Positions 1 through 64,000 of a stretch of DNA of 64,000 bases are shown here, piece by piece. The position numbers and the translations under genes were made by a program. Below the pieces are notes generated by a model that had not been told where the DNA came from, ran no database searches, and saw only the letters and a list, made by a program, of their open reading frames with translations. The stretch spans positions 1 through 64,000 of the forward strand of contig MENK01000027.1 in the NCBI GenBank assembly GCA_001768235.1, in the 5' to 3' direction. Numbering within the stretch: position 1 is the stretch's first letter; each line of letters opens with the position of its first letter. The DNA comes from Bacteroidetes bacterium GWB2_32_14. GTDB taxonomy: Bacteria > Bacteroidota > Bacteroidia > Bacteroidales > UBA12077.

Positions 1-2
1 AT

Positions 3-101
3 GGAAAAGAAAAAGATGGCTATGTTAACTACGTTAAAGGTGCAAACGTTGCTGGTTTCTTAAAAGTTGCCAATGCTATGGTTGATCAGGGAGTTATCTA
101 G
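3..101 (+). CDS. gdhA: C-terminal end of a glutamate dehydrogenase paralog (5' truncated by window edge)
   Basis: Frame 3 reads GKEKDGYVNYVKGANVAGFLKVANAMVDQGVI*, closely matching the C-terminus of the full GDH at 1552-2892 ([32 protein letters not shown]). Confidence 0.85.
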   Translation, partial: GKEKDGYVNYVKGANVAGFLKVANAMVDQGVI

Positions 102-133
102 TATCTTTAGTTTTTAGTTTGTAATTTATGGTT

Positions 134-165
134 AAAGAAGCAACTTTCGGGTTGCTTCTTTTTTT
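134..165 (+). terminator. Rho-independent terminator of upstream gdhA
   Basis: AAAGAAGCAAC TTTCGG GTTGCTTCTTT followed by a T-tract. Confidence 0.85.
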
Positions 166-229
166 GTTTTACTATTCAATAAAAATGAATAATTTTACTT
201 GGATACGTAACTGATTTTTATTTGAAATT

Positions 230-1354
230 GTGCAAAACAGTATTTTAAAATATCAAATCGCGCTTAGTTTAATCCCCAAGATTGGCCATATTACAGCTAA
301 AAAACTAATCGCTTATGTTGGTAATATTGAGGGGATTTTTACAGAATCTAAAAAAAACCTGACCAAAATTCCGGGAATAGGGCATATTCTTGCAGAGAGC
401 ATAATTAATTCAAATGTATTGCCAAAAGCCGAAGAAGAAATTGAATTTATAATTAAAAACAATATTTCTGTTTTTTTCTACACCGATAAAAACTACCCGG
501 AAAGGCTAAAACATTGTGACGATGCCCCTCTTCTTATCTATACAAAAGGCAATTCAAACATGAATAATCGAAAAGTGTTAAGTATAGTCGGAACCCGAAA
601 AGCTACACCCGAAGGAATTGCATTCTGCAATAAATTTATTAAAGATTTGGCTCAACGAGGCCACGATCCTGTCATTGTTAGTGGGCTGGCTTATGGTATT
701 GATGCTGCTGCACATAAAGCGGCTCTTGAAAATAACCTGAAAACATTTGCAGTTCTTGGTCATGGATTCGATATTATTTATCCTGCATCACATAAATCCC
801 TTGCACAGAAAATTACAGAACAGGGTTTACTTATTACTGACTTTACAAGTAAAACTATCCGTGATAAAAACAATTTCATTAAACGCAACAGAATTATTGC
901 AGGATTAAGTGATGCAACAATCGTTGTAGAATCTGGTATGGGAGGAGGATCATTAATCACTGCCGATCTTGCCAACTCCTATAATCGCGATGTTTTTGCT
1001 GTACCAGGAAGAATTTCCGATGAATATTCAAAAGGATGTAACTCTTTAATCAAATCAAATAAAGCTGCAATGCTTGAAAATATTGAAGACTTAGAATATT
1101 TTCTCGGATGGGATGTGGATAATTGTAAACTGCAAGATGTACAAAGAGACCTGTTTGTTAATTTAAATAACGAAGAAAAAATCATTGTAAATCTGTTAAA
1201 AGAAAGCGATGAGCTCCCAATAGACATGATCTGCCTGAAATCTGCAATGCCAACAAGCAGGGTATCACCTATTTTATTGAATCTTGAGTTCTTGGGTATT
1301 GTTAAAACCTTGCCAGGCAAAACATACAAGTTAATTTCCCCGATTTACCTATGA
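230..1354 (+). CDS. dprA: DNA-processing protein DprA
   Basis: Rossmann-type core SIVGTRKATPEG...VSGLAYGIDAAAH...VLGHGFDIIYP...ESGMGGGSLITADLA; N-terminal HhH-like region; GTG start. Confidence 0.95.
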   Translation: MQNSILKYQIALSLIPKIGHITAKKLIAYVGNIEGIFTESKKNLTKIPGIGHILAESIINSNVLPKAEEEIEFIIKNNISVFFYTDKNYPERLKHCDDAPLLIYTKGNSNMNNRKVLSIVGTRKATPEGIAFCNKFIKDLAQRGHDPVIVSGLAYGIDAAAHKAALENNLKTFAVLGHGFDIIYPASHKSLAQKITEQGLLITDFTSKTIRDKNNFIKRNRIIAGLSDATIVVESGMGGGSLITADLANSYNRDVFAVPGRISDEYSKGCNSLIKSNKAAMLENIEDLEYFLGWDVDNCKLQDVQRDLFVNLNNEEKIIVNLLKESDELPIDMICLKSAMPTSRVSPILLNLEFLGIVKTLPGKTYKLISPIYL

Positions 1355-1518
1355 CAAAAATCAGGTTGTGTTTAAAAACATAATCTTTTGCAATGCCCTT
1401 TCTGTGCAAAACACGTTAACATTCGACAGTATTTTCTTACAAACTCGTAAAAAAACAGCGAATTACATCATTTCGCTTTAAAATTTTTTCTCTATGTTTG
1501 TTGGTACATAAACCATAA

Positions 1519-2892
<1,374 letters not shown>

Positions 2893-2914
2893 AAATTTAA
2901 ATAGTGTTTTTTCA

Positions 2915-2941
2915 GGGGACGAAAAAATCGTCCCCTTTTTT
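2915..2941 (+). terminator. Rho-independent terminator of gdhA
   Basis: GGGGACGA AAAAA TCGTCCCC followed by TTTTTT. Confidence 0.9.
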
Positions 2942-3042
2942 ATTTCATGCTTGCTCTGAATAGGGTATAATTGATTGAAATCATCATTAATTTATAATAT
3001 TAAATATAGTTTTTATAAGTTTGCACGGGGATTTATTATAAC

Positions 3043-3810
3043 ATGCAGCTAATCGATACACATACACATCTGTTTTTACCGGAGTTTGATTCAGACCGGG
3101 CACAGGTAATTGAAAATGCTTTACAAAAAGGTGTTTACAAAATGCTGTTACCAAATGTTGATAGCACAACGATTGAAAACCTTGTTCAACTGACAAAAAA
3201 TTACCCGGAGCATTTTTATCAAATGATTGGATTGCATCCGACTTCTGTAAATAAAGACTTTAAACACGAACTGGGAATAGTTGAGAATTGGTTACAAAAA
3301 GAAAAATTTATTGCTATAGGAGAAATAGGAATAGATTTATATTGGGATAAAACATATTTGGCTCAACAACAAGAAGCTTTTTTGCACCAAATAAACCTTG
3401 CAAAAAAACACGATTTACCAATCGCAATTCATGCGCGCGAATCATTTAACGAGATATTTGATATTCTTAAACAAGAAATCGACGGTAATTTAAAAGGTGT
3501 TTTTCATGCATTTACCGGAAATTTAAAACAAGCAAATCAAATAATTGAATGGGGGTTTAAAATCGGCATCGGGGGTATCGTTACCTTTAAAAACTCGGGG
3601 CTGGATGATATTGTAAAGAATATTGATATTAATCATATTGTATTAGAATCCGATTCGCCATATTTGCCACCTGTTCCATACAGGGGAAAAAGAAACGAAA
3701 GTGCTTATATTCTGAATATTGCAGAAAAAATTGCTCAAATAAAAAATTTATCTTTGGCTGATGTTGCCCAAATAACAAAAGAAAACGCGAAAGACCTTTT
3801 CAGGCTTTAA
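3043..3810 (+). CDS. TatD family metal-dependent hydrolase
   Basis: DTHTHL..., GEIGIDLYWDKT, HARES, ESDSPYLPPVPYRGKRNES motifs. Confidence 0.95.
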   Translation: MQLIDTHTHLFLPEFDSDRAQVIENALQKGVYKMLLPNVDSTTIENLVQLTKNYPEHFYQMIGLHPTSVNKDFKHELGIVENWLQKEKFIAIGEIGIDLYWDKTYLAQQQEAFLHQINLAKKHDLPIAIHARESFNEIFDILKQEIDGNLKGVFHAFTGNLKQANQIIEWGFKIGIGGIVTFKNSGLDDIVKNIDINHIVLESDSPYLPPVPYRGKRNESAYILNIAEKIAQIKNLSLADVAQITKENAKDLFRL

Positions 3811-3813
3811 TTA

Positions 3814-4851
3814 ATGGAAGAAAATAAAACAAAGTCAATATTAATCATTTATACCGGAGGTACCATCGGGATGATAAAAAATCCCGAAACAGGTGTTCTC
3901 GCTCCATTCGATTTCAACCAGATAATGGAGGAAGTTCCTGAACTCAAACGTTTTGGATTTCATTTAAAAACCATTTCATTTTCCCCGGTTATCGACTCGT
4001 CAAATTTAAATCCCGAAGTATGGGTACAATTGGTTACTCTTATCAAAAAAAATTACACGGATTTTGACGGGTTTGTTATTCTTCACGGTACAGATACCAT
4101 GGCATACTCCGCTTCCGCATTAAGTTTCATGCTTGAAAACCTGGATAAACCGGTAATATTCACGGGATCACAACTACCAATTGGAACATTAAGAACCGAC
4201 GGGAAGGAAAACCTCATTTCCGCAATAGAAATTGCAGCAGCAGAGCAAAACGGGCAACCACTTGCACCTGAAGTCTGTATCTATTTTGAAAATAAATTAT
4301 TTCGAGGAAACAGAACAACAAAATACAATGCCGAGCATTTTAATGCATTTGAATCACCTAATTATCCTTACCTTGCACAAGCAGGAATTAATATTAAATT
4401 CAACTATGGAGCAATTCATTATCCTACATCAAAAAAAGAATTGATTATACATACAAATTTAGATACTCGTGTCGTTATTTTAAAAATCTTCCCCGGGATA
4501 AGCAGAAATACTTTACATACAATATTAAACCTTGAAGAATCCAGGGCAATTATTTTGGAAACGTATGGTGCAGGAAATGCTCCAACAGACAACTGGTTTT
4601 TGGAAGAAATAAAACAAATTATCCATAAAGGGAAAATAATTTTAAATGTAACCCAATGCATGGCCGGAAGCGTTGATATGAGTAAATACGAAACCGGGAT
4701 AGAATTATTAAAATGCGGCGTAATAAGTGGTTACGATATTACAACAGAAGCAGCAGTTGCTAAACTTATATATTTGTTAGGCAAGCAATTAAGTACAGAT
4801 GAAATTAAACTTAAATTAAATCAATCTATTAGTGGAGAAATAACTCTGTAA
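3814..4851 (+). CDS. ansA: Type I (cytoplasmic) L-asparaginase
   Basis: IYTGGTIGM and LHGTDTMAYSASALSFML catalytic motifs. Confidence 0.93.
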   Translation: MEENKTKSILIIYTGGTIGMIKNPETGVLAPFDFNQIMEEVPELKRFGFHLKTISFSPVIDSSNLNPEVWVQLVTLIKKNYTDFDGFVILHGTDTMAYSASALSFMLENLDKPVIFTGSQLPIGTLRTDGKENLISAIEIAAAEQNGQPLAPEVCIYFENKLFRGNRTTKYNAEHFNAFESPNYPYLAQAGINIKFNYGAIHYPTSKKELIIHTNLDTRVVILKIFPGISRNTLHTILNLEESRAIILETYGAGNAPTDNWFLEEIKQIIHKGKIILNVTQCMAGSVDMSKYETGIELLKCGVISGYDITTEAAVAKLIYLLGKQLSTDEIKLKLNQSISGEITL

Positions 4852-4912
4852 AATAGTTTGTATTAATTTATTTTTTTGTATTTTGTGCCCCGGATTTTGG
4901 GGTAAGGAAGAT

Positions 4913-5000
4913 GGAGAAATGGCCGAGTGGTCTAAGGCGCACGCCTGGAAAGTGTGTATGCCTCAAAAGGGTATCGAGGGTTCGAATCCCTCTTTCTCCG
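4913..5000 (+). tRNA. tRNA-Ser (anticodon GGA)
   Basis: Acceptor GGAGAAA/TTTCTCC, long variable arm, anticodon loop CTGGAAA, T-arm GGTTCGAATCC. Confidence 0.95.
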
Positions 5001-5078
5001 CAATAATTTTTTAATACTGAATTTTTTAATAATTTTACACACATAAAAATCGTTAATAATTTAAAAAGAAAACAAAAC

Positions 5079-5909
5079 ATGAAAAAGTTATTTGCATTTA
5101 TAGCAGTTTTTTCGATGCTTACTTTAGGAGCATCTTTCTATTCAGTTGCTCAGGAAGGAACAACTGGCGAGGCAACTGTTGAACAAACAACAGACGTTGC
5201 TCAAGATACAGCAGTAGCAGCAGTAACTGAAGAAGTTGCTCAGGAACCTGTTCAGGCAGAAGTTGAACAAGGAACTTCAATGCATAAAGCTATTAAACAA
5301 AAATTTATTGAAGGTGGTCCTGGTTTTATGGGCGTTATTCTTCTTTGTATGATTTTAGGTTTAGCTATTGCTATTGAAAGAATTATTTATTTGAACCTTG
5401 CTTCAACAAATACAAAAAAACTTTTAGTAAATATTGAATCAGCTCTTGAAAATGGTGGTGTTGATGCAGCTAAAGAAGTTTGCCGTAACACTAAAGGCCC
5501 TGTTGCAAGTATTTTCTACCAGGGTTTAGACAGAGTACACGAAGGTATCGATGTAGTTGAAAAATCAGTAGTATCTTATGGTAGTGTCCAAATGGGTTTA
5601 TTGGAAAAAGGAATTACCTGGATATCATTATTTATAGCCGTTGCTCCTATGTTAGGTTTCATGGGTACAGTTATTGGTATGATTGGTGCTTTTGATGCTA
5701 TCGAAGCTGCAGGTGATATTTCTCCAACATTGGTTGCCGGTGGTATTAAAATCGCGTTAATCACTACAGTATTTGGTCTTATCGTAGCTATGATACTTCA
5801 AGTGTTCTATAACTATATTGTATCAAAAATTGATGGCATTGTAAATGATATGGAAGATGCTTCAATTTCATTGATTGATATTTTAGTGAAACACAACCTT
5901 AAAAAATAA
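5079..5909 (+). CDS. exbB: MotA/TolQ/ExbB proton channel family protein
   Basis: Signal-like N-terminus, Ala/Glu-rich linker, then three TM region with APMLGFMGTVIGMIGAFDAI...GGIKIALITTVFGLIVA. Confidence 0.93.
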   Translation: MKKLFAFIAVFSMLTLGASFYSVAQEGTTGEATVEQTTDVAQDTAVAAVTEEVAQEPVQAEVEQGTSMHKAIKQKFIEGGPGFMGVILLCMILGLAIAIERIIYLNLASTNTKKLLVNIESALENGGVDAAKEVCRNTKGPVASIFYQGLDRVHEGIDVVEKSVVSYGSVQMGLLEKGITWISLFIAVAPMLGFMGTVIGMIGAFDAIEAAGDISPTLVAGGIKIALITTVFGLIVAMILQVFYNYIVSKIDGIVNDMEDASISLIDILVKHNLKK

Positions 5910-5915
5910 TCTTAC

Positions 5916-6350
5916 ATGAATAAATTAGTTAGAATATTCTATATTCTGCTCCTCGTTATATCCGCTATTTTATGCGTACTTTTTTATACAGGAGGAACAG
6001 AAATTGACGGTACAACTCCAATATTTACCAACACATTTATATTGTATGCATATATTCTTACAGGTATAGCTGTTGTTGCATCTCTTATTTTCCCTGTTTT
6101 TCAAATGATAACAAATCCTAAGAATGCTAAAAAAAGTTTATTAGGTGTTCTTGCTCTTGTTGTTGTTGTTATTTTAGCATATGCATTTTCATCTGCTGAA
6201 ACTCTAAATTTTTCTGGAACAGACATGGAAAAATTTAATGTTCCAAGTTTGTTGAAAAAAGTAGATACAGGTATTATTACAACATATATTCTTGTTGCAG
6301 TTGCCATTATTGCTATGATTTACAGCGAAACATCAAAATTATTCAAATAG
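5916..6350 (+). CDS. Small multi-TM membrane protein embedded in ExbB/ExbD block
   Basis: 144 aa with several hydrophobic helices; 6 bp after exbB; no recognised domain. Confidence 0.8.
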   Translation: MNKLVRIFYILLLVISAILCVLFYTGGTEIDGTTPIFTNTFILYAYILTGIAVVASLIFPVFQMITNPKNAKKSLLGVLALVVVVILAYAFSSAETLNFSGTDMEKFNVPSLLKKVDTGIITTYILVAVAIIAMIYSETSKLFK

Positions 6351-6410
6351 TAGTTGTTTTTTTGTAACGTAGTTACTGTAATGATTTTTTAATTTTTAAA
6401 ACAAATAATT

Positions 6411-6992
6411 ATGCCAAGAAGACCTGGTGGTACATATAGCGCAGCATCAATGGCCGATATCGCTTTCTTGCTGTTAATCTTTTTCCTGGTTGCCACTACT
6501 ATGGACGTTGATAGCGGATTGTCGAGGAAACTTCCTCCCATGCCGCCTCCCGGACAGCAAGATGCACCAAATGAAATTAAAGAAAGAAATATTTTTGTTG
6601 TTTTAATCAATGCAAATGATCAACTGATGGTTGAAAATAAGCCAATGGATATTTATAGCCTTCGTGCTGAAGCAAAAGAATTTTTGGCTAATCCGTCGAA
6701 TAAAGAGAATTTGCCCGAAAAAATATTAAAAGATATTCCTTATTTTGGACAGATTGCTGTAAACAAAAATGCTGTTATCTCTCTTCAAAATGACAGGGGT
6801 ACAAGTTATGGAATGTATATTAAAGTACAGAACGAACTTGCAGCTGCAGTTAATGAACTTAGAAATGACCTTGCCCAACAAAAATTCGGAAAAAAGTATG
6901 ATGATTTAAAAAAGGAGCAAGCGGATGCTATTGCAGATATTTATCCTCAGATTATTTCTGAAGCCGAACCTAAAAATATTGGAGGGAAGTAA
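6411..6992 (+). CDS. exbD: ExbD/TolR family biopolymer transport protein
   Basis: N-terminal TM SMADIAFLLLIFFLVATTMDVDSGL typical of ExbD. Confidence 0.92.
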   Translation: MPRRPGGTYSAASMADIAFLLLIFFLVATTMDVDSGLSRKLPPMPPPGQQDAPNEIKERNIFVVLINANDQLMVENKPMDIYSLRAEAKEFLANPSNKENLPEKILKDIPYFGQIAVNKNAVISLQNDRGTSYGMYIKVQNELAAAVNELRNDLAQQKFGKKYDDLKKEQADAIADIYPQIISEAEPKNIGGK

Positions 6993-6994
6993 AC

Positions 6995-7468
6995 ATGTCA
7001 AAATTCAAACGTAAAATAAAAGTTGGTTCACAGGAAATTTCAACAGCTTCTTTACCCGATATCGTGTTCATGTTGTTGTTTTTCTTTATGGTAACAACCG
7101 TAATGCGTGAAACGACTGTTAAAGTTGCTCAAAAAATGCCCGGTGCTACCGAAGTAAAAAAACTCGAGAAAAAATCTTTAGTGAGTTATATTTATATTGG
7201 TAAACCACGACAGACTTTTCAGTCAATGTATGGTACTGAACCCAGAATACAACTTAACGATGCTTTCGCTAAAGTAGAAGATATTCGTGATTATATCGTT
7301 TCAGAAAGAGAAAAAGTTGACGAAAACGAACGCCCTTTTATGACAACATCTTTAAAAGTGGATCAATACACGAAAATGGGTGTTGTTGTTGATGTTAAAC
7401 AAGAACTGCGTAAAGCAAGTGCTCTTAAAATCAACTATTCTACACGAAAAGTTACCGAACTAGAATAA
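6995..7468 (+). CDS. exbD: ExbD/TolR family biopolymer transport protein (second copy)
   Basis: STASLPDIVFMLLFFFMVTTVMRETTV TM segment; 2 bp after previous exbD. Confidence 0.92.
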   Translation: MSKFKRKIKVGSQEISTASLPDIVFMLLFFFMVTTVMRETTVKVAQKMPGATEVKKLEKKSLVSYIYIGKPRQTFQSMYGTEPRIQLNDAFAKVEDIRDYIVSEREKVDENERPFMTTSLKVDQYTKMGVVVDVKQELRKASALKINYSTRKVTELE

Positions 7469-7492
7469 ATTTTTAAGCATCCTATACTTAGT

Positions 7493-7523
7493 AAGGAGAT
7501 GAGTAATTCATCTCCTTTTTTAT
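7493..7523 (+). terminator. Rho-independent terminator of ExbB/ExbD operon
   Basis: AAGGAGATGA GTAAT TCATCTCCTT plus T-tract. Confidence 0.88.
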
Positions 7524-7654
7524 TATAAATAACTACTGGTATGTAATTTGTAATTTAAAGTCATTAAAAATTCATACATTATTGAATATAACTTATATTT
7601 GTATTAATAATCTTTAAATTTTAAAAGATTTTTGTATTAATAGCTTAAAAAACT

Positions 7655-8050
7655 ATGAAAAAACTGAATTATTTTCTTATTCTGCTAATTATATTCCTGC
7701 TGGCAAATAAAATTTCATATTCACAAAAAGAGATATTTATTAAAGAATTTCAGTTCGAGCTAAAAAAAATTAGCGATAATCAGTATGAAAACGAATATTT
7801 CTTAACAATTACCCTCAATAAAAATTCACTGTATAAATTTACTGTATTAAACCACATAGGCGATTTCCCGGGGAAAGCCAATATCCAGATACTTGACGGG
7901 AGCCAGGTAGTAGCTACAAATTCCGTTGGTGATAAGTACTATGAAAAATTCATGTTTAAGTGTACAAAAACAGGTTTTTACGATATTTTAATCAATTTCC
8001 AGGATAACAAAACAGGCTCATCACTCATAAAACTCTTCCTTGTACAATAA
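7655..8050 (+). CDS. Hypothetical secreted protein
   Basis: 131 aa with Sec signal peptide; preceded by TATATTTG (7594-7601), a Bacteroidota-like -7 box. Confidence 0.75.
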   Translation: MKKLNYFLILLIIFLLANKISYSQKEIFIKEFQFELKKISDNQYENEYFLTITLNKNSLYKFTVLNHIGDFPGKANIQILDGSQVVATNSVGDKYYEKFMFKCTKTGFYDILINFQDNKTGSSLIKLFLVQ

Positions 8051-8072
8051 AAAAAGCTGATTTACTCAGCTC
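8047..8072 (-). terminator. Rho-independent terminator of tRNA-Arg (minus strand)
   Basis: On minus strand AGCTGA GTAAA TCAGCT followed by TTTTTTT. Confidence 0.75.
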
Positions 8073-8076
8073 TGTG

Positions 8077-8149
8077 TGATCCAGGGAGGACTCGAACCCC
8101 CAACTCTCAGGGCCGAAACCTGATGTTCTATCCATTGAACTACTGGACC
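8077..8149 (-). tRNA. tRNA-Arg (anticodon TCG)
   Basis: Minus strand GGTCCAGTAGTTCAATGGATAGAAC...TCAGG TTTCGGC CCTGA...GGGGGTTCGAGTCCTCCCTGGATCA cloverleaf. Confidence 0.93.
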
Positions 8150-8331
8150 AATTGTGATGCAAATTTATAAAAATTATTGGCTTCCCGAAAAAAATAAGAA
8201 TTACTTTTATTTTAACACCTTACTTTTTCGATATTTTTTGCATTCCTAAATTTCATTTAATGAGCATTTATTGCTAAAGATTATTTAATTTCGCAATTTG
8301 AAAAAAACATCATATTCAAACACAAACCTTT

Positions 8332-11115
8332 ATGGAATACAATTTTAAGGATATCGAGAAAAAATGGCAGGAATACTGGTCTGTAAACAAGTCCTTTGAA
8401 ACAACAATCAACAAAGAAAAACCTAAGTACTATGTTCTCGATATGTTCCCCTATCCTTCAGGAGCCGGACTTCATGTTGGCCACCCACTGGGATATATTG
8501 CAACGGATATTTATTCACGCTTTAAACGATTGCAAGGATTTAACGTGCTCCACCCGATGGGATACGATGCCTTTGGCTTACCCGCAGAACAATATGCCAT
8601 TCAAACAGGGCAGCATCCGGCAATTACAACCGATATTAACATCAAACGATATAAAGAACAACTTAATAAAATTGGGTTTTCCTATGACTGGAGCAGAGAA
8701 TTCAGAACCTGCGACCCGGAATATTACAAATGGACACAGCGTGTTTTTATTGAACTCTTTGAACATTGGTACAATACCGATACAAAGAAAGCCGAACCCA
8801 TATCAAATCTTGTAAAAGAATTTGAAATAAACGGGAATAAACAAGTCCATGCTGCTTGTAACGAAACACGAATATTCACATCATCTGAATGGAATACTAA
8901 AACCGATGATGAGAAACAAACCATATTACTTAACTATCGATTAGCATATTTGGCAGACACTATGGTAAACTGGTGTCCCAAATTAGGTACAGTATTAGCC
9001 AACGATGAGGTAAAAGATGGATTTTCTGTTCGCGGGGGACATCCTGTTGAACAAAAAAAAATGAAACAATGGTCGTTGAGAATTTCTGCTTATGCTGAAA
9101 GATTACTGAATGGTTTGGATACTATTGATTGGTCAGAATCAATAAAAGAAGTTCAGAAAAACTGGATTGGCCGCTCCGAAGGTGCTGAAATGTTATTCCC
9201 TGTAAAAGGAAAAGATTTTTCAATCGAAATATTTACCACGCGTCCAGATACAACCTGGGGTGTTAGCTTTATGGTATTAGCTCCTGAAAACGAATTAGTA
9301 GATAAAATCACGACATCAGAATACAAAAAAGCTGTTAAAGATTATATCTCCGAAACAAAAAAACGCTCCGAAAGAGAACGCATGGCCGATGCAAAATCAG
9401 TAAGTGGCCAATTTACCGGTGCATATGCTGTAAATCCTCTTACAAACCAGGAAATTCCGGTTTATATTAGCGATTATGTTTTAATGGGATACGGAACAGG
9501 AGCTATTATGGCTGTTCCCGGGCACGATAGCCGTGATTTTAAATTCGCCCGCCATTTTAGCTTACCAATCATCCAGGTTGTTGTTAAAGAAGATGAGCAA
9601 GAAAGCAATCCTGCAACATGGAGTGATTCATACGACTCGAAAGAAGGAATAATGATTAATTCCGGTTTCATTAATGGCTTACTTGTTACTGATGCTATTG
9701 AAAAAACCATTCAATACATTGAAGAGAAAGGTATTGGTAACAGAAAAGTAAATTACAGGTTACGGGATGCCATTTTCAGCCGCCAGCGATATTGGGGAGA
9801 GCCATTCCCAATTTATTTTAAAAACGGGTTGCCTTACACGTTGCCTAAAGATAACCTGCCACTGGAATTGCCCGGTGTTGATGCCTTTTTACCAACAGAA
9901 AAAGGCGAGCCTCCTTTAGCCCGGGCTAAAAACTGGAAAACAGCGGATGGGTATCCGCTCGAATTAAGCACTATGCCTGGATTTGCAGGCTCATCAGCTT
10001 ACTATTTGAGATACATGGACCCTAAAAACCCCGATGAGCTCGTTTCAAAAGAATCGAATCAATATTGGAGAAATGTTGATTTATATATCGGGGGAACAGA
10101 ACATGCAACCGGACATTTAATTTATTCCCGTTTCTGGAACAAATTTTTATTTGACATAGGCTGGGTATGCGAAGAAGAACCATTTAAAAAACTCATTAAC
10201 CAGGGAATGATCCAGGGACGTTCAAATTTTGTTTACCGAATTAAAAACACCAATAAATTTGTATCATTAAATCTTAAAAGAGAATATGATACTACCCCTA
10301 TTCACGTTGATGTAAACATTGTTCATAATGATATTTTAGATATTGAAGCATTCAGAAACTGGAATCCCGAATATAAAAATGCAGAGTTTATATTGGAAGA
10401 CGGGAAATACATTTGCGGGCATGCCGTTGAAAAAATGTCAAAATCGTTATACAATGTTGTAAATCCCGACGATGTTATCGAGCAATATGGAGCCGATACA
10501 TTACGTATGTACGAAATGTTCCTGGGCCCTCTAGAAATGTCTAAACCCTGGGATACAAATGGTATTGATGGCGTTCATAAGTTCCTGAAGAAATTCTGGA
10601 AATTATTTCATGACGAATCATTTAATTTCAACATTTCAGAAGAAAAACCTGAAAAAGTAGAATTAAAAGTTTTACATAAAACGATTAAGAAAATACAGGA
10701 AGATATCGAGCGATTTTCATTCAACACATCCGTGAGCGCATTCATGATTTGTGTAAATGAACTAAACGAATTAAAATGCAATAAAAGAAGTATCCTTGAA
10801 AATCTTTTAGTAATACTATCCCCTTTCGCACCTCACATTACAGAAGAATTATGGGTTCTTTGTGGGCACAACGGAAGTATTATAAATGCAAAACTACCTG
10901 TTTTCGATGAATCCTATTTAAAGGAAACAAACTTTGAATATCCTGTTTCATTTAACGGTAAAATGAGATTTAAGCTTGAATTACCATTGGGAATACTCCC
11001 TAAAGATGCCGAAAATGCTGTTTTATCAAACGAAAACAGCCAGAAGTGGCTTGAAGGAAAACAACCTAAAAAAATAATTTTTGTTCCAAATAAAATTATA
11101 AATGTTGTAATTTAA
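8332..11115 (+). CDS. leuS: Leucyl-tRNA synthetase
   Basis: 927 aa; [15 protein letters not shown] (HIGH-type), editing-domain [14 protein letters not shown] signature. Confidence 0.98.
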
Positions 11116-11126
11116 TTTTTACTACC

Positions 11127-11984
11127 ATGGATGCAAAAGTTTTGAAAAACATTAAAGCTTACATCATAATAACTCTTGGCCTTTTTATAAATGCCTTAGG
11201 CTGGACAGCCTTTTTAATACCGGCAGAAATAACGGGCGGGGGAATTACAGGTGTTGCAACATTAATTTTTTATGCAACAAAATTCCCGATTGGAATATCC
11301 TATCTTGCCATAAATGCAGTCTTAATCCTATCAAGCATTAAAATGCTCGGGAAAGGATTTGGCATAAAAACAATTTTCGCTACAACTGTCTTATCTGTAT
11401 TTCTTTCTGTACTGCAGGGAATAATTAAAGAGCCTATTGTAACAGAAAATTTCATGTCGGCTGTAATTGGAGGTATCCTGGCCGGAGTTGGTGTAGGTAT
11501 CGTTTTTAGCCAGGGAGGAAGTACCGGAGGCACAGATATCATTGCCATGATGATTAATAAGTACAGGGAAATAAGTCCGGGCAGAGTTATTCTTTATGCC
11601 GATGTTATTATCATTTCATCATCATTTCTCATTTTCAAATCACTTGAAAAAATCGTTTATGGATACGTTGCCATGGCAATTACTGCTTATACAATTGATT
11701 TGGTTCTTACCGGGACAAAACGAACTGTACAAATGTTTATCTTTTCTAAAGAACATGAAAAAATTGCAGAACGGGTTGCTAATGATGTGAAACGGGGAAT
11801 TACCGTTCTCGATGGAAAAGGTTGGTACACGAAAGCCGATTCAAAAATACTTTTAATCCTGGTTAAAAAACAGGAATCGCACGATATCCTTAGAATAATT
11901 AAAGAAATTGACCCTAGCGCATTTGTTTCTGTAAACAATGTTATGGGTGTTTATGGGCGAGGTTTTGACAGGATAAAATCATAA
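11127..11984 (+). CDS. YitT family membrane protein
   Basis: N-terminal TM domain GWTAFLIPAEITGGGITGVATL and C-terminal DUF2179-like domain (ITVLDGKGWYTK...VMGVYGRGF). Confidence 0.92.
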   Translation: MDAKVLKNIKAYIIITLGLFINALGWTAFLIPAEITGGGITGVATLIFYATKFPIGISYLAINAVLILSSIKMLGKGFGIKTIFATTVLSVFLSVLQGIIKEPIVTENFMSAVIGGILAGVGVGIVFSQGGSTGGTDIIAMMINKYREISPGRVILYADVIIISSSFLIFKSLEKIVYGYVAMAITAYTIDLVLTGTKRTVQMFIFSKEHEKIAERVANDVKRGITVLDGKGWYTKADSKILLILVKKQESHDILRIIKEIDPSAFVSVNNVMGVYGRGFDRIKS

Positions 11985-12037
11985 GTTGTTGACTTTTATA
12001 ATTTTAATTTTTACTTTTGGTGCAAAATACTGGAAAC

Positions 12038-13291
12038 ATGAACATTAAAAAAATAATAATAACGGGCATTGTTCTACTAAGTATTATATTAATAAGTTTT
12101 ATTAAACCAAATACAAATAATTTAAATCCTAAAAACAGGGATATTTTTGCAACAGATATTGATGAAAATATTATATACAGCAATATCCAAAAAGAATTTG
12201 GAATAACCCTGGATTCTTTTTACGTAGTACAAAACCGGATAAAAAGAAATCAAAACCTGGCATTCATTCTCTCAGAAACAGGACTCAATGACTCGATCGT
12301 TAATATAGCCACGTTGAATTCAGCTTCTGTTTTTAATATTCGTAATATTCAGTTGGGAAATCAATACAACTTGTACTTCACGAGAGACAAAGACAGCACG
12401 TTAAAATATTTTGTGTATAAACACAGCCCCACGGAGTATTTAAAAATAGACCTTAATAAGAAACCTCAGGCTTGTAAGGGAGAAAAACAAATCATTACAA
12501 ACGTGAAAACAAGTACAGGAACAATATCGACATCATTATGGAATACCATGATTGAAAACAATATTGATCCCGTGATGGCTATAAGGCTTTCAGAGATTTA
12601 TGCATGGACAGTAGATTTTTTTGGACTCGACAGAGGCGACCACTTTAAAGTAATCTATGAAGAACAATTTGTTGACAGTATTCCTATAGGCATTGGAAGA
12701 ATATTTGCTGCAAATTTTACCCATAAGGGAGAAGAATTGTTTGCCTTCGAATACGAACAAAACGGGGTTTTAAGTTATTATGACGAAAATGGGAAAAGCC
12801 TGAGACGCCAGTTTTTAAAAGCACCCTTACGATTTTCTCATATAAGTTCAAAATTCTCAAAAAGCAGGATGCATCCTATATTAAAAATCAGGAGGCCTCA
12901 CTCGGGAGTTGATTATTCTGCACCAACAGGTACTCCTGTATATACTATTGGCGATGGAACAGTAATTGATAAAGGTTATACCAAATCGGCCGGGAATTAT
13001 ATTAAAATAAGGCATAACAGTGTTTACACATCGGGATACAACCACTTATCCAGGTATTCAAATGGTATTAAAATCGGACAAAGAGTAAACCAGGGACAAA
13101 TCATTGGTTATGTCGGAAGTACCGGATACGCTACAGGGCCTCATTTAGATTTTAGAGTATGGATGAATGGGCAGGCTATTGATCCATTAAAAATTAAGGC
13201 CCCACCAATTGAACCAATAAAAGAAGAAAATCTGCCAACCTACCAGGCATCTATAAATCAGGTTAAACAAGAACTCCGGGCATTAAATTAA
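12038..13291 (+). CDS. M23 family murein endopeptidase
   Basis: HSGVDYSAPTGTPVYTIGDGTV...GPHLDFRVW; ATG at 12038 preferred over the tracked TTG at 12017, which overlaps a TACTTTTG -7-like box. Confidence 0.92.
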   Translation: MNIKKIIITGIVLLSIILISFIKPNTNNLNPKNRDIFATDIDENIIYSNIQKEFGITLDSFYVVQNRIKRNQNLAFILSETGLNDSIVNIATLNSASVFNIRNIQLGNQYNLYFTRDKDSTLKYFVYKHSPTEYLKIDLNKKPQACKGEKQIITNVKTSTGTISTSLWNTMIENNIDPVMAIRLSEIYAWTVDFFGLDRGDHFKVIYEEQFVDSIPIGIGRIFAANFTHKGEELFAFEYEQNGVLSYYDENGKSLRRQFLKAPLRFSHISSKFSKSRMHPILKIRRPHSGVDYSAPTGTPVYTIGDGTVIDKGYTKSAGNYIKIRHNSVYTSGYNHLSRYSNGIKIGQRVNQGQIIGYVGSTGYATGPHLDFRVWMNGQAIDPLKIKAPPIEPIKEENLPTYQASINQVKQELRALN

Positions 13292-13320
13292 ATACATTTT
13301 AAAATATTGAATACATTTCT

Positions 13321-13362
13321 TAAAACATTCATTTTAAACACTTGTTTAAAATGAATGTTTTA
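13321..13362. promoter_or_regulatory. Putative TetR operator / long perfect inverted repeat
   Basis: TAAAACATTCATTTTAAAC-ACTT-GTTTAAAATGAATGTTTTA: perfect 19-bp arms, 4-bp spacer, 33 bp before TetR start codon. Confidence 0.7.
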
Positions 13363-13395
13363 TTTATCTTGCAATAAAATTTATTGTCAGGAAAC

Positions 13396-13989
13396 ATGAA
13401 TACCCAGGAAAAAATTATTGAATCTGCAACTGTTTTATTTCTTGAAAAAGGCTTCGACAGAACCAGTGTAAGGGAAATTGCATCAAAAGCCAATATAAAT
13501 ATTTCTTTAATGAATTATTACTTCCGAAGCAAAGAAATTTTATTTGAAACCATAATAGATTTATTAATAGGCAAAGCAGCAGCATCGTTAAAAGATATTT
13601 TAGATGCGGAAATTGATTTAAACGAAAAAATAAGCCAATATACAGGCAAATATATTGATATGCTTATAAGAAACCCTTTACTGGTATCATTTGTCCTGGC
13701 AGTATTAAACCGTAATCCGGAGAAACTCATAAAATTAAAAGTTACCGACAATTTATACACGACCAAAAAATTCTCACAACAACTTAATAACGAGTACTTA
13801 AAAGGGAATATAAAAAAAGTTGATCCTGAACAATTTTACCTGAACATGTTATCATTAATTTCATTTCCCTTCGCGATGAAACATTTAATTATCGAAAAAA
13901 ATCAATTTTCACAAGAAGAATTTGACAGGTTTATAACAGAACGCAAAGAAATTATATACAACACTTTAATTTCATATTTAAAACCTTAG
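13396..13989 (+). CDS. TetR/AcrR family transcriptional regulator
   Basis: HTH IIESATVLFLEKGFDRTSVREIASKANINISLMNYYFRSKEILFE. Confidence 0.93.
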   Translation: MNTQEKIIESATVLFLEKGFDRTSVREIASKANINISLMNYYFRSKEILFETIIDLLIGKAAASLKDILDAEIDLNEKISQYTGKYIDMLIRNPLLVSFVLAVLNRNPEKLIKLKVTDNLYTTKKFSQQLNNEYLKGNIKKVDPEQFYLNMLSLISFPFAMKHLIIEKNQFSQEEFDRFITERKEIIYNTLISYLKP

Positions 13990-14010
13990 TATTAACCAAA
14001 TACATTTGTT

Positions 14011-14736
14011 ATGAAACAAAAAATTTATCAAAAAAAGAATCTGAAATTATACGCCTTAATTATTATAATTTCAGCTACAGGATTAATGACATCTTGCTCA
14101 CCTGAATACATTCCGAATATGGTAAACACACCTGTTTTTAGCAATAAAGGAGAGTTTCAGGCAACAGTAGCTACCGGAACCAGCAACTTTGATGCTCAGC
14201 TTGGCTATGCTATAACCGATAATATTGCTATAATAGCTAATGGAAGCTTTGCCGATCAGACTAACGATACAACCGACGAATTTCACAAACATACAATTAT
14301 TGAAGGCGGAGTCGGCTATTACAAAAAACTTGCAAATTCAGGAAGAATCGAAGTCTTTGGAGGTTATGGAATGGGAAAAATAAAAACTTATGAAGAAAAT
14401 GACTTGTTTGATGATGATTATACAGATATAAGTTTTAATAGAATATTCATACAGCCTGGAGTTGGCGCTGTTACCGATATATTTGACGGAAGTTTTGCCA
14501 CAAGAGTCGCCTTTGTACAAATGATACCTTCATCAACGTCTAATTTTGAAGAATCGTGGCATATGTTTGTAGAACCTGTTATTACGGCAAAAATAGGATA
14601 CCGGTATGCCAAAGCTGTTATTCAGATTGGGTATTCTTTTCCTGTAAATGAAGAAAGTATTGATTATAACACCCAGGGCTTAATATTTAATTTCGGTTTA
14701 ACTATAAATATCGGAAGAGATTATTTAAATCTATAA
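14011..14736 (+). CDS. Putative outer-membrane beta-barrel lipoprotein, probable TetR operon partner
   Basis: Lipobox-like LMTSCSPEYIP, alternating beta-strand pattern, C-terminal aromatic/hydrophobic strand; 21 bp after tetR. Confidence 0.75.
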   Translation: MKQKIYQKKNLKLYALIIIISATGLMTSCSPEYIPNMVNTPVFSNKGEFQATVATGTSNFDAQLGYAITDNIAIIANGSFADQTNDTTDEFHKHTIIEGGVGYYKKLANSGRIEVFGGYGMGKIKTYEENDLFDDDYTDISFNRIFIQPGVGAVTDIFDGSFATRVAFVQMIPSSTSNFEESWHMFVEPVITAKIGYRYAKAVIQIGYSFPVNEESIDYNTQGLIFNFGLTINIGRDYLNL

Positions 14737-15300
14737 CGAACGAACAACTTTTTCAATAATCTCAGGAAAGTGCGCGTACTCCAGTTCGTGCACTTTTTTT
14801 GCTACATCATCAGGATTATCTGTATTCAGAACTGCGCATCTTGCCTGAAAAATAACCGATCCTTTGTCATATTCATTATTTACATAGTGAATAGTTATTC
14901 CCGATTCCTTTTCCCTATTCGCTACTACAGCCTCATGAACTTTTGAGCCATACATCCCCCTGCCCCCGTATTTTGGTAATAATGCCGGATGTATATTAAT
15001 TATTCTGTCAGGAAAAGCATTGATTAAATATTCGGGTATAAGCCATAAGAACCCTGCTAAAACAATAAGCTGAATGTCATTTTCAATAAGAATTTCCTTT
15101 ATCTTTTGTGTTTGATAAAAGTCCGTTCGTGAAAAAACATGATATTTAATATCATGATTTATTGCACGTTGTATAACATACGCATTTTTATTGTTCGAAA
15201 AAATTAGTGAAACTTCAATGTTTTTTTTCTTTTTAAAATGATTTATGATGTTTTCCGCATTGGTTCCAGAGCCTGAAGCAAATATAGCTAACTTTTTCAT
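14731..15300 (-). CDS. purN: Phosphoribosylglycinamide formyltransferase
   Basis: ASGSGTNAENI, LAGFLWLIPEYLI, IINIHPALLPKYGGRGMYG, HYVNNEYDKGSVIFQ. Confidence 0.96.
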   Translation of the reverse strand: MKKLAIFASGSGTNAENIINHFKKKKNIEVSLIFSNNKNAYVIQRAINHDIKYHVFSRTDFYQTQKIKEILIENDIQLIVLAGFLWLIPEYLINAFPDRIINIHPALLPKYGGRGMYGSKVHEAVVANREKESGITIHYVNNEYDKGSVIFQARCAVLNTDNPDDVAKKVHELEYAHFPEIIEKVVRSL

Positions 15301-15500
15301 ATACTGATATTTAGTTGTATTTTAACCACCCGTTTTAAAGTGATGAAATGAAAATTTTATTACAAAAATGGTTCTTTAAATCCAAAAAAGATTATTTTTG
15401 CTTCGAAAAAAACAAAGAAATATTTTTGATTTATAAAAGTAAATTCTATTTCTTTGCACAGTTAAAAAATAAATTTAATTATTAATTAAAACTTAAAGTT

Positions 15501-15737
15501 ATGTCTGATACTGCATCAAGAGTAAAAGCAATCATCGTTGATAAATTAGGAGTTGACGAAAATGAAGTTACACCAGAAGCAAGTTTTACTAATGACTTAG
15601 GTGCTGACTCTCTTGACACTGTTGAGTTAATCATGGAATTTGAAAAAGAATTCAATATCTCAATTCCGGATGATCAAGCTGAAAATATCGGCACGGTTGG
15701 TGATGCTATTAAATACATTGAAGAGCACGCTAAGTAA
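15501..15737 (+). CDS. acpP: Acyl carrier protein
   Basis: 78 aa with [20 protein letters not shown] phosphopantetheine site. Confidence 0.98.
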
Positions 15738-15781
15738 AACATCTTTAATAACCCCCAAATCTTGTTTTAAATTTATTAATT

Positions 15782-17035
15782 ATGGAATTCAAACGTGTAG
15801 TAATTACTGGCCTTGGAGCAATTACCCCAATCGGCAACAATGTTGAAGAATATTGGAATAATTTAATGAATGGAGTAAGTGGTTTAGACATGATTACTCA
15901 TTTTGATGCTTCAAAATTTAAAACAAGATTTGCTTGTGAGGTTAAAAACTTCGATCCAAATCAACATTTTGATCGAAAAGAAGTGAAGAAACTTGATTTG
16001 TTTGCACAATATGCTTTAGTTGCTGCTGAGCAAGCAATTCAAGATTCAAAACTTGATTTAAACACCATAGATCACGATAAAGCAGGTGTTATATGGGGAT
16101 CGGGAATCGGTGGAATACAAACATTCCTCGAAGAAGTAAGAAGTTATGTAACAGGTGACGGAACCCCACGGTTCAGCCCTTTCTTTATTCCCAAAATGAT
16201 TTCTGATATTGCTTCAGGACATATTTCAATGAAATACCATTTCCGCGGTCCAAATTTCACAACTGTTTCTGCTTGTGCATCATCAACAAACGCATTGATT
16301 GATGCATTTAATTATATCCGCTTAGGAAAAGCAAATATCTTTATCACTGGTGGATCCGAAGCTGCAGTAAATGAAGTAAGTATGGGAGGATTCAACTCCA
16401 TGCAAGCTTTATCAACAAACAACGATAATTATAAAACGGCATCACGTCCATTCTGTAATACCCGCGACGGTTTTGTTATGGGCGAAGGAGCTGCTGCTCT
16501 TATTTTTGAAGAATTAGAACACGCCAAAAAGCGTGGTGCTAAAATATATGCTGAAGTTGCCGGTGGCGGTATGTCTGCCGATGCTTATCACTTAACTGCT
16601 CCACACCCTGAAGGTTTAGGAGCAATGAATGTAATGAAAAATGCACTGGCAGATGCAAATATGAAACCAGAAAATATTGATTATATCAATGTTCATGGTA
16701 CTGCTACTCCACTTGGTGATGTTGCCGAACTAAAAGGAATTAAAGAAGTTTTTGGTGAACATACTTATAAAATGAATATCAGTTCAACAAAATCAATGAC
16801 AGGCCATTTACTTGGAGCCGCAGGCGCTATCGAAACATTAGCTGCCCTTTGTGCTGTTGTTAATGATGTTGTTCCCCCAACAATTAACTTACAGGAAGTT
16901 GATCCCAATATTGATTCTAAACTAAACTTAACACTTCATAAAGCTCAAAAACGTGTCGTTCGTGCTGCATTAAGTAATACTTTTGGTTTTGGCGGGCATA
17001 ATGCTTCTGTTATTGTTAAAAAATATACCGAATAG
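15782..17035 (+). CDS. fabF: Beta-ketoacyl-ACP synthase II
   Basis: ACASSTNALIDAF active site; VHGTATPLGD; STKSMTGHLLGAAGAIE. Confidence 0.98.
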   Translation: MEFKRVVITGLGAITPIGNNVEEYWNNLMNGVSGLDMITHFDASKFKTRFACEVKNFDPNQHFDRKEVKKLDLFAQYALVAAEQAIQDSKLDLNTIDHDKAGVIWGSGIGGIQTFLEEVRSYVTGDGTPRFSPFFIPKMISDIASGHISMKYHFRGPNFTTVSACASSTNALIDAFNYIRLGKANIFITGGSEAAVNEVSMGGFNSMQALSTNNDNYKTASRPFCNTRDGFVMGEGAAALIFEELEHAKKRGAKIYAEVAGGGMSADAYHLTAPHPEGLGAMNVMKNALADANMKPENIDYINVHGTATPLGDVAELKGIKEVFGEHTYKMNISSTKSMTGHLLGAAGAIETLAALCAVVNDVVPPTINLQEVDPNIDSKLNLTLHKAQKRVVRAALSNTFGFGGHNASVIVKKYTE

Positions 17036-17040
17036 TTTTA

Positions 17041-17766
17041 GTGTTTAAGCATATACCTCCCGTTAAATATTATTTCTCAAGGAATAAAGAATTTCTTAGG
17101 CAGATTTATCGGTTAACGGGATTTTATCCGCGTAATATTTCGATATTTAAAATTGCATTTACACATAAATCCGCATCTATTCAGTTCGATAACGATAAAT
17201 ACATCAATAACGAACGGTTGGAATATTTAGGCGATGCAATACTTGCTGCAGTTATTGCAGATTACCTCTTTTCGTATTTCCCTTTTAAGAAAGAAGGATT
17301 TCTTACAAAAATGCGAGCCCGCATTGTTAGCAGGGAGCAACTCAATGAAATTGCCTTAAAACTTGGTTTCCAGCAATTGGTCGTTTCTCAAATGAAAATA
17401 AACGGCACAAAGAATATTTACGGGAATGCTTTTGAAGCCCTAATCGGAGCAATATATATTGATAAAGGCTATAAAAAAACAAAGAAATTTATTATTTCAA
17501 GAATCATCAAAAAGCACATCAATATTAATGATCTCATTCTTGTTGATTCCGATTATAAAAGCCAGCTAATCGAGTTTGCCCAGAAAAACAAGCTTGAGAT
17601 TCAATTTGATGATTCAGAAGCCGATATTACTGAACAAAACTCCCCAACCTTTATTTCGAAAGTCATTTTAAACGGGCAAATTTTAGGTACAGGAACCGGG
17701 ACATCTAAGAAAGAAGCTCAACAAAATGCTTCAAGAGAAGCATTAGGCAAAGTACTCGACATTTAA
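17041..17766 (+). CDS. rnc: Ribonuclease III
   Basis: NNERLEYLGDAIL signature, C-terminal dsRBD GTGTGTSKKEAQQNASREAL; GTG start. Confidence 0.96.
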   Translation: MFKHIPPVKYYFSRNKEFLRQIYRLTGFYPRNISIFKIAFTHKSASIQFDNDKYINNERLEYLGDAILAAVIADYLFSYFPFKKEGFLTKMRARIVSREQLNEIALKLGFQQLVVSQMKINGTKNIYGNAFEALIGAIYIDKGYKKTKKFIISRIIKKHININDLILVDSDYKSQLIEFAQKNKLEIQFDDSEADITEQNSPTFISKVILNGQILGTGTGTSKKEAQQNASREALGKVLDI

Positions 17767-17828
17767 TCAAAAAAATCGCCTGTAAATCACATCCTTTTTT
17801 TATATTCGCATAACTAATTCTGACTGTT

Positions 17829-18254
17829 TTGAAAAAGAAAGTTCATAAATTAATTTTTGAACCGGAAACCGGTTTTAAGCTGATTGGAATTTCTTCGCAC
17901 GAAAATGATTATCGCTTAAGCTGGGCCCTGAATAAATATTTAGGTTATAATTTCAGCAAATCAGAGAATCTTCTTATTCAGAAACCAAAACACAATATTG
18001 AACAATCTTTTTCTGTATATATCTACAACGATGAAGAAACATTCCTTCAATATCAATTAATAGCCAACAATTCTGAAAATGGATTTCTAATCCCCGAATT
18101 AAAAAACATTGATTTTTTTCTAAAGATTTCGGGAGAATATTCCGATTCAATAATCAATAAAATTGTTACTAAACTTAAAAAAATAGAGATTATAAACACT
18201 GCTTTTAACCTCGAAAATTTATCGGAACGAAACAAAAAAGTTTTTACCTTCTGA
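17829..18254 (+). CDS. IPExxxVDY family protein
   Basis: Contains IPELKNIDFFLKI; located after acpP-fabF-rnc as in other Bacteroidota. Confidence 0.8.
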   Translation: MKKKVHKLIFEPETGFKLIGISSHENDYRLSWALNKYLGYNFSKSENLLIQKPKHNIEQSFSVYIYNDEETFLQYQLIANNSENGFLIPELKNIDFFLKISGEYSDSIINKIVTKLKKIEIINTAFNLENLSERNKKVFTF

Positions 18255-18452
18255 TTATAAAAAGAGAAAGAGAGACTAAAAAATCTCTCTTACCCAAACC
18301 CTAAAACTTAAAAAACCCTAATTTGACAATTTCCCTTGCATTTTTATTGTCATTACAAAAGTATCATAAGCAATGGTTAAGTTAATTAAACCTATGTTAA
18401 ATATTGTTAAATAATTCATTTTGAACGGTTCTAGTAATATATTTGTAAAGCC

Positions 18453-20027
18453 ATGCAGAAAAAAATCATTTGGATAGTTACACTTATACTAACGATTACT
18501 TTAATCGGGTTGATTATTGTTCAGATTTACTGGATAAAATACGCTATTGAAATAAAAGAAGAACAATTCGCGCAAATTGTAAATAATGGAATCGGGAATA
18601 TTGTAAAAGAGCTGGAAAATCGTGAAATGGTTTACCAGGTTGCAAACGAAATTGACCCGTATAAGGAAATTTCATCATCGGGCAAACCCACCCTCAACTA
18701 TCAATACAACAAACTGAACCAAAGCTTATTTGGTATTTCAACAACCAATCTCGAGAAAGAAATATTTGTAATCAATACAAACGATTCTCTCGACATTACC
18801 ACGCAAATTAATCAATTTAGCAAAAATGGGATTTTATTAAACAACAAAACTGATTTTCTGACTGGGAAAAGCTCGCAACAAAAAATCCTGGGAAATTTAA
18901 ACCCTGATTCAAAATTTATTGAAAAATTGTCGGATCGTACCGTTTTTGTTGAAAATATTGTAAATAAACTCATTCAGATTGATGTAGCTATTGAAGACCG
19001 TATCAGTAAAGAAACTCTTGAAGAGATAATTCAAAAAAACATCAAGAATATTGGTGTTGATTTGCATTACGAATACTCTGTGATGCGAAATAAAAACAAG
19101 AAAATTTACGCATCAGAACATTTTAATCCTGAAACAAAGGCGAAACTATTTTCGAGCCAGCTCTTTCCTAATGATGTTTTTGCCAAAGAAAACTTTTTAA
19201 CAATCTATTTTCCCGAAGAACGAAATTATATATTGAAATCTACCGGATTTTTAGCCTTTTCATCATCTTTTCTCACTTTAATTATTCTTCTCGGGTTTAT
19301 AACTTCAATTCATATCATGTTTAAACAAAAGCGGATATCACAAATAAAAAACGATTTTGTAAACAACATGACACATGAACTGAAAACACCTATTTCTACT
19401 ATTTCCCTGGCATCCCAATTGCTTAAAGACAAAAGTATCCCTGTGGAAAATAAAAATGTTGATTACATTTCAAACATTATTGATGAAGAAAGCAAACGAC
19501 TTAGCTACCAGGTTGAAAAAGTTTTAAAAACGGCTCTTTTTGAACAAGGCCACATCAAATTAAAATTCAAAGAGCTCGATATTCATAAAATTATTGACAC
19601 GGTTATTAATAATTTCGAAATACAGGTAATTAATAAAAACGGGATTATTCAGAAACAACTTGAAGCACGGCATTCCATTGCAAATATTGATGAAGTGCAT
19701 TTTACAAATATTATTTTTAACTTGCTCGATAATGCTGTTAAATACAGCAAAGAAAATCCCGATATACTGGTTACTACCCGTGACAATAACACGGGGATAT
19801 ATATCCTGGTTACTGATAAAGGTATAGGAATTAAAAAACAGGATCAGAAAAAAGTTTTTGATCAGTTTTACCGGGTTTCGACAGGGAATTTACACGATGT
19901 AAAAGGATTTGGGCTTGGCCTGAATTATGTTAAGAAAATGGTTGAAGAACATGGAGGCCAAATAAGCCTTGAGTCGGAATATAAAAAAGGATCAACATTT
20001 AAATTATTTATTCCAAATACGAAATAA
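18453..20027 (+). CDS. Two-component sensor histidine kinase (RprX-like)
   Basis: N-terminal TM and periplasmic region, HisKA MTHELKTPISTISLASQLL, HATPase NLLDNAVKYSKENP...GFGLGLNYVKKMVEEHGG. Confidence 0.92.
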   Translation: MQKKIIWIVTLILTITLIGLIIVQIYWIKYAIEIKEEQFAQIVNNGIGNIVKELENREMVYQVANEIDPYKEISSSGKPTLNYQYNKLNQSLFGISTTNLEKEIFVINTNDSLDITTQINQFSKNGILLNNKTDFLTGKSSQQKILGNLNPDSKFIEKLSDRTVFVENIVNKLIQIDVAIEDRISKETLEEIIQKNIKNIGVDLHYEYSVMRNKNKKIYASEHFNPETKAKLFSSQLFPNDVFAKENFLTIYFPEERNYILKSTGFLAFSSSFLTLIILLGFITSIHIMFKQKRISQIKNDFVNNMTHELKTPISTISLASQLLKDKSIPVENKNVDYISNIIDEESKRLSYQVEKVLKTALFEQGHIKLKFKELDIHKIIDTVINNFEIQVINKNGIIQKQLEARHSIANIDEVHFTNIIFNLLDNAVKYSKENPDILVTTRDNNTGIYILVTDKGIGIKKQDQKKVFDQFYRVSTGNLHDVKGFGLGLNYVKKMVEEHGGQISLESEYKKGSTFKLFIPNTK

Positions 20028-20029
20028 AA

Positions 20030-20719
20030 ATGGAAGAGAACATTAAAGTATTACTTGCCGAAGACGACGAGAATCTCGGGGCTCTTTTACGCGAATACCT
20101 TATTGCTAAGGGATTTAAAACCGATTTATACATAAATGGCGAGCTGGCATTAAGCGGGTTTAAAAAAAATAAATACGATTTATGCATTCTTGATGTGATG
20201 ATGCCTAAAATGGATGGATTTACACTTGCCCGGGAAATTAAGAAGATAAATAATTCCGTTCCCTATATCTTTTTAACCGCTAAATCATTAAAAGAAGATG
20301 TTATCGAAGGATTCTCTCTCGGTGCCGACGATTATATTACCAAGCCTTTCAGCATGGAAGAGCTTATGTTTCGGATCAAAGCAATTATTCGGAGAGTAAG
20401 CACAAATCATGCATCAGAAACAAACGAAACCTATACAATTGGTGAATATATCTTTGATTCGCAAAAACAAATTTTAGAACACGCGAACAAACAGGTAAAA
20501 CTTACAACCAAAGAATCAGACCTGCTAAAACTCTTGTGCAACAATAAAAACAACGTGCTCGAACGAAATTTTGCATTAAAAACCATCTGGCAGGAAGATA
20601 GTTATTTTAATGCCCGAAGCATGGATGTTTATATAACCAAACTCCGTAAATATTTGAAAGATGATTCTGCTATCCAGATTTTAAATATTCATGGCAAAGG
20701 ATATAAACTTATAGTTTAA
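20030..20719 (+). CDS. OmpR/PhoB-type response regulator
   Basis: Receiver LLAEDDE...LDVMMPKMDGF and C-terminal winged-helix; 2 bp after the kinase. Confidence 0.94.
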   Translation: MEENIKVLLAEDDENLGALLREYLIAKGFKTDLYINGELALSGFKKNKYDLCILDVMMPKMDGFTLAREIKKINNSVPYIFLTAKSLKEDVIEGFSLGADDYITKPFSMEELMFRIKAIIRRVSTNHASETNETYTIGEYIFDSQKQILEHANKQVKLTTKESDLLKLLCNNKNNVLERNFALKTIWQEDSYFNARSMDVYITKLRKYLKDDSAIQILNIHGKGYKLIV

Positions 20720-20736
20720 ACAAAAATTCATTGAAA

Positions 20737-21276
20737 ATGATTTCTCAACAGAAAAAGGATATTCGCCTACAAATCAGGGAGCTTAAAAAAAACTATTCTT
20801 TAGAAGAAAAGAAAAGAAAATCAATAGCGATTTTTAAACAAATTGAAATACTTGAAACCTTCCAAAAATCAAAAAGAATAATGGCTTATTGGTCAATGGA
20901 TGATGAAGTATTTACACATGATTTTATTTTAAAATGGTTTCCCGAAAAACAATTTATTCTTCCTTCTGTAAAAGGCGACGAACTTGAACTACGTGTTTTT
21001 TCAGGCATGGAAAATATGACTGAAGGAACGGCATTTGGAATAAAAGAACCCAATGAGTTGTTTAAAGATAGTATTGAAACGATTGATTTAATCCTGGTTC
21101 CCGGCATTGCATTCGACAAACAGAATAACCGACTGGGCAGGGGAAAAGCATATTACGACAAGTTTTTGAAAAATACCCATGTTTATAAAATTGGTATTTG
21201 TTTCGATTTTCAATTACTTGAGTCAGTTCCTGCTGATGAGTTTGATATTAAAATGGACAGGATTATTTTTGATTAA
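20737..21276 (+). CDS. 5-formyltetrahydrofolate cyclo-ligase
   Basis: ILVPGIAFDKQNNRLGRGKAYYDKFL signature. Confidence 0.93.
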   Translation: MISQQKKDIRLQIRELKKNYSLEEKKRKSIAIFKQIEILETFQKSKRIMAYWSMDDEVFTHDFILKWFPEKQFILPSVKGDELELRVFSGMENMTEGTAFGIKEPNELFKDSIETIDLILVPGIAFDKQNNRLGRGKAYYDKFLKNTHVYKIGICFDFQLLESVPADEFDIKMDRIIFD

Positions 21277-21284
21277 CAAAATAA

Positions 21285-21803
21285 ATGCAAAAACGAACAA
21301 CACATTCCAAAATTCTTTTTAAAGACAACTCATTCTCCCAAAGTATATCTCCTCCTATTGTTGTTGCATACAACATAAAAACTCCTGAAAATATTGGCAA
21401 TATAATCCGGTTAGCCGATAATTTTGGTTGCGCAGAAGTTATTATTGTAACCAATGATGGCAATATACGTAAATCGAAAATTAAAAAAACAGCCGTTTCG
21501 AGTATCGATTCTATAAAATGGAGTATATGCCATCCGTCGGAACTCATTTCAAAAATCCCTGCTGGTTATAAGTTGGTAGCCGTTGAAACATCGAGCGATT
21601 CACAAAATATTTTTAATGCCCGATTACCCGAAAAATCTGTATTTATTGTCGGGAACGAAATTGAAGGTATTCAACATGATTTATTAAACCAGTCAGATAT
21701 CATTATTCATATTCCGCTTTATGGAAAAAATACATCCATGAATGTATCTCACGCCTTAGCCGTGGTATTATTTGAATGGCAAAAACAAAGGCACACGATT
21801 TAA
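21285..21803 (+). CDS. TrmH/SpoU family RNA methyltransferase
   Basis: NIGNIIRLADNFG; VGNEIEGIQHDLL; IPLYGKNTSMNVSHALAVVLFEW. Confidence 0.93.
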   Translation: MQKRTTHSKILFKDNSFSQSISPPIVVAYNIKTPENIGNIIRLADNFGCAEVIIVTNDGNIRKSKIKKTAVSSIDSIKWSICHPSELISKIPAGYKLVAVETSSDSQNIFNARLPEKSVFIVGNEIEGIQHDLLNQSDIIIHIPLYGKNTSMNVSHALAVVLFEWQKQRHTI

Positions 21804-21916
21804 CAATTCATAACGGATAAAGGGTTATAACTTGTTGTTTTTTAATGATTTCCTCTTGAAAGTTGTTTAAAATTTTATATCTTTAAACAAATTTCGTTTA
21901 ACTAAAAAATCAAACA

Positions 21917-22258
21917 ATGAAACTTTACTACCCTTATTTCAATCTTTTTTATAAAGCCGGGACATCCGATTATCGATTGGATGCGTTAGTAAAAGTACCC
22001 GGGAATTGTATTCTGGATGCTATTGATCAGGCTTTTGTTATTGATTACTGGGAAGTACGCATCAAGCTTAAAGAAAATACTTCTTTACCCGGAAGTATTA
22101 CGGAACAGACTATGGAATTTGCAATCCCCTTAACACCCGCTGATGTTAATCAGCTCGAAAAAATAAAAATTATTGTAAAAAACTACGATAATTTATTAAA
22201 AAATGGAACTCCCGACGGCGAAGGAGACACAGGAAAAGATAAAGGAGAACTTGAATAA
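21917..22258 (+). CDS. Hypothetical protein
   Basis: 113 aa intact ORF with Gly/Asp-rich tail; no recognised domain. Confidence 0.6.
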   Translation: MKLYYPYFNLFYKAGTSDYRLDALVKVPGNCILDAIDQAFVIDYWEVRIKLKENTSLPGSITEQTMEFAIPLTPADVNQLEKIKIIVKNYDNLLKNGTPDGEGDTGKDKGELE

Positions 22259-22270
22259 ATATTATTTTTT

Positions 22271-24364
22271 TTGAAAAACACGATTGTATTCATATTATGC
22301 TTACTTTTTCTATTTATAAAAGTAGAAAAGAAAGCATTTTGTCAAAATCAAGAGATCGATAGTATTCGTATTTCACTAACTCAAATGCCTGATGATACAA
22401 TAAAGGCTCTAAAGCTATCAAATTTATCATACCAATATTTAAAATATCAAATTGATACTGCTCTTGTTTATGGAAGAAGAGCAGTATTGTTATCTCAAAA
22501 GCTGAATTATAAATTTGGCCTGGCCTCTTCATTAAATCAAATGGGATTAATTCACAAATATTTATCCGACTTCGATTCTTCCCTTATTTATTATAAAAAA
22601 TCCTATTATTTATTCGACAGTTTAAAATTTGATCTGGAAAAAGCCAGCGTTCTTAACAGGATGGGTAATATTTATAAACGATATGGCGAATTTAATAAAT
22701 CAATAGACTGCTTCTTAAACAGCCTGAGGATATATCAAAATTTGAATGATTCAATCCACATGTCAGATGTAATGAACAATTTAGGAGTTCTTTACGATGA
22801 TATGAGATATTTTGATAAATCTCTTGAATATTATTTTTTAACCTTAGAAATGAGGAAGAAGATTAACCTGACAAATAATATTCATATAATTTACATGAAT
22901 ATCGCTAATGCTTACGATCAAAAGGATGATCATGTTAAAGCTGCAGAATATTATAAGCAGGCACTATATCTTTTAAAAGACCCTGACAACAAGTATGATC
23001 GTCTTTCTCTTCTTCATAATATCGGGAGTAATTATGAAGAAACAGGTAATTTTAAAGATGCTAAAAGTTACTATTTAAAAGCAATCTCTTTGGGAAAAGA
23101 AATAGGCAAAAAAGAAATACTTGTTCTTTCGCTTCAAGGCTTGGGAAATACCTTAATAAAACAGGGGGATAGGAAAGCAGGATTAAAATATCTCGAAGAA
23201 AGCTATCATCTTGCCAGCCAAATAGATGATGTTATAAAACAACACATGCTATCAAAAAACCTTTATTTGGCACATGAAAAAAATGGAAACTATGAAAAAG
23301 CCTTTTCTTATTTAAAGGAGTTTGTAGTATTTGAAGATAGTATCTTTAGCCTTGAAAAAAAGAAACAAATTATCGAATTAGAAAAGAAATATGAATCCGA
23401 GAAACGTCAGCAACAGATTTCTATACTCGAAAAAGAAAAAGAAATACAACAACTAAACCTTGCAAGAGCAGAACTAGATTCAAAACAAAAAAAGTTCCAG
23501 CGTAATATTTTATTTTTAACAATTCTTCTTACCCTTGCCTTTTTATTATTCATGATTTTAGAAAACCGAAAAAGGAAAAAACTAATCAAAATTCTAAAGA
23601 AACAAAACAATCAAATAGTTCATCAGCAGGCACAAATTGTAAAACAAAACAACGACCTGGTTGAGGCAAACAGAACAAAAGATAAATTATTCCAGATTAT
23701 TGCTCACGACCTGAGAAGCCCGCTGGTTTCTATCGACAGCCTTGCTCAACTAATCCCTTTTTGGATTAATGAGCAAGATTTCAAATCGTTGAATAAGCTG
23801 TCCAAAACACTTGAAATATCTGCTAAAAATTTATTATCACTCATCGACAACCTGCTAAATTGGGCATTAAGCCAGCAGGGAGAATTCCCGTTTAAACCCG
23901 AAAAGATGAACCTGGCTAAGTTGGGAAAAGAAATCCTTGAGATTTACAAACCGATTGCAGAACTAAAGAAAATACAAATTCTATGCGAAATGTGCAATAA
24001 CACACATGTTTATGCAGATCGCAACATGGTGTCGGCAATAATCCGGAATTTATTAAACAACGCTATTAAATATACTTCTGAAAATGGTACAATAATAATT
24101 GGCTCAAGTATCGAAAATGAAATTGCTCATGTATGGGTCAAAGACAATGGTGTTGGTTTTGCTCCTGAAAACCAGGAAAAAGTATTTAAAATTGTACATG
24201 GAACATCTAATGGCACCCGCGGAGAAACAGGGAAAGGACTGGGATTGTTTTTTTGCAAGGAATTTGTAACAATGAATAAGGGCGATATATTTATCGACAG
24301 CCAGCTAAACAAGGGAACAAAAATCACATTCACACTTCCAAGCAGAGAAATTTCACAAAATTAA
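22271..24364 (+). CDS. TPR-repeat sensor histidine kinase
   Basis: Signal peptide, multiple TPRs, coiled coil, TM, HisKA IIAHDLRSPLVSIDSLAQL, HATPase GKGLGLFFCKEFV. Confidence 0.9.
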   Translation: MKNTIVFILCLLFLFIKVEKKAFCQNQEIDSIRISLTQMPDDTIKALKLSNLSYQYLKYQIDTALVYGRRAVLLSQKLNYKFGLASSLNQMGLIHKYLSDFDSSLIYYKKSYYLFDSLKFDLEKASVLNRMGNIYKRYGEFNKSIDCFLNSLRIYQNLNDSIHMSDVMNNLGVLYDDMRYFDKSLEYYFLTLEMRKKINLTNNIHIIYMNIANAYDQKDDHVKAAEYYKQALYLLKDPDNKYDRLSLLHNIGSNYEETGNFKDAKSYYLKAISLGKEIGKKEILVLSLQGLGNTLIKQGDRKAGLKYLEESYHLASQIDDVIKQHMLSKNLYLAHEKNGNYEKAFSYLKEFVVFEDSIFSLEKKKQIIELEKKYESEKRQQQISILEKEKEIQQLNLARAELDSKQKKFQRNILFLTILLTLAFLLFMILENRKRKKLIKILKKQNNQIVHQQAQIVKQNNDLVEANRTKDKLFQIIAHDLRSPLVSIDSLAQLIPFWINEQDFKSLNKLSKTLEISAKNLLSLIDNLLNWALSQQGEFPFKPEKMNLAKLGKEILEIYKPIAELKKIQILCEMCNNTHVYADRNMVSAIIRNLLNNAIKYTSENGTIIIGSSIENEIAHVWVKDNGVGFAPENQEKVFKIVHGTSNGTRGETGKGLGLFFCKEFVTMNKGDIFIDSQLNKGTKITFTLPSREISQN

Positions 24365-24444
24365 AATCCCTTCTAATTTATTTTCAAGTGTATTTTGTAT
24401 ATTTAGCTTCCAAAAATATCATTACAAATAAAAATTAAACGACT

Positions 24445-24918
24445 ATGGCAAAGCGAGATAATGCGATAAAAGATATTATCGAGTTGGATGAACTGGAAGC
24501 AATTATAAAAAAATGCAATATATGCAGGGTTGGAATGGTTGATGTTGACACACCATACGTTCTAGCAATGAACTTTGGATACGAAGATCAAACCATTTGG
24601 CTGCATTGTGCCAAAGAAGGTAAAAAGGTTGACATCCTGAAACACAACAATAAAGTATGTATCGAGTTCGATACCGATCATAAACTATTTGCAAGGCACG
24701 AGCATGTTGCCTGTTCGTGGCGATTTGCTTACAGAAGTGTCCTGGTTCATGGCCACGCACTCTTTGTCGATGATTATGAAGAAAAATTAAAAGGGTTGGG
24801 CGTTTTTATGAGAAACTATTCCGAAAAAGAATTTGAATACTCAAAACCATCGGTTGATAATGTTTTGATTATAAAAATCCCTATAGAATCGATTACAGGA
24901 AGATCGTTCGAATATTAA
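24445..24918 (+). CDS. Pyridoxamine 5'-phosphate oxidase family protein (flavin/heme-binding split barrel)
   Basis: IIKKCNICRVGMVDVDTPYVLAMNFGYEDQTIWLHCAKEGKKVDIL...SVLVHGHA. Confidence 0.88.
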   Translation: MAKRDNAIKDIIELDELEAIIKKCNICRVGMVDVDTPYVLAMNFGYEDQTIWLHCAKEGKKVDILKHNNKVCIEFDTDHKLFARHEHVACSWRFAYRSVLVHGHALFVDDYEEKLKGLGVFMRNYSEKEFEYSKPSVDNVLIIKIPIESITGRSFEY

Positions 24919-24932
24919 TCTTTTTATACTAT

Positions 24933-25412
24933 ATGAAAAAAATTAATAATCCATTCACACATATTCCTGGGTATAATTGTTTTGGATGTTCTCCTGACAA
25001 TCAGCTGGGATTGCAAATGCATTTTTTTGAAGAAGGCGAATGGATTATTTCTCCCTGGAAACCCAGGCCACATCTTACGGGATATGGAAATATCTTACAC
25101 GGCGGAATACAAACAACACTTATGGATGAAATTGCAAGCTGGTTGTTGTATATTAAGCTTGAGACAGCTGGAGTTACTTCAGGTATAAATGTAAAATTTA
25201 AGAAAGCCGTTGAAACCGACAAAGGTATAATTACAATTCGGGCCAAACTGGTTGATCATAACCGTAAACTGGCAACAATTTATACCGAACTGCTAAACAC
25301 AAAAGGAGAACTTTGCACCGAAGCAGAAATCAAATATTTTATTTTCTCACAGGATGTTGCACGCGAGAAATTCTATTACCCCGGGAAAGAAGCATTTTTT
25401 AGAAACAAATAA
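24933..25412 (+). CDS. PaaI-type hotdog thioesterase
   Basis: HGGIQTTLMDEIASW hotdog motif. Confidence 0.85.
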   Translation: MKKINNPFTHIPGYNCFGCSPDNQLGLQMHFFEEGEWIISPWKPRPHLTGYGNILHGGIQTTLMDEIASWLLYIKLETAGVTSGINVKFKKAVETDKGIITIRAKLVDHNRKLATIYTELLNTKGELCTEAEIKYFIFSQDVAREKFYYPGKEAFFRNK

Positions 25413-25541
25413 CCCGCCCTTTTATTATTCTTTCTTTCTCATATAAAGATTTTCTCACTGATTTAAATAATTCAATTTTTATTTAATCCTATTCGTTTTT
25501 ACATAGTCAAATAATCTAAACATCACGAAAAATTTATACCG

Positions 25542-26927
25542 ATGAAATATTTTGTAATTCTTTTTGCTTTCCTTTCAATTACAGTTTCCTGTACCAATCA
25601 AAAATCAATCGATAAATTACCTGATTCGGAAGTTCTTGGGCTGATTTACTCCGAAGCAGAAAAAAGCAGCGAATCGTATGAAAACCTAAGGTATTTAACT
25701 ACAAATTATACAAAAAGACTAGCCTGTTACCCGCAAAGTATTGAAGCCGCAAGGTGGGCAAAATCGGTTATAGATAAAATGTACCTTGACCAGGTTTTCT
25801 TGCAGGAAGCCCTGGTTATGAACTGGAAAAGAGGCTCACAGGAAACAGCTTATATTCAGGTAAATGAAAAAACAATACCTGTTAATGTTTGTGCCCTGGG
25901 ACGCGGGATAGCAACTCCTGAAAAAGGTATTGAAGCCGGGGTAATTGAAGTAAACGGGTTAGATGAACTTTCTCTGCTTCCAAAAAGCAAAGTTGAAGGA
26001 AAAATTATTTTTCTCAATCAGGCGATGAACCCGAATCTTGAGAATCCCTTTCAGGCATATGGTGAAGCAGCAGGCCAGCGATTTATGGGCCCAATTATGG
26101 CAGCAGAACGTGGAGCTGTTGGTACGGTAATTCGCTCATTAACCACAGCTATTGATGAATTTCCTCATACAGGCGTTACCCGAAAGCCCGACAATGAACT
26201 TACCGTTCCGGCAGTTTGTATTGCAACCAAACATGCCAATTTGTTGAGTGATATGTTAAAACAGAACCCTGATTTAAAATTTAATTTTAAAACGGATTGT
26301 AAAAACTTACCCGATACAACTACATATAATACAATTGGAGAAATTACAGGAACAGAATTTCCAAACGAGTATATTGTTATTGGCGGGCATCTTGATGCCT
26401 GGGATAACAGCCCCGGTGCACACGACGATGGTGGTGGCTGTATGCAGGCTATTGAAGTCCTTAGAATATTTAAAGAGCTTGGAATCAAACCTAAACGCTC
26501 GATTCGTGCAGTTATGTACATGGACGAAGAAATTTCACAAGGCGGAGGGCGTACTTATGCCGAACAGGCTAAACAAAGAGGAGAAATTCATCTAGCTGCC
26601 ATTGAAAGCGACAGGGGTGTAGCACAACCTTTAGGTTTTTCAATTGATGCATCCCCTGAAAAAATTGAGGAAATTGCATCTTGGGGTGAACTTTTTAAAC
26701 CTTACAACATTAATGTCTTTATTGCAGGTGGCGGAGGAGTTGATATTGCCCCGCTGAAAGATCAGGGTACTGTACTTATGGGATTGTTAACCGACCCGGA
26801 GCATTATTTTGATTATCATCATTCTGCTAACGACACCTTCGATAAAATTAACCGATCCGAAATGCAAAAAGGAGCAGCAACAATGGCTGCGTTGGTATAT
26901 TTAATTGATAAGTACGGGTTAAAATAA
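25542..26927 (+). CDS. M28 family zinc peptidase (secreted lipoprotein)
   Basis: Lipobox TVSCTN; VIGGHLDAWDNSPGAHDDGGGCMQ, MYMDEE, HHSANDTFDKI metal ligands. Confidence 0.92.
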   Translation: MKYFVILFAFLSITVSCTNQKSIDKLPDSEVLGLIYSEAEKSSESYENLRYLTTNYTKRLACYPQSIEAARWAKSVIDKMYLDQVFLQEALVMNWKRGSQETAYIQVNEKTIPVNVCALGRGIATPEKGIEAGVIEVNGLDELSLLPKSKVEGKIIFLNQAMNPNLENPFQAYGEAAGQRFMGPIMAAERGAVGTVIRSLTTAIDEFPHTGVTRKPDNELTVPAVCIATKHANLLSDMLKQNPDLKFNFKTDCKNLPDTTTYNTIGEITGTEFPNEYIVIGGHLDAWDNSPGAHDDGGGCMQAIEVLRIFKELGIKPKRSIRAVMYMDEEISQGGGRTYAEQAKQRGEIHLAAIESDRGVAQPLGFSIDASPEKIEEIASWGELFKPYNINVFIAGGGGVDIAPLKDQGTVLMGLLTDPEHYFDYHHSANDTFDKINRSEMQKGAATMAALVYLIDKYGLK

Positions 26928-27110
26928 AAATAAGTGAATCATTCCTTATCGTTTGCTATGTTCAAATAAAAAACAAATTTTTTATAGAATCTAAAAAACA
27001 ACTCCTTCCCAATCTGGCAAATTACATCGTATTGATTTTTATATCCCCCGAAAATCAGTAAATTCGGTTTGAAATTTGCTGTGGTGTTTATTTGTAAATA
27101 CAAATATTAA

Positions 27111-30100
27111 ATGAAAAAACTTCTTAAAATATTTTCTTACGTTATAATTATTGTCATTGTTTTAGCTATTACCCTGACCGTTGTTGCAAAATTATCGGAA
27201 GACAAAATAACCGATATGGTTTTGAAAAAGTTAAGCGAAAGCATTGAAGCTCCATTAGTTGTTGATGGCGTTTCGTTTAATCTGATACGTAAATTCCCTC
27301 TGGCAACGATTGAACTGGAAAATGTTTTACTGGGTGTACATTATAGTTCAAATGGCTCAGATTCAGTTTCAAATAAATTAGATACTATTATCAGCATAAG
27401 TAAAGTTTATATCTCGGTTAAATCAAAACCACTATTGAAAGGGTTTTTTGAAATAAAAAAAGTTGAAATAAATGGTGCTTTGATCAATTATATGGTGGAT
27501 ACAAGCGGAACTACGAATATCGATTTCCTGATAAAAAGCAGCAAAACTTCAGAAACTGATTCGTTGCCGAAAAAACCTTTAAATTTAACATTAACAGATC
27601 TTTCAATTAAGAATTTAATCTGCAATTTTAATGACAGCCTGCATAAAGCAAAAGCACATGTTGTAATCCCGAAATTAAAAATTGATGCGGATATTCAATC
27701 TGAAAATATTTTAGCATCAGCAAAAGGTGAAATAAACTTAACCAACTGTAGTCTTGATAATACAAATTTGTATTTAATGAATAAAACCTTCATAAATTTC
27801 GATGTAAACTACGAAACCGATTCGATAAATATAAAACAACTGATTGTTAATACGGATGGTGCAAATTTGGATATACTGGGGTCTGTTTGTTTTTATAGGG
27901 ATATTAAAACGAATATCACATTCGAAGGAACAGATTTTATTTTGAGCGAACTGGTTAAATACACTCCTGAAGAAATATTAAAGAAGGTTGGACTAAGAAA
28001 AATTTCCGGAAAAATGAACCTGGAAGGGGAGATTAATGGAACGTATTCTGATACTGAACTGCCAAAAATAGATTTATCCTTAGATTTTCAAAAAGGAGAT
28101 ATTGTTACTTCCGGTTATCCCGAGTTGAAAAATATTTCGTTTAAAGGAAAAGTTACAAATGGAATTCTTCGAAACAACAAATCAACACAAATTGATTTGA
28201 ATTCATTTCATTTTGAAACTGCTCTGAGCAAATTTGATGTAGCTTTTTCTGTTTTAGATATCGATCATCCAAAATACAATATCAATGCAGACATAGTTGT
28301 TAATACAGATGAATTCAATAAATATATTGCAGACTCGTTAATTCAAAATGTTAACGGGATTATTAAAGCAAAACTTTCAACAAAAGGGGAGCTCCCCGAT
28401 TCAATCGGGAATGATTTTGCAGATTATATCATGGCAAATACCCTTGCAAATATTGAGTTAGATAGCCTTACTATTGATGTGGACTCGTCCTTATCTGTAG
28501 AAAATTTTTCAACTAAAATTGATTACACGCCGAATAATCTTAAAATAAGTGATTTAACTGTTTCAATCCCGGCTTATAAAGCAACCCTGAAAAACACATC
28601 TTTTGATGCTTATTTTCAGGGAAGTATCAATAACAAATCCAATATAACGCTGGACTTAAAATCATTTCATATCGAAACTGGAAGTTCAGAATTTACCGGG
28701 TTTGCAACGATTAAAAATTTTGAAAAACCAACTTATTCGTTAACAAGCAATATCAAATTAAACCTGGATGAAGCAAAAACGATGTTCCCCGATTCATTGA
28801 TAACAAACTTATCAGGAAAGATGTTTGCTGATATTGAATCATTTGGGACACTCAACCTGGACTCAGTCGCTGATCAGGCTATGAATATTGTATTTAAAAC
28901 CAGTTCTTTCAAGTTTATTTTTGAAGATGTTTCTATAGAAACACCTTATTTCAATCAATATAAAATTGAAAATTTCAGTGGTTTGGTTAATATGAACCCC
29001 GATGCAATTACAATTAATAAAACGAGAGGAATTGCAGGGAAAATTGAGTTCGAAATCGATTCCACCACAATTAAAAATTTATACAACACCGTTATTAAAA
29101 ACCAGGCAGAACAACTTTCTGTTGATACCCGAATAAATTTTGGGAATTTAGATTACACCATGCTTACGCCATTTATGGTTAACGATTCGGTTTTAGAGAA
29201 AGCTAACCCCGGCAATACAGCAAAGGTAAAAGAACCTCATCATTTTACAATACTTATAAAGGGGGCTGCAAAGGTTGAAAGCTTAACGTACAATAAAGTA
29301 TTTGTAAAAGATATATCAGCCTTATTTAATATTAAAGATAGTGTATATACTCTTGATAAGTTTAAATTTACGGCATTTGATGGAAATATAAACTCATCGG
29401 TAAAATATGCCATCAGGGCAGGGAATATGTCAATCATCGAGATGCACAATATCATTGAAAAAATAGATATTAAAAAGCTATTGGTTGATTTCGATAATTT
29501 TAAGGATTTCTACAAGCCAGGTATTACTCATGAAAATATAAGCGGGTTATTATCAACAAACCTGAACAGCAAATTTGTTCTGATTGGGGATTCGCTAATT
29601 CAAAATGATATGCGTGTAAAAGGTGATTTAAAGATTGAAAATGGAGGGGTTTATGATTTTGAACCAGCCATGGAATTATCAAAATTCACGGGAATTAAAG
29701 AGTTAGACAACATTCAATTTAAGACACTCGAGTGTAATATTTTCATGTTTAAAAATAAATTGTATGTTCCAAAAACAAATATTGTAAGCACAGCCCTTGA
29801 TATTACTGCCTATGGTATGCAGAGTCTGGGAGAAGATTATGAATATCATTTCCAATTGCATTTGGGTGATGTTTTAAAAGGCAAATCAAAAAGGTTGCTA
29901 AAAGAACAATCCCAAAGTGGAGATGAAATTAAAGATGAAGATATTGATCGATCTACTGTAGATTTAGTTCATTCAAAAATCAAAGGCAAAACCAAAACAG
30001 GATTTGACAATAAAAATCTGCAAAAAACAATGGAAACAAAAATAAGAGTACAGGAAAAAATGTTAAATTTAATCTTTCGTCCAGAGTGGTTTAACTTTGA

Positions 30101-30128
30101 CACGAAAGTATATTCAATTAAACAATAA
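27111..30128 (+). CDS. AsmA family protein
   Basis: 1005 aa; N-terminal TM, long beta-repeat architecture, AsmA-like C-terminal region. Confidence 0.85.
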   Translation: MKKLLKIFSYVIIIVIVLAITLTVVAKLSEDKITDMVLKKLSESIEAPLVVDGVSFNLIRKFPLATIELENVLLGVHYSSNGSDSVSNKLDTIISISKVYISVKSKPLLKGFFEIKKVEINGALINYMVDTSGTTNIDFLIKSSKTSETDSLPKKPLNLTLTDLSIKNLICNFNDSLHKAKAHVVIPKLKIDADIQSENILASAKGEINLTNCSLDNTNLYLMNKTFINFDVNYETDSINIKQLIVNTDGANLDILGSVCFYRDIKTNITFEGTDFILSELVKYTPEEILKKVGLRKISGKMNLEGEINGTYSDTELPKIDLSLDFQKGDIVTSGYPELKNISFKGKVTNGILRNNKSTQIDLNSFHFETALSKFDVAFSVLDIDHPKYNINADIVVNTDEFNKYIADSLIQNVNGIIKAKLSTKGELPDSIGNDFADYIMANTLANIELDSLTIDVDSSLSVENFSTKIDYTPNNLKISDLTVSIPAYKATLKNTSFDAYFQGSINNKSNITLDLKSFHIETGSSEFTGFATIKNFEKPTYSLTSNIKLNLDEAKTMFPDSLITNLSGKMFADIESFGTLNLDSVADQAMNIVFKTSSFKFIFEDVSIETPYFNQYKIENFSGLVNMNPDAITINKTRGIAGKIEFEIDSTTIKNLYNTVIKNQAEQLSVDTRINFGNLDYTMLTPFMVNDSVLEKANPGNTAKVKEPHHFTILIKGAAKVESLTYNKVFVKDISALFNIKDSVYTLDKFKFTAFDGNINSSVKYAIRAGNMSIIEMHNIIEKIDIKKLLVDFDNFKDFYKPGITHENISGLLSTNLNSKFVLIGDSLIQNDMRVKGDLKIENGGVYDFEPAMELSKFTGIKELDNIQFKTLECNIFMFKNKLYVPKTNIVSTALDITAYGMQSLGEDYEYHFQLHLGDVLKGKSKRLLKEQSQSGDEIKDEDIDRSTVDLVHSKIKGKTKTGFDNKNLQKTMETKIRVQEKMLNLIFRPEWFNFDTKVYSIKQ

Positions 30129-30142
30129 TTAATTATAATATT

Positions 30143-30478
30143 ATGAAAAAGAGAGTCTTTATTTTATCATTATTATTGACGGGAGCAATTGTCGCTTTTC
30201 ACACAGCTTGTGAAAAAGACCCGGTTGAAGCCTGTGAGCAAGATTTATTTTGTGACGGGACAATGGAAGTTACTGCATGTTGTACTGATGGTACTGACTG
30301 CTATTATACGTATAATGGGCAAGAATACCCTGATACCGAGCAAGGATTAGCAGACCTGGTTGAAGCATTGGATTGTGGTACTACAAAATCCATTTCAATT
30401 GATGGAGAAAATGATTCCATGTTTGTAATACTTCAATCTTTGTTAGAAAAGGCCAGGGAATTAAGCAACCGGCAATAA
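30143..30478 (+). CDS. Small cysteine-rich lipoprotein
   Basis: Signal peptide with FHTACEKD lipobox-like motif; multiple Cys in mature part; 14 bp after asmA. Confidence 0.7.
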   Translation: MKKRVFILSLLLTGAIVAFHTACEKDPVEACEQDLFCDGTMEVTACCTDGTDCYYTYNGQEYPDTEQGLADLVEALDCGTTKSISIDGENDSMFVILQSLLEKARELSNRQ

Positions 30479-30518
30479 TAATAAAGCTGCCAGATTTGAA
30501 TCTGGCGGCTTTATTATT
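30477..30518. terminator. Strong bidirectional terminator
   Basis: AATAATAAAGCTGCCAGAT-TTGA-ATCTGGCGGCTTTATTATT: 19-bp stem with one G.U wobble. Confidence 0.88.
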
Positions 30519-30563
30519 GAAATCACTATTGTCCGGTAAAACTTTTAACAAGTATTTACTGTC

Positions 30564-30698
30564 GTGCTTACAGCACTTTTGATTTTTGTAAGCTGCTGAT
30601 TATTACCATACTTTTGCCCCGATGGGGCTTTTGTTGAGCTCCAAAGGAACGAAAGTATTGTAAAACAATACCAACCAAAAAGGAAAGCCCTGTAAGGG
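30564..30698. repeat. Intergenic hairpin array (REP-like candidate)
   Basis: Four perfect short hairpins: GTGCT/AGCAC, GCCCC/GGGGC, GTATTG/CAATAC, CCCT/AGGG in non-coding DNA. Confidence 0.5.
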
Positions 30699-30791
30699 TG
30701 AAAGAAACATGGATGTCTTATTGTTTCAATATATCATTATATATCTATATTTTTTATCGGATAACAGTGTATTGAAATTTATTATTTCCTG

Positions 30792-31325
30792 TTAATCTTT
30801 TGAAGAAAAAACAGACCTTTTCTTTAGCTGTTTTTTAAGTAGCGATTCCAGTTCCGGGCCTCGAACGTTAATGCCAATTATAATTCCATTACCATCAATT
30901 AAAAATCCTGCCGGAATACTTTTTACATTATACGTTTGTGCTACTGCATTTTTCCATCCATTTATTTCGCCTAAATGATAGTGCCATTCCAGCTGATCCG
31001 CTTCTATGGCTTTTTCGCACATATCCTGCTTAAAATCCAATGAAACACTTAATACGGTAAATCCATCACCGGTTTTAAAACTGGCATCCTTGTATTTTTT
31101 GTAAATACTTACTATTTGCGGGTTCTCCTTTCTGCATGGTTTACACCATGAAGCCCAAAAATCAATCAATACCATTTTCCCCCTTAAATCCGATAACCTG
31201 AACTCTTCGCCTGTAATTAATTTTTGAGTAATTTCAGGTGCTTTATCTCCAACTGTTAATTCCTGACCAAACAGATTTAAAGACATTAAAATCAAATAAA
31301 AAAGGACTGTCAGCTTATACTTCAT
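30792..31325 (-). CDS. TlpA/AhpC-TSA family thioredoxin-like protein
   Basis: DFWASWCKPCRKENP active site, signal peptide. Confidence 0.92.
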   Translation of the reverse strand: MKYKLTVLFYLILMSLNLFGQELTVGDKAPEITQKLITGEEFRLSDLRGKMVLIDFWASWCKPCRKENPQIVSIYKKYKDASFKTGDGFTVLSVSLDFKQDMCEKAIEADQLEWHYHLGEINGWKNAVAQTYNVKSIPAGFLIDGNGIIIGINVRGPELESLLKKQLKKRSVFSSKD

Positions 31326-31462
31326 GAATTTTACTCTTAATGTTCATTCGATATGCTAAGATAAGTATTATTACTTAACACGTTGTATCAAAAAATGTTT
31401 TTAATTTAATGAATATAAATTACCTGAATAAAGATACATTTATTTATATTTCAGGAAAACAT

Positions 31463-31516
31463 CGTGCACAGTGTGGTTTTTTAACCACAAAGCACACCAT
31501 GTTTTTCACAATGTAC
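31463..31516. repeat. TTAACCAC-type intergenic repeat, degenerate
   Basis: TGTGGTT-TTTT-AACCACA hairpin followed by AAGCACACCATG...; resembles element at 55467-55567. Confidence 0.35.
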
Positions 31517-31528
31517 ACTTTTGTTGAT

Positions 31529-33577
31529 TTAGTTATTTACAGGTAAATACGAGTATTTTTCTCCGTAATAAATCATTTGTTTTGTATAATCATCGGGGTA
31601 CTCAACTTTAACGTCGATTATCTCGTCATTTTCAATTACGGGAACTAAATCGGGGTTCATAAATCCGCCAAAAACAGCACGGTTTAATTTAGCATAACGT
31701 TCGAGTAATTCTTTGTGCAGTTGTTGGTCTATTTTAACACCATAATTTTCAACCATTGCTTCGCCCGCTTTATAATCACCTTCCGATTTTATTCGTTGAA
31801 TTTCGGCCAGTAATTCCCCAAAAAGAACACGGAGTTTTTCATAATCATTAATGCGGATATACGTTTTTCCATCCTTTTGATACATTTCGATTACATTTTC
31901 ATTTTTGCCTTTTTCATATACCCATTTTGAAATCATCTGACGGCCTCGCATGTGAGCTTGTTCAATATTCTTACCTAACTGAATTCTTGCCAGCTGACTC
32001 ATTAATCCATTTAATGTGTATGAATCATACTGTGCTTTATATGCTTCAGTATCAGGCAAAAGTCCTAATTCGATGAGTTTTGCATCGGGCAAATAATATA
32101 AGCCAAACAAATCAGCACGCGATTCTTCCAGTGGAGTCTGGTAGCTTTTTAAAGCTCCCGGATCAGTTCCAGGCAATAATTGCCCGCTGCCATGGCCAAC
32201 CACCTCGTGCAAATCGGTATGAAGCATTCCTGTTACATCGCTGTATTTTTTAACTCTCTCGCGTACTTCTTCGTTTTCGATGAACTCTTCTAAATATCCT
32301 GATTTGCCAACCTGATCGTAAGCATAACCAATATTTTTAAGGGTAACTGATTTCGAACCATGATCTTTTCGAATCCAATCGGCATTAGGAAGGTTTATCC
32401 CGAGTGGTGACGCAGGATAACAACCCCCGCCTAATTGAGCAACATCAATAACTTTTGCTGAAACACCTTTTACTTTTTCTTTTTTGAATTTTTTGTCAAC
32501 AGGAGAATTATCTTCGAACCATTGTGCCTGCTGTCCAATAATTTGTGTCAGCTCAGTAGCCTTTTCATTTTTCACATTTACAACCGATTCCCAGGTTGCT
32601 TTCATAGCTAAAGGATCATCATAAACCTCAATAAACCCGTTGACATAATCTATTTTTACATCGGTATTTCCAGCCCATAGCACATTGTATTCGTCCCATA
32701 TCTCAAGGTTTCCGGTTTTATAGTATTCAATAAGCAGTTCAAACTCTTTAGCCTGAATTTCGTTTTCGGCTACAGTTTTGGCTTTATCTAACCAGTAAAT
32801 TATTTTTGAAATAGCCTGGCCATACATTCCATCTGCTTTCCATGATATTTCTTTTACAATCCCGTAGTCTTTTACAACCTTGGTATTTAAACCATAACTT
32901 ACAGGAGTAGAATCATTGCTGTCGATTTGTTTTTCGTAATAGGTATTTACTTCATCCATTGTAACTCCTTCGTAGAAATTGCTTGCTGATGCTGAAATAA
33001 TATCAGTTCCTTTTTCTGATGCAACTTTCTTGGCATATAAATTCGGATCAAACAGTATTGGAGTAACCAGAGTTAATAATTGCTCAACAGTTTGATTCGT
33101 ATTTAAAGGTAGTTTTGATGAATCTGAATTTAAAACCAATTGTGAAAAATATTCGGAACTAAATCCGGGAATAAACTTATCAGTTGAATAGTGGTGATGA
33201 ATTCCATTTGCAAACCATACTTTTTTTGTATAATTCATGAATTTTTCGAATTCTCCCGTTGTCCTGTCGCCGGTATAAGTCGAAACAATGGCATCCAGTG
33301 TTTTTCGAACCATTAAATTGTATTTAAAGTTCTGATCAAATGTAATATCGCGGCCACATTTAGCAGCCTCACCAAGATAATACAAGAGTTTTTTCTGGCG
33401 TATGTCTAAAGATTCAAAATCAGGAATCTGGTAACGCAAGATCTGAAATTCTTCAAATCGATCAACCTGAAATTTAAATTCGGTTTCGGTTACAGCTGGT
33501 TTTTCTGTACAGCTCGATAATAGTAGGGTTATCATGAATAAATAGGTTAGAGAAACAGGTTTAAAGTATTTTTTCAT
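31529..33577 (-). CDS. Dipeptidyl peptidase III-type (M49) zinc peptidase, lipoprotein
   Basis: HEVVGHGSG (HExxGH) and EESRADLFGLYY motifs; lipobox LLSSCTE. Confidence 0.9.
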   Translation of the reverse strand: MKKYFKPVSLTYLFMITLLLSSCTEKPAVTETEFKFQVDRFEEFQILRYQIPDFESLDIRQKKLLYYLGEAAKCGRDITFDQNFKYNLMVRKTLDAIVSTYTGDRTTGEFEKFMNYTKKVWFANGIHHHYSTDKFIPGFSSEYFSQLVLNSDSSKLPLNTNQTVEQLLTLVTPILFDPNLYAKKVASEKGTDIISASASNFYEGVTMDEVNTYYEKQIDSNDSTPVSYGLNTKVVKDYGIVKEISWKADGMYGQAISKIIYWLDKAKTVAENEIQAKEFELLIEYYKTGNLEIWDEYNVLWAGNTDVKIDYVNGFIEVYDDPLAMKATWESVVNVKNEKATELTQIIGQQAQWFEDNSPVDKKFKKEKVKGVSAKVIDVAQLGGGCYPASPLGINLPNADWIRKDHGSKSVTLKNIGYAYDQVGKSGYLEEFIENEEVRERVKKYSDVTGMLHTDLHEVVGHGSGQLLPGTDPGALKSYQTPLEESRADLFGLYYLPDAKLIELGLLPDTEAYKAQYDSYTLNGLMSQLARIQLGKNIEQAHMRGRQMISKWVYEKGKNENVIEMYQKDGKTYIRINDYEKLRVLFGELLAEIQRIKSEGDYKAGEAMVENYGVKIDQQLHKELLERYAKLNRAVFGGFMNPDLVPVIENDEIIDVKVEYPDDYTKQMIYYGEKYSYLPVNN

Positions 33578-33729
33578 CGTTTAAATAAATATTTTGGAAA
33601 TTAATAACTGCAAATTTGACAAAATCTTGCCATTTTAGTTTAATCTGCAAAAAAACTTTATGCGTTTTCGTTGATTTTTTTAGAAATTCATATGTATAGA
33701 AAAAATTTTATCTTTATTCAAAAAAAATC

Positions 33730-35889
33730 ATGAAATCCTTGTTATTAAAAATCCCGTTTATACTATTGCTTTTCTTTAACTATGGCTGTTTTTCCCAATA
33801 TCTGCTTCCTTTTCAGAACCCGGATACAGACATCGAAATAAGGATAAATGATTTACTTGGCTTGTTAACACTGGAGGAAAAAGCTTCGATGATGCTGCAT
33901 AATAACCCTGCTATTGAACGACTTAATATACCTGCTTATAATTGGTGGAACGAAAGTTTGCATGGTATTGCCCGGGCAGGTAAAGCAACTGTTTTTCCAC
34001 AAGCTATAGGTTTGGCTGCAACATTTGACGAAGAACTAATTTTCAGGATTGCCGATGCAATCTCTGATGAAGCCAGGGCAAAACACAATGCAGCTGTTTC
34101 TAAAAATAATTTTCAGCAATACACGGGTTTAACATTCTGGTCACCCAATATAAATATTTTCAGGGACCCCCGATGGGGACGCGGACAGGAAACTTATGGC
34201 GAAGACCCTTTTTTAACTTCCAAAATAGGAGTTGCATTTGTAAAAGGATTGCAGGGAAATGATCCAAAATATTTAAAAACAGCTGCTTGTGCAAAGCATT
34301 TCGTGGTTCATAGCGGGCCCGAAGAAACCCGGCATAATTTTAACGCCTTGCCTAACGAAACTGATTTTTATGAAACCTACCTGCCCGCATTTAAAGCATT
34401 GGTTGATGAAGATGTCGAAAGTATTATGTGTGCTTATAATCAGCTATACAACGAACCTTGTTGTGGAAACAAATCATTACTTCTGGATTTGTTACGTAAC
34501 AAGTGGAATTTTAAAGGACATATAGTAACCGATTGTTGGGCTATTAATGATTTTATTACACATCAAAAAATTGTTGATAATGGAACCGATGCTGCAGTAA
34601 TTGCTTTAAACGCCGGGGTTAACCTGAATTGTGGAGTTAACTACAAATATATTCCTGATGCGGTAAAACAGGGAAAAATTACTGAAGAAAAAATAGATTC
34701 TCTTCTAAAGCCTTTATTAAGAACCCGATTTAAGCTGGGGTTATTGGATTATAAAGATATTTCTCCATATAAAGACATTCAGCCGGAAGTAGTAAATTGT
34801 CCTGAACACAGGCAGTTAGCTTACGAAGCGGCTCTTAAATCCATTGTTTTATTAAAAAATGATAAGCAAACCCTTCCGTTAAAATTGGAATCACTGCACA
34901 AAATATTTGTTACCGGCCCAACAATGGCCGATAATACCATATTACTTGGAAATTACAATGGATTTTCAGGTAACCTTGTTACATTTCTTGAAGGAATTAT
35001 CAATAAAACGGATGCGGGAACAGTGGTGGATTATAATATTGGAACACTCTTAAATACAGATAACGTTTTCAGCGGGTTATATCTTGCCCCGGATGCTGAT
35101 GTTATAATTGCTGCCATAGGAAACTCAATGATGCTGGAAGGGGAAAATGGCGATGCCATTCTCTCAACAAGTGGTGGTGACCGGAATGATATTAAGTTGC
35201 CCGGAAATCAAATTGAATTAATCAGGCAGTTGAGAGAAAAAGCTCCTGAAAAACCATTGATTGTTATTGTTACAGGTGGTAGCGCCATAGATCTCAAGGA
35301 AATTTCAACATTGGCCGATGCTTTGCTTTTTGCCTGGTATCCCGGAGAACAAGGAGGAAATGCGATGGCCAACATTATCTTTGGGGCAGAGAACCCATCA
35401 GGCCGGTTACCTGTTACTTTCTATGCGGGAATTGATGATCTCCCTGCATTTGATAATTACAGTATGGAAAACAGAACATACAGGTATTTTAAAGGAACGC
35501 CTTTGTATCCGTTTGGTTTCGGATTAAGTTACTCTACTTTTGAATATGCCGGTTTTAAAATAAATAAACCGGAATCTAATGCAAATGAAATAGCCATTTC
35601 GGTAACTGTTAAAAATACAAGTACCCATGATGGAGAAGAAGTAGCTCAGTTGTATGTAAAAAAGCCTGTTTTACACGAAAACAATCCAATAAAATCGCTT
35701 TGTGGATTTAAACGGGTTTCTTTAAAGGCAGGTGAATCAAGGCAAATTACGTTCGCGGTAAAATTAAAAGATATTACTGCCTGGGATACACTTAATAAAA
35801 ACTATATACTAACAAGTGGAGATTATACATTCGAGGTCGGAGCATCAGCAGCAGATATAAAATTATCTGCAGAAATTAAACTGGAATAA
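33730..35889 (+). CDS. Glycoside hydrolase family 3 (beta-glucosidase/beta-xylosidase-like)
   Basis: NWWNESLHGIARAG, DPRWGRGQETYGEDPFLTS, KHFVVHSGPE, GHIVTDCWAI, C-terminal FnIII-like domain. Confidence 0.95.
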   Translation: MKSLLLKIPFILLLFFNYGCFSQYLLPFQNPDTDIEIRINDLLGLLTLEEKASMMLHNNPAIERLNIPAYNWWNESLHGIARAGKATVFPQAIGLAATFDEELIFRIADAISDEARAKHNAAVSKNNFQQYTGLTFWSPNINIFRDPRWGRGQETYGEDPFLTSKIGVAFVKGLQGNDPKYLKTAACAKHFVVHSGPEETRHNFNALPNETDFYETYLPAFKALVDEDVESIMCAYNQLYNEPCCGNKSLLLDLLRNKWNFKGHIVTDCWAINDFITHQKIVDNGTDAAVIALNAGVNLNCGVNYKYIPDAVKQGKITEEKIDSLLKPLLRTRFKLGLLDYKDISPYKDIQPEVVNCPEHRQLAYEAALKSIVLLKNDKQTLPLKLESLHKIFVTGPTMADNTILLGNYNGFSGNLVTFLEGIINKTDAGTVVDYNIGTLLNTDNVFSGLYLAPDADVIIAAIGNSMMLEGENGDAILSTSGGDRNDIKLPGNQIELIRQLREKAPEKPLIVIVTGGSAIDLKEISTLADALLFAWYPGEQGGNAMANIIFGAENPSGRLPVTFYAGIDDLPAFDNYSMENRTYRYFKGTPLYPFGFGLSYSTFEYAGFKINKPESNANEIAISVTVKNTSTHDGEEVAQLYVKKPVLHENNPIKSLCGFKRVSLKAGESRQITFAVKLKDITAWDTLNKNYILTSGDYTFEVGASAADIKLSAEIKLE

Positions 35890-35913
35890 ATCACAATATT
35901 ATTTTGATATAAA

Positions 35914-37386
35914 ATGAAAAAACAACTTTTGCTTATCATCTTACTGAAAATTTGTTTGGTTTCAGTTTCACAGGAAGAATATGAAAAATACGTTCCTGAA
36001 TCAAACCCACTGGTTTTGAAAAAAATAGAACAATGGCAGTCGCTCAAATTTGGATTACTCATGCATTGGGGATCATACAGCCAGTGGGGTATTGTTGAGT
36101 CGTGGTCGTTGTGCCCCGAAGAATATAGCTGGTGTGAGCGAACACAAGGTTCCAATCCGGAAAATTATTTTACCTATAAAAATGAATACGAGGAATTGAA
36201 AAAAACATTCAATCCAATACAATTTAATCCCGAAAAATGGGCACAGGCTGCAAAAAATGCAGGAATGAAATACGTGGTATTTACAACCAAACATCACGAT
36301 GGTTTTTGTATGTTCGACTCAAAATTTACCGATTATAAAATAACAGATACCGGATGCCCATTTTCTATAAATCCACGCAAGAACATAACAAAGGAGATTT
36401 TTGATGCTTTCAGGGCACAAGGGCTTTGGGCGGGAGCTTATTTTTCAAAACCCGACTGGCATTCACCATATTACTGGGATCCAAAATACCCGCCAAGAGA
36501 CAGGAATGTAAATTATGAGCCGGAATCTAATCCTGAAAAATGGAATCAATTTATTGATTTTACACACAACCAAATACTGGAATTGTTAACGGGTTATGGC
36601 AAAATAGATATCTTATGGCTCGATGGCGGCTGGGTTTGTAAAGAATCAAAAGAAGATATTATAAACTGGTATAACAAAAAATCCAATGAAAAAGAAAATG
36701 GATATGTCCCCAACAGGATTATTAACCAGGATATAAAAATGGACGAGCTTGTAATTAAGGCCAGGGAAAAACAACCCGGGCTGATAGTTGTTGATCGTGC
36801 TGTATATGGGAAGAACCAGAACTATCTTACTCCTGAAAACAGGGTTCCTGAAAAAGCTCTTCCATATCCATGGGAATCTTGTATTATTTCCGGGGGTGGC
36901 TGGTCTCATACCCGTGACGCAAAGTACATGAGTGGTAAAGAAGGAGTTCAAATGCTTGTAGATATTGTTGCAAAAGGAGGAAATCTATTGTTGAACATTG
37001 CCCCTACTCCTGAAGGCGAATGGCAACAAGGTGCATACGATCTGCTAAAAGAGTTTGGCGATTGGATAAAAGTAAATGGTGAAGGGATTTATAACAGTAA
37101 GGTACTCGAACCATTTAAAGAAAATAATATTTGCATGACCCAACAAGATAATGGAAATGCTTATTTCTTTTACTTATGCAACGAAAACGAAACAATGATA
37201 CCGGGAGAAATCATTATAAAATCGCACCAACCTTCACCTGATGCTACAGTTACCCTTTTAGGTATAAACAAACCTTTAAAGTGGGAATTGCTTGCCGATG
37301 GATTTAAAGTAATTATTCCTGATGAAATAAGAAAAGATCCACCCTGTAAATACGCCTGGACAATTAAAGTTTCATCAATAAAATAA
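35914..37386 (+). CDS. Glycoside hydrolase family 29-type alpha-L-fucosidase
   Basis: FGLLMHWGSYSQWG, YVVFTTKHHDGFCMFDS, IDILWLDGGWV, GGNLLLNIAPTPEGEW. Confidence 0.93.
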   Translation: MKKQLLLIILLKICLVSVSQEEYEKYVPESNPLVLKKIEQWQSLKFGLLMHWGSYSQWGIVESWSLCPEEYSWCERTQGSNPENYFTYKNEYEELKKTFNPIQFNPEKWAQAAKNAGMKYVVFTTKHHDGFCMFDSKFTDYKITDTGCPFSINPRKNITKEIFDAFRAQGLWAGAYFSKPDWHSPYYWDPKYPPRDRNVNYEPESNPEKWNQFIDFTHNQILELLTGYGKIDILWLDGGWVCKESKEDIINWYNKKSNEKENGYVPNRIINQDIKMDELVIKAREKQPGLIVVDRAVYGKNQNYLTPENRVPEKALPYPWESCIISGGGWSHTRDAKYMSGKEGVQMLVDIVAKGGNLLLNIAPTPEGEWQQGAYDLLKEFGDWIKVNGEGIYNSKVLEPFKENNICMTQQDNGNAYFFYLCNENETMIPGEIIIKSHQPSPDATVTLLGINKPLKWELLADGFKVIIPDEIRKDPPCKYAWTIKVSSIK

Positions 37387-37400
37387 TATATTTAAAGCCA

Positions 37401-37448
37401 CACAAGGGAAATACCACTTAAAATTCACCAGGTGCTATTTCTCTTGTG
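37401..37448. terminator. Bidirectional terminator between convergent genes
   Basis: CACAAGGGAAATA ... TATTTCTCTTGTG, 13-bp arms with one G.U pair; overlaps last codons of the minus-strand gene. Confidence 0.7.
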
Positions 37449-37920
37449 CAAACGAGAAGTGTTGTTGAACGGTTTGCCAACGGCCATCTCTTTTTTCCAA
37501 AACACCAGTCCATCTTGTATTTTCCCAGTTTGCAGGCTGTCCGTCCCACTCGTTTATATCATTGAGCATGCAATAAAACCAGGCAACTGTTCCGTCTTGC
37601 GACAACGAGATTTGCAAATCCCATATCTCGCATTTAACAGCTTTAAACCGGGGATCGAGCCAGAATTTCTCTGCTTTCTTAAACTCTGTTACTCCTTTTA
37701 CAACTCTATTGTTGGGATGAACTTCGAGAAAATTTTCATCGTTGGCTATAATGCCATAAAGTAAGCTTGTGTCTTTTTCAACCGCCCATGTAATTGAGCT
37801 CCTTATAGTTTTTTCAACAATTGCTTTTTCAGCATTAATGTCGATTGCAGGACTTTCCTTTTTTAATTGGCAGGAACATAAACCGAGAATAAGAAAAAGC
37901 ATGATAACGTTTGTTTTCAT
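37435..37920 (-). CDS. SnoaL/NTF2-like fold lipoprotein
   Basis: Lipobox LGLCSCQL; NTF2-like W-rich pattern (SQDGTVAWFYCMLND...TRWTGVLEKRDGRWQTVQQHFSF). Confidence 0.82.
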   Translation of the reverse strand: MKTNVIMLFLILGLCSCQLKKESPAIDINAEKAIVEKTIRSSITWAVEKDTSLLYGIIANDENFLEVHPNNRVVKGVTEFKKAEKFWLDPRFKAVKCEIWDLQISLSQDGTVAWFYCMLNDINEWDGQPANWENTRWTGVLEKRDGRWQTVQQHFSFAQEK

Positions 37921-37994
37921 AAAGTCTGATTTTTAAATTTAAATCTGTTTGATACAACTGATAGTATAAAACAAAAGTAAAATTAATAAAGGAT

Positions 37995-38120
37995 TGGCAT
38001 ATCTGCCAGTTCTTTCAAAAATGTTTTGGGAAACTCCTGCCGAACACAGGAGTAGGTTATATAAAATAGTATAAACACATTGCGCGATCGCAAGCTTAAA
38101 ATGCAGACTTTATGCATTTT
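37995..38120. repeat. Intergenic hairpin array
   Basis: TGGCA/TGCCA, ACTCCTG/CAGGAGT, TTGCG/CGCAA, AAAATGCA/TGCATTTT: four perfect hairpins in 126 bp. Confidence 0.5.
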
Positions 38121-38224
38121 GTCAGATTAGTACACCTGTGGCTATTTATTTCCACGAACCTGCCTGTCTTACAAAAACCGGAATACCTGACGCAAACACT
38201 CTTATTAAAAATTAGCTATCCGGT

Positions 38225-38836
38225 CTAGAAAAAAAGATTAATCCCTAATGCTAATGACAAAATATCGTCTCCCCAGTATTCCCAAGCAATAATATTATAA
38301 AACAGGTAATCGGCAAGAGTATTTACTTCAACAAAAGGCTCAACCCGGCTGAAAAATCTTTTTTTATCTAATTCAAATTTTGATTTCATTCCTAAATTAA
38401 GCACAGCATAAATACTATTTGTATAATAATAACCTTCAGGATATTTCCCGGGAACTCTTAAATAAGAATTGTACCCTGGTTCGAGGCTTACCGAGAAACC
38501 TAAAACAGGGCTAATATTATATTTTTGTTTTATCCTGAATTGATATAATCTAAATGTATTCTTTATTGTAAAAGTATGTATTGTTGTTTCACCCTCATGC
38601 GTCGGAACATATCCGTATAACATGTCTGTTTGTATAACTTCGTTCCACCAAGTATAACCAAATCCAACTGAAATAAAACCAATATTCCCGGCATGTTGAA
38701 TCTTTATGCAATCAGGGATGTACCATTTGTTTCTATTTTCCCCATCAATTATTTCACAATATTCTTGAGTAATACTACTCCCGGAAAAGGAAAAAAGAAA
38801 ACAAAAAATAAATAATATATGTTTTTGATTTCTCAC
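38225..38836 (-). CDS. Hypothetical secreted/outer-membrane protein
   Basis: 203 aa, signal peptide, beta-strand pattern, C-terminal ...LALGINLFF. Confidence 0.65.
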   Translation of the reverse strand: MRNQKHILFIFCFLFSFSGSSITQEYCEIIDGENRNKWYIPDCIKIQHAGNIGFISVGFGYTWWNEVIQTDMLYGYVPTHEGETTIHTFTIKNTFRLYQFRIKQKYNISPVLGFSVSLEPGYNSYLRVPGKYPEGYYYTNSIYAVLNLGMKSKFELDKKRFFSRVEPFVEVNTLADYLFYNIIAWEYWGDDILSLALGINLFF

Positions 38837-38840
38837 TAAA

Positions 38841-39659
38841 TTAATATTTTATTTGCTCAATTATGATACTATCTTCTATAACCGTAATAATTACATACTC
38901 TTTATCCATTATGGATTCAACAGTTAAATACTGAACTCCATCATTATAATATTCTTCATGCTGAAATTTATGAATATGTCCATGAATTGAGATACCTACA
39001 TTATTTTCCCTCATTATTGTTATATATTTTTCTTCAATATCATCAGTAAATTGTTCACCATACGGGGGAATGTGGCAAATCACAAAAATCTTATTGTATT
39101 GTTCTGTGTATAACAATTTCTTTTCTAACCAATCGGTATCCGGGGTTTTATTGCTTTCCCAAAAAACATCATCAAACAAAATGAATAAATTATTATTATA
39201 TGAAAAACTTTTGTTGGTATTACCAAATATTTGTTTATATATCTTATGTCCATTTGATCTGTAATCATGATTACCAATTACAGTAAGATATGGCATATCT
39301 AATGATTTCATTTGTTTACAGAACAGCTCATACTCCTTTAAATATCCATGATCTGCTATATCTCCATTTGCAATAACAAAATCAATATCACCGCGATTGT
39401 TAATATTTGCCACAGCTTCATTTAACTCACGGTAATTATAATGTGAATCAGCAATTACTGCAAATTTGATTTCATCCTTTGCTGTATCTGCCAGAATTAG
39501 ATTATTTATATTTTCTTTATGAATATTTTTATATGAATCTTTTATATTTGCAGCATAGGGACTATATTCAAAATAATCTTCACAGCCTGCAACAAAAACT
39601 AAAATAAGAGATCCTAAACAAGTAATTATTAATCTAATGTTTAAACTGCTTCTTTTCAT
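38841..39659 (-). CDS. Metallophosphoesterase, lipoprotein
   Basis: FAVIADSHYNYREL, ANGDIADHG, VIGNHDYRS, ICHIPPYG, ISIHGHIHKFQ; lipobox VAGCED. Confidence 0.92.
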   Translation of the reverse strand: MKRSSLNIRLIITCLGSLILVFVAGCEDYFEYSPYAANIKDSYKNIHKENINNLILADTAKDEIKFAVIADSHYNYRELNEAVANINNRGDIDFVIANGDIADHGYLKEYELFCKQMKSLDMPYLTVIGNHDYRSNGHKIYKQIFGNTNKSFSYNNNLFILFDDVFWESNKTPDTDWLEKKLLYTEQYNKIFVICHIPPYGEQFTDDIEEKYITIMRENNVGISIHGHIHKFQHEEYYNDGVQYLTVESIMDKEYVIITVIEDSIIIEQIKY

Positions 39660-39977
39660 AATAACTTAGAATTCAAAAATTAACTTATTCCCAATTTTCC
39701 AATATTAGAATGGATTTTGTTCAGACTTTTTACAACAAGCAGATTAAAAATCCAGTAAGGAACATTGATGTTAGGGGTTAAATTTATAGTAGCTTTAAAA
39801 TTTTTTAATGCAGAAATTATAGCTGTTCAATATATACTTTAATCCTGTTTGTATTTTTCCTTAACTTCTAATTATTACGATCTAACCAATACCCATTTAA
39901 ACTTGAACCTATTTCCGATCTTTTAAATACTATCAGGAATAACAGAACTACTGATGTACTAAAAAAGAACTTAGTCA

Positions 39978-41357
39978 TCAAAAACTATATTTCAGTTTAA
40001 ACATCATCATATTATACTCCCCTAAATTTGCAAATACGTTTTCTCCTTTCCCGTCAAATATAGCCGCTGACAATATTATTTCAGCATTATCTGTTGCCAT
40101 GTATGAGGCTTCTGGGATATAAATCAGGGCATAATTATTTCCAACATCATTCCAATCTGAAACAATAAAACCTCCTGCCAATGGTGCTATTTTTAATTTA
40201 TCGTCAAAAAAATTTCTCTCTAACTGGACAAAGAAATAGTCGTTTAAATTATCTGTACCTCTTTCATTTATAAAACCGTGTAAGTATTGTATATTAAGAT
40301 AAGTTCCATTAGCAAAATTGTAATCGGCACCCAAAACAAACTTTACATATGCTTCTTTATCTAATACTGTTGTATCCTGAGTTACAGGAACAGGCGACAT
40401 TGGATACATTGCAGACAAATCATTTGTCATAACAACTTTGCTTTCCGGCAAAAAAGCTGCCGCTTCTGCCCAAACGCCAATACCACCAATACTCCCAGCC
40501 AAATCAGCTCCAAAAATATGTGTACGATAAAACGAAAGTTGAGAATTTATATTTATTGCACCGAGTGTATCAGCAGGTGAAAATGTATTGTATGTTGCAA
40601 CAGGCATTCCATCTATGCCCCAAACATAGCTTAACGAGAAATCAAACCCGGCTGCAAAACCTTTAAATTTTAATCCTGTAGTTGTGCTTTCGCTTAAATT
40701 GTATTCAGGCATTTTTGTTTGGTCAGTAAACCCGTTTAAAGTCATTCCTTGTGGTAATTCCAGCGTAGGATTCAGGGCGTTGGCAAAAATTCCAACGGGC
40801 ATAGTTGCCGGTTGAAAAAAAGGAATATAAGCCCCTTGCAGAGAGAATTCGGAATTAAAATAGTAGTCAAAACTTATAGCATCAGAACCTCTGTGGCGGC
40901 CAAAATCCAGAACATCTTCTAAATCATAAGGATTTAGATTATCTGTCGGATTTAGTTTATCGCCAGTACCCCAGGTAATTCTTTGGCGGCCAACTTTTAT
41001 ATCCAGATTATCTGTTAAAAATCCCAATAGTTGAACGTAAGCTTCTCTAACTTCCAGGTTATAAGGATCAACTATACTTTTATTGTATAAATCGGCAGAT
41101 GAACTAATATTTGGAAGTCCCATGTTTCTTAACCATATTTCACTGTAAAATCTAGAATTCCCAGTTATTTTTTTATCAAGATTCAGGGTTAAACGATTTT
41201 CATTCCACGCCCAATCATTTTGTTCCTGAAGCAATAAGCGTTGGTCGGTAAATAATTCTCCTGATAATTTTAAATTAGTAATTTCTTGTGCTTTTGTAAT
41301 ATTTATGCTAATTAAAAGCATTGTCATCATTATAAAAATTAAATTTATTCGTTTCAT
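39978..41357 (-). CDS. DUF1302-like outer-membrane porin/beta-barrel
   Basis: REAYVQLLGFLTDNLDIKVGRQRITWGTGDKLNPTDNLNPYDL; C-terminal MMMFKLKYSF. Confidence 0.8.
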   Translation of the reverse strand: MKRINLIFIMMTMLLISINITKAQEITNLKLSGELFTDQRLLLQEQNDWAWNENRLTLNLDKKITGNSRFYSEIWLRNMGLPNISSSADLYNKSIVDPYNLEVREAYVQLLGFLTDNLDIKVGRQRITWGTGDKLNPTDNLNPYDLEDVLDFGRHRGSDAISFDYYFNSEFSLQGAYIPFFQPATMPVGIFANALNPTLELPQGMTLNGFTDQTKMPEYNLSESTTTGLKFKGFAAGFDFSLSYVWGIDGMPVATYNTFSPADTLGAININSQLSFYRTHIFGADLAGSIGGIGVWAEAAAFLPESKVVMTNDLSAMYPMSPVPVTQDTTVLDKEAYVKFVLGADYNFANGTYLNIQYLHGFINERGTDNLNDYFFVQLERNFFDDKLKIAPLAGGFIVSDWNDVGNNYALIYIPEASYMATDNAEIILSAAIFDGKGENVFANLGEYNMMMFKLKYSF

Positions 41358-41361
41358 GATT

Positions 41362-42045
41362 TTATAATATTTGAAATTGATTTTTTATTGTTTTTGTTAC
41401 TAAATCGTAATTTTTGAATACTGTCTGGGCTATTTGATGCCCTTCTTTCATAAACTCCATTATTGCCTGGGAAGAATTTGTTTTATCAAACTTCGTGGGA
41501 TGTATTAACCCGTTTAACATTACATACTTAATTTTTTTGCCTTCGGATTGATAATAAAGATTGATGAGTGTTTCTACACCAAACCTTGAATGTTTCATTT
41601 TATCAATGATTGGCAGGATATCTTTCTTTAAAAGAACTCTTTCACCAGTAAATGATTTAAACGGATTATACTTATAATTTATCAGGGTTTCTGTTGCCTG
41701 GCCTAATACCATATCTGCTTCATTTTCAATAACAGGAATTAATAGCTGCCAAAAATGTTCATCTTTTAAATTTGATAAGTCAGCATCTATAAACACGATT
41801 ATTTCACTGTTGGCATTCTCAATTCCGGTTGCCATCGCAAATCCTTTTCCTTTGTTTTCAGGTAAAGCAATGTATTTGAAGTTATAAAACCTGCTTATTT
41901 CATTTAATATTTCATCTGTTTTATCAGACGAACCATCGTTTACGATGATAACCTCATCAAAAAAATAATCTAAAATAGTTGTTACTACATTCTTGATTGT
42001 ATCCTGTTCGTTAAATGCACATATTATTGCTGTTGTTCTCATCAT
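41362..42045 (-). CDS. Glycosyltransferase family 2
   Basis: AIICAFNEQDTIKNVV...IIVNDGSSDKT...VFIDADLSNL. Confidence 0.9.
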   Translation of the reverse strand: MMRTTAIICAFNEQDTIKNVVTTILDYFFDEVIIVNDGSSDKTDEILNEISRFYNFKYIALPENKGKGFAMATGIENANSEIIVFIDADLSNLKDEHFWQLLIPVIENEADMVLGQATETLINYKYNPFKSFTGERVLLKKDILPIIDKMKHSRFGVETLINLYYQSEGKKIKYVMLNGLIHPTKFDKTNSSQAIMEFMKEGHQIAQTVFKNYDLVTKTIKNQFQIL

Positions 42046-42920
42046 GCGACAGTTTTAAATTTTTTAATTGCTTCAATTGTTGCTCTTCTTCCTTCTTCAA
42101 TTAATTTCTCTGATTTATAGAAATCATAAGTTCCAAAAGAATCTTTTGAAATATTTATTAAAATATCAGGTTGATATTTTTCTAATGTCATTAAGGATAT
42201 TTGGTTGAGCATTAAACCCGTTGTTTTATTTAATAAATTAAAATATCCGATTTTATCTGAGTCATTTTGGGGAATAAAATAATCGAGTTTATTTATGACA
42301 GAATTTATATACTTAGAATATTTTTTTTCTTCTTGATTATTATCCTCCGGTATTTGATTGGTAATATTTGGAATACGTGAGTTTACATCAACTACCACTA
42401 AAATATCGCCGTCGAACCTTTCCGCCCTGTTAATTGGAATAGGATTTATAACACCTCCATCTACTATATAGTAACCATCTTTAATTAAGGGTGTAAATAC
42501 CGTTGGTATTGATATGGATGCCCTTATAGCATAATATAAACTACCCCTGTTAAAAACAAGTTCTTTATCATTACTTATATCGGTAGCAACAGCAACAAAA
42601 GGGACAGGTAAATCTTCAATATTTCTATCAGGAATCATTTTTTTCATTTCTCTTAATATTTTATCTCCTTTTATAATGCCATTCCTGCTAAATGTAAAAT
42701 CAATGAGATTAAAAACATCCATTTTATCCAAAGAACACATCCATTCTTTATAAACATCAAGTTTCCCGGTTGCATATATTCCTCCAACTAAAGCGCCCAT
42801 GGATGTTCCCGCAATTGATTTAATCTCGAAACCTTGTTTTTCAAGTTCCTCAATAACTCCAATATGTGCAACACCTCGTGCGCCACCACTTGACAATACT
42901 AATGAAATTTGTTTTTTCAT
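42042..42920 (-). CDS. Patatin-like phospholipase
   Basis: LSSGGARGVAHIGVIEEL, GTSMGALVGG, VDGGVINPIPI; start taken at MKKQISLVLSSGG rather than the longer tracked ORF. Confidence 0.93.
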   Translation of the reverse strand: MKKQISLVLSSGGARGVAHIGVIEELEKQGFEIKSIAGTSMGALVGGIYATGKLDVYKEWMCSLDKMDVFNLIDFTFSRNGIIKGDKILREMKKMIPDRNIEDLPVPFVAVATDISNDKELVFNRGSLYYAIRASISIPTVFTPLIKDGYYIVDGGVINPIPINRAERFDGDILVVVDVNSRIPNITNQIPEDNNQEEKKYSKYINSVINKLDYFIPQNDSDKIGYFNLLNKTTGLMLNQISLMTLEKYQPDILINISKDSFGTYDFYKSEKLIEEGRRATIEAIKKFKTVA

Positions 42921-43008
42921 ATTCGTTAAGATTAAAGCTTGGGGAGAAATTGATTTTAGATTACCCGGAAAAACAAAATCGATCAGTATACTCCCCAAAG
43001 CTTACTTT

Positions 43009-43746
43009 TTACTGTTTTAATTTTCTAACAGTAAATTCTTCATCCGCTAACCCGGTATCGTATTTAACATCATTCATAATCATTTTGGTTTTATGATTCT
43101 TTTTTAAATCAGTCATTTCAATTTCTGAAGGGTTCCAGTAATTACCGATTTTATTAAAAGTATATTTTGCAACCTTAACTTTATTATTAGCCTTGTTATA
43201 ATACTCTAATAATTCAGGATAAAAATTTGTTTTATGAACCTTCATTATAATTTTTGAATAATCTGATTTTAGAGATAAGGGAATTAATTCTAAAACATAT
43301 ACGTTTCCTTCTGTATTCAGCAGTTTTGGAGTATATTTTTCCGAATATGGTTTTGATTCCATATCATCATAAGAAAAATCGGTACCGGCAAAATTTTGGT
43401 TTTTAGCGCTTGATGCAATCCTTCTTTCTTTTCCAAATGCAGGTAAATACAAATACATAACATCTTCGGGCAAAGATAAAACTGCTATGCCTGCCTGAGA
43501 CGATGGCGAGGTAAAACGAAACATTCGTTTATCTATTCCCTTTTGTTGTGTTGTTGCTTCCCGAATTTCTTCATTCCCCGATTTATCAATTAAAATCATT
43601 TTATTATTTCCAGACATATCTTTGGCTGAAAACAGGACATTGTCCACATTCTTTAAAATGGTGTTTGCATCTTGTGCATTTGCTGAAAGTAACCCTGCAA
43701 ATATGAATAATGCACTCATGATTGTTTGAATTTCTAATTTTCTCAT
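43009..43746 (-). CDS. Outer-membrane lipoprotein-sorting protein-like (LolA-like)
   Basis: Signal peptide; MYLYLPAFGKERRIASSAKNQNFAGTDFSYDDME characteristic of RND-associated LolA-like family. Confidence 0.88.
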   Translation of the reverse strand: MRKLEIQTIMSALFIFAGLLSANAQDANTILKNVDNVLFSAKDMSGNNKMILIDKSGNEEIREATTQQKGIDKRMFRFTSPSSQAGIAVLSLPEDVMYLYLPAFGKERRIASSAKNQNFAGTDFSYDDMESKPYSEKYTPKLLNTEGNVYVLELIPLSLKSDYSKIIMKVHKTNFYPELLEYYNKANNKVKVAKYTFNKIGNYWNPSEIEMTDLKKNHKTKMIMNDVKYDTGLADEEFTVRKLKQ

Positions 43747-43765
43747 AGTTTTACTTTTTTAATAA

Positions 43766-46027
43766 TTAATTTGTTAATGACTTTATTTTAATTCTCCTGC
43801 TTATTAAATTTATTACAACAGGCATAAGAGTTAGAGTTGCTATGCCAGAACTTATCATGGTAACAGCAATTAACAACCCGAATCTTTGTAGTGGAACCAA
43901 GTTTGAAAATAATAATACCAAAAACCCTAATGAAACAGATAAAACATTAATAACTATTGCCCTGCCACTAATTTTAATACTTTCTTCCAGTGCCGACTGA
44001 ACATTATTTGTTTTTTTATAATCTTCTTCAAAATGAGTTATCAGGTGTATTGCATAATCAATTCCTATTCCTACCGAAATACTTCCTACTAAAACTGTTG
44101 CAATATCAAGAGGTATTCCCGTAAAGCCCATAAATCCAAACAGGAGAATTAAAGTGGCGCTAATAGGAACTATTGCAAAAAATCCTTTAAGAGGTGATTT
44201 AAGCAATCCGGCAACGATAATAAAAACAAGAATAATTGACAGAATAAGACTATACATCTGGCTTTTTACAATACTTTGATTTAAACGTTCGTATAAAGAA
44301 GGTATTCCTGTAACTTCCATTTTGCATTCGTCGCTTTGATTTTCATTGATAAATTGTTCCAAATCATTTGAAAATTTCGATAGAGCTTCGTTATCTGTAG
44401 TAGATATATTCCCCTGAATTAGTCCTTCATCAAGGTCAGAGCTAACAAGTTGCTCCATAATATCCTGCCCATCTAACAAAAACCATAATTGTTGAATTTT
44501 TTCTTCTGATTCGGGAATCGTTTTTCCTTCTCCCATTATATTATTCATTTCCTTTATTAAATCAGCAACTGATTGAGTTTGCTTCATATATTCATTTTGT
44601 TCCATGAAAATTTGCACTTTATTCATGGTATTTAATACCTCCGGGCTTTGAACATTGCCTTTAACTGTAACATATACAGGTAAGCTGCCGGAAAATTTGT
44701 CTTGTAATAGCTTTTCGGTTTTTCGTATTGTACTTTCTTCTTTAAAATAATCAATCATATCAACTCTTCGTTCAACCTTAAATATTCCAATTACACAAAT
44801 AATTAAAATAATGGACCATATTGTAAAGGAGTATTTGGGATGCTTAAAAATGATTATTGATAGTTGTTTAAGAAAATTATTAAGTATTGTTGATTTATCA
44901 GATCGCGCCTTATCCATATTTGTATTACTTTTTGATTGGGACATAGCAATTAAAGCTGGAACAAATGTTACAGACAACACTAATGAGAAAAACACACCAA
45001 GCGCCGTGAATACTCCAAAGTCACGAATCAGGGTCAGGTACGAGCCAAAAATAAAGGATAGAAATCCAACCATTGTGGTTATTGATGCTAGAAAAACCGG
45101 AATAATAATATAAGCAACTGCTTTAAGCAATGCTTTTTTAGTATCCTGATCTTTTTCTTCATTAATTCTATTAATTACATGAATGGTATAAGCACTTCCA
45201 ACAGCTAACAATATGACAGGAATAATACTTGTAATAAGGGTTATCTCGAATTTTAATATACTCATAATTCCAATTGTCCATATTGAAGCAATTATGACTG
45301 TTGATAATGGCAGAATGACCCCTCTTGTTGTTTTAAAACTTAATAGTAAAATAAAAGCTATTAAAATAAAAGCCGATAGGCCCAACCAGATCATATCATG
45401 ACTTATTATATTCCCAATTTCAAATATCATAAAAGGAATTCCTCCATAATATATTTTTTCGGGCATATTTATTTCTGTAACCATTTCTTTTATTTGATTG
45501 GTAATGGTCGATTTATCGCTTACAGCACTATTAATTTTTGCAATAATTAAGGTTGTTGTGGCATCTTCAGAAATTAAAGACCCTCTGTACATTTCCTTAG
45601 AAAGAATGTATTGCTTGAGACTATCAAGTTCTTCATTTGTTTCAGGTAAATCGTATGCATCAATTAATTTCCCAATTTCAATTCCCCAATCACTGCCTTT
45701 AATATCTATTACATCAATTAAGCTTGTCACTGTCCCAACACCTTCAAGCGTTTTTATCGAATCGGTTAATTGCTTAATATGTTCTAATACATCTTTTTGA
45801 AAAATATTATCGGATTGAATTGCAATTAATGCCATATCGTTCCCTCCATATTTCTTTCCAACATTATTGAAAAGGACTGCTACATTATCATCTTCAGGGA
45901 GGTAACTCATTATATCAGAATTAAACTTGATATCTTTTATAAAATACCCTAGAACTAACGTTATCAACAAAGTGATGATAACTATTAGTATTCTAAATTT
46001 AACTATTGCTTCTGCTAATTTTTTCAT
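43766..46027 (-). CDS. MMPL/RND family transporter
   Basis: 753 aa, duplicated 6-TM architecture, NSDIMSYLPEDDNVAVLF, SVGIGIDYAIHLITHFEED. Confidence 0.93.
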   Translation of the reverse strand: MKKLAEAIVKFRILIVIITLLITLVLGYFIKDIKFNSDIMSYLPEDDNVAVLFNNVGKKYGGNDMALIAIQSDNIFQKDVLEHIKQLTDSIKTLEGVGTVTSLIDVIDIKGSDWGIEIGKLIDAYDLPETNEELDSLKQYILSKEMYRGSLISEDATTTLIIAKINSAVSDKSTITNQIKEMVTEINMPEKIYYGGIPFMIFEIGNIISHDMIWLGLSAFILIAFILLLSFKTTRGVILPLSTVIIASIWTIGIMSILKFEITLITSIIPVILLAVGSAYTIHVINRINEEKDQDTKKALLKAVAYIIIPVFLASITTMVGFLSFIFGSYLTLIRDFGVFTALGVFFSLVLSVTFVPALIAMSQSKSNTNMDKARSDKSTILNNFLKQLSIIIFKHPKYSFTIWSIILIICVIGIFKVERRVDMIDYFKEESTIRKTEKLLQDKFSGSLPVYVTVKGNVQSPEVLNTMNKVQIFMEQNEYMKQTQSVADLIKEMNNIMGEGKTIPESEEKIQQLWFLLDGQDIMEQLVSSDLDEGLIQGNISTTDNEALSKFSNDLEQFINENQSDECKMEVTGIPSLYERLNQSIVKSQMYSLILSIILVFIIVAGLLKSPLKGFFAIVPISATLILLFGFMGFTGIPLDIATVLVGSISVGIGIDYAIHLITHFEEDYKKTNNVQSALEESIKISGRAIVINVLSVSLGFLVLLFSNLVPLQRFGLLIAVTMISSGIATLTLMPVVINLISRRIKIKSLTN

Positions 46028-46085
46028 AATTCATTTTGTTTTTTTAGACTGTTTTTGTTTTTTGGTCATACAAGGATAAAATTTT

Positions 46086-46691
46086 TTAATTAAACCTTTT
46101 ATCTGTGGCAAAATTCTCCGGATATTTTGCATTTACATTTTTGTACATTTTATTTATTTCTGTCATTGTTGTTAGTATATTATTTGTTTCAGTAATTACA
46201 CCCTTGATACCCAATTCTTTCTTCTTATAGTCAATATAACCAATTACAATCGGGACATTTGCTTTCTCAGCCATATAATAAAATCCTTTTTTCCAATGAG
46301 TAGTTTTTGCCAATTGACCTTCGGGGGATAATACAATATGTATTTCTTTGCTATTATTAAATAATTCAGCAACCTGATTAATATATTCCTTGTTTTTATA
46401 CACCGGCATAGAACCAAAAGCTTTAAAAAAGTATTTCATAGGAAATTTAAAGAATTCCTTTTTTGATAAAAATTTATAATTAATTCCTGTATTCATTAGA
46501 TAAAGCTTACCATATAAACCATCCCAATAACTTGTATGTGGGGCAAAAATAACAATGCTCTTTTTTACATCAGGAAATTCACCTTTAATTTCCCAACCAA
46601 GCAGGTCTAATAAATATTCAGATAATCCTTTCATTCCTGTTTTATTTATTTTTTTATCAAAAAAGGGAACCCGGTTCTTTAGAAATTTCAT
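46086..46691 (-). CDS. PlsC-like lysophospholipid/1-acylglycerol-3-phosphate acyltransferase family
   Basis: APHTSYWDGLYGK (HxxxxD-type) and LSPEGQLAKT; start could also be Met at 46634. Confidence 0.85.
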   Translation of the reverse strand: MKFLKNRVPFFDKKINKTGMKGLSEYLLDLLGWEIKGEFPDVKKSIVIFAPHTSYWDGLYGKLYLMNTGINYKFLSKKEFFKFPMKYFFKAFGSMPVYKNKEYINQVAELFNNSKEIHIVLSPEGQLAKTTHWKKGFYYMAEKANVPIVIGYIDYKKKELGIKGVITETNNILTTMTEINKMYKNVNAKYPENFATDKRFN

Positions 46692-47580
46692 ATAAAATAA
46701 TCCTGTCTGTAATTCCGGGGAAATTTTTATGTAACCATACTACAAGTTTTCCTTGTTGAGTTAAAATTAAATCGCGTTCTCTTTTTAAAGTTGCTTTGGC
46801 AATAATTTGAGCTACCCTTTCAGCGGTCATCATTCCTTCTTCATTTCTTGGTGATTCTTTTTGCGGCATCCCCAGTTTGTTTAATGCTACATTCCTAATA
46901 TTTGATGAGGTAAATCCAGGATGTACCACCAATACATTCAGTCCCTTTTTTATATTTTCTAATCGTAAAGTATTTAAAAAACCAACCATTGCATGTTTTG
47001 ATGCACTGTATCCTGTTCTTCCGGGCAAGGGTGTTAGTCCTGAAATTGATGAAATACCAATTACAGTTCCTTTTTGTTTTAACAAAAAAGGCAATGCAAA
47101 TTTTGTACAGTAAACGGCACCGTAAAAATTTGTATCCATTAGTTCTTTTATTACAGATAAATCTAAATCTTCGAAAATAGCTCTCATTGATATGCCTGCA
47201 TTATTAATTAAAACATCTATTTTCCTATGTTTTTCTATTGTTTTATAAATCAGGTTTTTACAATCTCCAATATTCTTAACATCGGTTTTCACAGAAAAGG
47301 CTTCTCCTCCTTGCATTTTGATTTCATTTTCGATTTTATTTAGTTCATTAATTCTACGAGCAGCAAGAACAACTTTAGCTCCGTTAGCAGCAAATTCAAA
47401 TGCACATGCTTTACCTATGCCTGATGATGCCCCTGTTATAATAATAACCTTATCAACGAATTTATTTGTTTTCGTAATTATAGTTTCACGTTTTCTTATT
47501 TTAGGCATCGGGATATTGTATTTCTTTAATAAATCTTTATTAATATTTGTATTATTAAAAAGTTCTTTGAATTTATTCAT
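46657..47580 (-). CDS. Short-chain dehydrogenase/reductase
   Basis: IITGASSGIGKACAFEFA, NNAGIS, GYSASKHAMVGF; ATGAATAA overlap with preceding stop supports start at 47580 (tracked ORF extends to 47628). Confidence 0.92.
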   Translation of the reverse strand: MNKFKELFNNTNINKDLLKKYNIPMPKIRKRETIITKTNKFVDKVIIITGASSGIGKACAFEFAANGAKVVLAARRINELNKIENEIKMQGGEAFSVKTDVKNIGDCKNLIYKTIEKHRKIDVLINNAGISMRAIFEDLDLSVIKELMDTNFYGAVYCTKFALPFLLKQKGTVIGISSISGLTPLPGRTGYSASKHAMVGFLNTLRLENIKKGLNVLVVHPGFTSSNIRNVALNKLGMPQKESPRNEEGMMTAERVAQIIAKATLKRERDLILTQQGKLVVWLHKNFPGITDRIILYEISKEPGSLF

Positions 47581-48700
47581 TGCAGTATTTTTTATAACAT
47601 CGTACTCTTTTATTCTGTCTGTATTCAAACTTATTCCAAAGATTTTTTACCTTATTATTATTTTCCAGTTCACGGGTTGATTCAAGATTCGTAATTCCAT
47701 TTTTAATAAACGCACTCATGATTTCGTTAAAAATTAACCCATTAACACCTTTGTTCTGATACTCTTTTTGAATAGCTATAAGTAATGTATCAACGGTATC
47801 ATTTTTCCGCAAAGCATACATAATACGTAAAATACCAAAAGGGAATAATTCTCCCTTTATTTTTTGTTTTGCTTTCGAAAGAGACGGGATTGTTATTCCA
47901 AAACCAACTACTTTGTTAGTTGAATTTAAAACGATTGATACAAATTCGGGTTTTAGAATTGCTATAAATTGTTTCTTGAGTTGTTCAATTTGTTCCTTTG
48001 TTAATTCAGAAAAAGCATAAATATCAGCATATTCAATATTTAAAAGTTTAAATATATCGTCTGCATATTTTAGTAAATCCTCTTTCTTCTTCAGAATAGC
48101 ACTATGTAATTTATATCGTTTTTTAATTGAATCTGCTCCTTGTATAAATTTCTCAGGTACAGATTTTGGAACCTTAACATTATATTCAACCCAATCAATC
48201 TCTTTTTTATATCCCAGCTTTTCAATTAATGTTGAATAATAAGGGAAATTGTAGTGAGCAAAAGATGTAGGCATTTCGTTAAAACCTTCTATTAAAATTC
48301 CCGAAGGATCGAAAGATGAAAATCCCAATGGGCCATGTATATATTCCATCTGTTCATTTATTGCCCACTTTTCGACTGTTTGCAGTAATATTTTTAATAC
48401 TTCTTCATCATCAATAAAATCAAGCCACCCAAATCGTGCATATTTAATATTATTTTTTTTATTATACTTGTTATTAATGATTCCTGCCACTCGTCCAACA
48501 ATTACTCCATTCTTGGTTGCTAACCAATATCTAGCTCTACAAAATTCAAAAGCAGGGTTTTTGTCAAAAGATAACGTTTGTAATTCATTGGTATGAATGG
48601 CCGGAATGTAATAATTGTTTCCTAAATACAATTTGTCAGGAAATTTTATAAATTCTATAATTTCTTTTTTAGATGATATTTCTTTAATTACCAAACTCAT
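47573..48700 (-). CDS. GNAT-fold putative N-acyltransferase
   Basis: RARYWLATKNGVIVGRVAGIINNKY, IHGPLGFSSFDPSGILIEGF, IAIQKEYQNKGVNGLIFNEIM. Confidence 0.75.
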   Translation of the reverse strand: MSLVIKEISSKKEIIEFIKFPDKLYLGNNYYIPAIHTNELQTLSFDKNPAFEFCRARYWLATKNGVIVGRVAGIINNKYNKKNNIKYARFGWLDFIDDEEVLKILLQTVEKWAINEQMEYIHGPLGFSSFDPSGILIEGFNEMPTSFAHYNFPYYSTLIEKLGYKKEIDWVEYNVKVPKSVPEKFIQGADSIKKRYKLHSAILKKKEDLLKYADDIFKLLNIEYADIYAFSELTKEQIEQLKKQFIAILKPEFVSIVLNSTNKVVGFGITIPSLSKAKQKIKGELFPFGILRIMYALRKNDTVDTLLIAIQKEYQNKGVNGLIFNEIMSAFIKNGITNLESTRELENNNKVKNLWNKFEYRQNKRVRCYKKYCNE

Positions 48701-48844
48701 AACATCATATTAATTAATCTATTATTCTTTTTATAAAAAAATTGTTTTTGATTATCTGTTGATGAAGATAATGTGAAATTGAATTCATGCATATGTTCGT
48801 TTTATACTATTTATGTTTTTCCGTCTATATCAGGCAAAAAAAAA

Positions 48845-49426
48845 TTATTTTGATAATCCTTTTGTTAGAATTTCTGATAAATTATCAAAATAAGGTGAAT
48901 ATTTCTTGTATTTATTCTGTAGAAAAAATGGTATTTCAAGTCCTTTTAATACCATAATAACTACATCAATTAAAATATCAATATCTTCAATGGCTTTAAA
49001 ATCCCCTCTTTCAATACCTTGATTAACTATTTTTCTAATATTATTTTTTTCCCATATATCTAAACCTGTTCGCAAATCGTCAATAAAATCAAAATGTTCA
49101 AAAAAATCTGCTTTAATTGTTTCGTGGTAGTTTGCGGCACTATGTAAAATTTCCATTCTTTTAATAAAATATTTTTTTATTTTTTCGGTTGCTTTTAATT
49201 TATCATCATTAACAATAATTGATAAATTACTTTGGAGATTATATATTTCCCTTGAAACTACTTCTTTAAACAACTCTTCTTTACTCGTAAAATGATAATA
49301 TAATGAACCTTTTGCTTTTCTGGCTATTTTAGCAATTTCATCCATAGAAGTTTTATGAAATCCAAATTGGCTGAATAATTTTTCAGCTACTGTTAAAATC
49401 TTATCTTTTGTATCATCTATTCCCAT
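48845..49426 (-). CDS. TetR/AcrR family transcriptional regulator
   Basis: ILTVAEKLFSQFGFHKTSMDEIAKIARKAKGSLYYHFTSKEELF; start at MGIDDTKDK since the longer ORF starts within a TATATTTG box. Confidence 0.93.
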   Translation of the reverse strand: MGIDDTKDKILTVAEKLFSQFGFHKTSMDEIAKIARKAKGSLYYHFTSKEELFKEVVSREIYNLQSNLSIIVNDDKLKATEKIKKYFIKRMEILHSAANYHETIKADFFEHFDFIDDLRTGLDIWEKNNIRKIVNQGIERGDFKAIEDIDILIDVVIMVLKGLEIPFFLQNKYKKYSPYFDNLSEILTKGLSK

Positions 49427-49598
49427 AATAACAAAACTGACTAAAATCGTTTCAGAGTACAAATATAATATTAATTTATAAAAAGCATCATATTTTTTAA
49501 AATAAATTTCGATATTTAATTAATTCCCTTATACGCTTAAACCCCGAAACAACACTATTTGTTGGTTTACAGAACATTATTTTCGCAATAGATATGGC

Positions 49599-49637
49599 AA
49601 AAAAAGAACCCTTACAGATATTTAGTCTGCAAGGGTT
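49599..49637 (-). terminator. Rho-independent terminator of CAT tRNA (minus strand)
   Basis: Minus strand AACCCTTGCAGA CTAAATA TCTGTAAGGGTT C TTTTTTT (one G.U). Confidence 0.85.
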
Positions 49638-49651
49638 TGCTTTTGTGCCTG

Positions 49652-49725
49652 TGGGCCCACCTGGGCTCGAACCAGGGACCCTCTGATTATGAGTCAGATG
49701 CTCTAACCAGCTGAGCTATGGGCCC
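49652..49725 (-). tRNA. tRNA with CAT anticodon (Met elongator or Ile2)
   Basis: Minus strand GGGCCCATAGCTCAGCTGGTTAGAGC...TCTGA CTCATAA TCAGA...CCTGGTTCGAGCCCAGGTGGGCCCA. Confidence 0.93.
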
Positions 49726-49862
49726 GAATTTTTCCGTTTGCTGAGCCCTGCCTGCCGGCATATGGACCCTATCTTTATCTCTCGATAAAATTCGGATTGC
49801 AATATTAATTATTTGTTGTCAATTACGCAATAATTTTAAAGATAATTGTTTCGAAAATTAAA

Positions 49863-50618
49863 TTATTTTGCTTCTAGCTTTTGTAATGTCCTTAAAATAA
49901 GCTCAATTACATGATGAACGTTTTGCTCAAATATTTCAATTATCTCCTCCCAGGTAACCGGTTCTTCATCCGTTTTCCAGCAATCATAATCGGTACTCAT
50001 AGCAATGGCAGCATACGGAATTCCTATCTCGTTTGCCAGAATGGCTTCAGGTGCAGTTGACATATTAATTACATCGGCACCCCACGAACGAAACATATTC
50101 GATTCTGCCCGGGTCGAAAAACGTGGCCCCTCAATTGTAACCACTGTTCCCTGTTTATGAAATTTTAAATTCAGTTCGGTTGCCGAGAGGATTAAAAAAT
50201 TCCTGAGTTGTTTGTTAAATGGATCGGCTACAACTGTATGTTTCATATCTCCATTTTCAAACTCTTCGAAAAAACTCACTTTTCGATGCCGGGTAAAATC
50301 GATAAACTGATCGGGTATTACCAAATCGCCACGGTTAATCTCCTGGCGAAGGCTGCCACAAGCAGTAGTTGCAAGAATATATTCACATCCCTGTTCCTTC
50401 AGTGCCCAAATATTGGCCCTGTTATTTACCTGTGTTGGAGGAATTGTATGTTTTTTCCCATGACGCGATAATATAACCACATCCATATTTCCTATTTTAC
50501 CTGTTGTTAGTTCCGATGAGGGTTCTCCAAAAGGAGTTTTCACTTTTATTATTTGGGGTAATTTTAATATGTCAGGATTTTCAAGGCCCGAACCACCAAT
50601 AATTGCTACTTTAGTCAT
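49863..50618 (-). CDS. mtnP: S-methyl-5'-thioadenosine phosphorylase
   Basis: AIIGGSGLENP, LSRHGKKHTIPPTQVNNRANIWALK, EGPRFSTRAESNMFRSWGADVINMS. Confidence 0.93.
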   Translation of the reverse strand: MTKVAIIGGSGLENPDILKLPQIIKVKTPFGEPSSELTTGKIGNMDVVILSRHGKKHTIPPTQVNNRANIWALKEQGCEYILATTACGSLRQEINRGDLVIPDQFIDFTRHRKVSFFEEFENGDMKHTVVADPFNKQLRNFLILSATELNLKFHKQGTVVTIEGPRFSTRAESNMFRSWGADVINMSTAPEAILANEIGIPYAAIAMSTDYDCWKTDEEPVTWEEIIEIFEQNVHHVIELILRTLQKLEAK

Positions 50619-50620
50619 AT

Positions 50621-51205
50621 TTAAAAATATTTATGTAATTCGTTGTATGCATCGTTCAGCGTTATTCCATACGAAATAATTCCTTCAGGATGTCCTCCCA
50701 TAATGATTACTCCATGTGATTTACCTGCGTACCTTGATATTTCAGAAGCCATCCCGGGAGTTCCAAATTCTGCATCTTTATTTGTTGTTGGGAGTTTATG
50801 AATATATCGTTTCCACATTTCTTGGTTGTGAACATGTATAACTCCATTCACATTCAGATTGATTTTATATATTGCAGCATGGCTCAACGATTCTGATGAT
50901 GCTTTGGTTAACCCGACACAATGAACCCTGTTTTCTTTAATATTGAATGCTTCAACTAAAGCATAATGCTCTTTTGAAAGATTTTTTAAATTCCCGGTTT
51001 CAGAACCGGAAATAATAAAATTGTGTTTATCGTAACGCATACTTATATTTCCAAAACCAATACCATCGGGATATGCACCAATTAATCCCGATTCAAAAAG
51101 TTCCTGGCGATAAAAATTAAGAGCTGAAAAATCAGTGTCATTGAAATCAAAAGATTTTTTCTCCCAATTCAGGTTAAACTTTATATATCCTTCATCAACT
51201 CTCAT
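50621..51205 (-). CDS. Class II aldolase/adducin family protein
   Basis: GFGNISMRYD, NVNGVIHVHNQEMW, GGHPEGIISYG metal-site pattern; in operon with mtnA/mtnP. Confidence 0.88.
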   Translation of the reverse strand: MRVDEGYIKFNLNWEKKSFDFNDTDFSALNFYRQELFESGLIGAYPDGIGFGNISMRYDKHNFIISGSETGNLKNLSKEHYALVEAFNIKENRVHCVGLTKASSESLSHAAIYKINLNVNGVIHVHNQEMWKRYIHKLPTTNKDAEFGTPGMASEISRYAGKSHGVIIMGGHPEGIISYGITLNDAYNELHKYF

Positions 51206-52293
51206 TTTCTAAACTTTTCTAAATCTTGTCTATTGGCTTTGCAAATTCCCTTTTCTGTAATTAAAGCACTCACATATTTTGCAGGAGTAATATCGAAACC
51301 ATAATTTGAAACGGGGCTGTTTTCAGGCATTATTCTAATTTTTACAATTCTACTTCCATCCCACCCTTCAACATATTTTACTTCGTTCTCATCGCGTTGT
51401 TCAATAGGTATTTCTTTAATTCCATCATTTATTTCCCAGTCTATTGTAGAAATCGGGAGAGCAACATAAAAAGGGATATTATTATCGTAAGCAGCAAGGG
51501 CTTTCAGGTATGTACCTATTTTGTTTGCCACATCACCAGTTGCACTTGTACGATCACTGCCAACAATTACCACATCAACCAACCCTTTTTGCATTAGCAA
51601 ACCACCTGTATTATCGGCAATAACTGTATGTGAAATACCTTCCTGCCCAAGTTCAAAAGCTGTTAATCGTGCTCCCTGGTTACGAGGGCGGGTTTCATCA
51701 ACCCAGACATGAATTTTTATTCCTTTTTTATGAGCCAGGTAAATTGGCGCTGTTGCTGTTCCGTAATCAACACATGCCAGCCAGCCAGCATTACAATGTG
51801 TTAGAATATTTACTACATCTCCGGCTTTCGACTTGCTTATTTTTTCAATCAAAGAAAATCCAAACTCTCCAATTCTAAGGCAATTATCAATTTCTTTTTC
51901 TTTAAGCCGGTTGGCTGTTTCGAAAGCTATTTGAATTTTTTTGTCGATTGATTTTTCATTTTTAATCTGATTAATTACTAAATCGACTGCAAACTGAAGG
52001 TTTACTGCCGTTGGGCGCGATGATTTTAAGTATGAAGCTAAGCTTTCAATTTCACAATTATCTTCCGATTTAATCTGCAATAAACCTAGGTACATTCCAT
52101 AAGCCGCGGCAACTCCAATCAACGGGGCACCACGAAGCCACATTTCCTTAATGGCCAGGTAAACATCTTCGGGTGTTTTTAAATCAACAATCTTAAATTC
52201 AAAAGGCAAAAATCGCTGATCAATAATTTGAATGGTTCCCGGCTCGTTTTCTTTAACCCAGATAGTATGATAATTTTTCCCGTTTATTCGCAT
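51202..52293 (-). CDS. mtnA: S-methyl-5-thioribose-1-phosphate isomerase
   Basis: MWLRGAPLIGVAAAYG, THCNAGWLACVDYGTATAPIY, VDETRPRNQGARLTA, VGSDRTSATGDVANKIGTY. Confidence 0.97.
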   Translation of the reverse strand: MRINGKNYHTIWVKENEPGTIQIIDQRFLPFEFKIVDLKTPEDVYLAIKEMWLRGAPLIGVAAAYGMYLGLLQIKSEDNCEIESLASYLKSSRPTAVNLQFAVDLVINQIKNEKSIDKKIQIAFETANRLKEKEIDNCLRIGEFGFSLIEKISKSKAGDVVNILTHCNAGWLACVDYGTATAPIYLAHKKGIKIHVWVDETRPRNQGARLTAFELGQEGISHTVIADNTGGLLMQKGLVDVVIVGSDRTSATGDVANKIGTYLKALAAYDNNIPFYVALPISTIDWEINDGIKEIPIEQRDENEVKYVEGWDGSRIVKIRIMPENSPVSNYGFDITPAKYVSALITEKGICKANRQDLEKFRK

Positions 52294-52364
52294 ATTTTGA
52301 TTTTTGATAAAATTATAAAAAGATCGGCTATTCTGTAAATGTTTTCTATTTTTGCTTCCAAAAT

Positions 52365-53024
52365 ATGAAAAAACAGATGCAAACCAATAAAATAAAAAAT
52401 ATCATTTTTGATTTAGGCGGTGTTATTATAAATCTTGATACACAAAAAACTGCTACGGAAATGAAAAAGCTTGGGTTTGCTGATCCGGCATCTCCGGCAG
52501 GCGGGTTCGAAAAAAGCTATACACTCACTAATCAAACAAATTTATTCGACTTGCTTGAAAAGGGTTTAATTTCTCCCGTCCAATTCCGGGCAGAAATTAG
52601 AAAATACATAAGCAATCCGGTTAGCGACGAAATGATTGATTCGGTCTGGAACGCCATGTTACTTGATTTTCCAAAGGACAGGATTGAATTAATCGGGAAA
52701 ACCAGAAAAAATTACAGGGTCTTTCTTTTGAGTAACACCAATAAAATCCACTTCGATAAATACAGTTCAGATTTTAAAACAGGTTATGGTTTTAACTTCA
52801 ACAGCTTGTTCGAACAAGCATATTATTCATTCGAAATAGGGTATCGAAAACCAGATTTGGAAATTTTCAGATATGTACTCAAACACAGCAACATGATTCC
52901 TGAAGAAACCTTATTTATTGATGATTCGGAGATAAACATAAAGGCTGCACAATCGGCAGGATTACAAACGCTGCATATCAACTTGTCTGAAAATGAAGAT
53001 ATTGTAACACATCTTGTTTTATAA
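52365..53024 (+). CDS. HAD superfamily hydrolase (class IA)
   Basis: IIFDLGGVIINLD, LLSNTNKIHF, GYRKPDLEIF, LFIDDSEINIKAA. Confidence 0.92.
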   Translation: MKKQMQTNKIKNIIFDLGGVIINLDTQKTATEMKKLGFADPASPAGGFEKSYTLTNQTNLFDLLEKGLISPVQFRAEIRKYISNPVSDEMIDSVWNAMLLDFPKDRIELIGKTRKNYRVFLLSNTNKIHFDKYSSDFKTGYGFNFNSLFEQAYYSFEIGYRKPDLEIFRYVLKHSNMIPEETLFIDDSEINIKAAQSAGLQTLHINLSENEDIVTHLVL

Positions 53025-53127
53025 CAATATCCTGCTATTTTAAAGTTTGGTTTTTAACTATAAAAGTTTAATTTAGTGATCGAATGTGAAATATTTGAAA
53101 CCCTTTTTTACCTAAAATTTAAATCTC

Positions 53128-54042
53128 ATGATAAAAAAAATCTTAACTATTGTACTTGTACTTAACTTATCAATATCGGTTTTTGCTCAAAAACGTTTCG
53201 ATATTTTTTCGGCTTCAGGCAACTATAATTTCATAGAAACAGAAAGCGGGAACCATAGTAAAAACTATGAAGCAGCTTTTATGTCGAACCTGAATTTACC
53301 CATCGTACTTAAAGATTCATCAATATGGTATTCAAGTTTAGACTACCAGTATTTTGCAGTTAATAACACTTTTTCTTCTGCTTACCCTGATTTCGAAAGC
53401 TTCAGGTTACATGGGTTTATTTTTAAAACCGGCTTGATATATCGTTTTAATTCCAAAGAATTTCTTCAGATATTGTTTTCTCCCCGTTACATGAGCGATT
53501 TTAATGCATCTTTTTCAAAATCAGTTCAGTTGGGTGGTTTGATTATGTACGAACGAGTAAAAAATGAAAATTTTACTTATCGATTAGGGGTAATGTATAA
53601 CCAGGAATTTTTCGGAACATACATTGTACCCGTATTTTATCTCGACTGGAACTTGGGAAGAAATATTAAAATTAACGGTTTAATCCCGATTTACGGAAAA
53701 GTCTTTTATCAGCCTTCTCAGAATTTCTCTACAGGGCTTCATTTTATAGGGCTAACAACTACATACAGGATAAACGAAGAAAATTACAAAAATTATTATA
53801 TTGACCGCAGAAGCATAGATTTGTCGTGGTTCTCAAATGTACATGTATGGGACAACTTCTTCCTCGAAGGGCGCTTAGGATATTCTCTTTCTAAAGATTA
53901 TGGATTATTCGAAGAAGATGATAAAATTACTCTGGGATTACCACTGGTAAATATTGGAGATGACCGTACACGACAAAACAGTGAGTTCGAACCCAGCATG
54001 TTTGTTCATTTAAAACTGGTTTACAGTTTGCCCGTTAAATAA
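53128..54042 (+). CDS. DUF6268-like outer-membrane beta-barrel protein
   Basis: Signal peptide, barrel-type strand pattern, C-terminal MFVHLKLVYSLPVK. Confidence 0.7.
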   Translation: MIKKILTIVLVLNLSISVFAQKRFDIFSASGNYNFIETESGNHSKNYEAAFMSNLNLPIVLKDSSIWYSSLDYQYFAVNNTFSSAYPDFESFRLHGFIFKTGLIYRFNSKEFLQILFSPRYMSDFNASFSKSVQLGGLIMYERVKNENFTYRLGVMYNQEFFGTYIVPVFYLDWNLGRNIKINGLIPIYGKVFYQPSQNFSTGLHFIGLTTTYRINEENYKNYYIDRRSIDLSWFSNVHVWDNFFLEGRLGYSLSKDYGLFEEDDKITLGLPLVNIGDDRTRQNSEFEPSMFVHLKLVYSLPVK

Positions 54043-54070
54043 AACCCGTGAATTATACTTTATAAAAATG

Positions 54071-54108
54071 ACATCCGGTAAAAATAAAAATCGGATGTTA
54101 TTTTTTTA
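54071..54108 (+). terminator. Rho-independent terminator
   Basis: ACATCCG GTAAAAATAAAAAT CGGATGT TATTTTTTT. Confidence 0.75.
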
Positions 54109-54157
54109 TACTACTAATTCTATTTTATTATTTTTACCACTTATAAATTTCAAAATA

Positions 54158-55450
54158 ATGATACAGGATTTTAAAGCCACAGAATATATTCTTGAATCGG
54201 TAAAAACCGGGAAACAATTCGAAGATCAGGGTTGGACACTTGATGCACCCGGAGAAACCGAACCAACGTTAGTACGAGCCATTTACAAGAACAAACAATT
54301 AAATGTTAAAGACAATTCGTTTGGTATTTATAAGTTTGCTGACTGGCTTCCTGTTAAAAAAATTTTAAAAGGCTCATCGGCACCTGTTACATATAAAAGC
54401 GAAGGATTGGCAAAATATATTGGATTGGAAAATCTTTACATTACTTTTAGTGGTTATTGGCCTGAGAAAGGTGCTGATTTCAGGACTTGTTCATTTAAAG
54501 AAACAGAGGCATATTCTGTTTGTGCCCGCATGGATTCCGAAATGAAAAAGACCCTTGTCGTTGCATCTGCAGGAAATACAGCACGAGCTTTTGCCCGCGT
54601 TTGTTCCGATAACAGTATTCCATTATTGCTCTGTGTTCCTGAAGATAACCTGAATGCACTCTGGTTCGACGAGCCAATAAAAGATTGTGTCAAGCTGATT
54701 TCAACACGCTCGGGTAGTGATTATTTCGATGCAATTCATCTTTCAAACCTTGCCTGTCAGATTGAAGGATTTATAGCCGAAGGCGGGGCAAAAAATGTAG
54801 CCCGCCGCGATGGGATGGGAACAACCGTTCTTTCGGCAGTAACTCAAATTGGGCGAATCCCCGATTATTATTTCCAGGCAGTTGGCAGCGGAACCGGTGC
54901 CATTGCAGCATGGGAGGCAAATCTCAGGTTTATTGAAGACGGACGGTTTGGTAAAAATAAAATGAAATTAATGGTTTCGCAGAATCACCCGTTTATTCCC
55001 ATACATGATGCATGGAAAGCAGATTCCCGCCCAATGCTCCCGTACGATGATAGCGAGGCCCGCAAACATGTTGAAGAAATTGCTGCAAAAGTTCTTTCGA
55101 ACAGGAAACCACCATATCCAATTGCAGGAGGACTTTACGATGCAATGAAAGATGCCGGGGGTGATGTTTTACTGGCAACAAACAAAGAATTGCACGAGGC
55201 CGCAGGAATTTTTAAACAAACCGAAAGAAACGATATTCATTGTGCTGCCGCCGTGGCTGTTGCAACTTTAATAAATGCATTTAAAACAGGGAAAATAGAG
55301 AAAGATGCTTTGGTAATGCTTAATATTACGGGTGGTGGCGAAGAATGCTTTAAAAAAGAGCATAATCTCTATTATTTAAAACCTGCACATGTTTTTGAAA
55401 TAAATCCTGAATTGGAAAAAGTAAAAGAAGTTCTCGATAAATTATTTTAA
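54158..55450 (+). CDS. Cysteate synthase-family PLP enzyme (threonine synthase paralog)
   Basis: FKETEAYSVCARMD PLP-Lys region, VASAGNTARAFARVC, AVGSGTGAIAAWEANLR, LNITGGGEE; start at MIQDFKATEY rather than tracked 54068. Confidence 0.85.
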   Translation: MIQDFKATEYILESVKTGKQFEDQGWTLDAPGETEPTLVRAIYKNKQLNVKDNSFGIYKFADWLPVKKILKGSSAPVTYKSEGLAKYIGLENLYITFSGYWPEKGADFRTCSFKETEAYSVCARMDSEMKKTLVVASAGNTARAFARVCSDNSIPLLLCVPEDNLNALWFDEPIKDCVKLISTRSGSDYFDAIHLSNLACQIEGFIAEGGAKNVARRDGMGTTVLSAVTQIGRIPDYYFQAVGSGTGAIAAWEANLRFIEDGRFGKNKMKLMVSQNHPFIPIHDAWKADSRPMLPYDDSEARKHVEEIAAKVLSNRKPPYPIAGGLYDAMKDAGGDVLLATNKELHEAAGIFKQTERNDIHCAAAVAVATLINAFKTGKIEKDALVMLNITGGGEECFKKEHNLYYLKPAHVFEINPELEKVKEVLDKLF

Positions 55451-55466
55451 GGATTATCCATAAAAA

Positions 55467-55567
55467 TTTAACCACGGTACACAAAGGATATCACAACGGT
55501 TCACAAAGATTAAATTATTGCTTCGTGCTCTTCGTGATTTTTCTCCTTCGGGTTCTTCGTGGTTAAA
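55467..55567. repeat. Intergenic repeat with inverted TTTAACCACG termini
   Basis: Starts TTTAACCACG (55467-55476), ends CGTGGTTAAA (55558-55567), interior CTTCGTGCTCTTCGTG / TTCGGGTTCTTCGTGG. Confidence 0.55.
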
Positions 55568-55580
55568 AAATATCGTCAAA

Positions 55581-56462
55581 TTAGAATTTATACGTTAGCC
55601 CTACCCCAAAAACTTCTTTAAACTGCACCCGGGCCCCGCCTGCAACGCCCTTATCATCAATATAAGCAATATCATCATCATAAATCAGGTGAGTATTCAG
55701 GTTAGCAGAAAGAACGTCGTTAATTTTCATATTAATGAAAACTTTCCAGTCCACATCCACGTTTTGAGCATTTTCGAGATAATTAGAAAACAAGCCCAAA
55801 GTAGTATTAAAATTTACATTTTTCATAATGTCTTTTTTGAAACCAATACTTGCAGCACCCCCAAGTTCTAACCTGGTTTTTTCACCTGCTTCAACTCCAA
55901 ATGCTCCTTTTGCCGATAAAGTATCATCCATTACCAGGGTTAATTTACCTGCTACAGGCGACAATACAGCATAAAAAACTTCACTTGGTTTATATTCCAT
56001 ACCTAAAGCTCCCTGTAAATAAGCAGGGGCCATAAATTTTGATATCACATAACTGGTATCAGCATCATATTTTAAACCCTCGGTAAACTGGGTTTTAAAA
56101 TTGAGCATGGCACTTATAAAAAACGATTTAGAAACCTTACGGCCATATTTCGATAAAAAGTCTATTTGGTCGTCGGTTTTGCGAACATCTTGCTCTCCTT
56201 GTTTTTGCAAACCGTAACCCAGATTCAGGGTATTTAGCCAGTCGTTTTTATCTTTCGAATAATTCAACGAAAGATTTATTAACCCGTTGAGAGCATACGA
56301 ATTTTCACCACCGGCAGCCCAATTGGTTAAAGATACCTGAGTAAAATTTAAAGCTGTAGTACCATTAAATTTCCAGTATTGTAAAGAATCTGCTGGTTCT
56401 TGTGCGTAAAGCAACAACCCGACAAATACAAACGCTATTAAAAAGGTAATTTTTCTAATCAT
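55581..56462 (-). CDS. DUF3078 domain-containing protein
   Basis: WKFNGTTALNFTQVSLTNWAAGGENSYALNGLINLSLNYSKDKNDWLNTLNLGYG. Confidence 0.9.
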   Translation of the reverse strand: MIRKITFLIAFVFVGLLLYAQEPADSLQYWKFNGTTALNFTQVSLTNWAAGGENSYALNGLINLSLNYSKDKNDWLNTLNLGYGLQKQGEQDVRKTDDQIDFLSKYGRKVSKSFFISAMLNFKTQFTEGLKYDADTSYVISKFMAPAYLQGALGMEYKPSEVFYAVLSPVAGKLTLVMDDTLSAKGAFGVEAGEKTRLELGGAASIGFKKDIMKNVNFNTTLGLFSNYLENAQNVDVDWKVFINMKINDVLSANLNTHLIYDDDIAYIDDKGVAGGARVQFKEVFGVGLTYKF

Positions 56463-56676
56463 TTTATTCGGTTTTAAGTTTAACAAGTCAATAATACAGG
56501 TTGGAGAATCTGTTTGTTCAAGCTAATTTACAAAAATTATTTCAGATTACTTTAACAATCATTTCAACAAAACAACTTAAATTAAATGACCCCGCGCATT
56601 TGTCGGTTAGTATTTATATGATTTGTTGCATAATATCGTTAAATTTGGTCTGATAATTACACTAAGCAGTTAAATT

Positions 56677-57531
56677 ATGAATTATAAACCAACACTATAC
56701 GCTTCGTTCGATGGAATGAAACTTTCCGGGTATCTTTGGGAACCTAAAGAAAAAGCTAAAGCAGTTATTAATCTTGTTCATGGCTTTGGTGAATACAGCG
56801 AGCGTTATGATCATTGGGCAATGCGTTTTACCGAAAAAAGATTTATTGTTCATGCTATTGATTATCGTGGACACGGAAAATCAGATGGCCGTAGGGGGCA
56901 TATTCGGGAATTCGAAGATTTTCTTAAAGATGTTGATGTTTTAATCAATGAATCAAAGAAGCTTTATCCCGGGTTACCCCAGTTTATTTATGGACATAGC
57001 CTGGGAGGGAATATTGTTACCAACTATATTTTAAAACGGGAGAATACATTTAATGGAGCAATTATTTCATCTCCCTGGTTTAGTCTTTCTTTCGATCCAT
57101 CGGCATTAATGCTTGTTCTGGCAAGGGTTATGAACAGAGTGTATCCCAGGTTTACACAGAATTCAAATTTAGAAGTCAAAGCTCTTTCTCATGATAAAGA
57201 AATAGTTGATGCTTATATTGCAGACCCGTTGGTTCATGAAAAGATATCTGCCAGAATGTTTTTTGAAATTTTTAACGCGGGCCGTTGGGTTTTGGGAAAT
57301 ACAGAAAAAATCAATATTCCGGCATTAATTCAGCATGGAAATGATGATAACATTACCTCATTTAAAGCCAGTAAAGAGTTTGCCGAAAAGGCGAAAAAAC
57401 TGAATAAGGATGTTACTTATAAAGAATGGCCCGGACTTTACCACGAACTGCATAACGAACTTGAGAAAGATGTAATTTTTGAATTTGTAGTTAATTGGAT
57501 TGAGAAAAAGCTTTCAGCTTCTGGCTATTAG
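56677..57531 (+). CDS. Alpha/beta hydrolase, monoacylglycerol lipase-like
   Basis: VHGFGEYSERYDH, YGHSLGGNIVTNY nucleophile elbow, C-terminal His in GLYHELHNE. Confidence 0.93.
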   Translation: MNYKPTLYASFDGMKLSGYLWEPKEKAKAVINLVHGFGEYSERYDHWAMRFTEKRFIVHAIDYRGHGKSDGRRGHIREFEDFLKDVDVLINESKKLYPGLPQFIYGHSLGGNIVTNYILKRENTFNGAIISSPWFSLSFDPSALMLVLARVMNRVYPRFTQNSNLEVKALSHDKEIVDAYIADPLVHEKISARMFFEIFNAGRWVLGNTEKINIPALIQHGNDDNITSFKASKEFAEKAKKLNKDVTYKEWPGLYHELHNELEKDVIFEFVVNWIEKKLSASGY

Positions 57532-57534
57532 CTT

Positions 57535-57785
57535 AAATAAATTAAAAATCTGGGAAAAAGGAATTCAAATAGTAAATGAAGTATATAAAATAGTTCAAAA
57601 ATTACCTGAAAAGGGAAAATATGGTCTTTATTCTCAAATCACAAGGGGCCGCAGTTTCAATCCCTTCAAATATTGCTGAAGGGAGCTCTAGAAAAAGTGA
57701 AAAAGATTATTACGGTTTCTTGAAATTGCACTTGGATCCGTTTTTGAAGTAGAAACTCAAATAATAATTATTGAAACTCTTAAAT
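57535..57785 (+). pseudogene. Four-helix-bundle (S23/IVS-type) protein pseudogene
   Basis: Frames spliced by eye give LKIWEKGIQIVNEVYKIVQKLPEKGKYGLYSQITR/AAVSIPSNIAEGSSRKSEKDYYGFL/EIALGSVFEVETQIIIIETLKL; two frameshifts, no start codon seen. Confidence 0.85.
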
Positions 57786-57813
57786 TACAGTCCCCTGAGC
57801 GGTTTATTCCGAT

Positions 57814-58506
57814 TTAAGCAACAGCCAGTGCAGCAATACTTACTTTGGTATTTTTTATTTCGAGTATAATATTTGCACATGCTTCGAGAGTAGAGCCGGT
57901 AGTTACAACATCATCAACCAATAATATATGTTTGCCTTCCAGCAATTCAGGACTTGTGATTTTAAAAATATTTTCCACGTTTTTCCATCGTTCGAAGCGT
58001 GATTTGCGGGTTTGTGTTTCAGTAGCAATAGCCCGAACTAATGACTTTGTATCAACTGTTTTTGCTAACGATTCGGCTAACCCTCTGGCCAGCCACTCGC
58101 TCTGATTATACCCGCGTTTTTTCAATTTTTTAGGATGTAAAGGAACAGGAATAATAATATCAACCTGGTTAAACATGCTTTCTTTAAGCTGTGCTCCAAA
58201 TGATTTACCTAATATGAACCCGATTTCTTTTAACCCGCTGTATTTGAATTTATGCATCATATCCTGAAACATGCTCCCCTTGTGAAAAAAATAATAGGCT
58301 GTGGCAAATTCAATTTTTGTACGGCCCCAGAAAAGCTGGGATACAGGATTATCAATTTCTTTGTGATAATTTGTTTTTGGCAGGTTGTACAGGCACTTTG
58401 TGCATATGAGTTCTTCCTGGTTTAAAAGATGAGAATTACAGGCAATACATAAATTGGGGTAAAACAATTCATAAAAACCAAGAATATAGTTTTTTAAACG
58501 AATCAT
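57814..58506 (-). CDS. comF: ComF family phosphoribosyltransferase-like protein
   Basis: CIACNSHLLNQEELICTKC zinc finger, IIPVPLHPKKLKKRGYNQSEWLARGLA, ILLVDDVVTTGSTLEAC. Confidence 0.95.
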   Translation of the reverse strand: MIRLKNYILGFYELFYPNLCIACNSHLLNQEELICTKCLYNLPKTNYHKEIDNPVSQLFWGRTKIEFATAYYFFHKGSMFQDMMHKFKYSGLKEIGFILGKSFGAQLKESMFNQVDIIIPVPLHPKKLKKRGYNQSEWLARGLAESLAKTVDTKSLVRAIATETQTRKSRFERWKNVENIFKITSPELLEGKHILLVDDVVTTGSTLEACANIILEIKNTKVSIAALAVA

Positions 58507-58539
58507 AGAAATAAATTGTAACCCGAATTTAATAAAAAA

Positions 58540-59190
58540 TTAGCAGACTCCTTCCCATTCTTTAAAAAACCGGTTTAAAAAAAGTTCCATAAAAGTATGC
58601 CTGTTTTCTGCTATTTTCTTCGCGGTATTCGTGTTCATAAGTTCTTTAAGTAAAAGCAGCTTTTCATAAAAATGATTTATTGTTGTCCCGTTTGATTTTT
58701 TGTATTGGTCGAAAGTCATTTTTGAAACAGGTTTTATCGCGGGATTGTACATTTCATTTCCTTTCCAGCCACCAAATGCAAAAGTACGGGCAATACCTGT
58801 TGCTCCAATTGCATCGAGCCTGTCGGCATCCTGAACAATTTGCCCTTCGAGCAAATTCATTTTATCTTGCTCTCCTTCGCCTTTAAACGAAATATGTTCA
58901 ATAATGTAAATTACTTTTTGACTTATTTCAGGAGTTACTTCCTGGCTTTTAAGCCAGCCGGAAACAATTGATAATCCTGATTTTTCGGTTTGATTAAATT
59001 TCCAGTCGGCAATATCGTGAAGCAATGCAGCTAATTCAATAACAAACAAATCGCCACCTTCAATCCTCTGAATTTTTCGTGACATATTCCACACCCTGTA
59101 AATGTGCCACCAGTCGTGCCCCGAACTATCACCTGTTAATTTTGACTTTACAAACTCTGTTGTATGTGCAATTATTTTCTGAGTATCCAT
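58540..59190 (-). CDS. HD domain phosphohydrolase
   Basis: HDWWHIYRVWNMS, LAALLHDIADWKF, VQDADRLDAIGATGIAR. Confidence 0.93.
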   Translation of the reverse strand: MDTQKIIAHTTEFVKSKLTGDSSGHDWWHIYRVWNMSRKIQRIEGGDLFVIELAALLHDIADWKFNQTEKSGLSIVSGWLKSQEVTPEISQKVIYIIEHISFKGEGEQDKMNLLEGQIVQDADRLDAIGATGIARTFAFGGWKGNEMYNPAIKPVSKMTFDQYKKSNGTTINHFYEKLLLLKELMNTNTAKKIAENRHTFMELFLNRFFKEWEGVC

Positions 59191-59198
59191 AATTGAAA

Positions 59199-59221
59199 TA
59201 AAAAAACCCGCAAAAGCGGGT
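59199..59221 (-). terminator. Rho-independent terminator (minus strand)
   Basis: Minus strand CCCGC TTTT GCGGG TTTTTTT. Confidence 0.82.
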
Positions 59222-59246
59222 ATAATAAGTATATCTTACTCGTTTT

Positions 59247-59714
59247 TTATTCTCTTAATTTTTCTTCTTTTTGCCAAACCACTTCTCTTCCTAACAGTGA
59301 AAATCCAATAAAACCTTTAACCAATAAGGTTTTTTCGTCTCCTTCTTTAAAACGGATGAAACATTTGTATGTTTTTCCATTTTTAGGATCGTAAATGGTT
59401 CCATTAACCCATTCCTTATCTTTAGCATTGTACTCAAATGATTTTAGAATCTGTAAACCAAGAACGGGTCTTTTTTTCAATTTTTCATCTGAATTGTTTT
59501 TGTCCAATTTTGCTGTACCATCAGGTTCGTTAGGTGTTTTTAACCATTTAATATCACCATAATATTTTCCGTCTTTTGCTTTAAAAATCTTAACCTGCGA
59601 ATCGCCATCCTGGGTTAGCCAATATCCAAGAAATTTATCAGCATCCTGGGCAAACAAATCAGGCGAAATAAAAAATGTAACCAGAAGTAAAAGAGACAAG
59701 AGTTTTGTTTTCAT
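59247..59714 (-). CDS. DUF2147 domain-containing secreted protein
   Basis: GYWLTQDGDSQVKIFKAKDGKYYGDIKWL...GTIYDPKNGKTYKCFIRF. Confidence 0.9.
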   Translation of the reverse strand: MKTKLLSLLLLVTFFISPDLFAQDADKFLGYWLTQDGDSQVKIFKAKDGKYYGDIKWLKTPNEPDGTAKLDKNNSDEKLKKRPVLGLQILKSFEYNAKDKEWVNGTIYDPKNGKTYKCFIRFKEGDEKTLLVKGFIGFSLLGREVVWQKEEKLRE

Positions 59715-59815
59715 AAATGATTCTATTTAGTTTTTAATGATGAGCAATATAATTCTTTTTTAATGTTTTTCAAAAATCGGCTAAAATTTATATCGCTAAC
59801 CGAAATAAATATCCT

Positions 59816-60664
59816 TTAATCAAAAACATGTCCAAAAACTTTTTGAATGATTGAGCTGGCCCATTTAAATGGGTTTTTACGGATATTTTTTTCTTCTTTC
59901 CCGACTCTGAAAAACAACTCATCTAAAGCAACGCGGGTTGAGAATTCTCCCAGGTTTGCAGCTATTGCTGATGGCAGCCCGAGTTGTTCGTCTAAACTGC
60001 TTGTTAAAAAATTGCTATTTATAAGATCAAGCAAATCATTATAATTTGTTGTAAACGAACCCCATATTTCGTTAGCCGAAGTATTCAAAACAAGGTCTTT
60101 ATCAAGTGATGTATTAATTTGGGGTGCATACAAAGCAACAAGGTTGTCGAATGTTTTTAATTTTAAATACTGGGTAGCAGCTGTTGAATCAAACCCGGCA
60201 TACGTTGATTTTTTACCATCATCCGTTGGAACTATTCCTTGCAGGATGTCTAATCCCTGGCTGATTGATAAATCGAAAATAGCATCCTTAAAAATAGGAG
60301 CTACATCTTTAGCTGCATCTTCGGCAGCACGGTTAACTGCTAAAATCACATCATCGAACTTATCATCAAGCCCAACCTGTTCGCTTAATAACTTAACTGT
60401 TGAGTTGCTGTTTATGGCTGTCCGAATCATTTCAACTTCATCGGGTAATTGAATTAATGCAAGCAGGGGGCTTCCTTTATAATACCCGTCGCTTGCCGAC
60501 ATTTCTGTTGATGCGGTATCGGTTCCGATTTCGAGAGCTGTTTTTAAGCCTTCTACAATTTCCGAACTGGTTAACCCGCTTTCTTCATCACCCAGGATAT
60601 CTTCCAGAAGATCGCAACTGCTTAGTATAAGCAGTGACAACAGGATTAAAAAATATTTTCTCAT
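59816..60664 (-). CDS. DUF4197 domain-containing lipoprotein
   Basis: LLSSCDLLEDILG; SEIVEGLKTALEIGTDTAS...STAATQYLKLKTFDNLVALYAPQI. Confidence 0.9.
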   Translation of the reverse strand: MRKYFLILLSLLILSSCDLLEDILGDEESGLTSSEIVEGLKTALEIGTDTASTEMSASDGYYKGSPLLALIQLPDEVEMIRTAINSNSTVKLLSEQVGLDDKFDDVILAVNRAAEDAAKDVAPIFKDAIFDLSISQGLDILQGIVPTDDGKKSTYAGFDSTAATQYLKLKTFDNLVALYAPQINTSLDKDLVLNTSANEIWGSFTTNYNDLLDLINSNFLTSSLDEQLGLPSAIAANLGEFSTRVALDELFFRVGKEEKNIRKNPFKWASSIIQKVFGHVFD

Positions 60665-60990
60665 GATTATATATATTTAGTTATAAATACAATTTAATTT
60701 CAAATTTGTTGTGATAGCTTAGCGAAACATTTTACGATATCTTTTAACTATTTGTTTGTTTAATTCATTTATTTCTCTCGCAACTTTTGAACCATTTTAT
60801 ACATCTTAGCAAAACAAGGTACAAAATATTCAGAAAAATGAACGATAACAGGTAAAAAACAAATGGGTTGTTAAAAAACCCTAAAATTAATGAACTAAAG
60901 ATTAAAACAATTGTTTTTTAAGCTTAAACTTATTAACTTCGTTATTCTATCCCGAAACTTTATTTACTAACATAACTAAATTTAAAAATT

Positions 60991-61866
60991 ATGAAAACAA
61001 TTAAATTATTTTTTATTGGACTTGCAGTATTATCTGTAGGATTTTTCACATCGTGCGAAGATGATGAGGCAACTACCGGACCAACCATTGAGTTTATTGG
61101 TGGTACTTATGTTGATACTGATGCAACAGTAACTGAAGACTCAACATTTACATTTAAATGGATTGTAACCAAAGGAAGTGCAGACTTGGAATCATTTACT
61201 ATAAGATTAACAAACAATGATATAACAGGATACCCGGTTACAGATATCGATCCTGATTTATATCAAGGTCAACAAGCAATTACTCCGGCCGGAACAGGAG
61301 TTTATGAATATACATTTATTGCAACCGACGAAGATGGAATGACAGATTCAAAAACAATAACTGTAACTGTCGTTTCTGGTGCTGGCGCAATTATTACATA
61401 TACAGATAAAATAATTGGCTCTTACGATGCTTCAGAAGGAAGTTCATTTGCATCTGTAAACGGTCTAATATACAATTCTGCTGATGCAGCAACAAATTCA
61501 GATAAAATTGATTTTGTTTATTACTGGGGTGCATCAACTGATGCTACTATAGCTGCTCCAAGCAATGCTGCTGCACAAACAGTTTTTCCAGGAATAACAA
61601 GTTGGGCAACAAAAAATGCTACTGTTTTTGGAACTACTTCAATTACAGGAACAGATTTTGATGGAATGACTGATGACAGTGAAATAGTAACAGCTGCTAC
61701 AGGTTTAACTGCATCAAATGCAACAACCTTGGCTGTTGGTAATGTAATTGCTTTTGAAACAGCTTCTACTTCTGCCAATGCATCGAAAAAAGGATTAATT
61801 AAAGTTGTTGCTATAACTGGTACAACTGCTGGTACAATTGAAATTGAAGTAAAAGTTCAGGAATAA
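60991..61866 (+). CDS. Hypothetical surface lipoprotein, Ig/PKD-like N-terminal region
   Basis: FFTSCEDDE lipobox; Thr/Ala/Asp-rich mature part with beta-sandwich-like GVYEYTFIATDEDGMTDSKTITVTV. Confidence 0.7.
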   Translation: MKTIKLFFIGLAVLSVGFFTSCEDDEATTGPTIEFIGGTYVDTDATVTEDSTFTFKWIVTKGSADLESFTIRLTNNDITGYPVTDIDPDLYQGQQAITPAGTGVYEYTFIATDEDGMTDSKTITVTVVSGAGAIITYTDKIIGSYDASEGSSFASVNGLIYNSADAATNSDKIDFVYYWGASTDATIAAPSNAAAQTVFPGITSWATKNATVFGTTSITGTDFDGMTDDSEIVTAATGLTASNATTLAVGNVIAFETASTSANASKKGLIKVVAITGTTAGTIEIEVKVQE

Positions 61867-61899
61867 TCTATTTCTTCAATAAAGAACTTTTAATAAGAC

Positions 61900-61933
61900 A
61901 AAATCCGGGAGTGTAAAACTGCCGGATTTTTTA
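61900..61933 (+). terminator. Rho-independent terminator
   Basis: AAAATCCGGgAG TGTAAAA CTgCCGGATTTT plus T-tract. Confidence 0.75.
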
Positions 61934-61995
61934 TAAGTATTATGCCATTATTCGAAATTTTTTTACAACCCCGTTTATTACCTTCTGCTTAATTC

Positions 61996-62301
61996 CTATT
62001 CGTAAAAGTAATCGTCGATTGTCCATGAGCAGGCTGTAACCAGCTCGTTTTCGTTAAATGCTTTTTCGTTAAACTCCCGTATTCTTTTCATTATTTCTAT
62101 TGCCTGCTCATCGTTGCTGAATTGCATTAGTACTGCTGAATTATACCCGGGCCAAACAGCGGTATCAAAACGAGGATCGCCTTTAACACTTTTTGCAATA
62201 ACCTGCTCAATCACCTGGTAATCTTTAATATCGTTTAGCTCGAGCATTTTTAGTAAGGGCTCGCGAACACTAACGTTGCATGTTACATATATCATTTTCA
62301 T
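61996..62301 (-). CDS. PG0541-type RND transporter-associated protein
   Basis: MKMIYVTCNVSVREPLLKMLELNDIKDYQVIEQVIAKS...DPRFDTAVWPGYNSAVLMQF; next to RND efflux gene. Confidence 0.85.
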   Translation of the reverse strand: MKMIYVTCNVSVREPLLKMLELNDIKDYQVIEQVIAKSVKGDPRFDTAVWPGYNSAVLMQFSNDEQAIEIMKRIREFNEKAFNENELVTACSWTIDDYFYE

Positions 62302-62667
62302 AGTAAATATAAATTATGGTTTTTCCTGGTAGTTATTATTGAGCTACGAAGCATTTTTAAAATCTCAGTTGCTTCAGAATGAATTCCTTTAAAGTCTTCA
62401 TCATTTATATATTCTGACTGATTCAACAGTTCAAGCCAATACATAGTTTCATTACATTCTTTTTGAGAAATAGAAAGTTTATGCATGAAATCAGCTTTAC
62501 TTTGTGCATTTTGAGCTTCTCTAATATTTGTACCAACAGACGTTCCAGAGCGCAATAATTGTTTACTCAAAACATATTCTTTTTTTTTCATCAATTAATT
62601 TCTTAATAAATTTAATTATTAGCAGAGCAAATTTGAATGACTTCTCTTTTATTTCTTTTTCATTCAT
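62298..62667 (-). pseudogene. Four-helix-bundle (S23/IVS-type) protein with homopolymer frameshift
   Basis: MNEKEIKEKSFKFALLIIKFIKKLIDEKK + EYVLSKQLLRSGTSVGTNIREAQNAQSKADF...; halves are in different frames because of an A9 run at about 62580-62588. Confidence 0.75.
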
Positions 62668-62683
62668 AACTTATAATTAATTG

Positions 62684-64000
62684 TTACGCTTCTTTCCCGT
62701 GAAATACCGAATAAATTGTAGGAACAAGAATCAAAGTAACAACAGTTGAAATAAATAATCCACCAATAATAGTTACACCAAGCGGAGAATACATTTCGTG
62801 CCCCATGCCTTTACTCATTGCCATGGGTAACATACCTAACATTGTTGTAAAAGTTGTCATAAGTACCGGGCGTAAACGTGAACGGCCTGCTTCCTGAACG
62901 GCTTCTGATAATGAATACCCTCGTTTTCTTAACATATTCGTGTAATCAACAAGAATAATTCCGTTGTTTACAACTATTCCCATGAGCATGATTACACCAA
63001 TAAACGTGGTAACACTTAATGTCAGGCCGGTTATATAGAAAGCCAGTATAATACCTACAAATGTAAAAGGAATGGAAAACATAATTATAAACGGGTCTTT
63101 CAATGATTCGAACTGTGCAGCCATTACCATATATACCAGTATAATCCCGATAAATAAAATCAGGAACAAATCAGTAAAAGATTCTCCCTGGCTGGATAAT
63201 TGCCCCGCGAGTTTTACCTCAACTCCTGAAGGGAAATCCGTGTTATCTACAATTTCTTGAACCTGTTCAGATGCATGGCCTAAAGATATTCCCATGAGAT
63301 TTGCCATAATTTTAACAACTCTTTGCTGGGAGATATGATTTATTTGTAATGGCCCTGAGCCTATTGATATTTGAGCAAATGCAGAAACCGGGATTTGTTC
63401 CCCGCGGAGATTCGTTACCTCGATACTCGAAATATTTTCAAGCCTGTTTCTATATTCAGGTAAATAACGAATGACAATCTGGTAATCATTCCCTTTTTCT
63501 GTAAAATTACCTGCTTCGGCACCAAAAACAGATTGCCTTATTTGCAAAGCAATCATTGTTGTATTTAATGCCAGATCAGAAGCTTTATCTTTATCAATAT
63601 TGATATGAATTTCAGACTTTCCTTCATCTATTGTCGATTGAATATCTGTCAGGCCGTTTATTCCCCTTAATTTTTCAAAAAGAATATTTGCAACAGTATT
63701 CATTTCCTGGAAGTCATTACCCGAGATTTCGATTTCAACAGGTTTAATATTGCCGGTAACAGCATCAGAAATAAGGCTTCCTGCAGTAACATGGTACTTT
63801 TCGATTTCGGGAATTTCGGAAAGCTTATATCGTAGCATTTCCCCTATTTCCTTAGCCGAGCGCTCTCGTTTATCCGGTAAAACAAGGTGTGCAAGCACGG
63901 TACTTACATTTTTCCCTTCTTTAAACCCTACCGATGACATTGTTCCATCAGCAGTTTGACCTGAAATTGCAGATAACGATCCCGGAACCATTTCGGGGAT
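62684..64000 (-). CDS. RND efflux transporter permease (AcrB/CusA-type), C-terminal part; runs off window edge
   Basis: VYMVMAAQFESLKDPFIIMFSIPF, GVIMLMGIVVNNGIILVDY, GRSRLRPVLMTTFTTMLGMLPMA; frame open to 64000. Confidence 0.95.
   Translation of the reverse strand: MPEMVPGSLSAISGQTADGTMSSVGFKEGKNVSTVLAHLVLPDKRERSAKEIGEMLRYKLSEIPEIEKYHVTAGSLISDAVTGNIKPVEIEISGNDFQEMNTVANILFEKLRGINGLTDIQSTIDEGKSEIHINIDKDKASDLALNTTMIALQIRQSVFGAEAGNFTEKGNDYQIVIRYLPEYRNRLENISSIEVTNLRGEQIPVSAFAQISIGSGPLQINHISQQRVVKIMANLMGISLGHASEQVQEIVDNTDFPSGVEVKLAGQLSSQGESFTDLFLILFIGIILVYMVMAAQFESLKDPFIIMFSIPFTFVGIILAFYITGLTLSVTTFIGVIMLMGIVVNNGIILVDYTNMLRKRGYSLSEAVQEAGRSRLRPVLMTTFTTMLGMLPMAMSKGMGHEMYSPLGVTIIGGLFISTVVTLILVPTIYSVFHGKEA

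Follow-up and report, generated by a model that had tools for sequence, protein, structure and literature searches.

By its sequence, the gene at 54158-55450 encodes an ordinary full-length cysteate synthase, a further example of something already described, which very probably makes L-cysteate that feeds a SulA/CapB-type acyltransferase and sulfonolipid synthesis. The window, by which we mean the whole 64,000-nucleotide stretch analysed here, corresponds to contig C27 in an assembly of 3.66 Mb that is 98.95% complete. Sulfobacin synthesis from phosphoserine by way of cysteate, 3-ketocapnine and capnine has been described (PMC11211663, PMC10191378); the mechanism itself is known, and the window adds a genome that carries both committed sulfonolipid enzymes. 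In the route that we propose, SerA/SerC would supply phosphoserine, sulfate activation and reduction by CysC-D-N and CysH would yield sulfite, and the PLP enzyme would swap the phosphate of O-phospho-L-serine for sulfite to give L-cysteate. The SulA/CapB-type acyltransferase on contig C24 would then condense cysteate with acyl-ACP to 3-ketocapnine, which an SDR would reduce to capnine and an N-acyltransferase would acylate to the sulfonolipid.

Family identity and boundaries of the gene

The original prediction placed the protein in the cysteate synthase family and proposed TIGR03844, the equivalog model of that family, as the check. In the NCBIfam search the protein reached 478 bits against this model (cut-off 324.9) over profile positions 1-395 of 398, so that the assignment is borne out at the equivalog level, and a solved cysteate synthase is among the relatives of the protein. 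The latter, 9k3c/9k3o, carries the deposited name “Cysteate synthase” and leads the Protein Data Bank matches, with 625 bits for residues 3-430. The alignment to 9k3c runs end to end and covers 428 residues at 64.7% identity; we found no paper on structure entry 9k3c. Pfam returned the general PLP-enzyme domain alone (77 bits).

The same searches bear on whether the gene could be a mis-assigned threonine synthase, a reading that draws on distant homology and on the fact that threonine synthases come next among the solved structures (~30 bits). No model for a threonine synthase or a dehydratase came near its cut-off. The best threonine-synthase model, PRK08197, scored 53.4 bits against a cut-off of 303, the thrC model 19 bits against 167.1, and all NCBIfam models after TIGR03844 and PRK08197 stayed at or below 26 bits, with no diaminopropionate ammonia-lyase model among the matches of the protein. 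Across all of NCBIfam, neither of the two families that had been named as competitors therefore scored better than cysteate synthase. In addition, the genome has a separate threonine synthase gene (thrC 184.7 bits, over the cut-off), and the gene studied here is thus not needed for threonine. The score comparison already refutes a threonine synthase, short of an assay, and we give this reading next to no probability.

The FK of the SFKETE motif corresponds to residues 113-114, and K114 is presumed to be the PLP lysine by analogy with the SFKD of threonine synthase. Both F113-K114 and the phosphate-binding loop A136-S137-A138-G139-N140-T141, part of a conserved ASAGNTxR loop, are retained by 99% or more of the 114 homologues in the alignment and also by 9k3c. 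By the same threshold 75 positions are near-invariant, 74 of which are retained in 9k3c.

The predicted coordinates of the open reading frame proved exact, with an ATG at 54158 and a stop codon that ends at 55450 (Table 1). The longest mechanical ORF opens at 54068 and adds 30 residues; we regard 54158 as the better start, since the extension opens within a terminator-like hairpin (folding energy −17.4 kcal/mol, z = −6.5, none of the shuffled sequences equally stable) and 9k3c aligns from residue 3 of the shorter protein. The upstream hairpin also suggests that the cysteate synthase gene is transcribed alone. Its GC content is 40.5%, compared with 33.7% for the window, and its third-position GC of 0.31 falls inside the range of its neighbours (0.20-0.36), which leaves no case for a foreign origin.

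Table 1 Features in the window and elsewhere in the genome (G000).
Feature	Location	Strand	Description
Cysteate synthase gene	54158..55450	+	430 aa, PLP-dependent, threonine-synthase-like fold type
Terminator-like hairpin with T run	54064..54105	+	Separates the upstream DUF6268 gene from the start of the cysteate synthase
Lipid-type gene run	39978-49462	minus	TetR, GNAT, SDR, PlsC-like acyltransferase, MMPL exporter, LolA-like, patatin-like phospholipase, glycosyltransferase 2, DUF1302 porin-like
SDR	46657-47628		In the window
Methionine salvage run	49863-52293	minus	Methylthioadenosine phosphorylase, class II aldolase-like, methylthioribose-1-phosphate isomerase
Cysteate fatty-acyltransferase (SulA/CapB/CFAT type)	G000:C24:48369-49607	minus	Type by nearest solved relatives
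Row beside the acyltransferase	L019:629-6649 (G000:C24)		PAPS-reductase-like, ABC-ATPase coiled-coil, DndE/HerA-like ATPase, RhuM-like
Second, distant GNAT copy	G000:C24:174965-176074		
Threonine synthase	C22:20247 (L002)		Separate gene
PLP protein	L152:1159-2667 (G000:C22)		503 aa, adjoins threonine synthase

The acyltransferase and the supply of precursors

The original prediction had called for a search for a cysteate fatty-acyltransferase among the alpha-oxoamine synthases, and this search was successful. Picked from the PF00155 proteins of the genome, the enzyme on C24 has as its nearest solved relatives 7u7h (637 bits) and 28eh (“Cysteate-C-fatty acyltransferase”, 613 bits), against 245 bits to the serine palmitoyltransferase 3a2b. 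No NCBIfam equivalog exceeded its cut-off for this protein; the best, the serine palmitoyltransferase model NF047600, reached 310 of 640 bits, and this sub-cut-off score agrees with a predicted specificity other than serine palmitoyltransferase. SulA is told apart from Spt by Lys281 (Radka et al., PMC9304779), a position at which Spt has alanine, and the K281A primer of that study translates to SQLYA-A-SLPMP. The C24 enzyme reads SQIFAKSLPMP, with the SulA-diagnostic lysine present. Structure 7u7h is deposited under a general name, and we take it to be the SulA of A. finegoldii because the primer translates to its matching stretch, SQLYA-K/A-SLPMP.

The presence of genes for both precursor routes makes it plausible that phosphoserine would be supplied via SerA/SerC and sulfite via CysC-D-N/CysH. 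SerC scored 447 bits (cut-off 253) and is adjoined by a partial-length SerA-like (phosphoglycerate-dehydrogenase-like) gene of 307 aa, which at 206 bits does not reach its cut-off; the genome also has CysC, CysD, CysN, and CysH.

PF00291 recovered four PALP proteins from the genome, namely a dehydratase, the threonine synthase, a 503-aa distant relative of CysK, and the cysteate synthase, none of which is a canonical CysK/CysM. This would suit an enzyme that acts mainly as an O-phosphoserine sulfhydrylase, turning phosphoserine and sulfide into cysteine in place of the missing CysK, or one that catalyses both reactions, as would the lower frequency of CysK/CysM-type genes in genomes of the order with cysteate synthase (23/57) than in those without it (98/140; Fisher p = 1.8e-4, a value that ignores kinship). 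However, we consider either version improbable, as membership of the TIGR03844 equivalog and the tie to the acyltransferase favour cysteate, the CysKM association is uncorrected for kinship, and the 503-aa protein, which reaches 105 of 351 bits with the cysK model, is a candidate unusual cysteine synthase. Moreover, the genus-mates G386 and G478 carry cysteate synthase and CysKM-type genes together, and a second role in cysteine synthesis is given low weight for this reason. In its wider form, the proposal that the archaeal-type cysteate synthase of Bacteroidales without CysK/CysM is bifunctional, also making cysteine from phosphoserine and sulfide, appears unlikely; if true, a bifunctional enzyme would couple the supply of cysteine to that of sulfonolipid.

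Co-occurrence, gene neighbourhoods and distribution

Among 197 genomes of the order, the synthase (E < 1e-60) was found in 57 and the acyltransferase (E < 1e-100) in 147, with both genes in 55 genomes, the synthase alone in 2, the acyltransferase alone in 92, and neither in 48. The acyltransferase thus accompanies the synthase in 55/57 genomes, compared with 92/140 of those without it (Fisher p = 1.2e-6, with related genomes counted as independent, which they are not, so that the p-value overstates the strength of the link). A lipid role would lead one to expect that the synthase hardly ever occurs in a genome that lacks the acyltransferase, as is the case here, and the two synthase-only genomes, G341 and G388, are fragmented assemblies. 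The 92 acyltransferase-only genomes presumably use another source of cysteate, such as CapA. CysKM-type genes as an alternative cysteate synthase in these genomes are not supported, since their frequency is alike in the acyltransferase-only genomes (65/92) and in those with neither gene (33/48).

Cysteate might instead go to a soluble sulfonate (sulfopyruvate/coenzyme M, sulfolactate or taurine), given that archaeal members of the family are mentioned as serving coenzyme M synthesis (PMC12713407, PMC12068725). We hold this to be very improbable, because a dedicated cysteate acyltransferase is present and co-occurring, whereas the beta subunit of sulfopyruvate decarboxylase (TIGR03846) has no match over the cut-off genome-wide (best 32.6 bits, cut-off 221.5). 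The earlier remark that coenzyme M genes are missing concerned the window; it now extends to the whole genome for TIGR03846, the one coenzyme M enzyme searched for. The earlier preference for a lipid role over coenzyme M is supported by the genome evidence, and the organism would probably make the lipid.

We sought 18 neighbour genes of the cysteate synthase at 84 homologous loci, 80 of them named and 4 unnamed. Neighbours such as MTAP, MtnA, HAD, DUF6268, DUF3078, and the alpha/beta hydrolase are retained in the nearest kin alone (L021, L022, L023), so that the gene is not part of an operon. The synthase and the acyltransferase lie on separate contigs (C27 and C24) and share no conserved neighbourhood, and for the test sequences used, CapA not among them, no consistent PALP partner emerged in 20 further acyltransferase neighbourhoods. 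The row of genes beside the C24 acyltransferase (Table 1) presumably resembles a defence island of the DNA phosphorothioation (Dnd) type.

Regarding the later steps, known 3-ketocapnine reductases (CapC/KCR) are too divergent for assignment by sequence (PMC11211663). No such reductase gene was found among the neighbours of the C24 acyltransferase, which are a thioredoxin-reductase-like gene, a lipoprotein, CoaBC, RecN, and a FabI-like gene. The GNAT/SDR/PlsC-like/MMPL run at 43766-48700 is unsupported as the missing reductase and N-acyltransferase: the GNAT family is equally common in genomes without the acyltransferase, genus-mates have no close copy, and homologous loci do not keep the run next to the synthase. 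The longer lipid-type run of the window looks like an operon for lipid/glycolipid synthesis and export, and a second, distant GNAT copy lies on C24; the window also holds a methionine salvage run.

The best 80 named relatives are 64-88% identical and nearly all from Bacteroidales or unclassified Bacteroidota, including Marinifilum, Ancylomarina, Carboxylicivirga, Plebeiobacterium, Draconibacterium, Maribellus, and Mariniphaga; those of Marinifilum and Ancylomarina (Marinifilaceae) are 75-79% identical. The genus-mate G386 carries a protein identical to that of MAG GWF2_33_16, which places the organism of the window in an uncultured genus. With 57/197, the archaeal-type enzyme occurs in over a quarter of the sampled genomes of the order, and also in many Marinifilaceae, Marinilabiliaceae, and Prolixibacteraceae. 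In these groups the enzyme marks the cysteate step better than homology to CapA does.

When sampling was widened to 299 genomes from across the phylum, only 5 had the enzyme, 4 of them outside the order and in a single family, f30, a lineage outside the class. The f30 synthases (L101-L104, in G244, G188, G248, and G085) are 35% identical, exceed the TIGR03844 cut-off, and form a far-removed clade, while the alpha-oxoamine synthases of that family reach only ~250 bits. The link between synthase and acyltransferase is thus not found in the same form everywhere. Possibly, f30 is another sulfonolipid lineage that uses a different acyltransferase.

Comparison with known systems

The closest solved relative, 9k3c/9k3o, aligns over the full length at the identity given above and shares all but one of the near-invariant positions, and no functional difference was seen.

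Labilibaculum is a genus that we take to belong to Marinifilaceae. Capnine lipids make up 24-33% of the lipids of Labilibaculum euxinus, in which the cysteate step was assigned to a CapA match of 32% identity (PMC12927429). Together with the close relatives of the enzyme in Marinifilum and Ancylomarina, this abundance speaks for the lipid reading. As the archaeal-type enzyme occurs in other Marinifilaceae, the CapA assignment may deserve a second look.

CapA of Capnocytophaga/Ornithobacterium and Cys of Chryseobacterium gleum carry out the same reaction, from phosphoserine and sulfite to cysteate (PMC10191378, PMC11211663), although the archaeal-type enzyme is described as only distantly related to CapA (PMC10191378). 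The Methanosarcina cysteate synthase, the type of TIGR03844, belongs to the same equivalog family; TIGR03844 matches Methanosarcina acetivorans. The archaeal enzyme feeds coenzyme M, whereas the genome studied here has the lipid acyltransferase and no sulfopyruvate decarboxylase beta match over the cut-off.

The nearest parallel in the literature concerns the gut genera Alistipes and Odoribacter, in which, according to a 2023 review, a homologue of the archaeal cysteate synthase replaces CapA for sulfonolipids (PMC10191378, a secondary source); in the main text of PMC9304779, the study cited there for this claim, neither “archaeal” nor “cysteate synthase” occurs. Our results place the enzyme more widely in the order. 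Both cases fall in the same phylum and share the proposed role, cysteate for a SulA-type acyltransferase, as well as scattered genes (PMC10191378); in two species the reductase, acyltransferase, and synthase genes have likewise been described as unclustered (PMC11211663). Unlike Alistipes and Odoribacter, the lineage of the window consists of uncultured Bacteroidales, in the genus of MAG GWF2_33_16.
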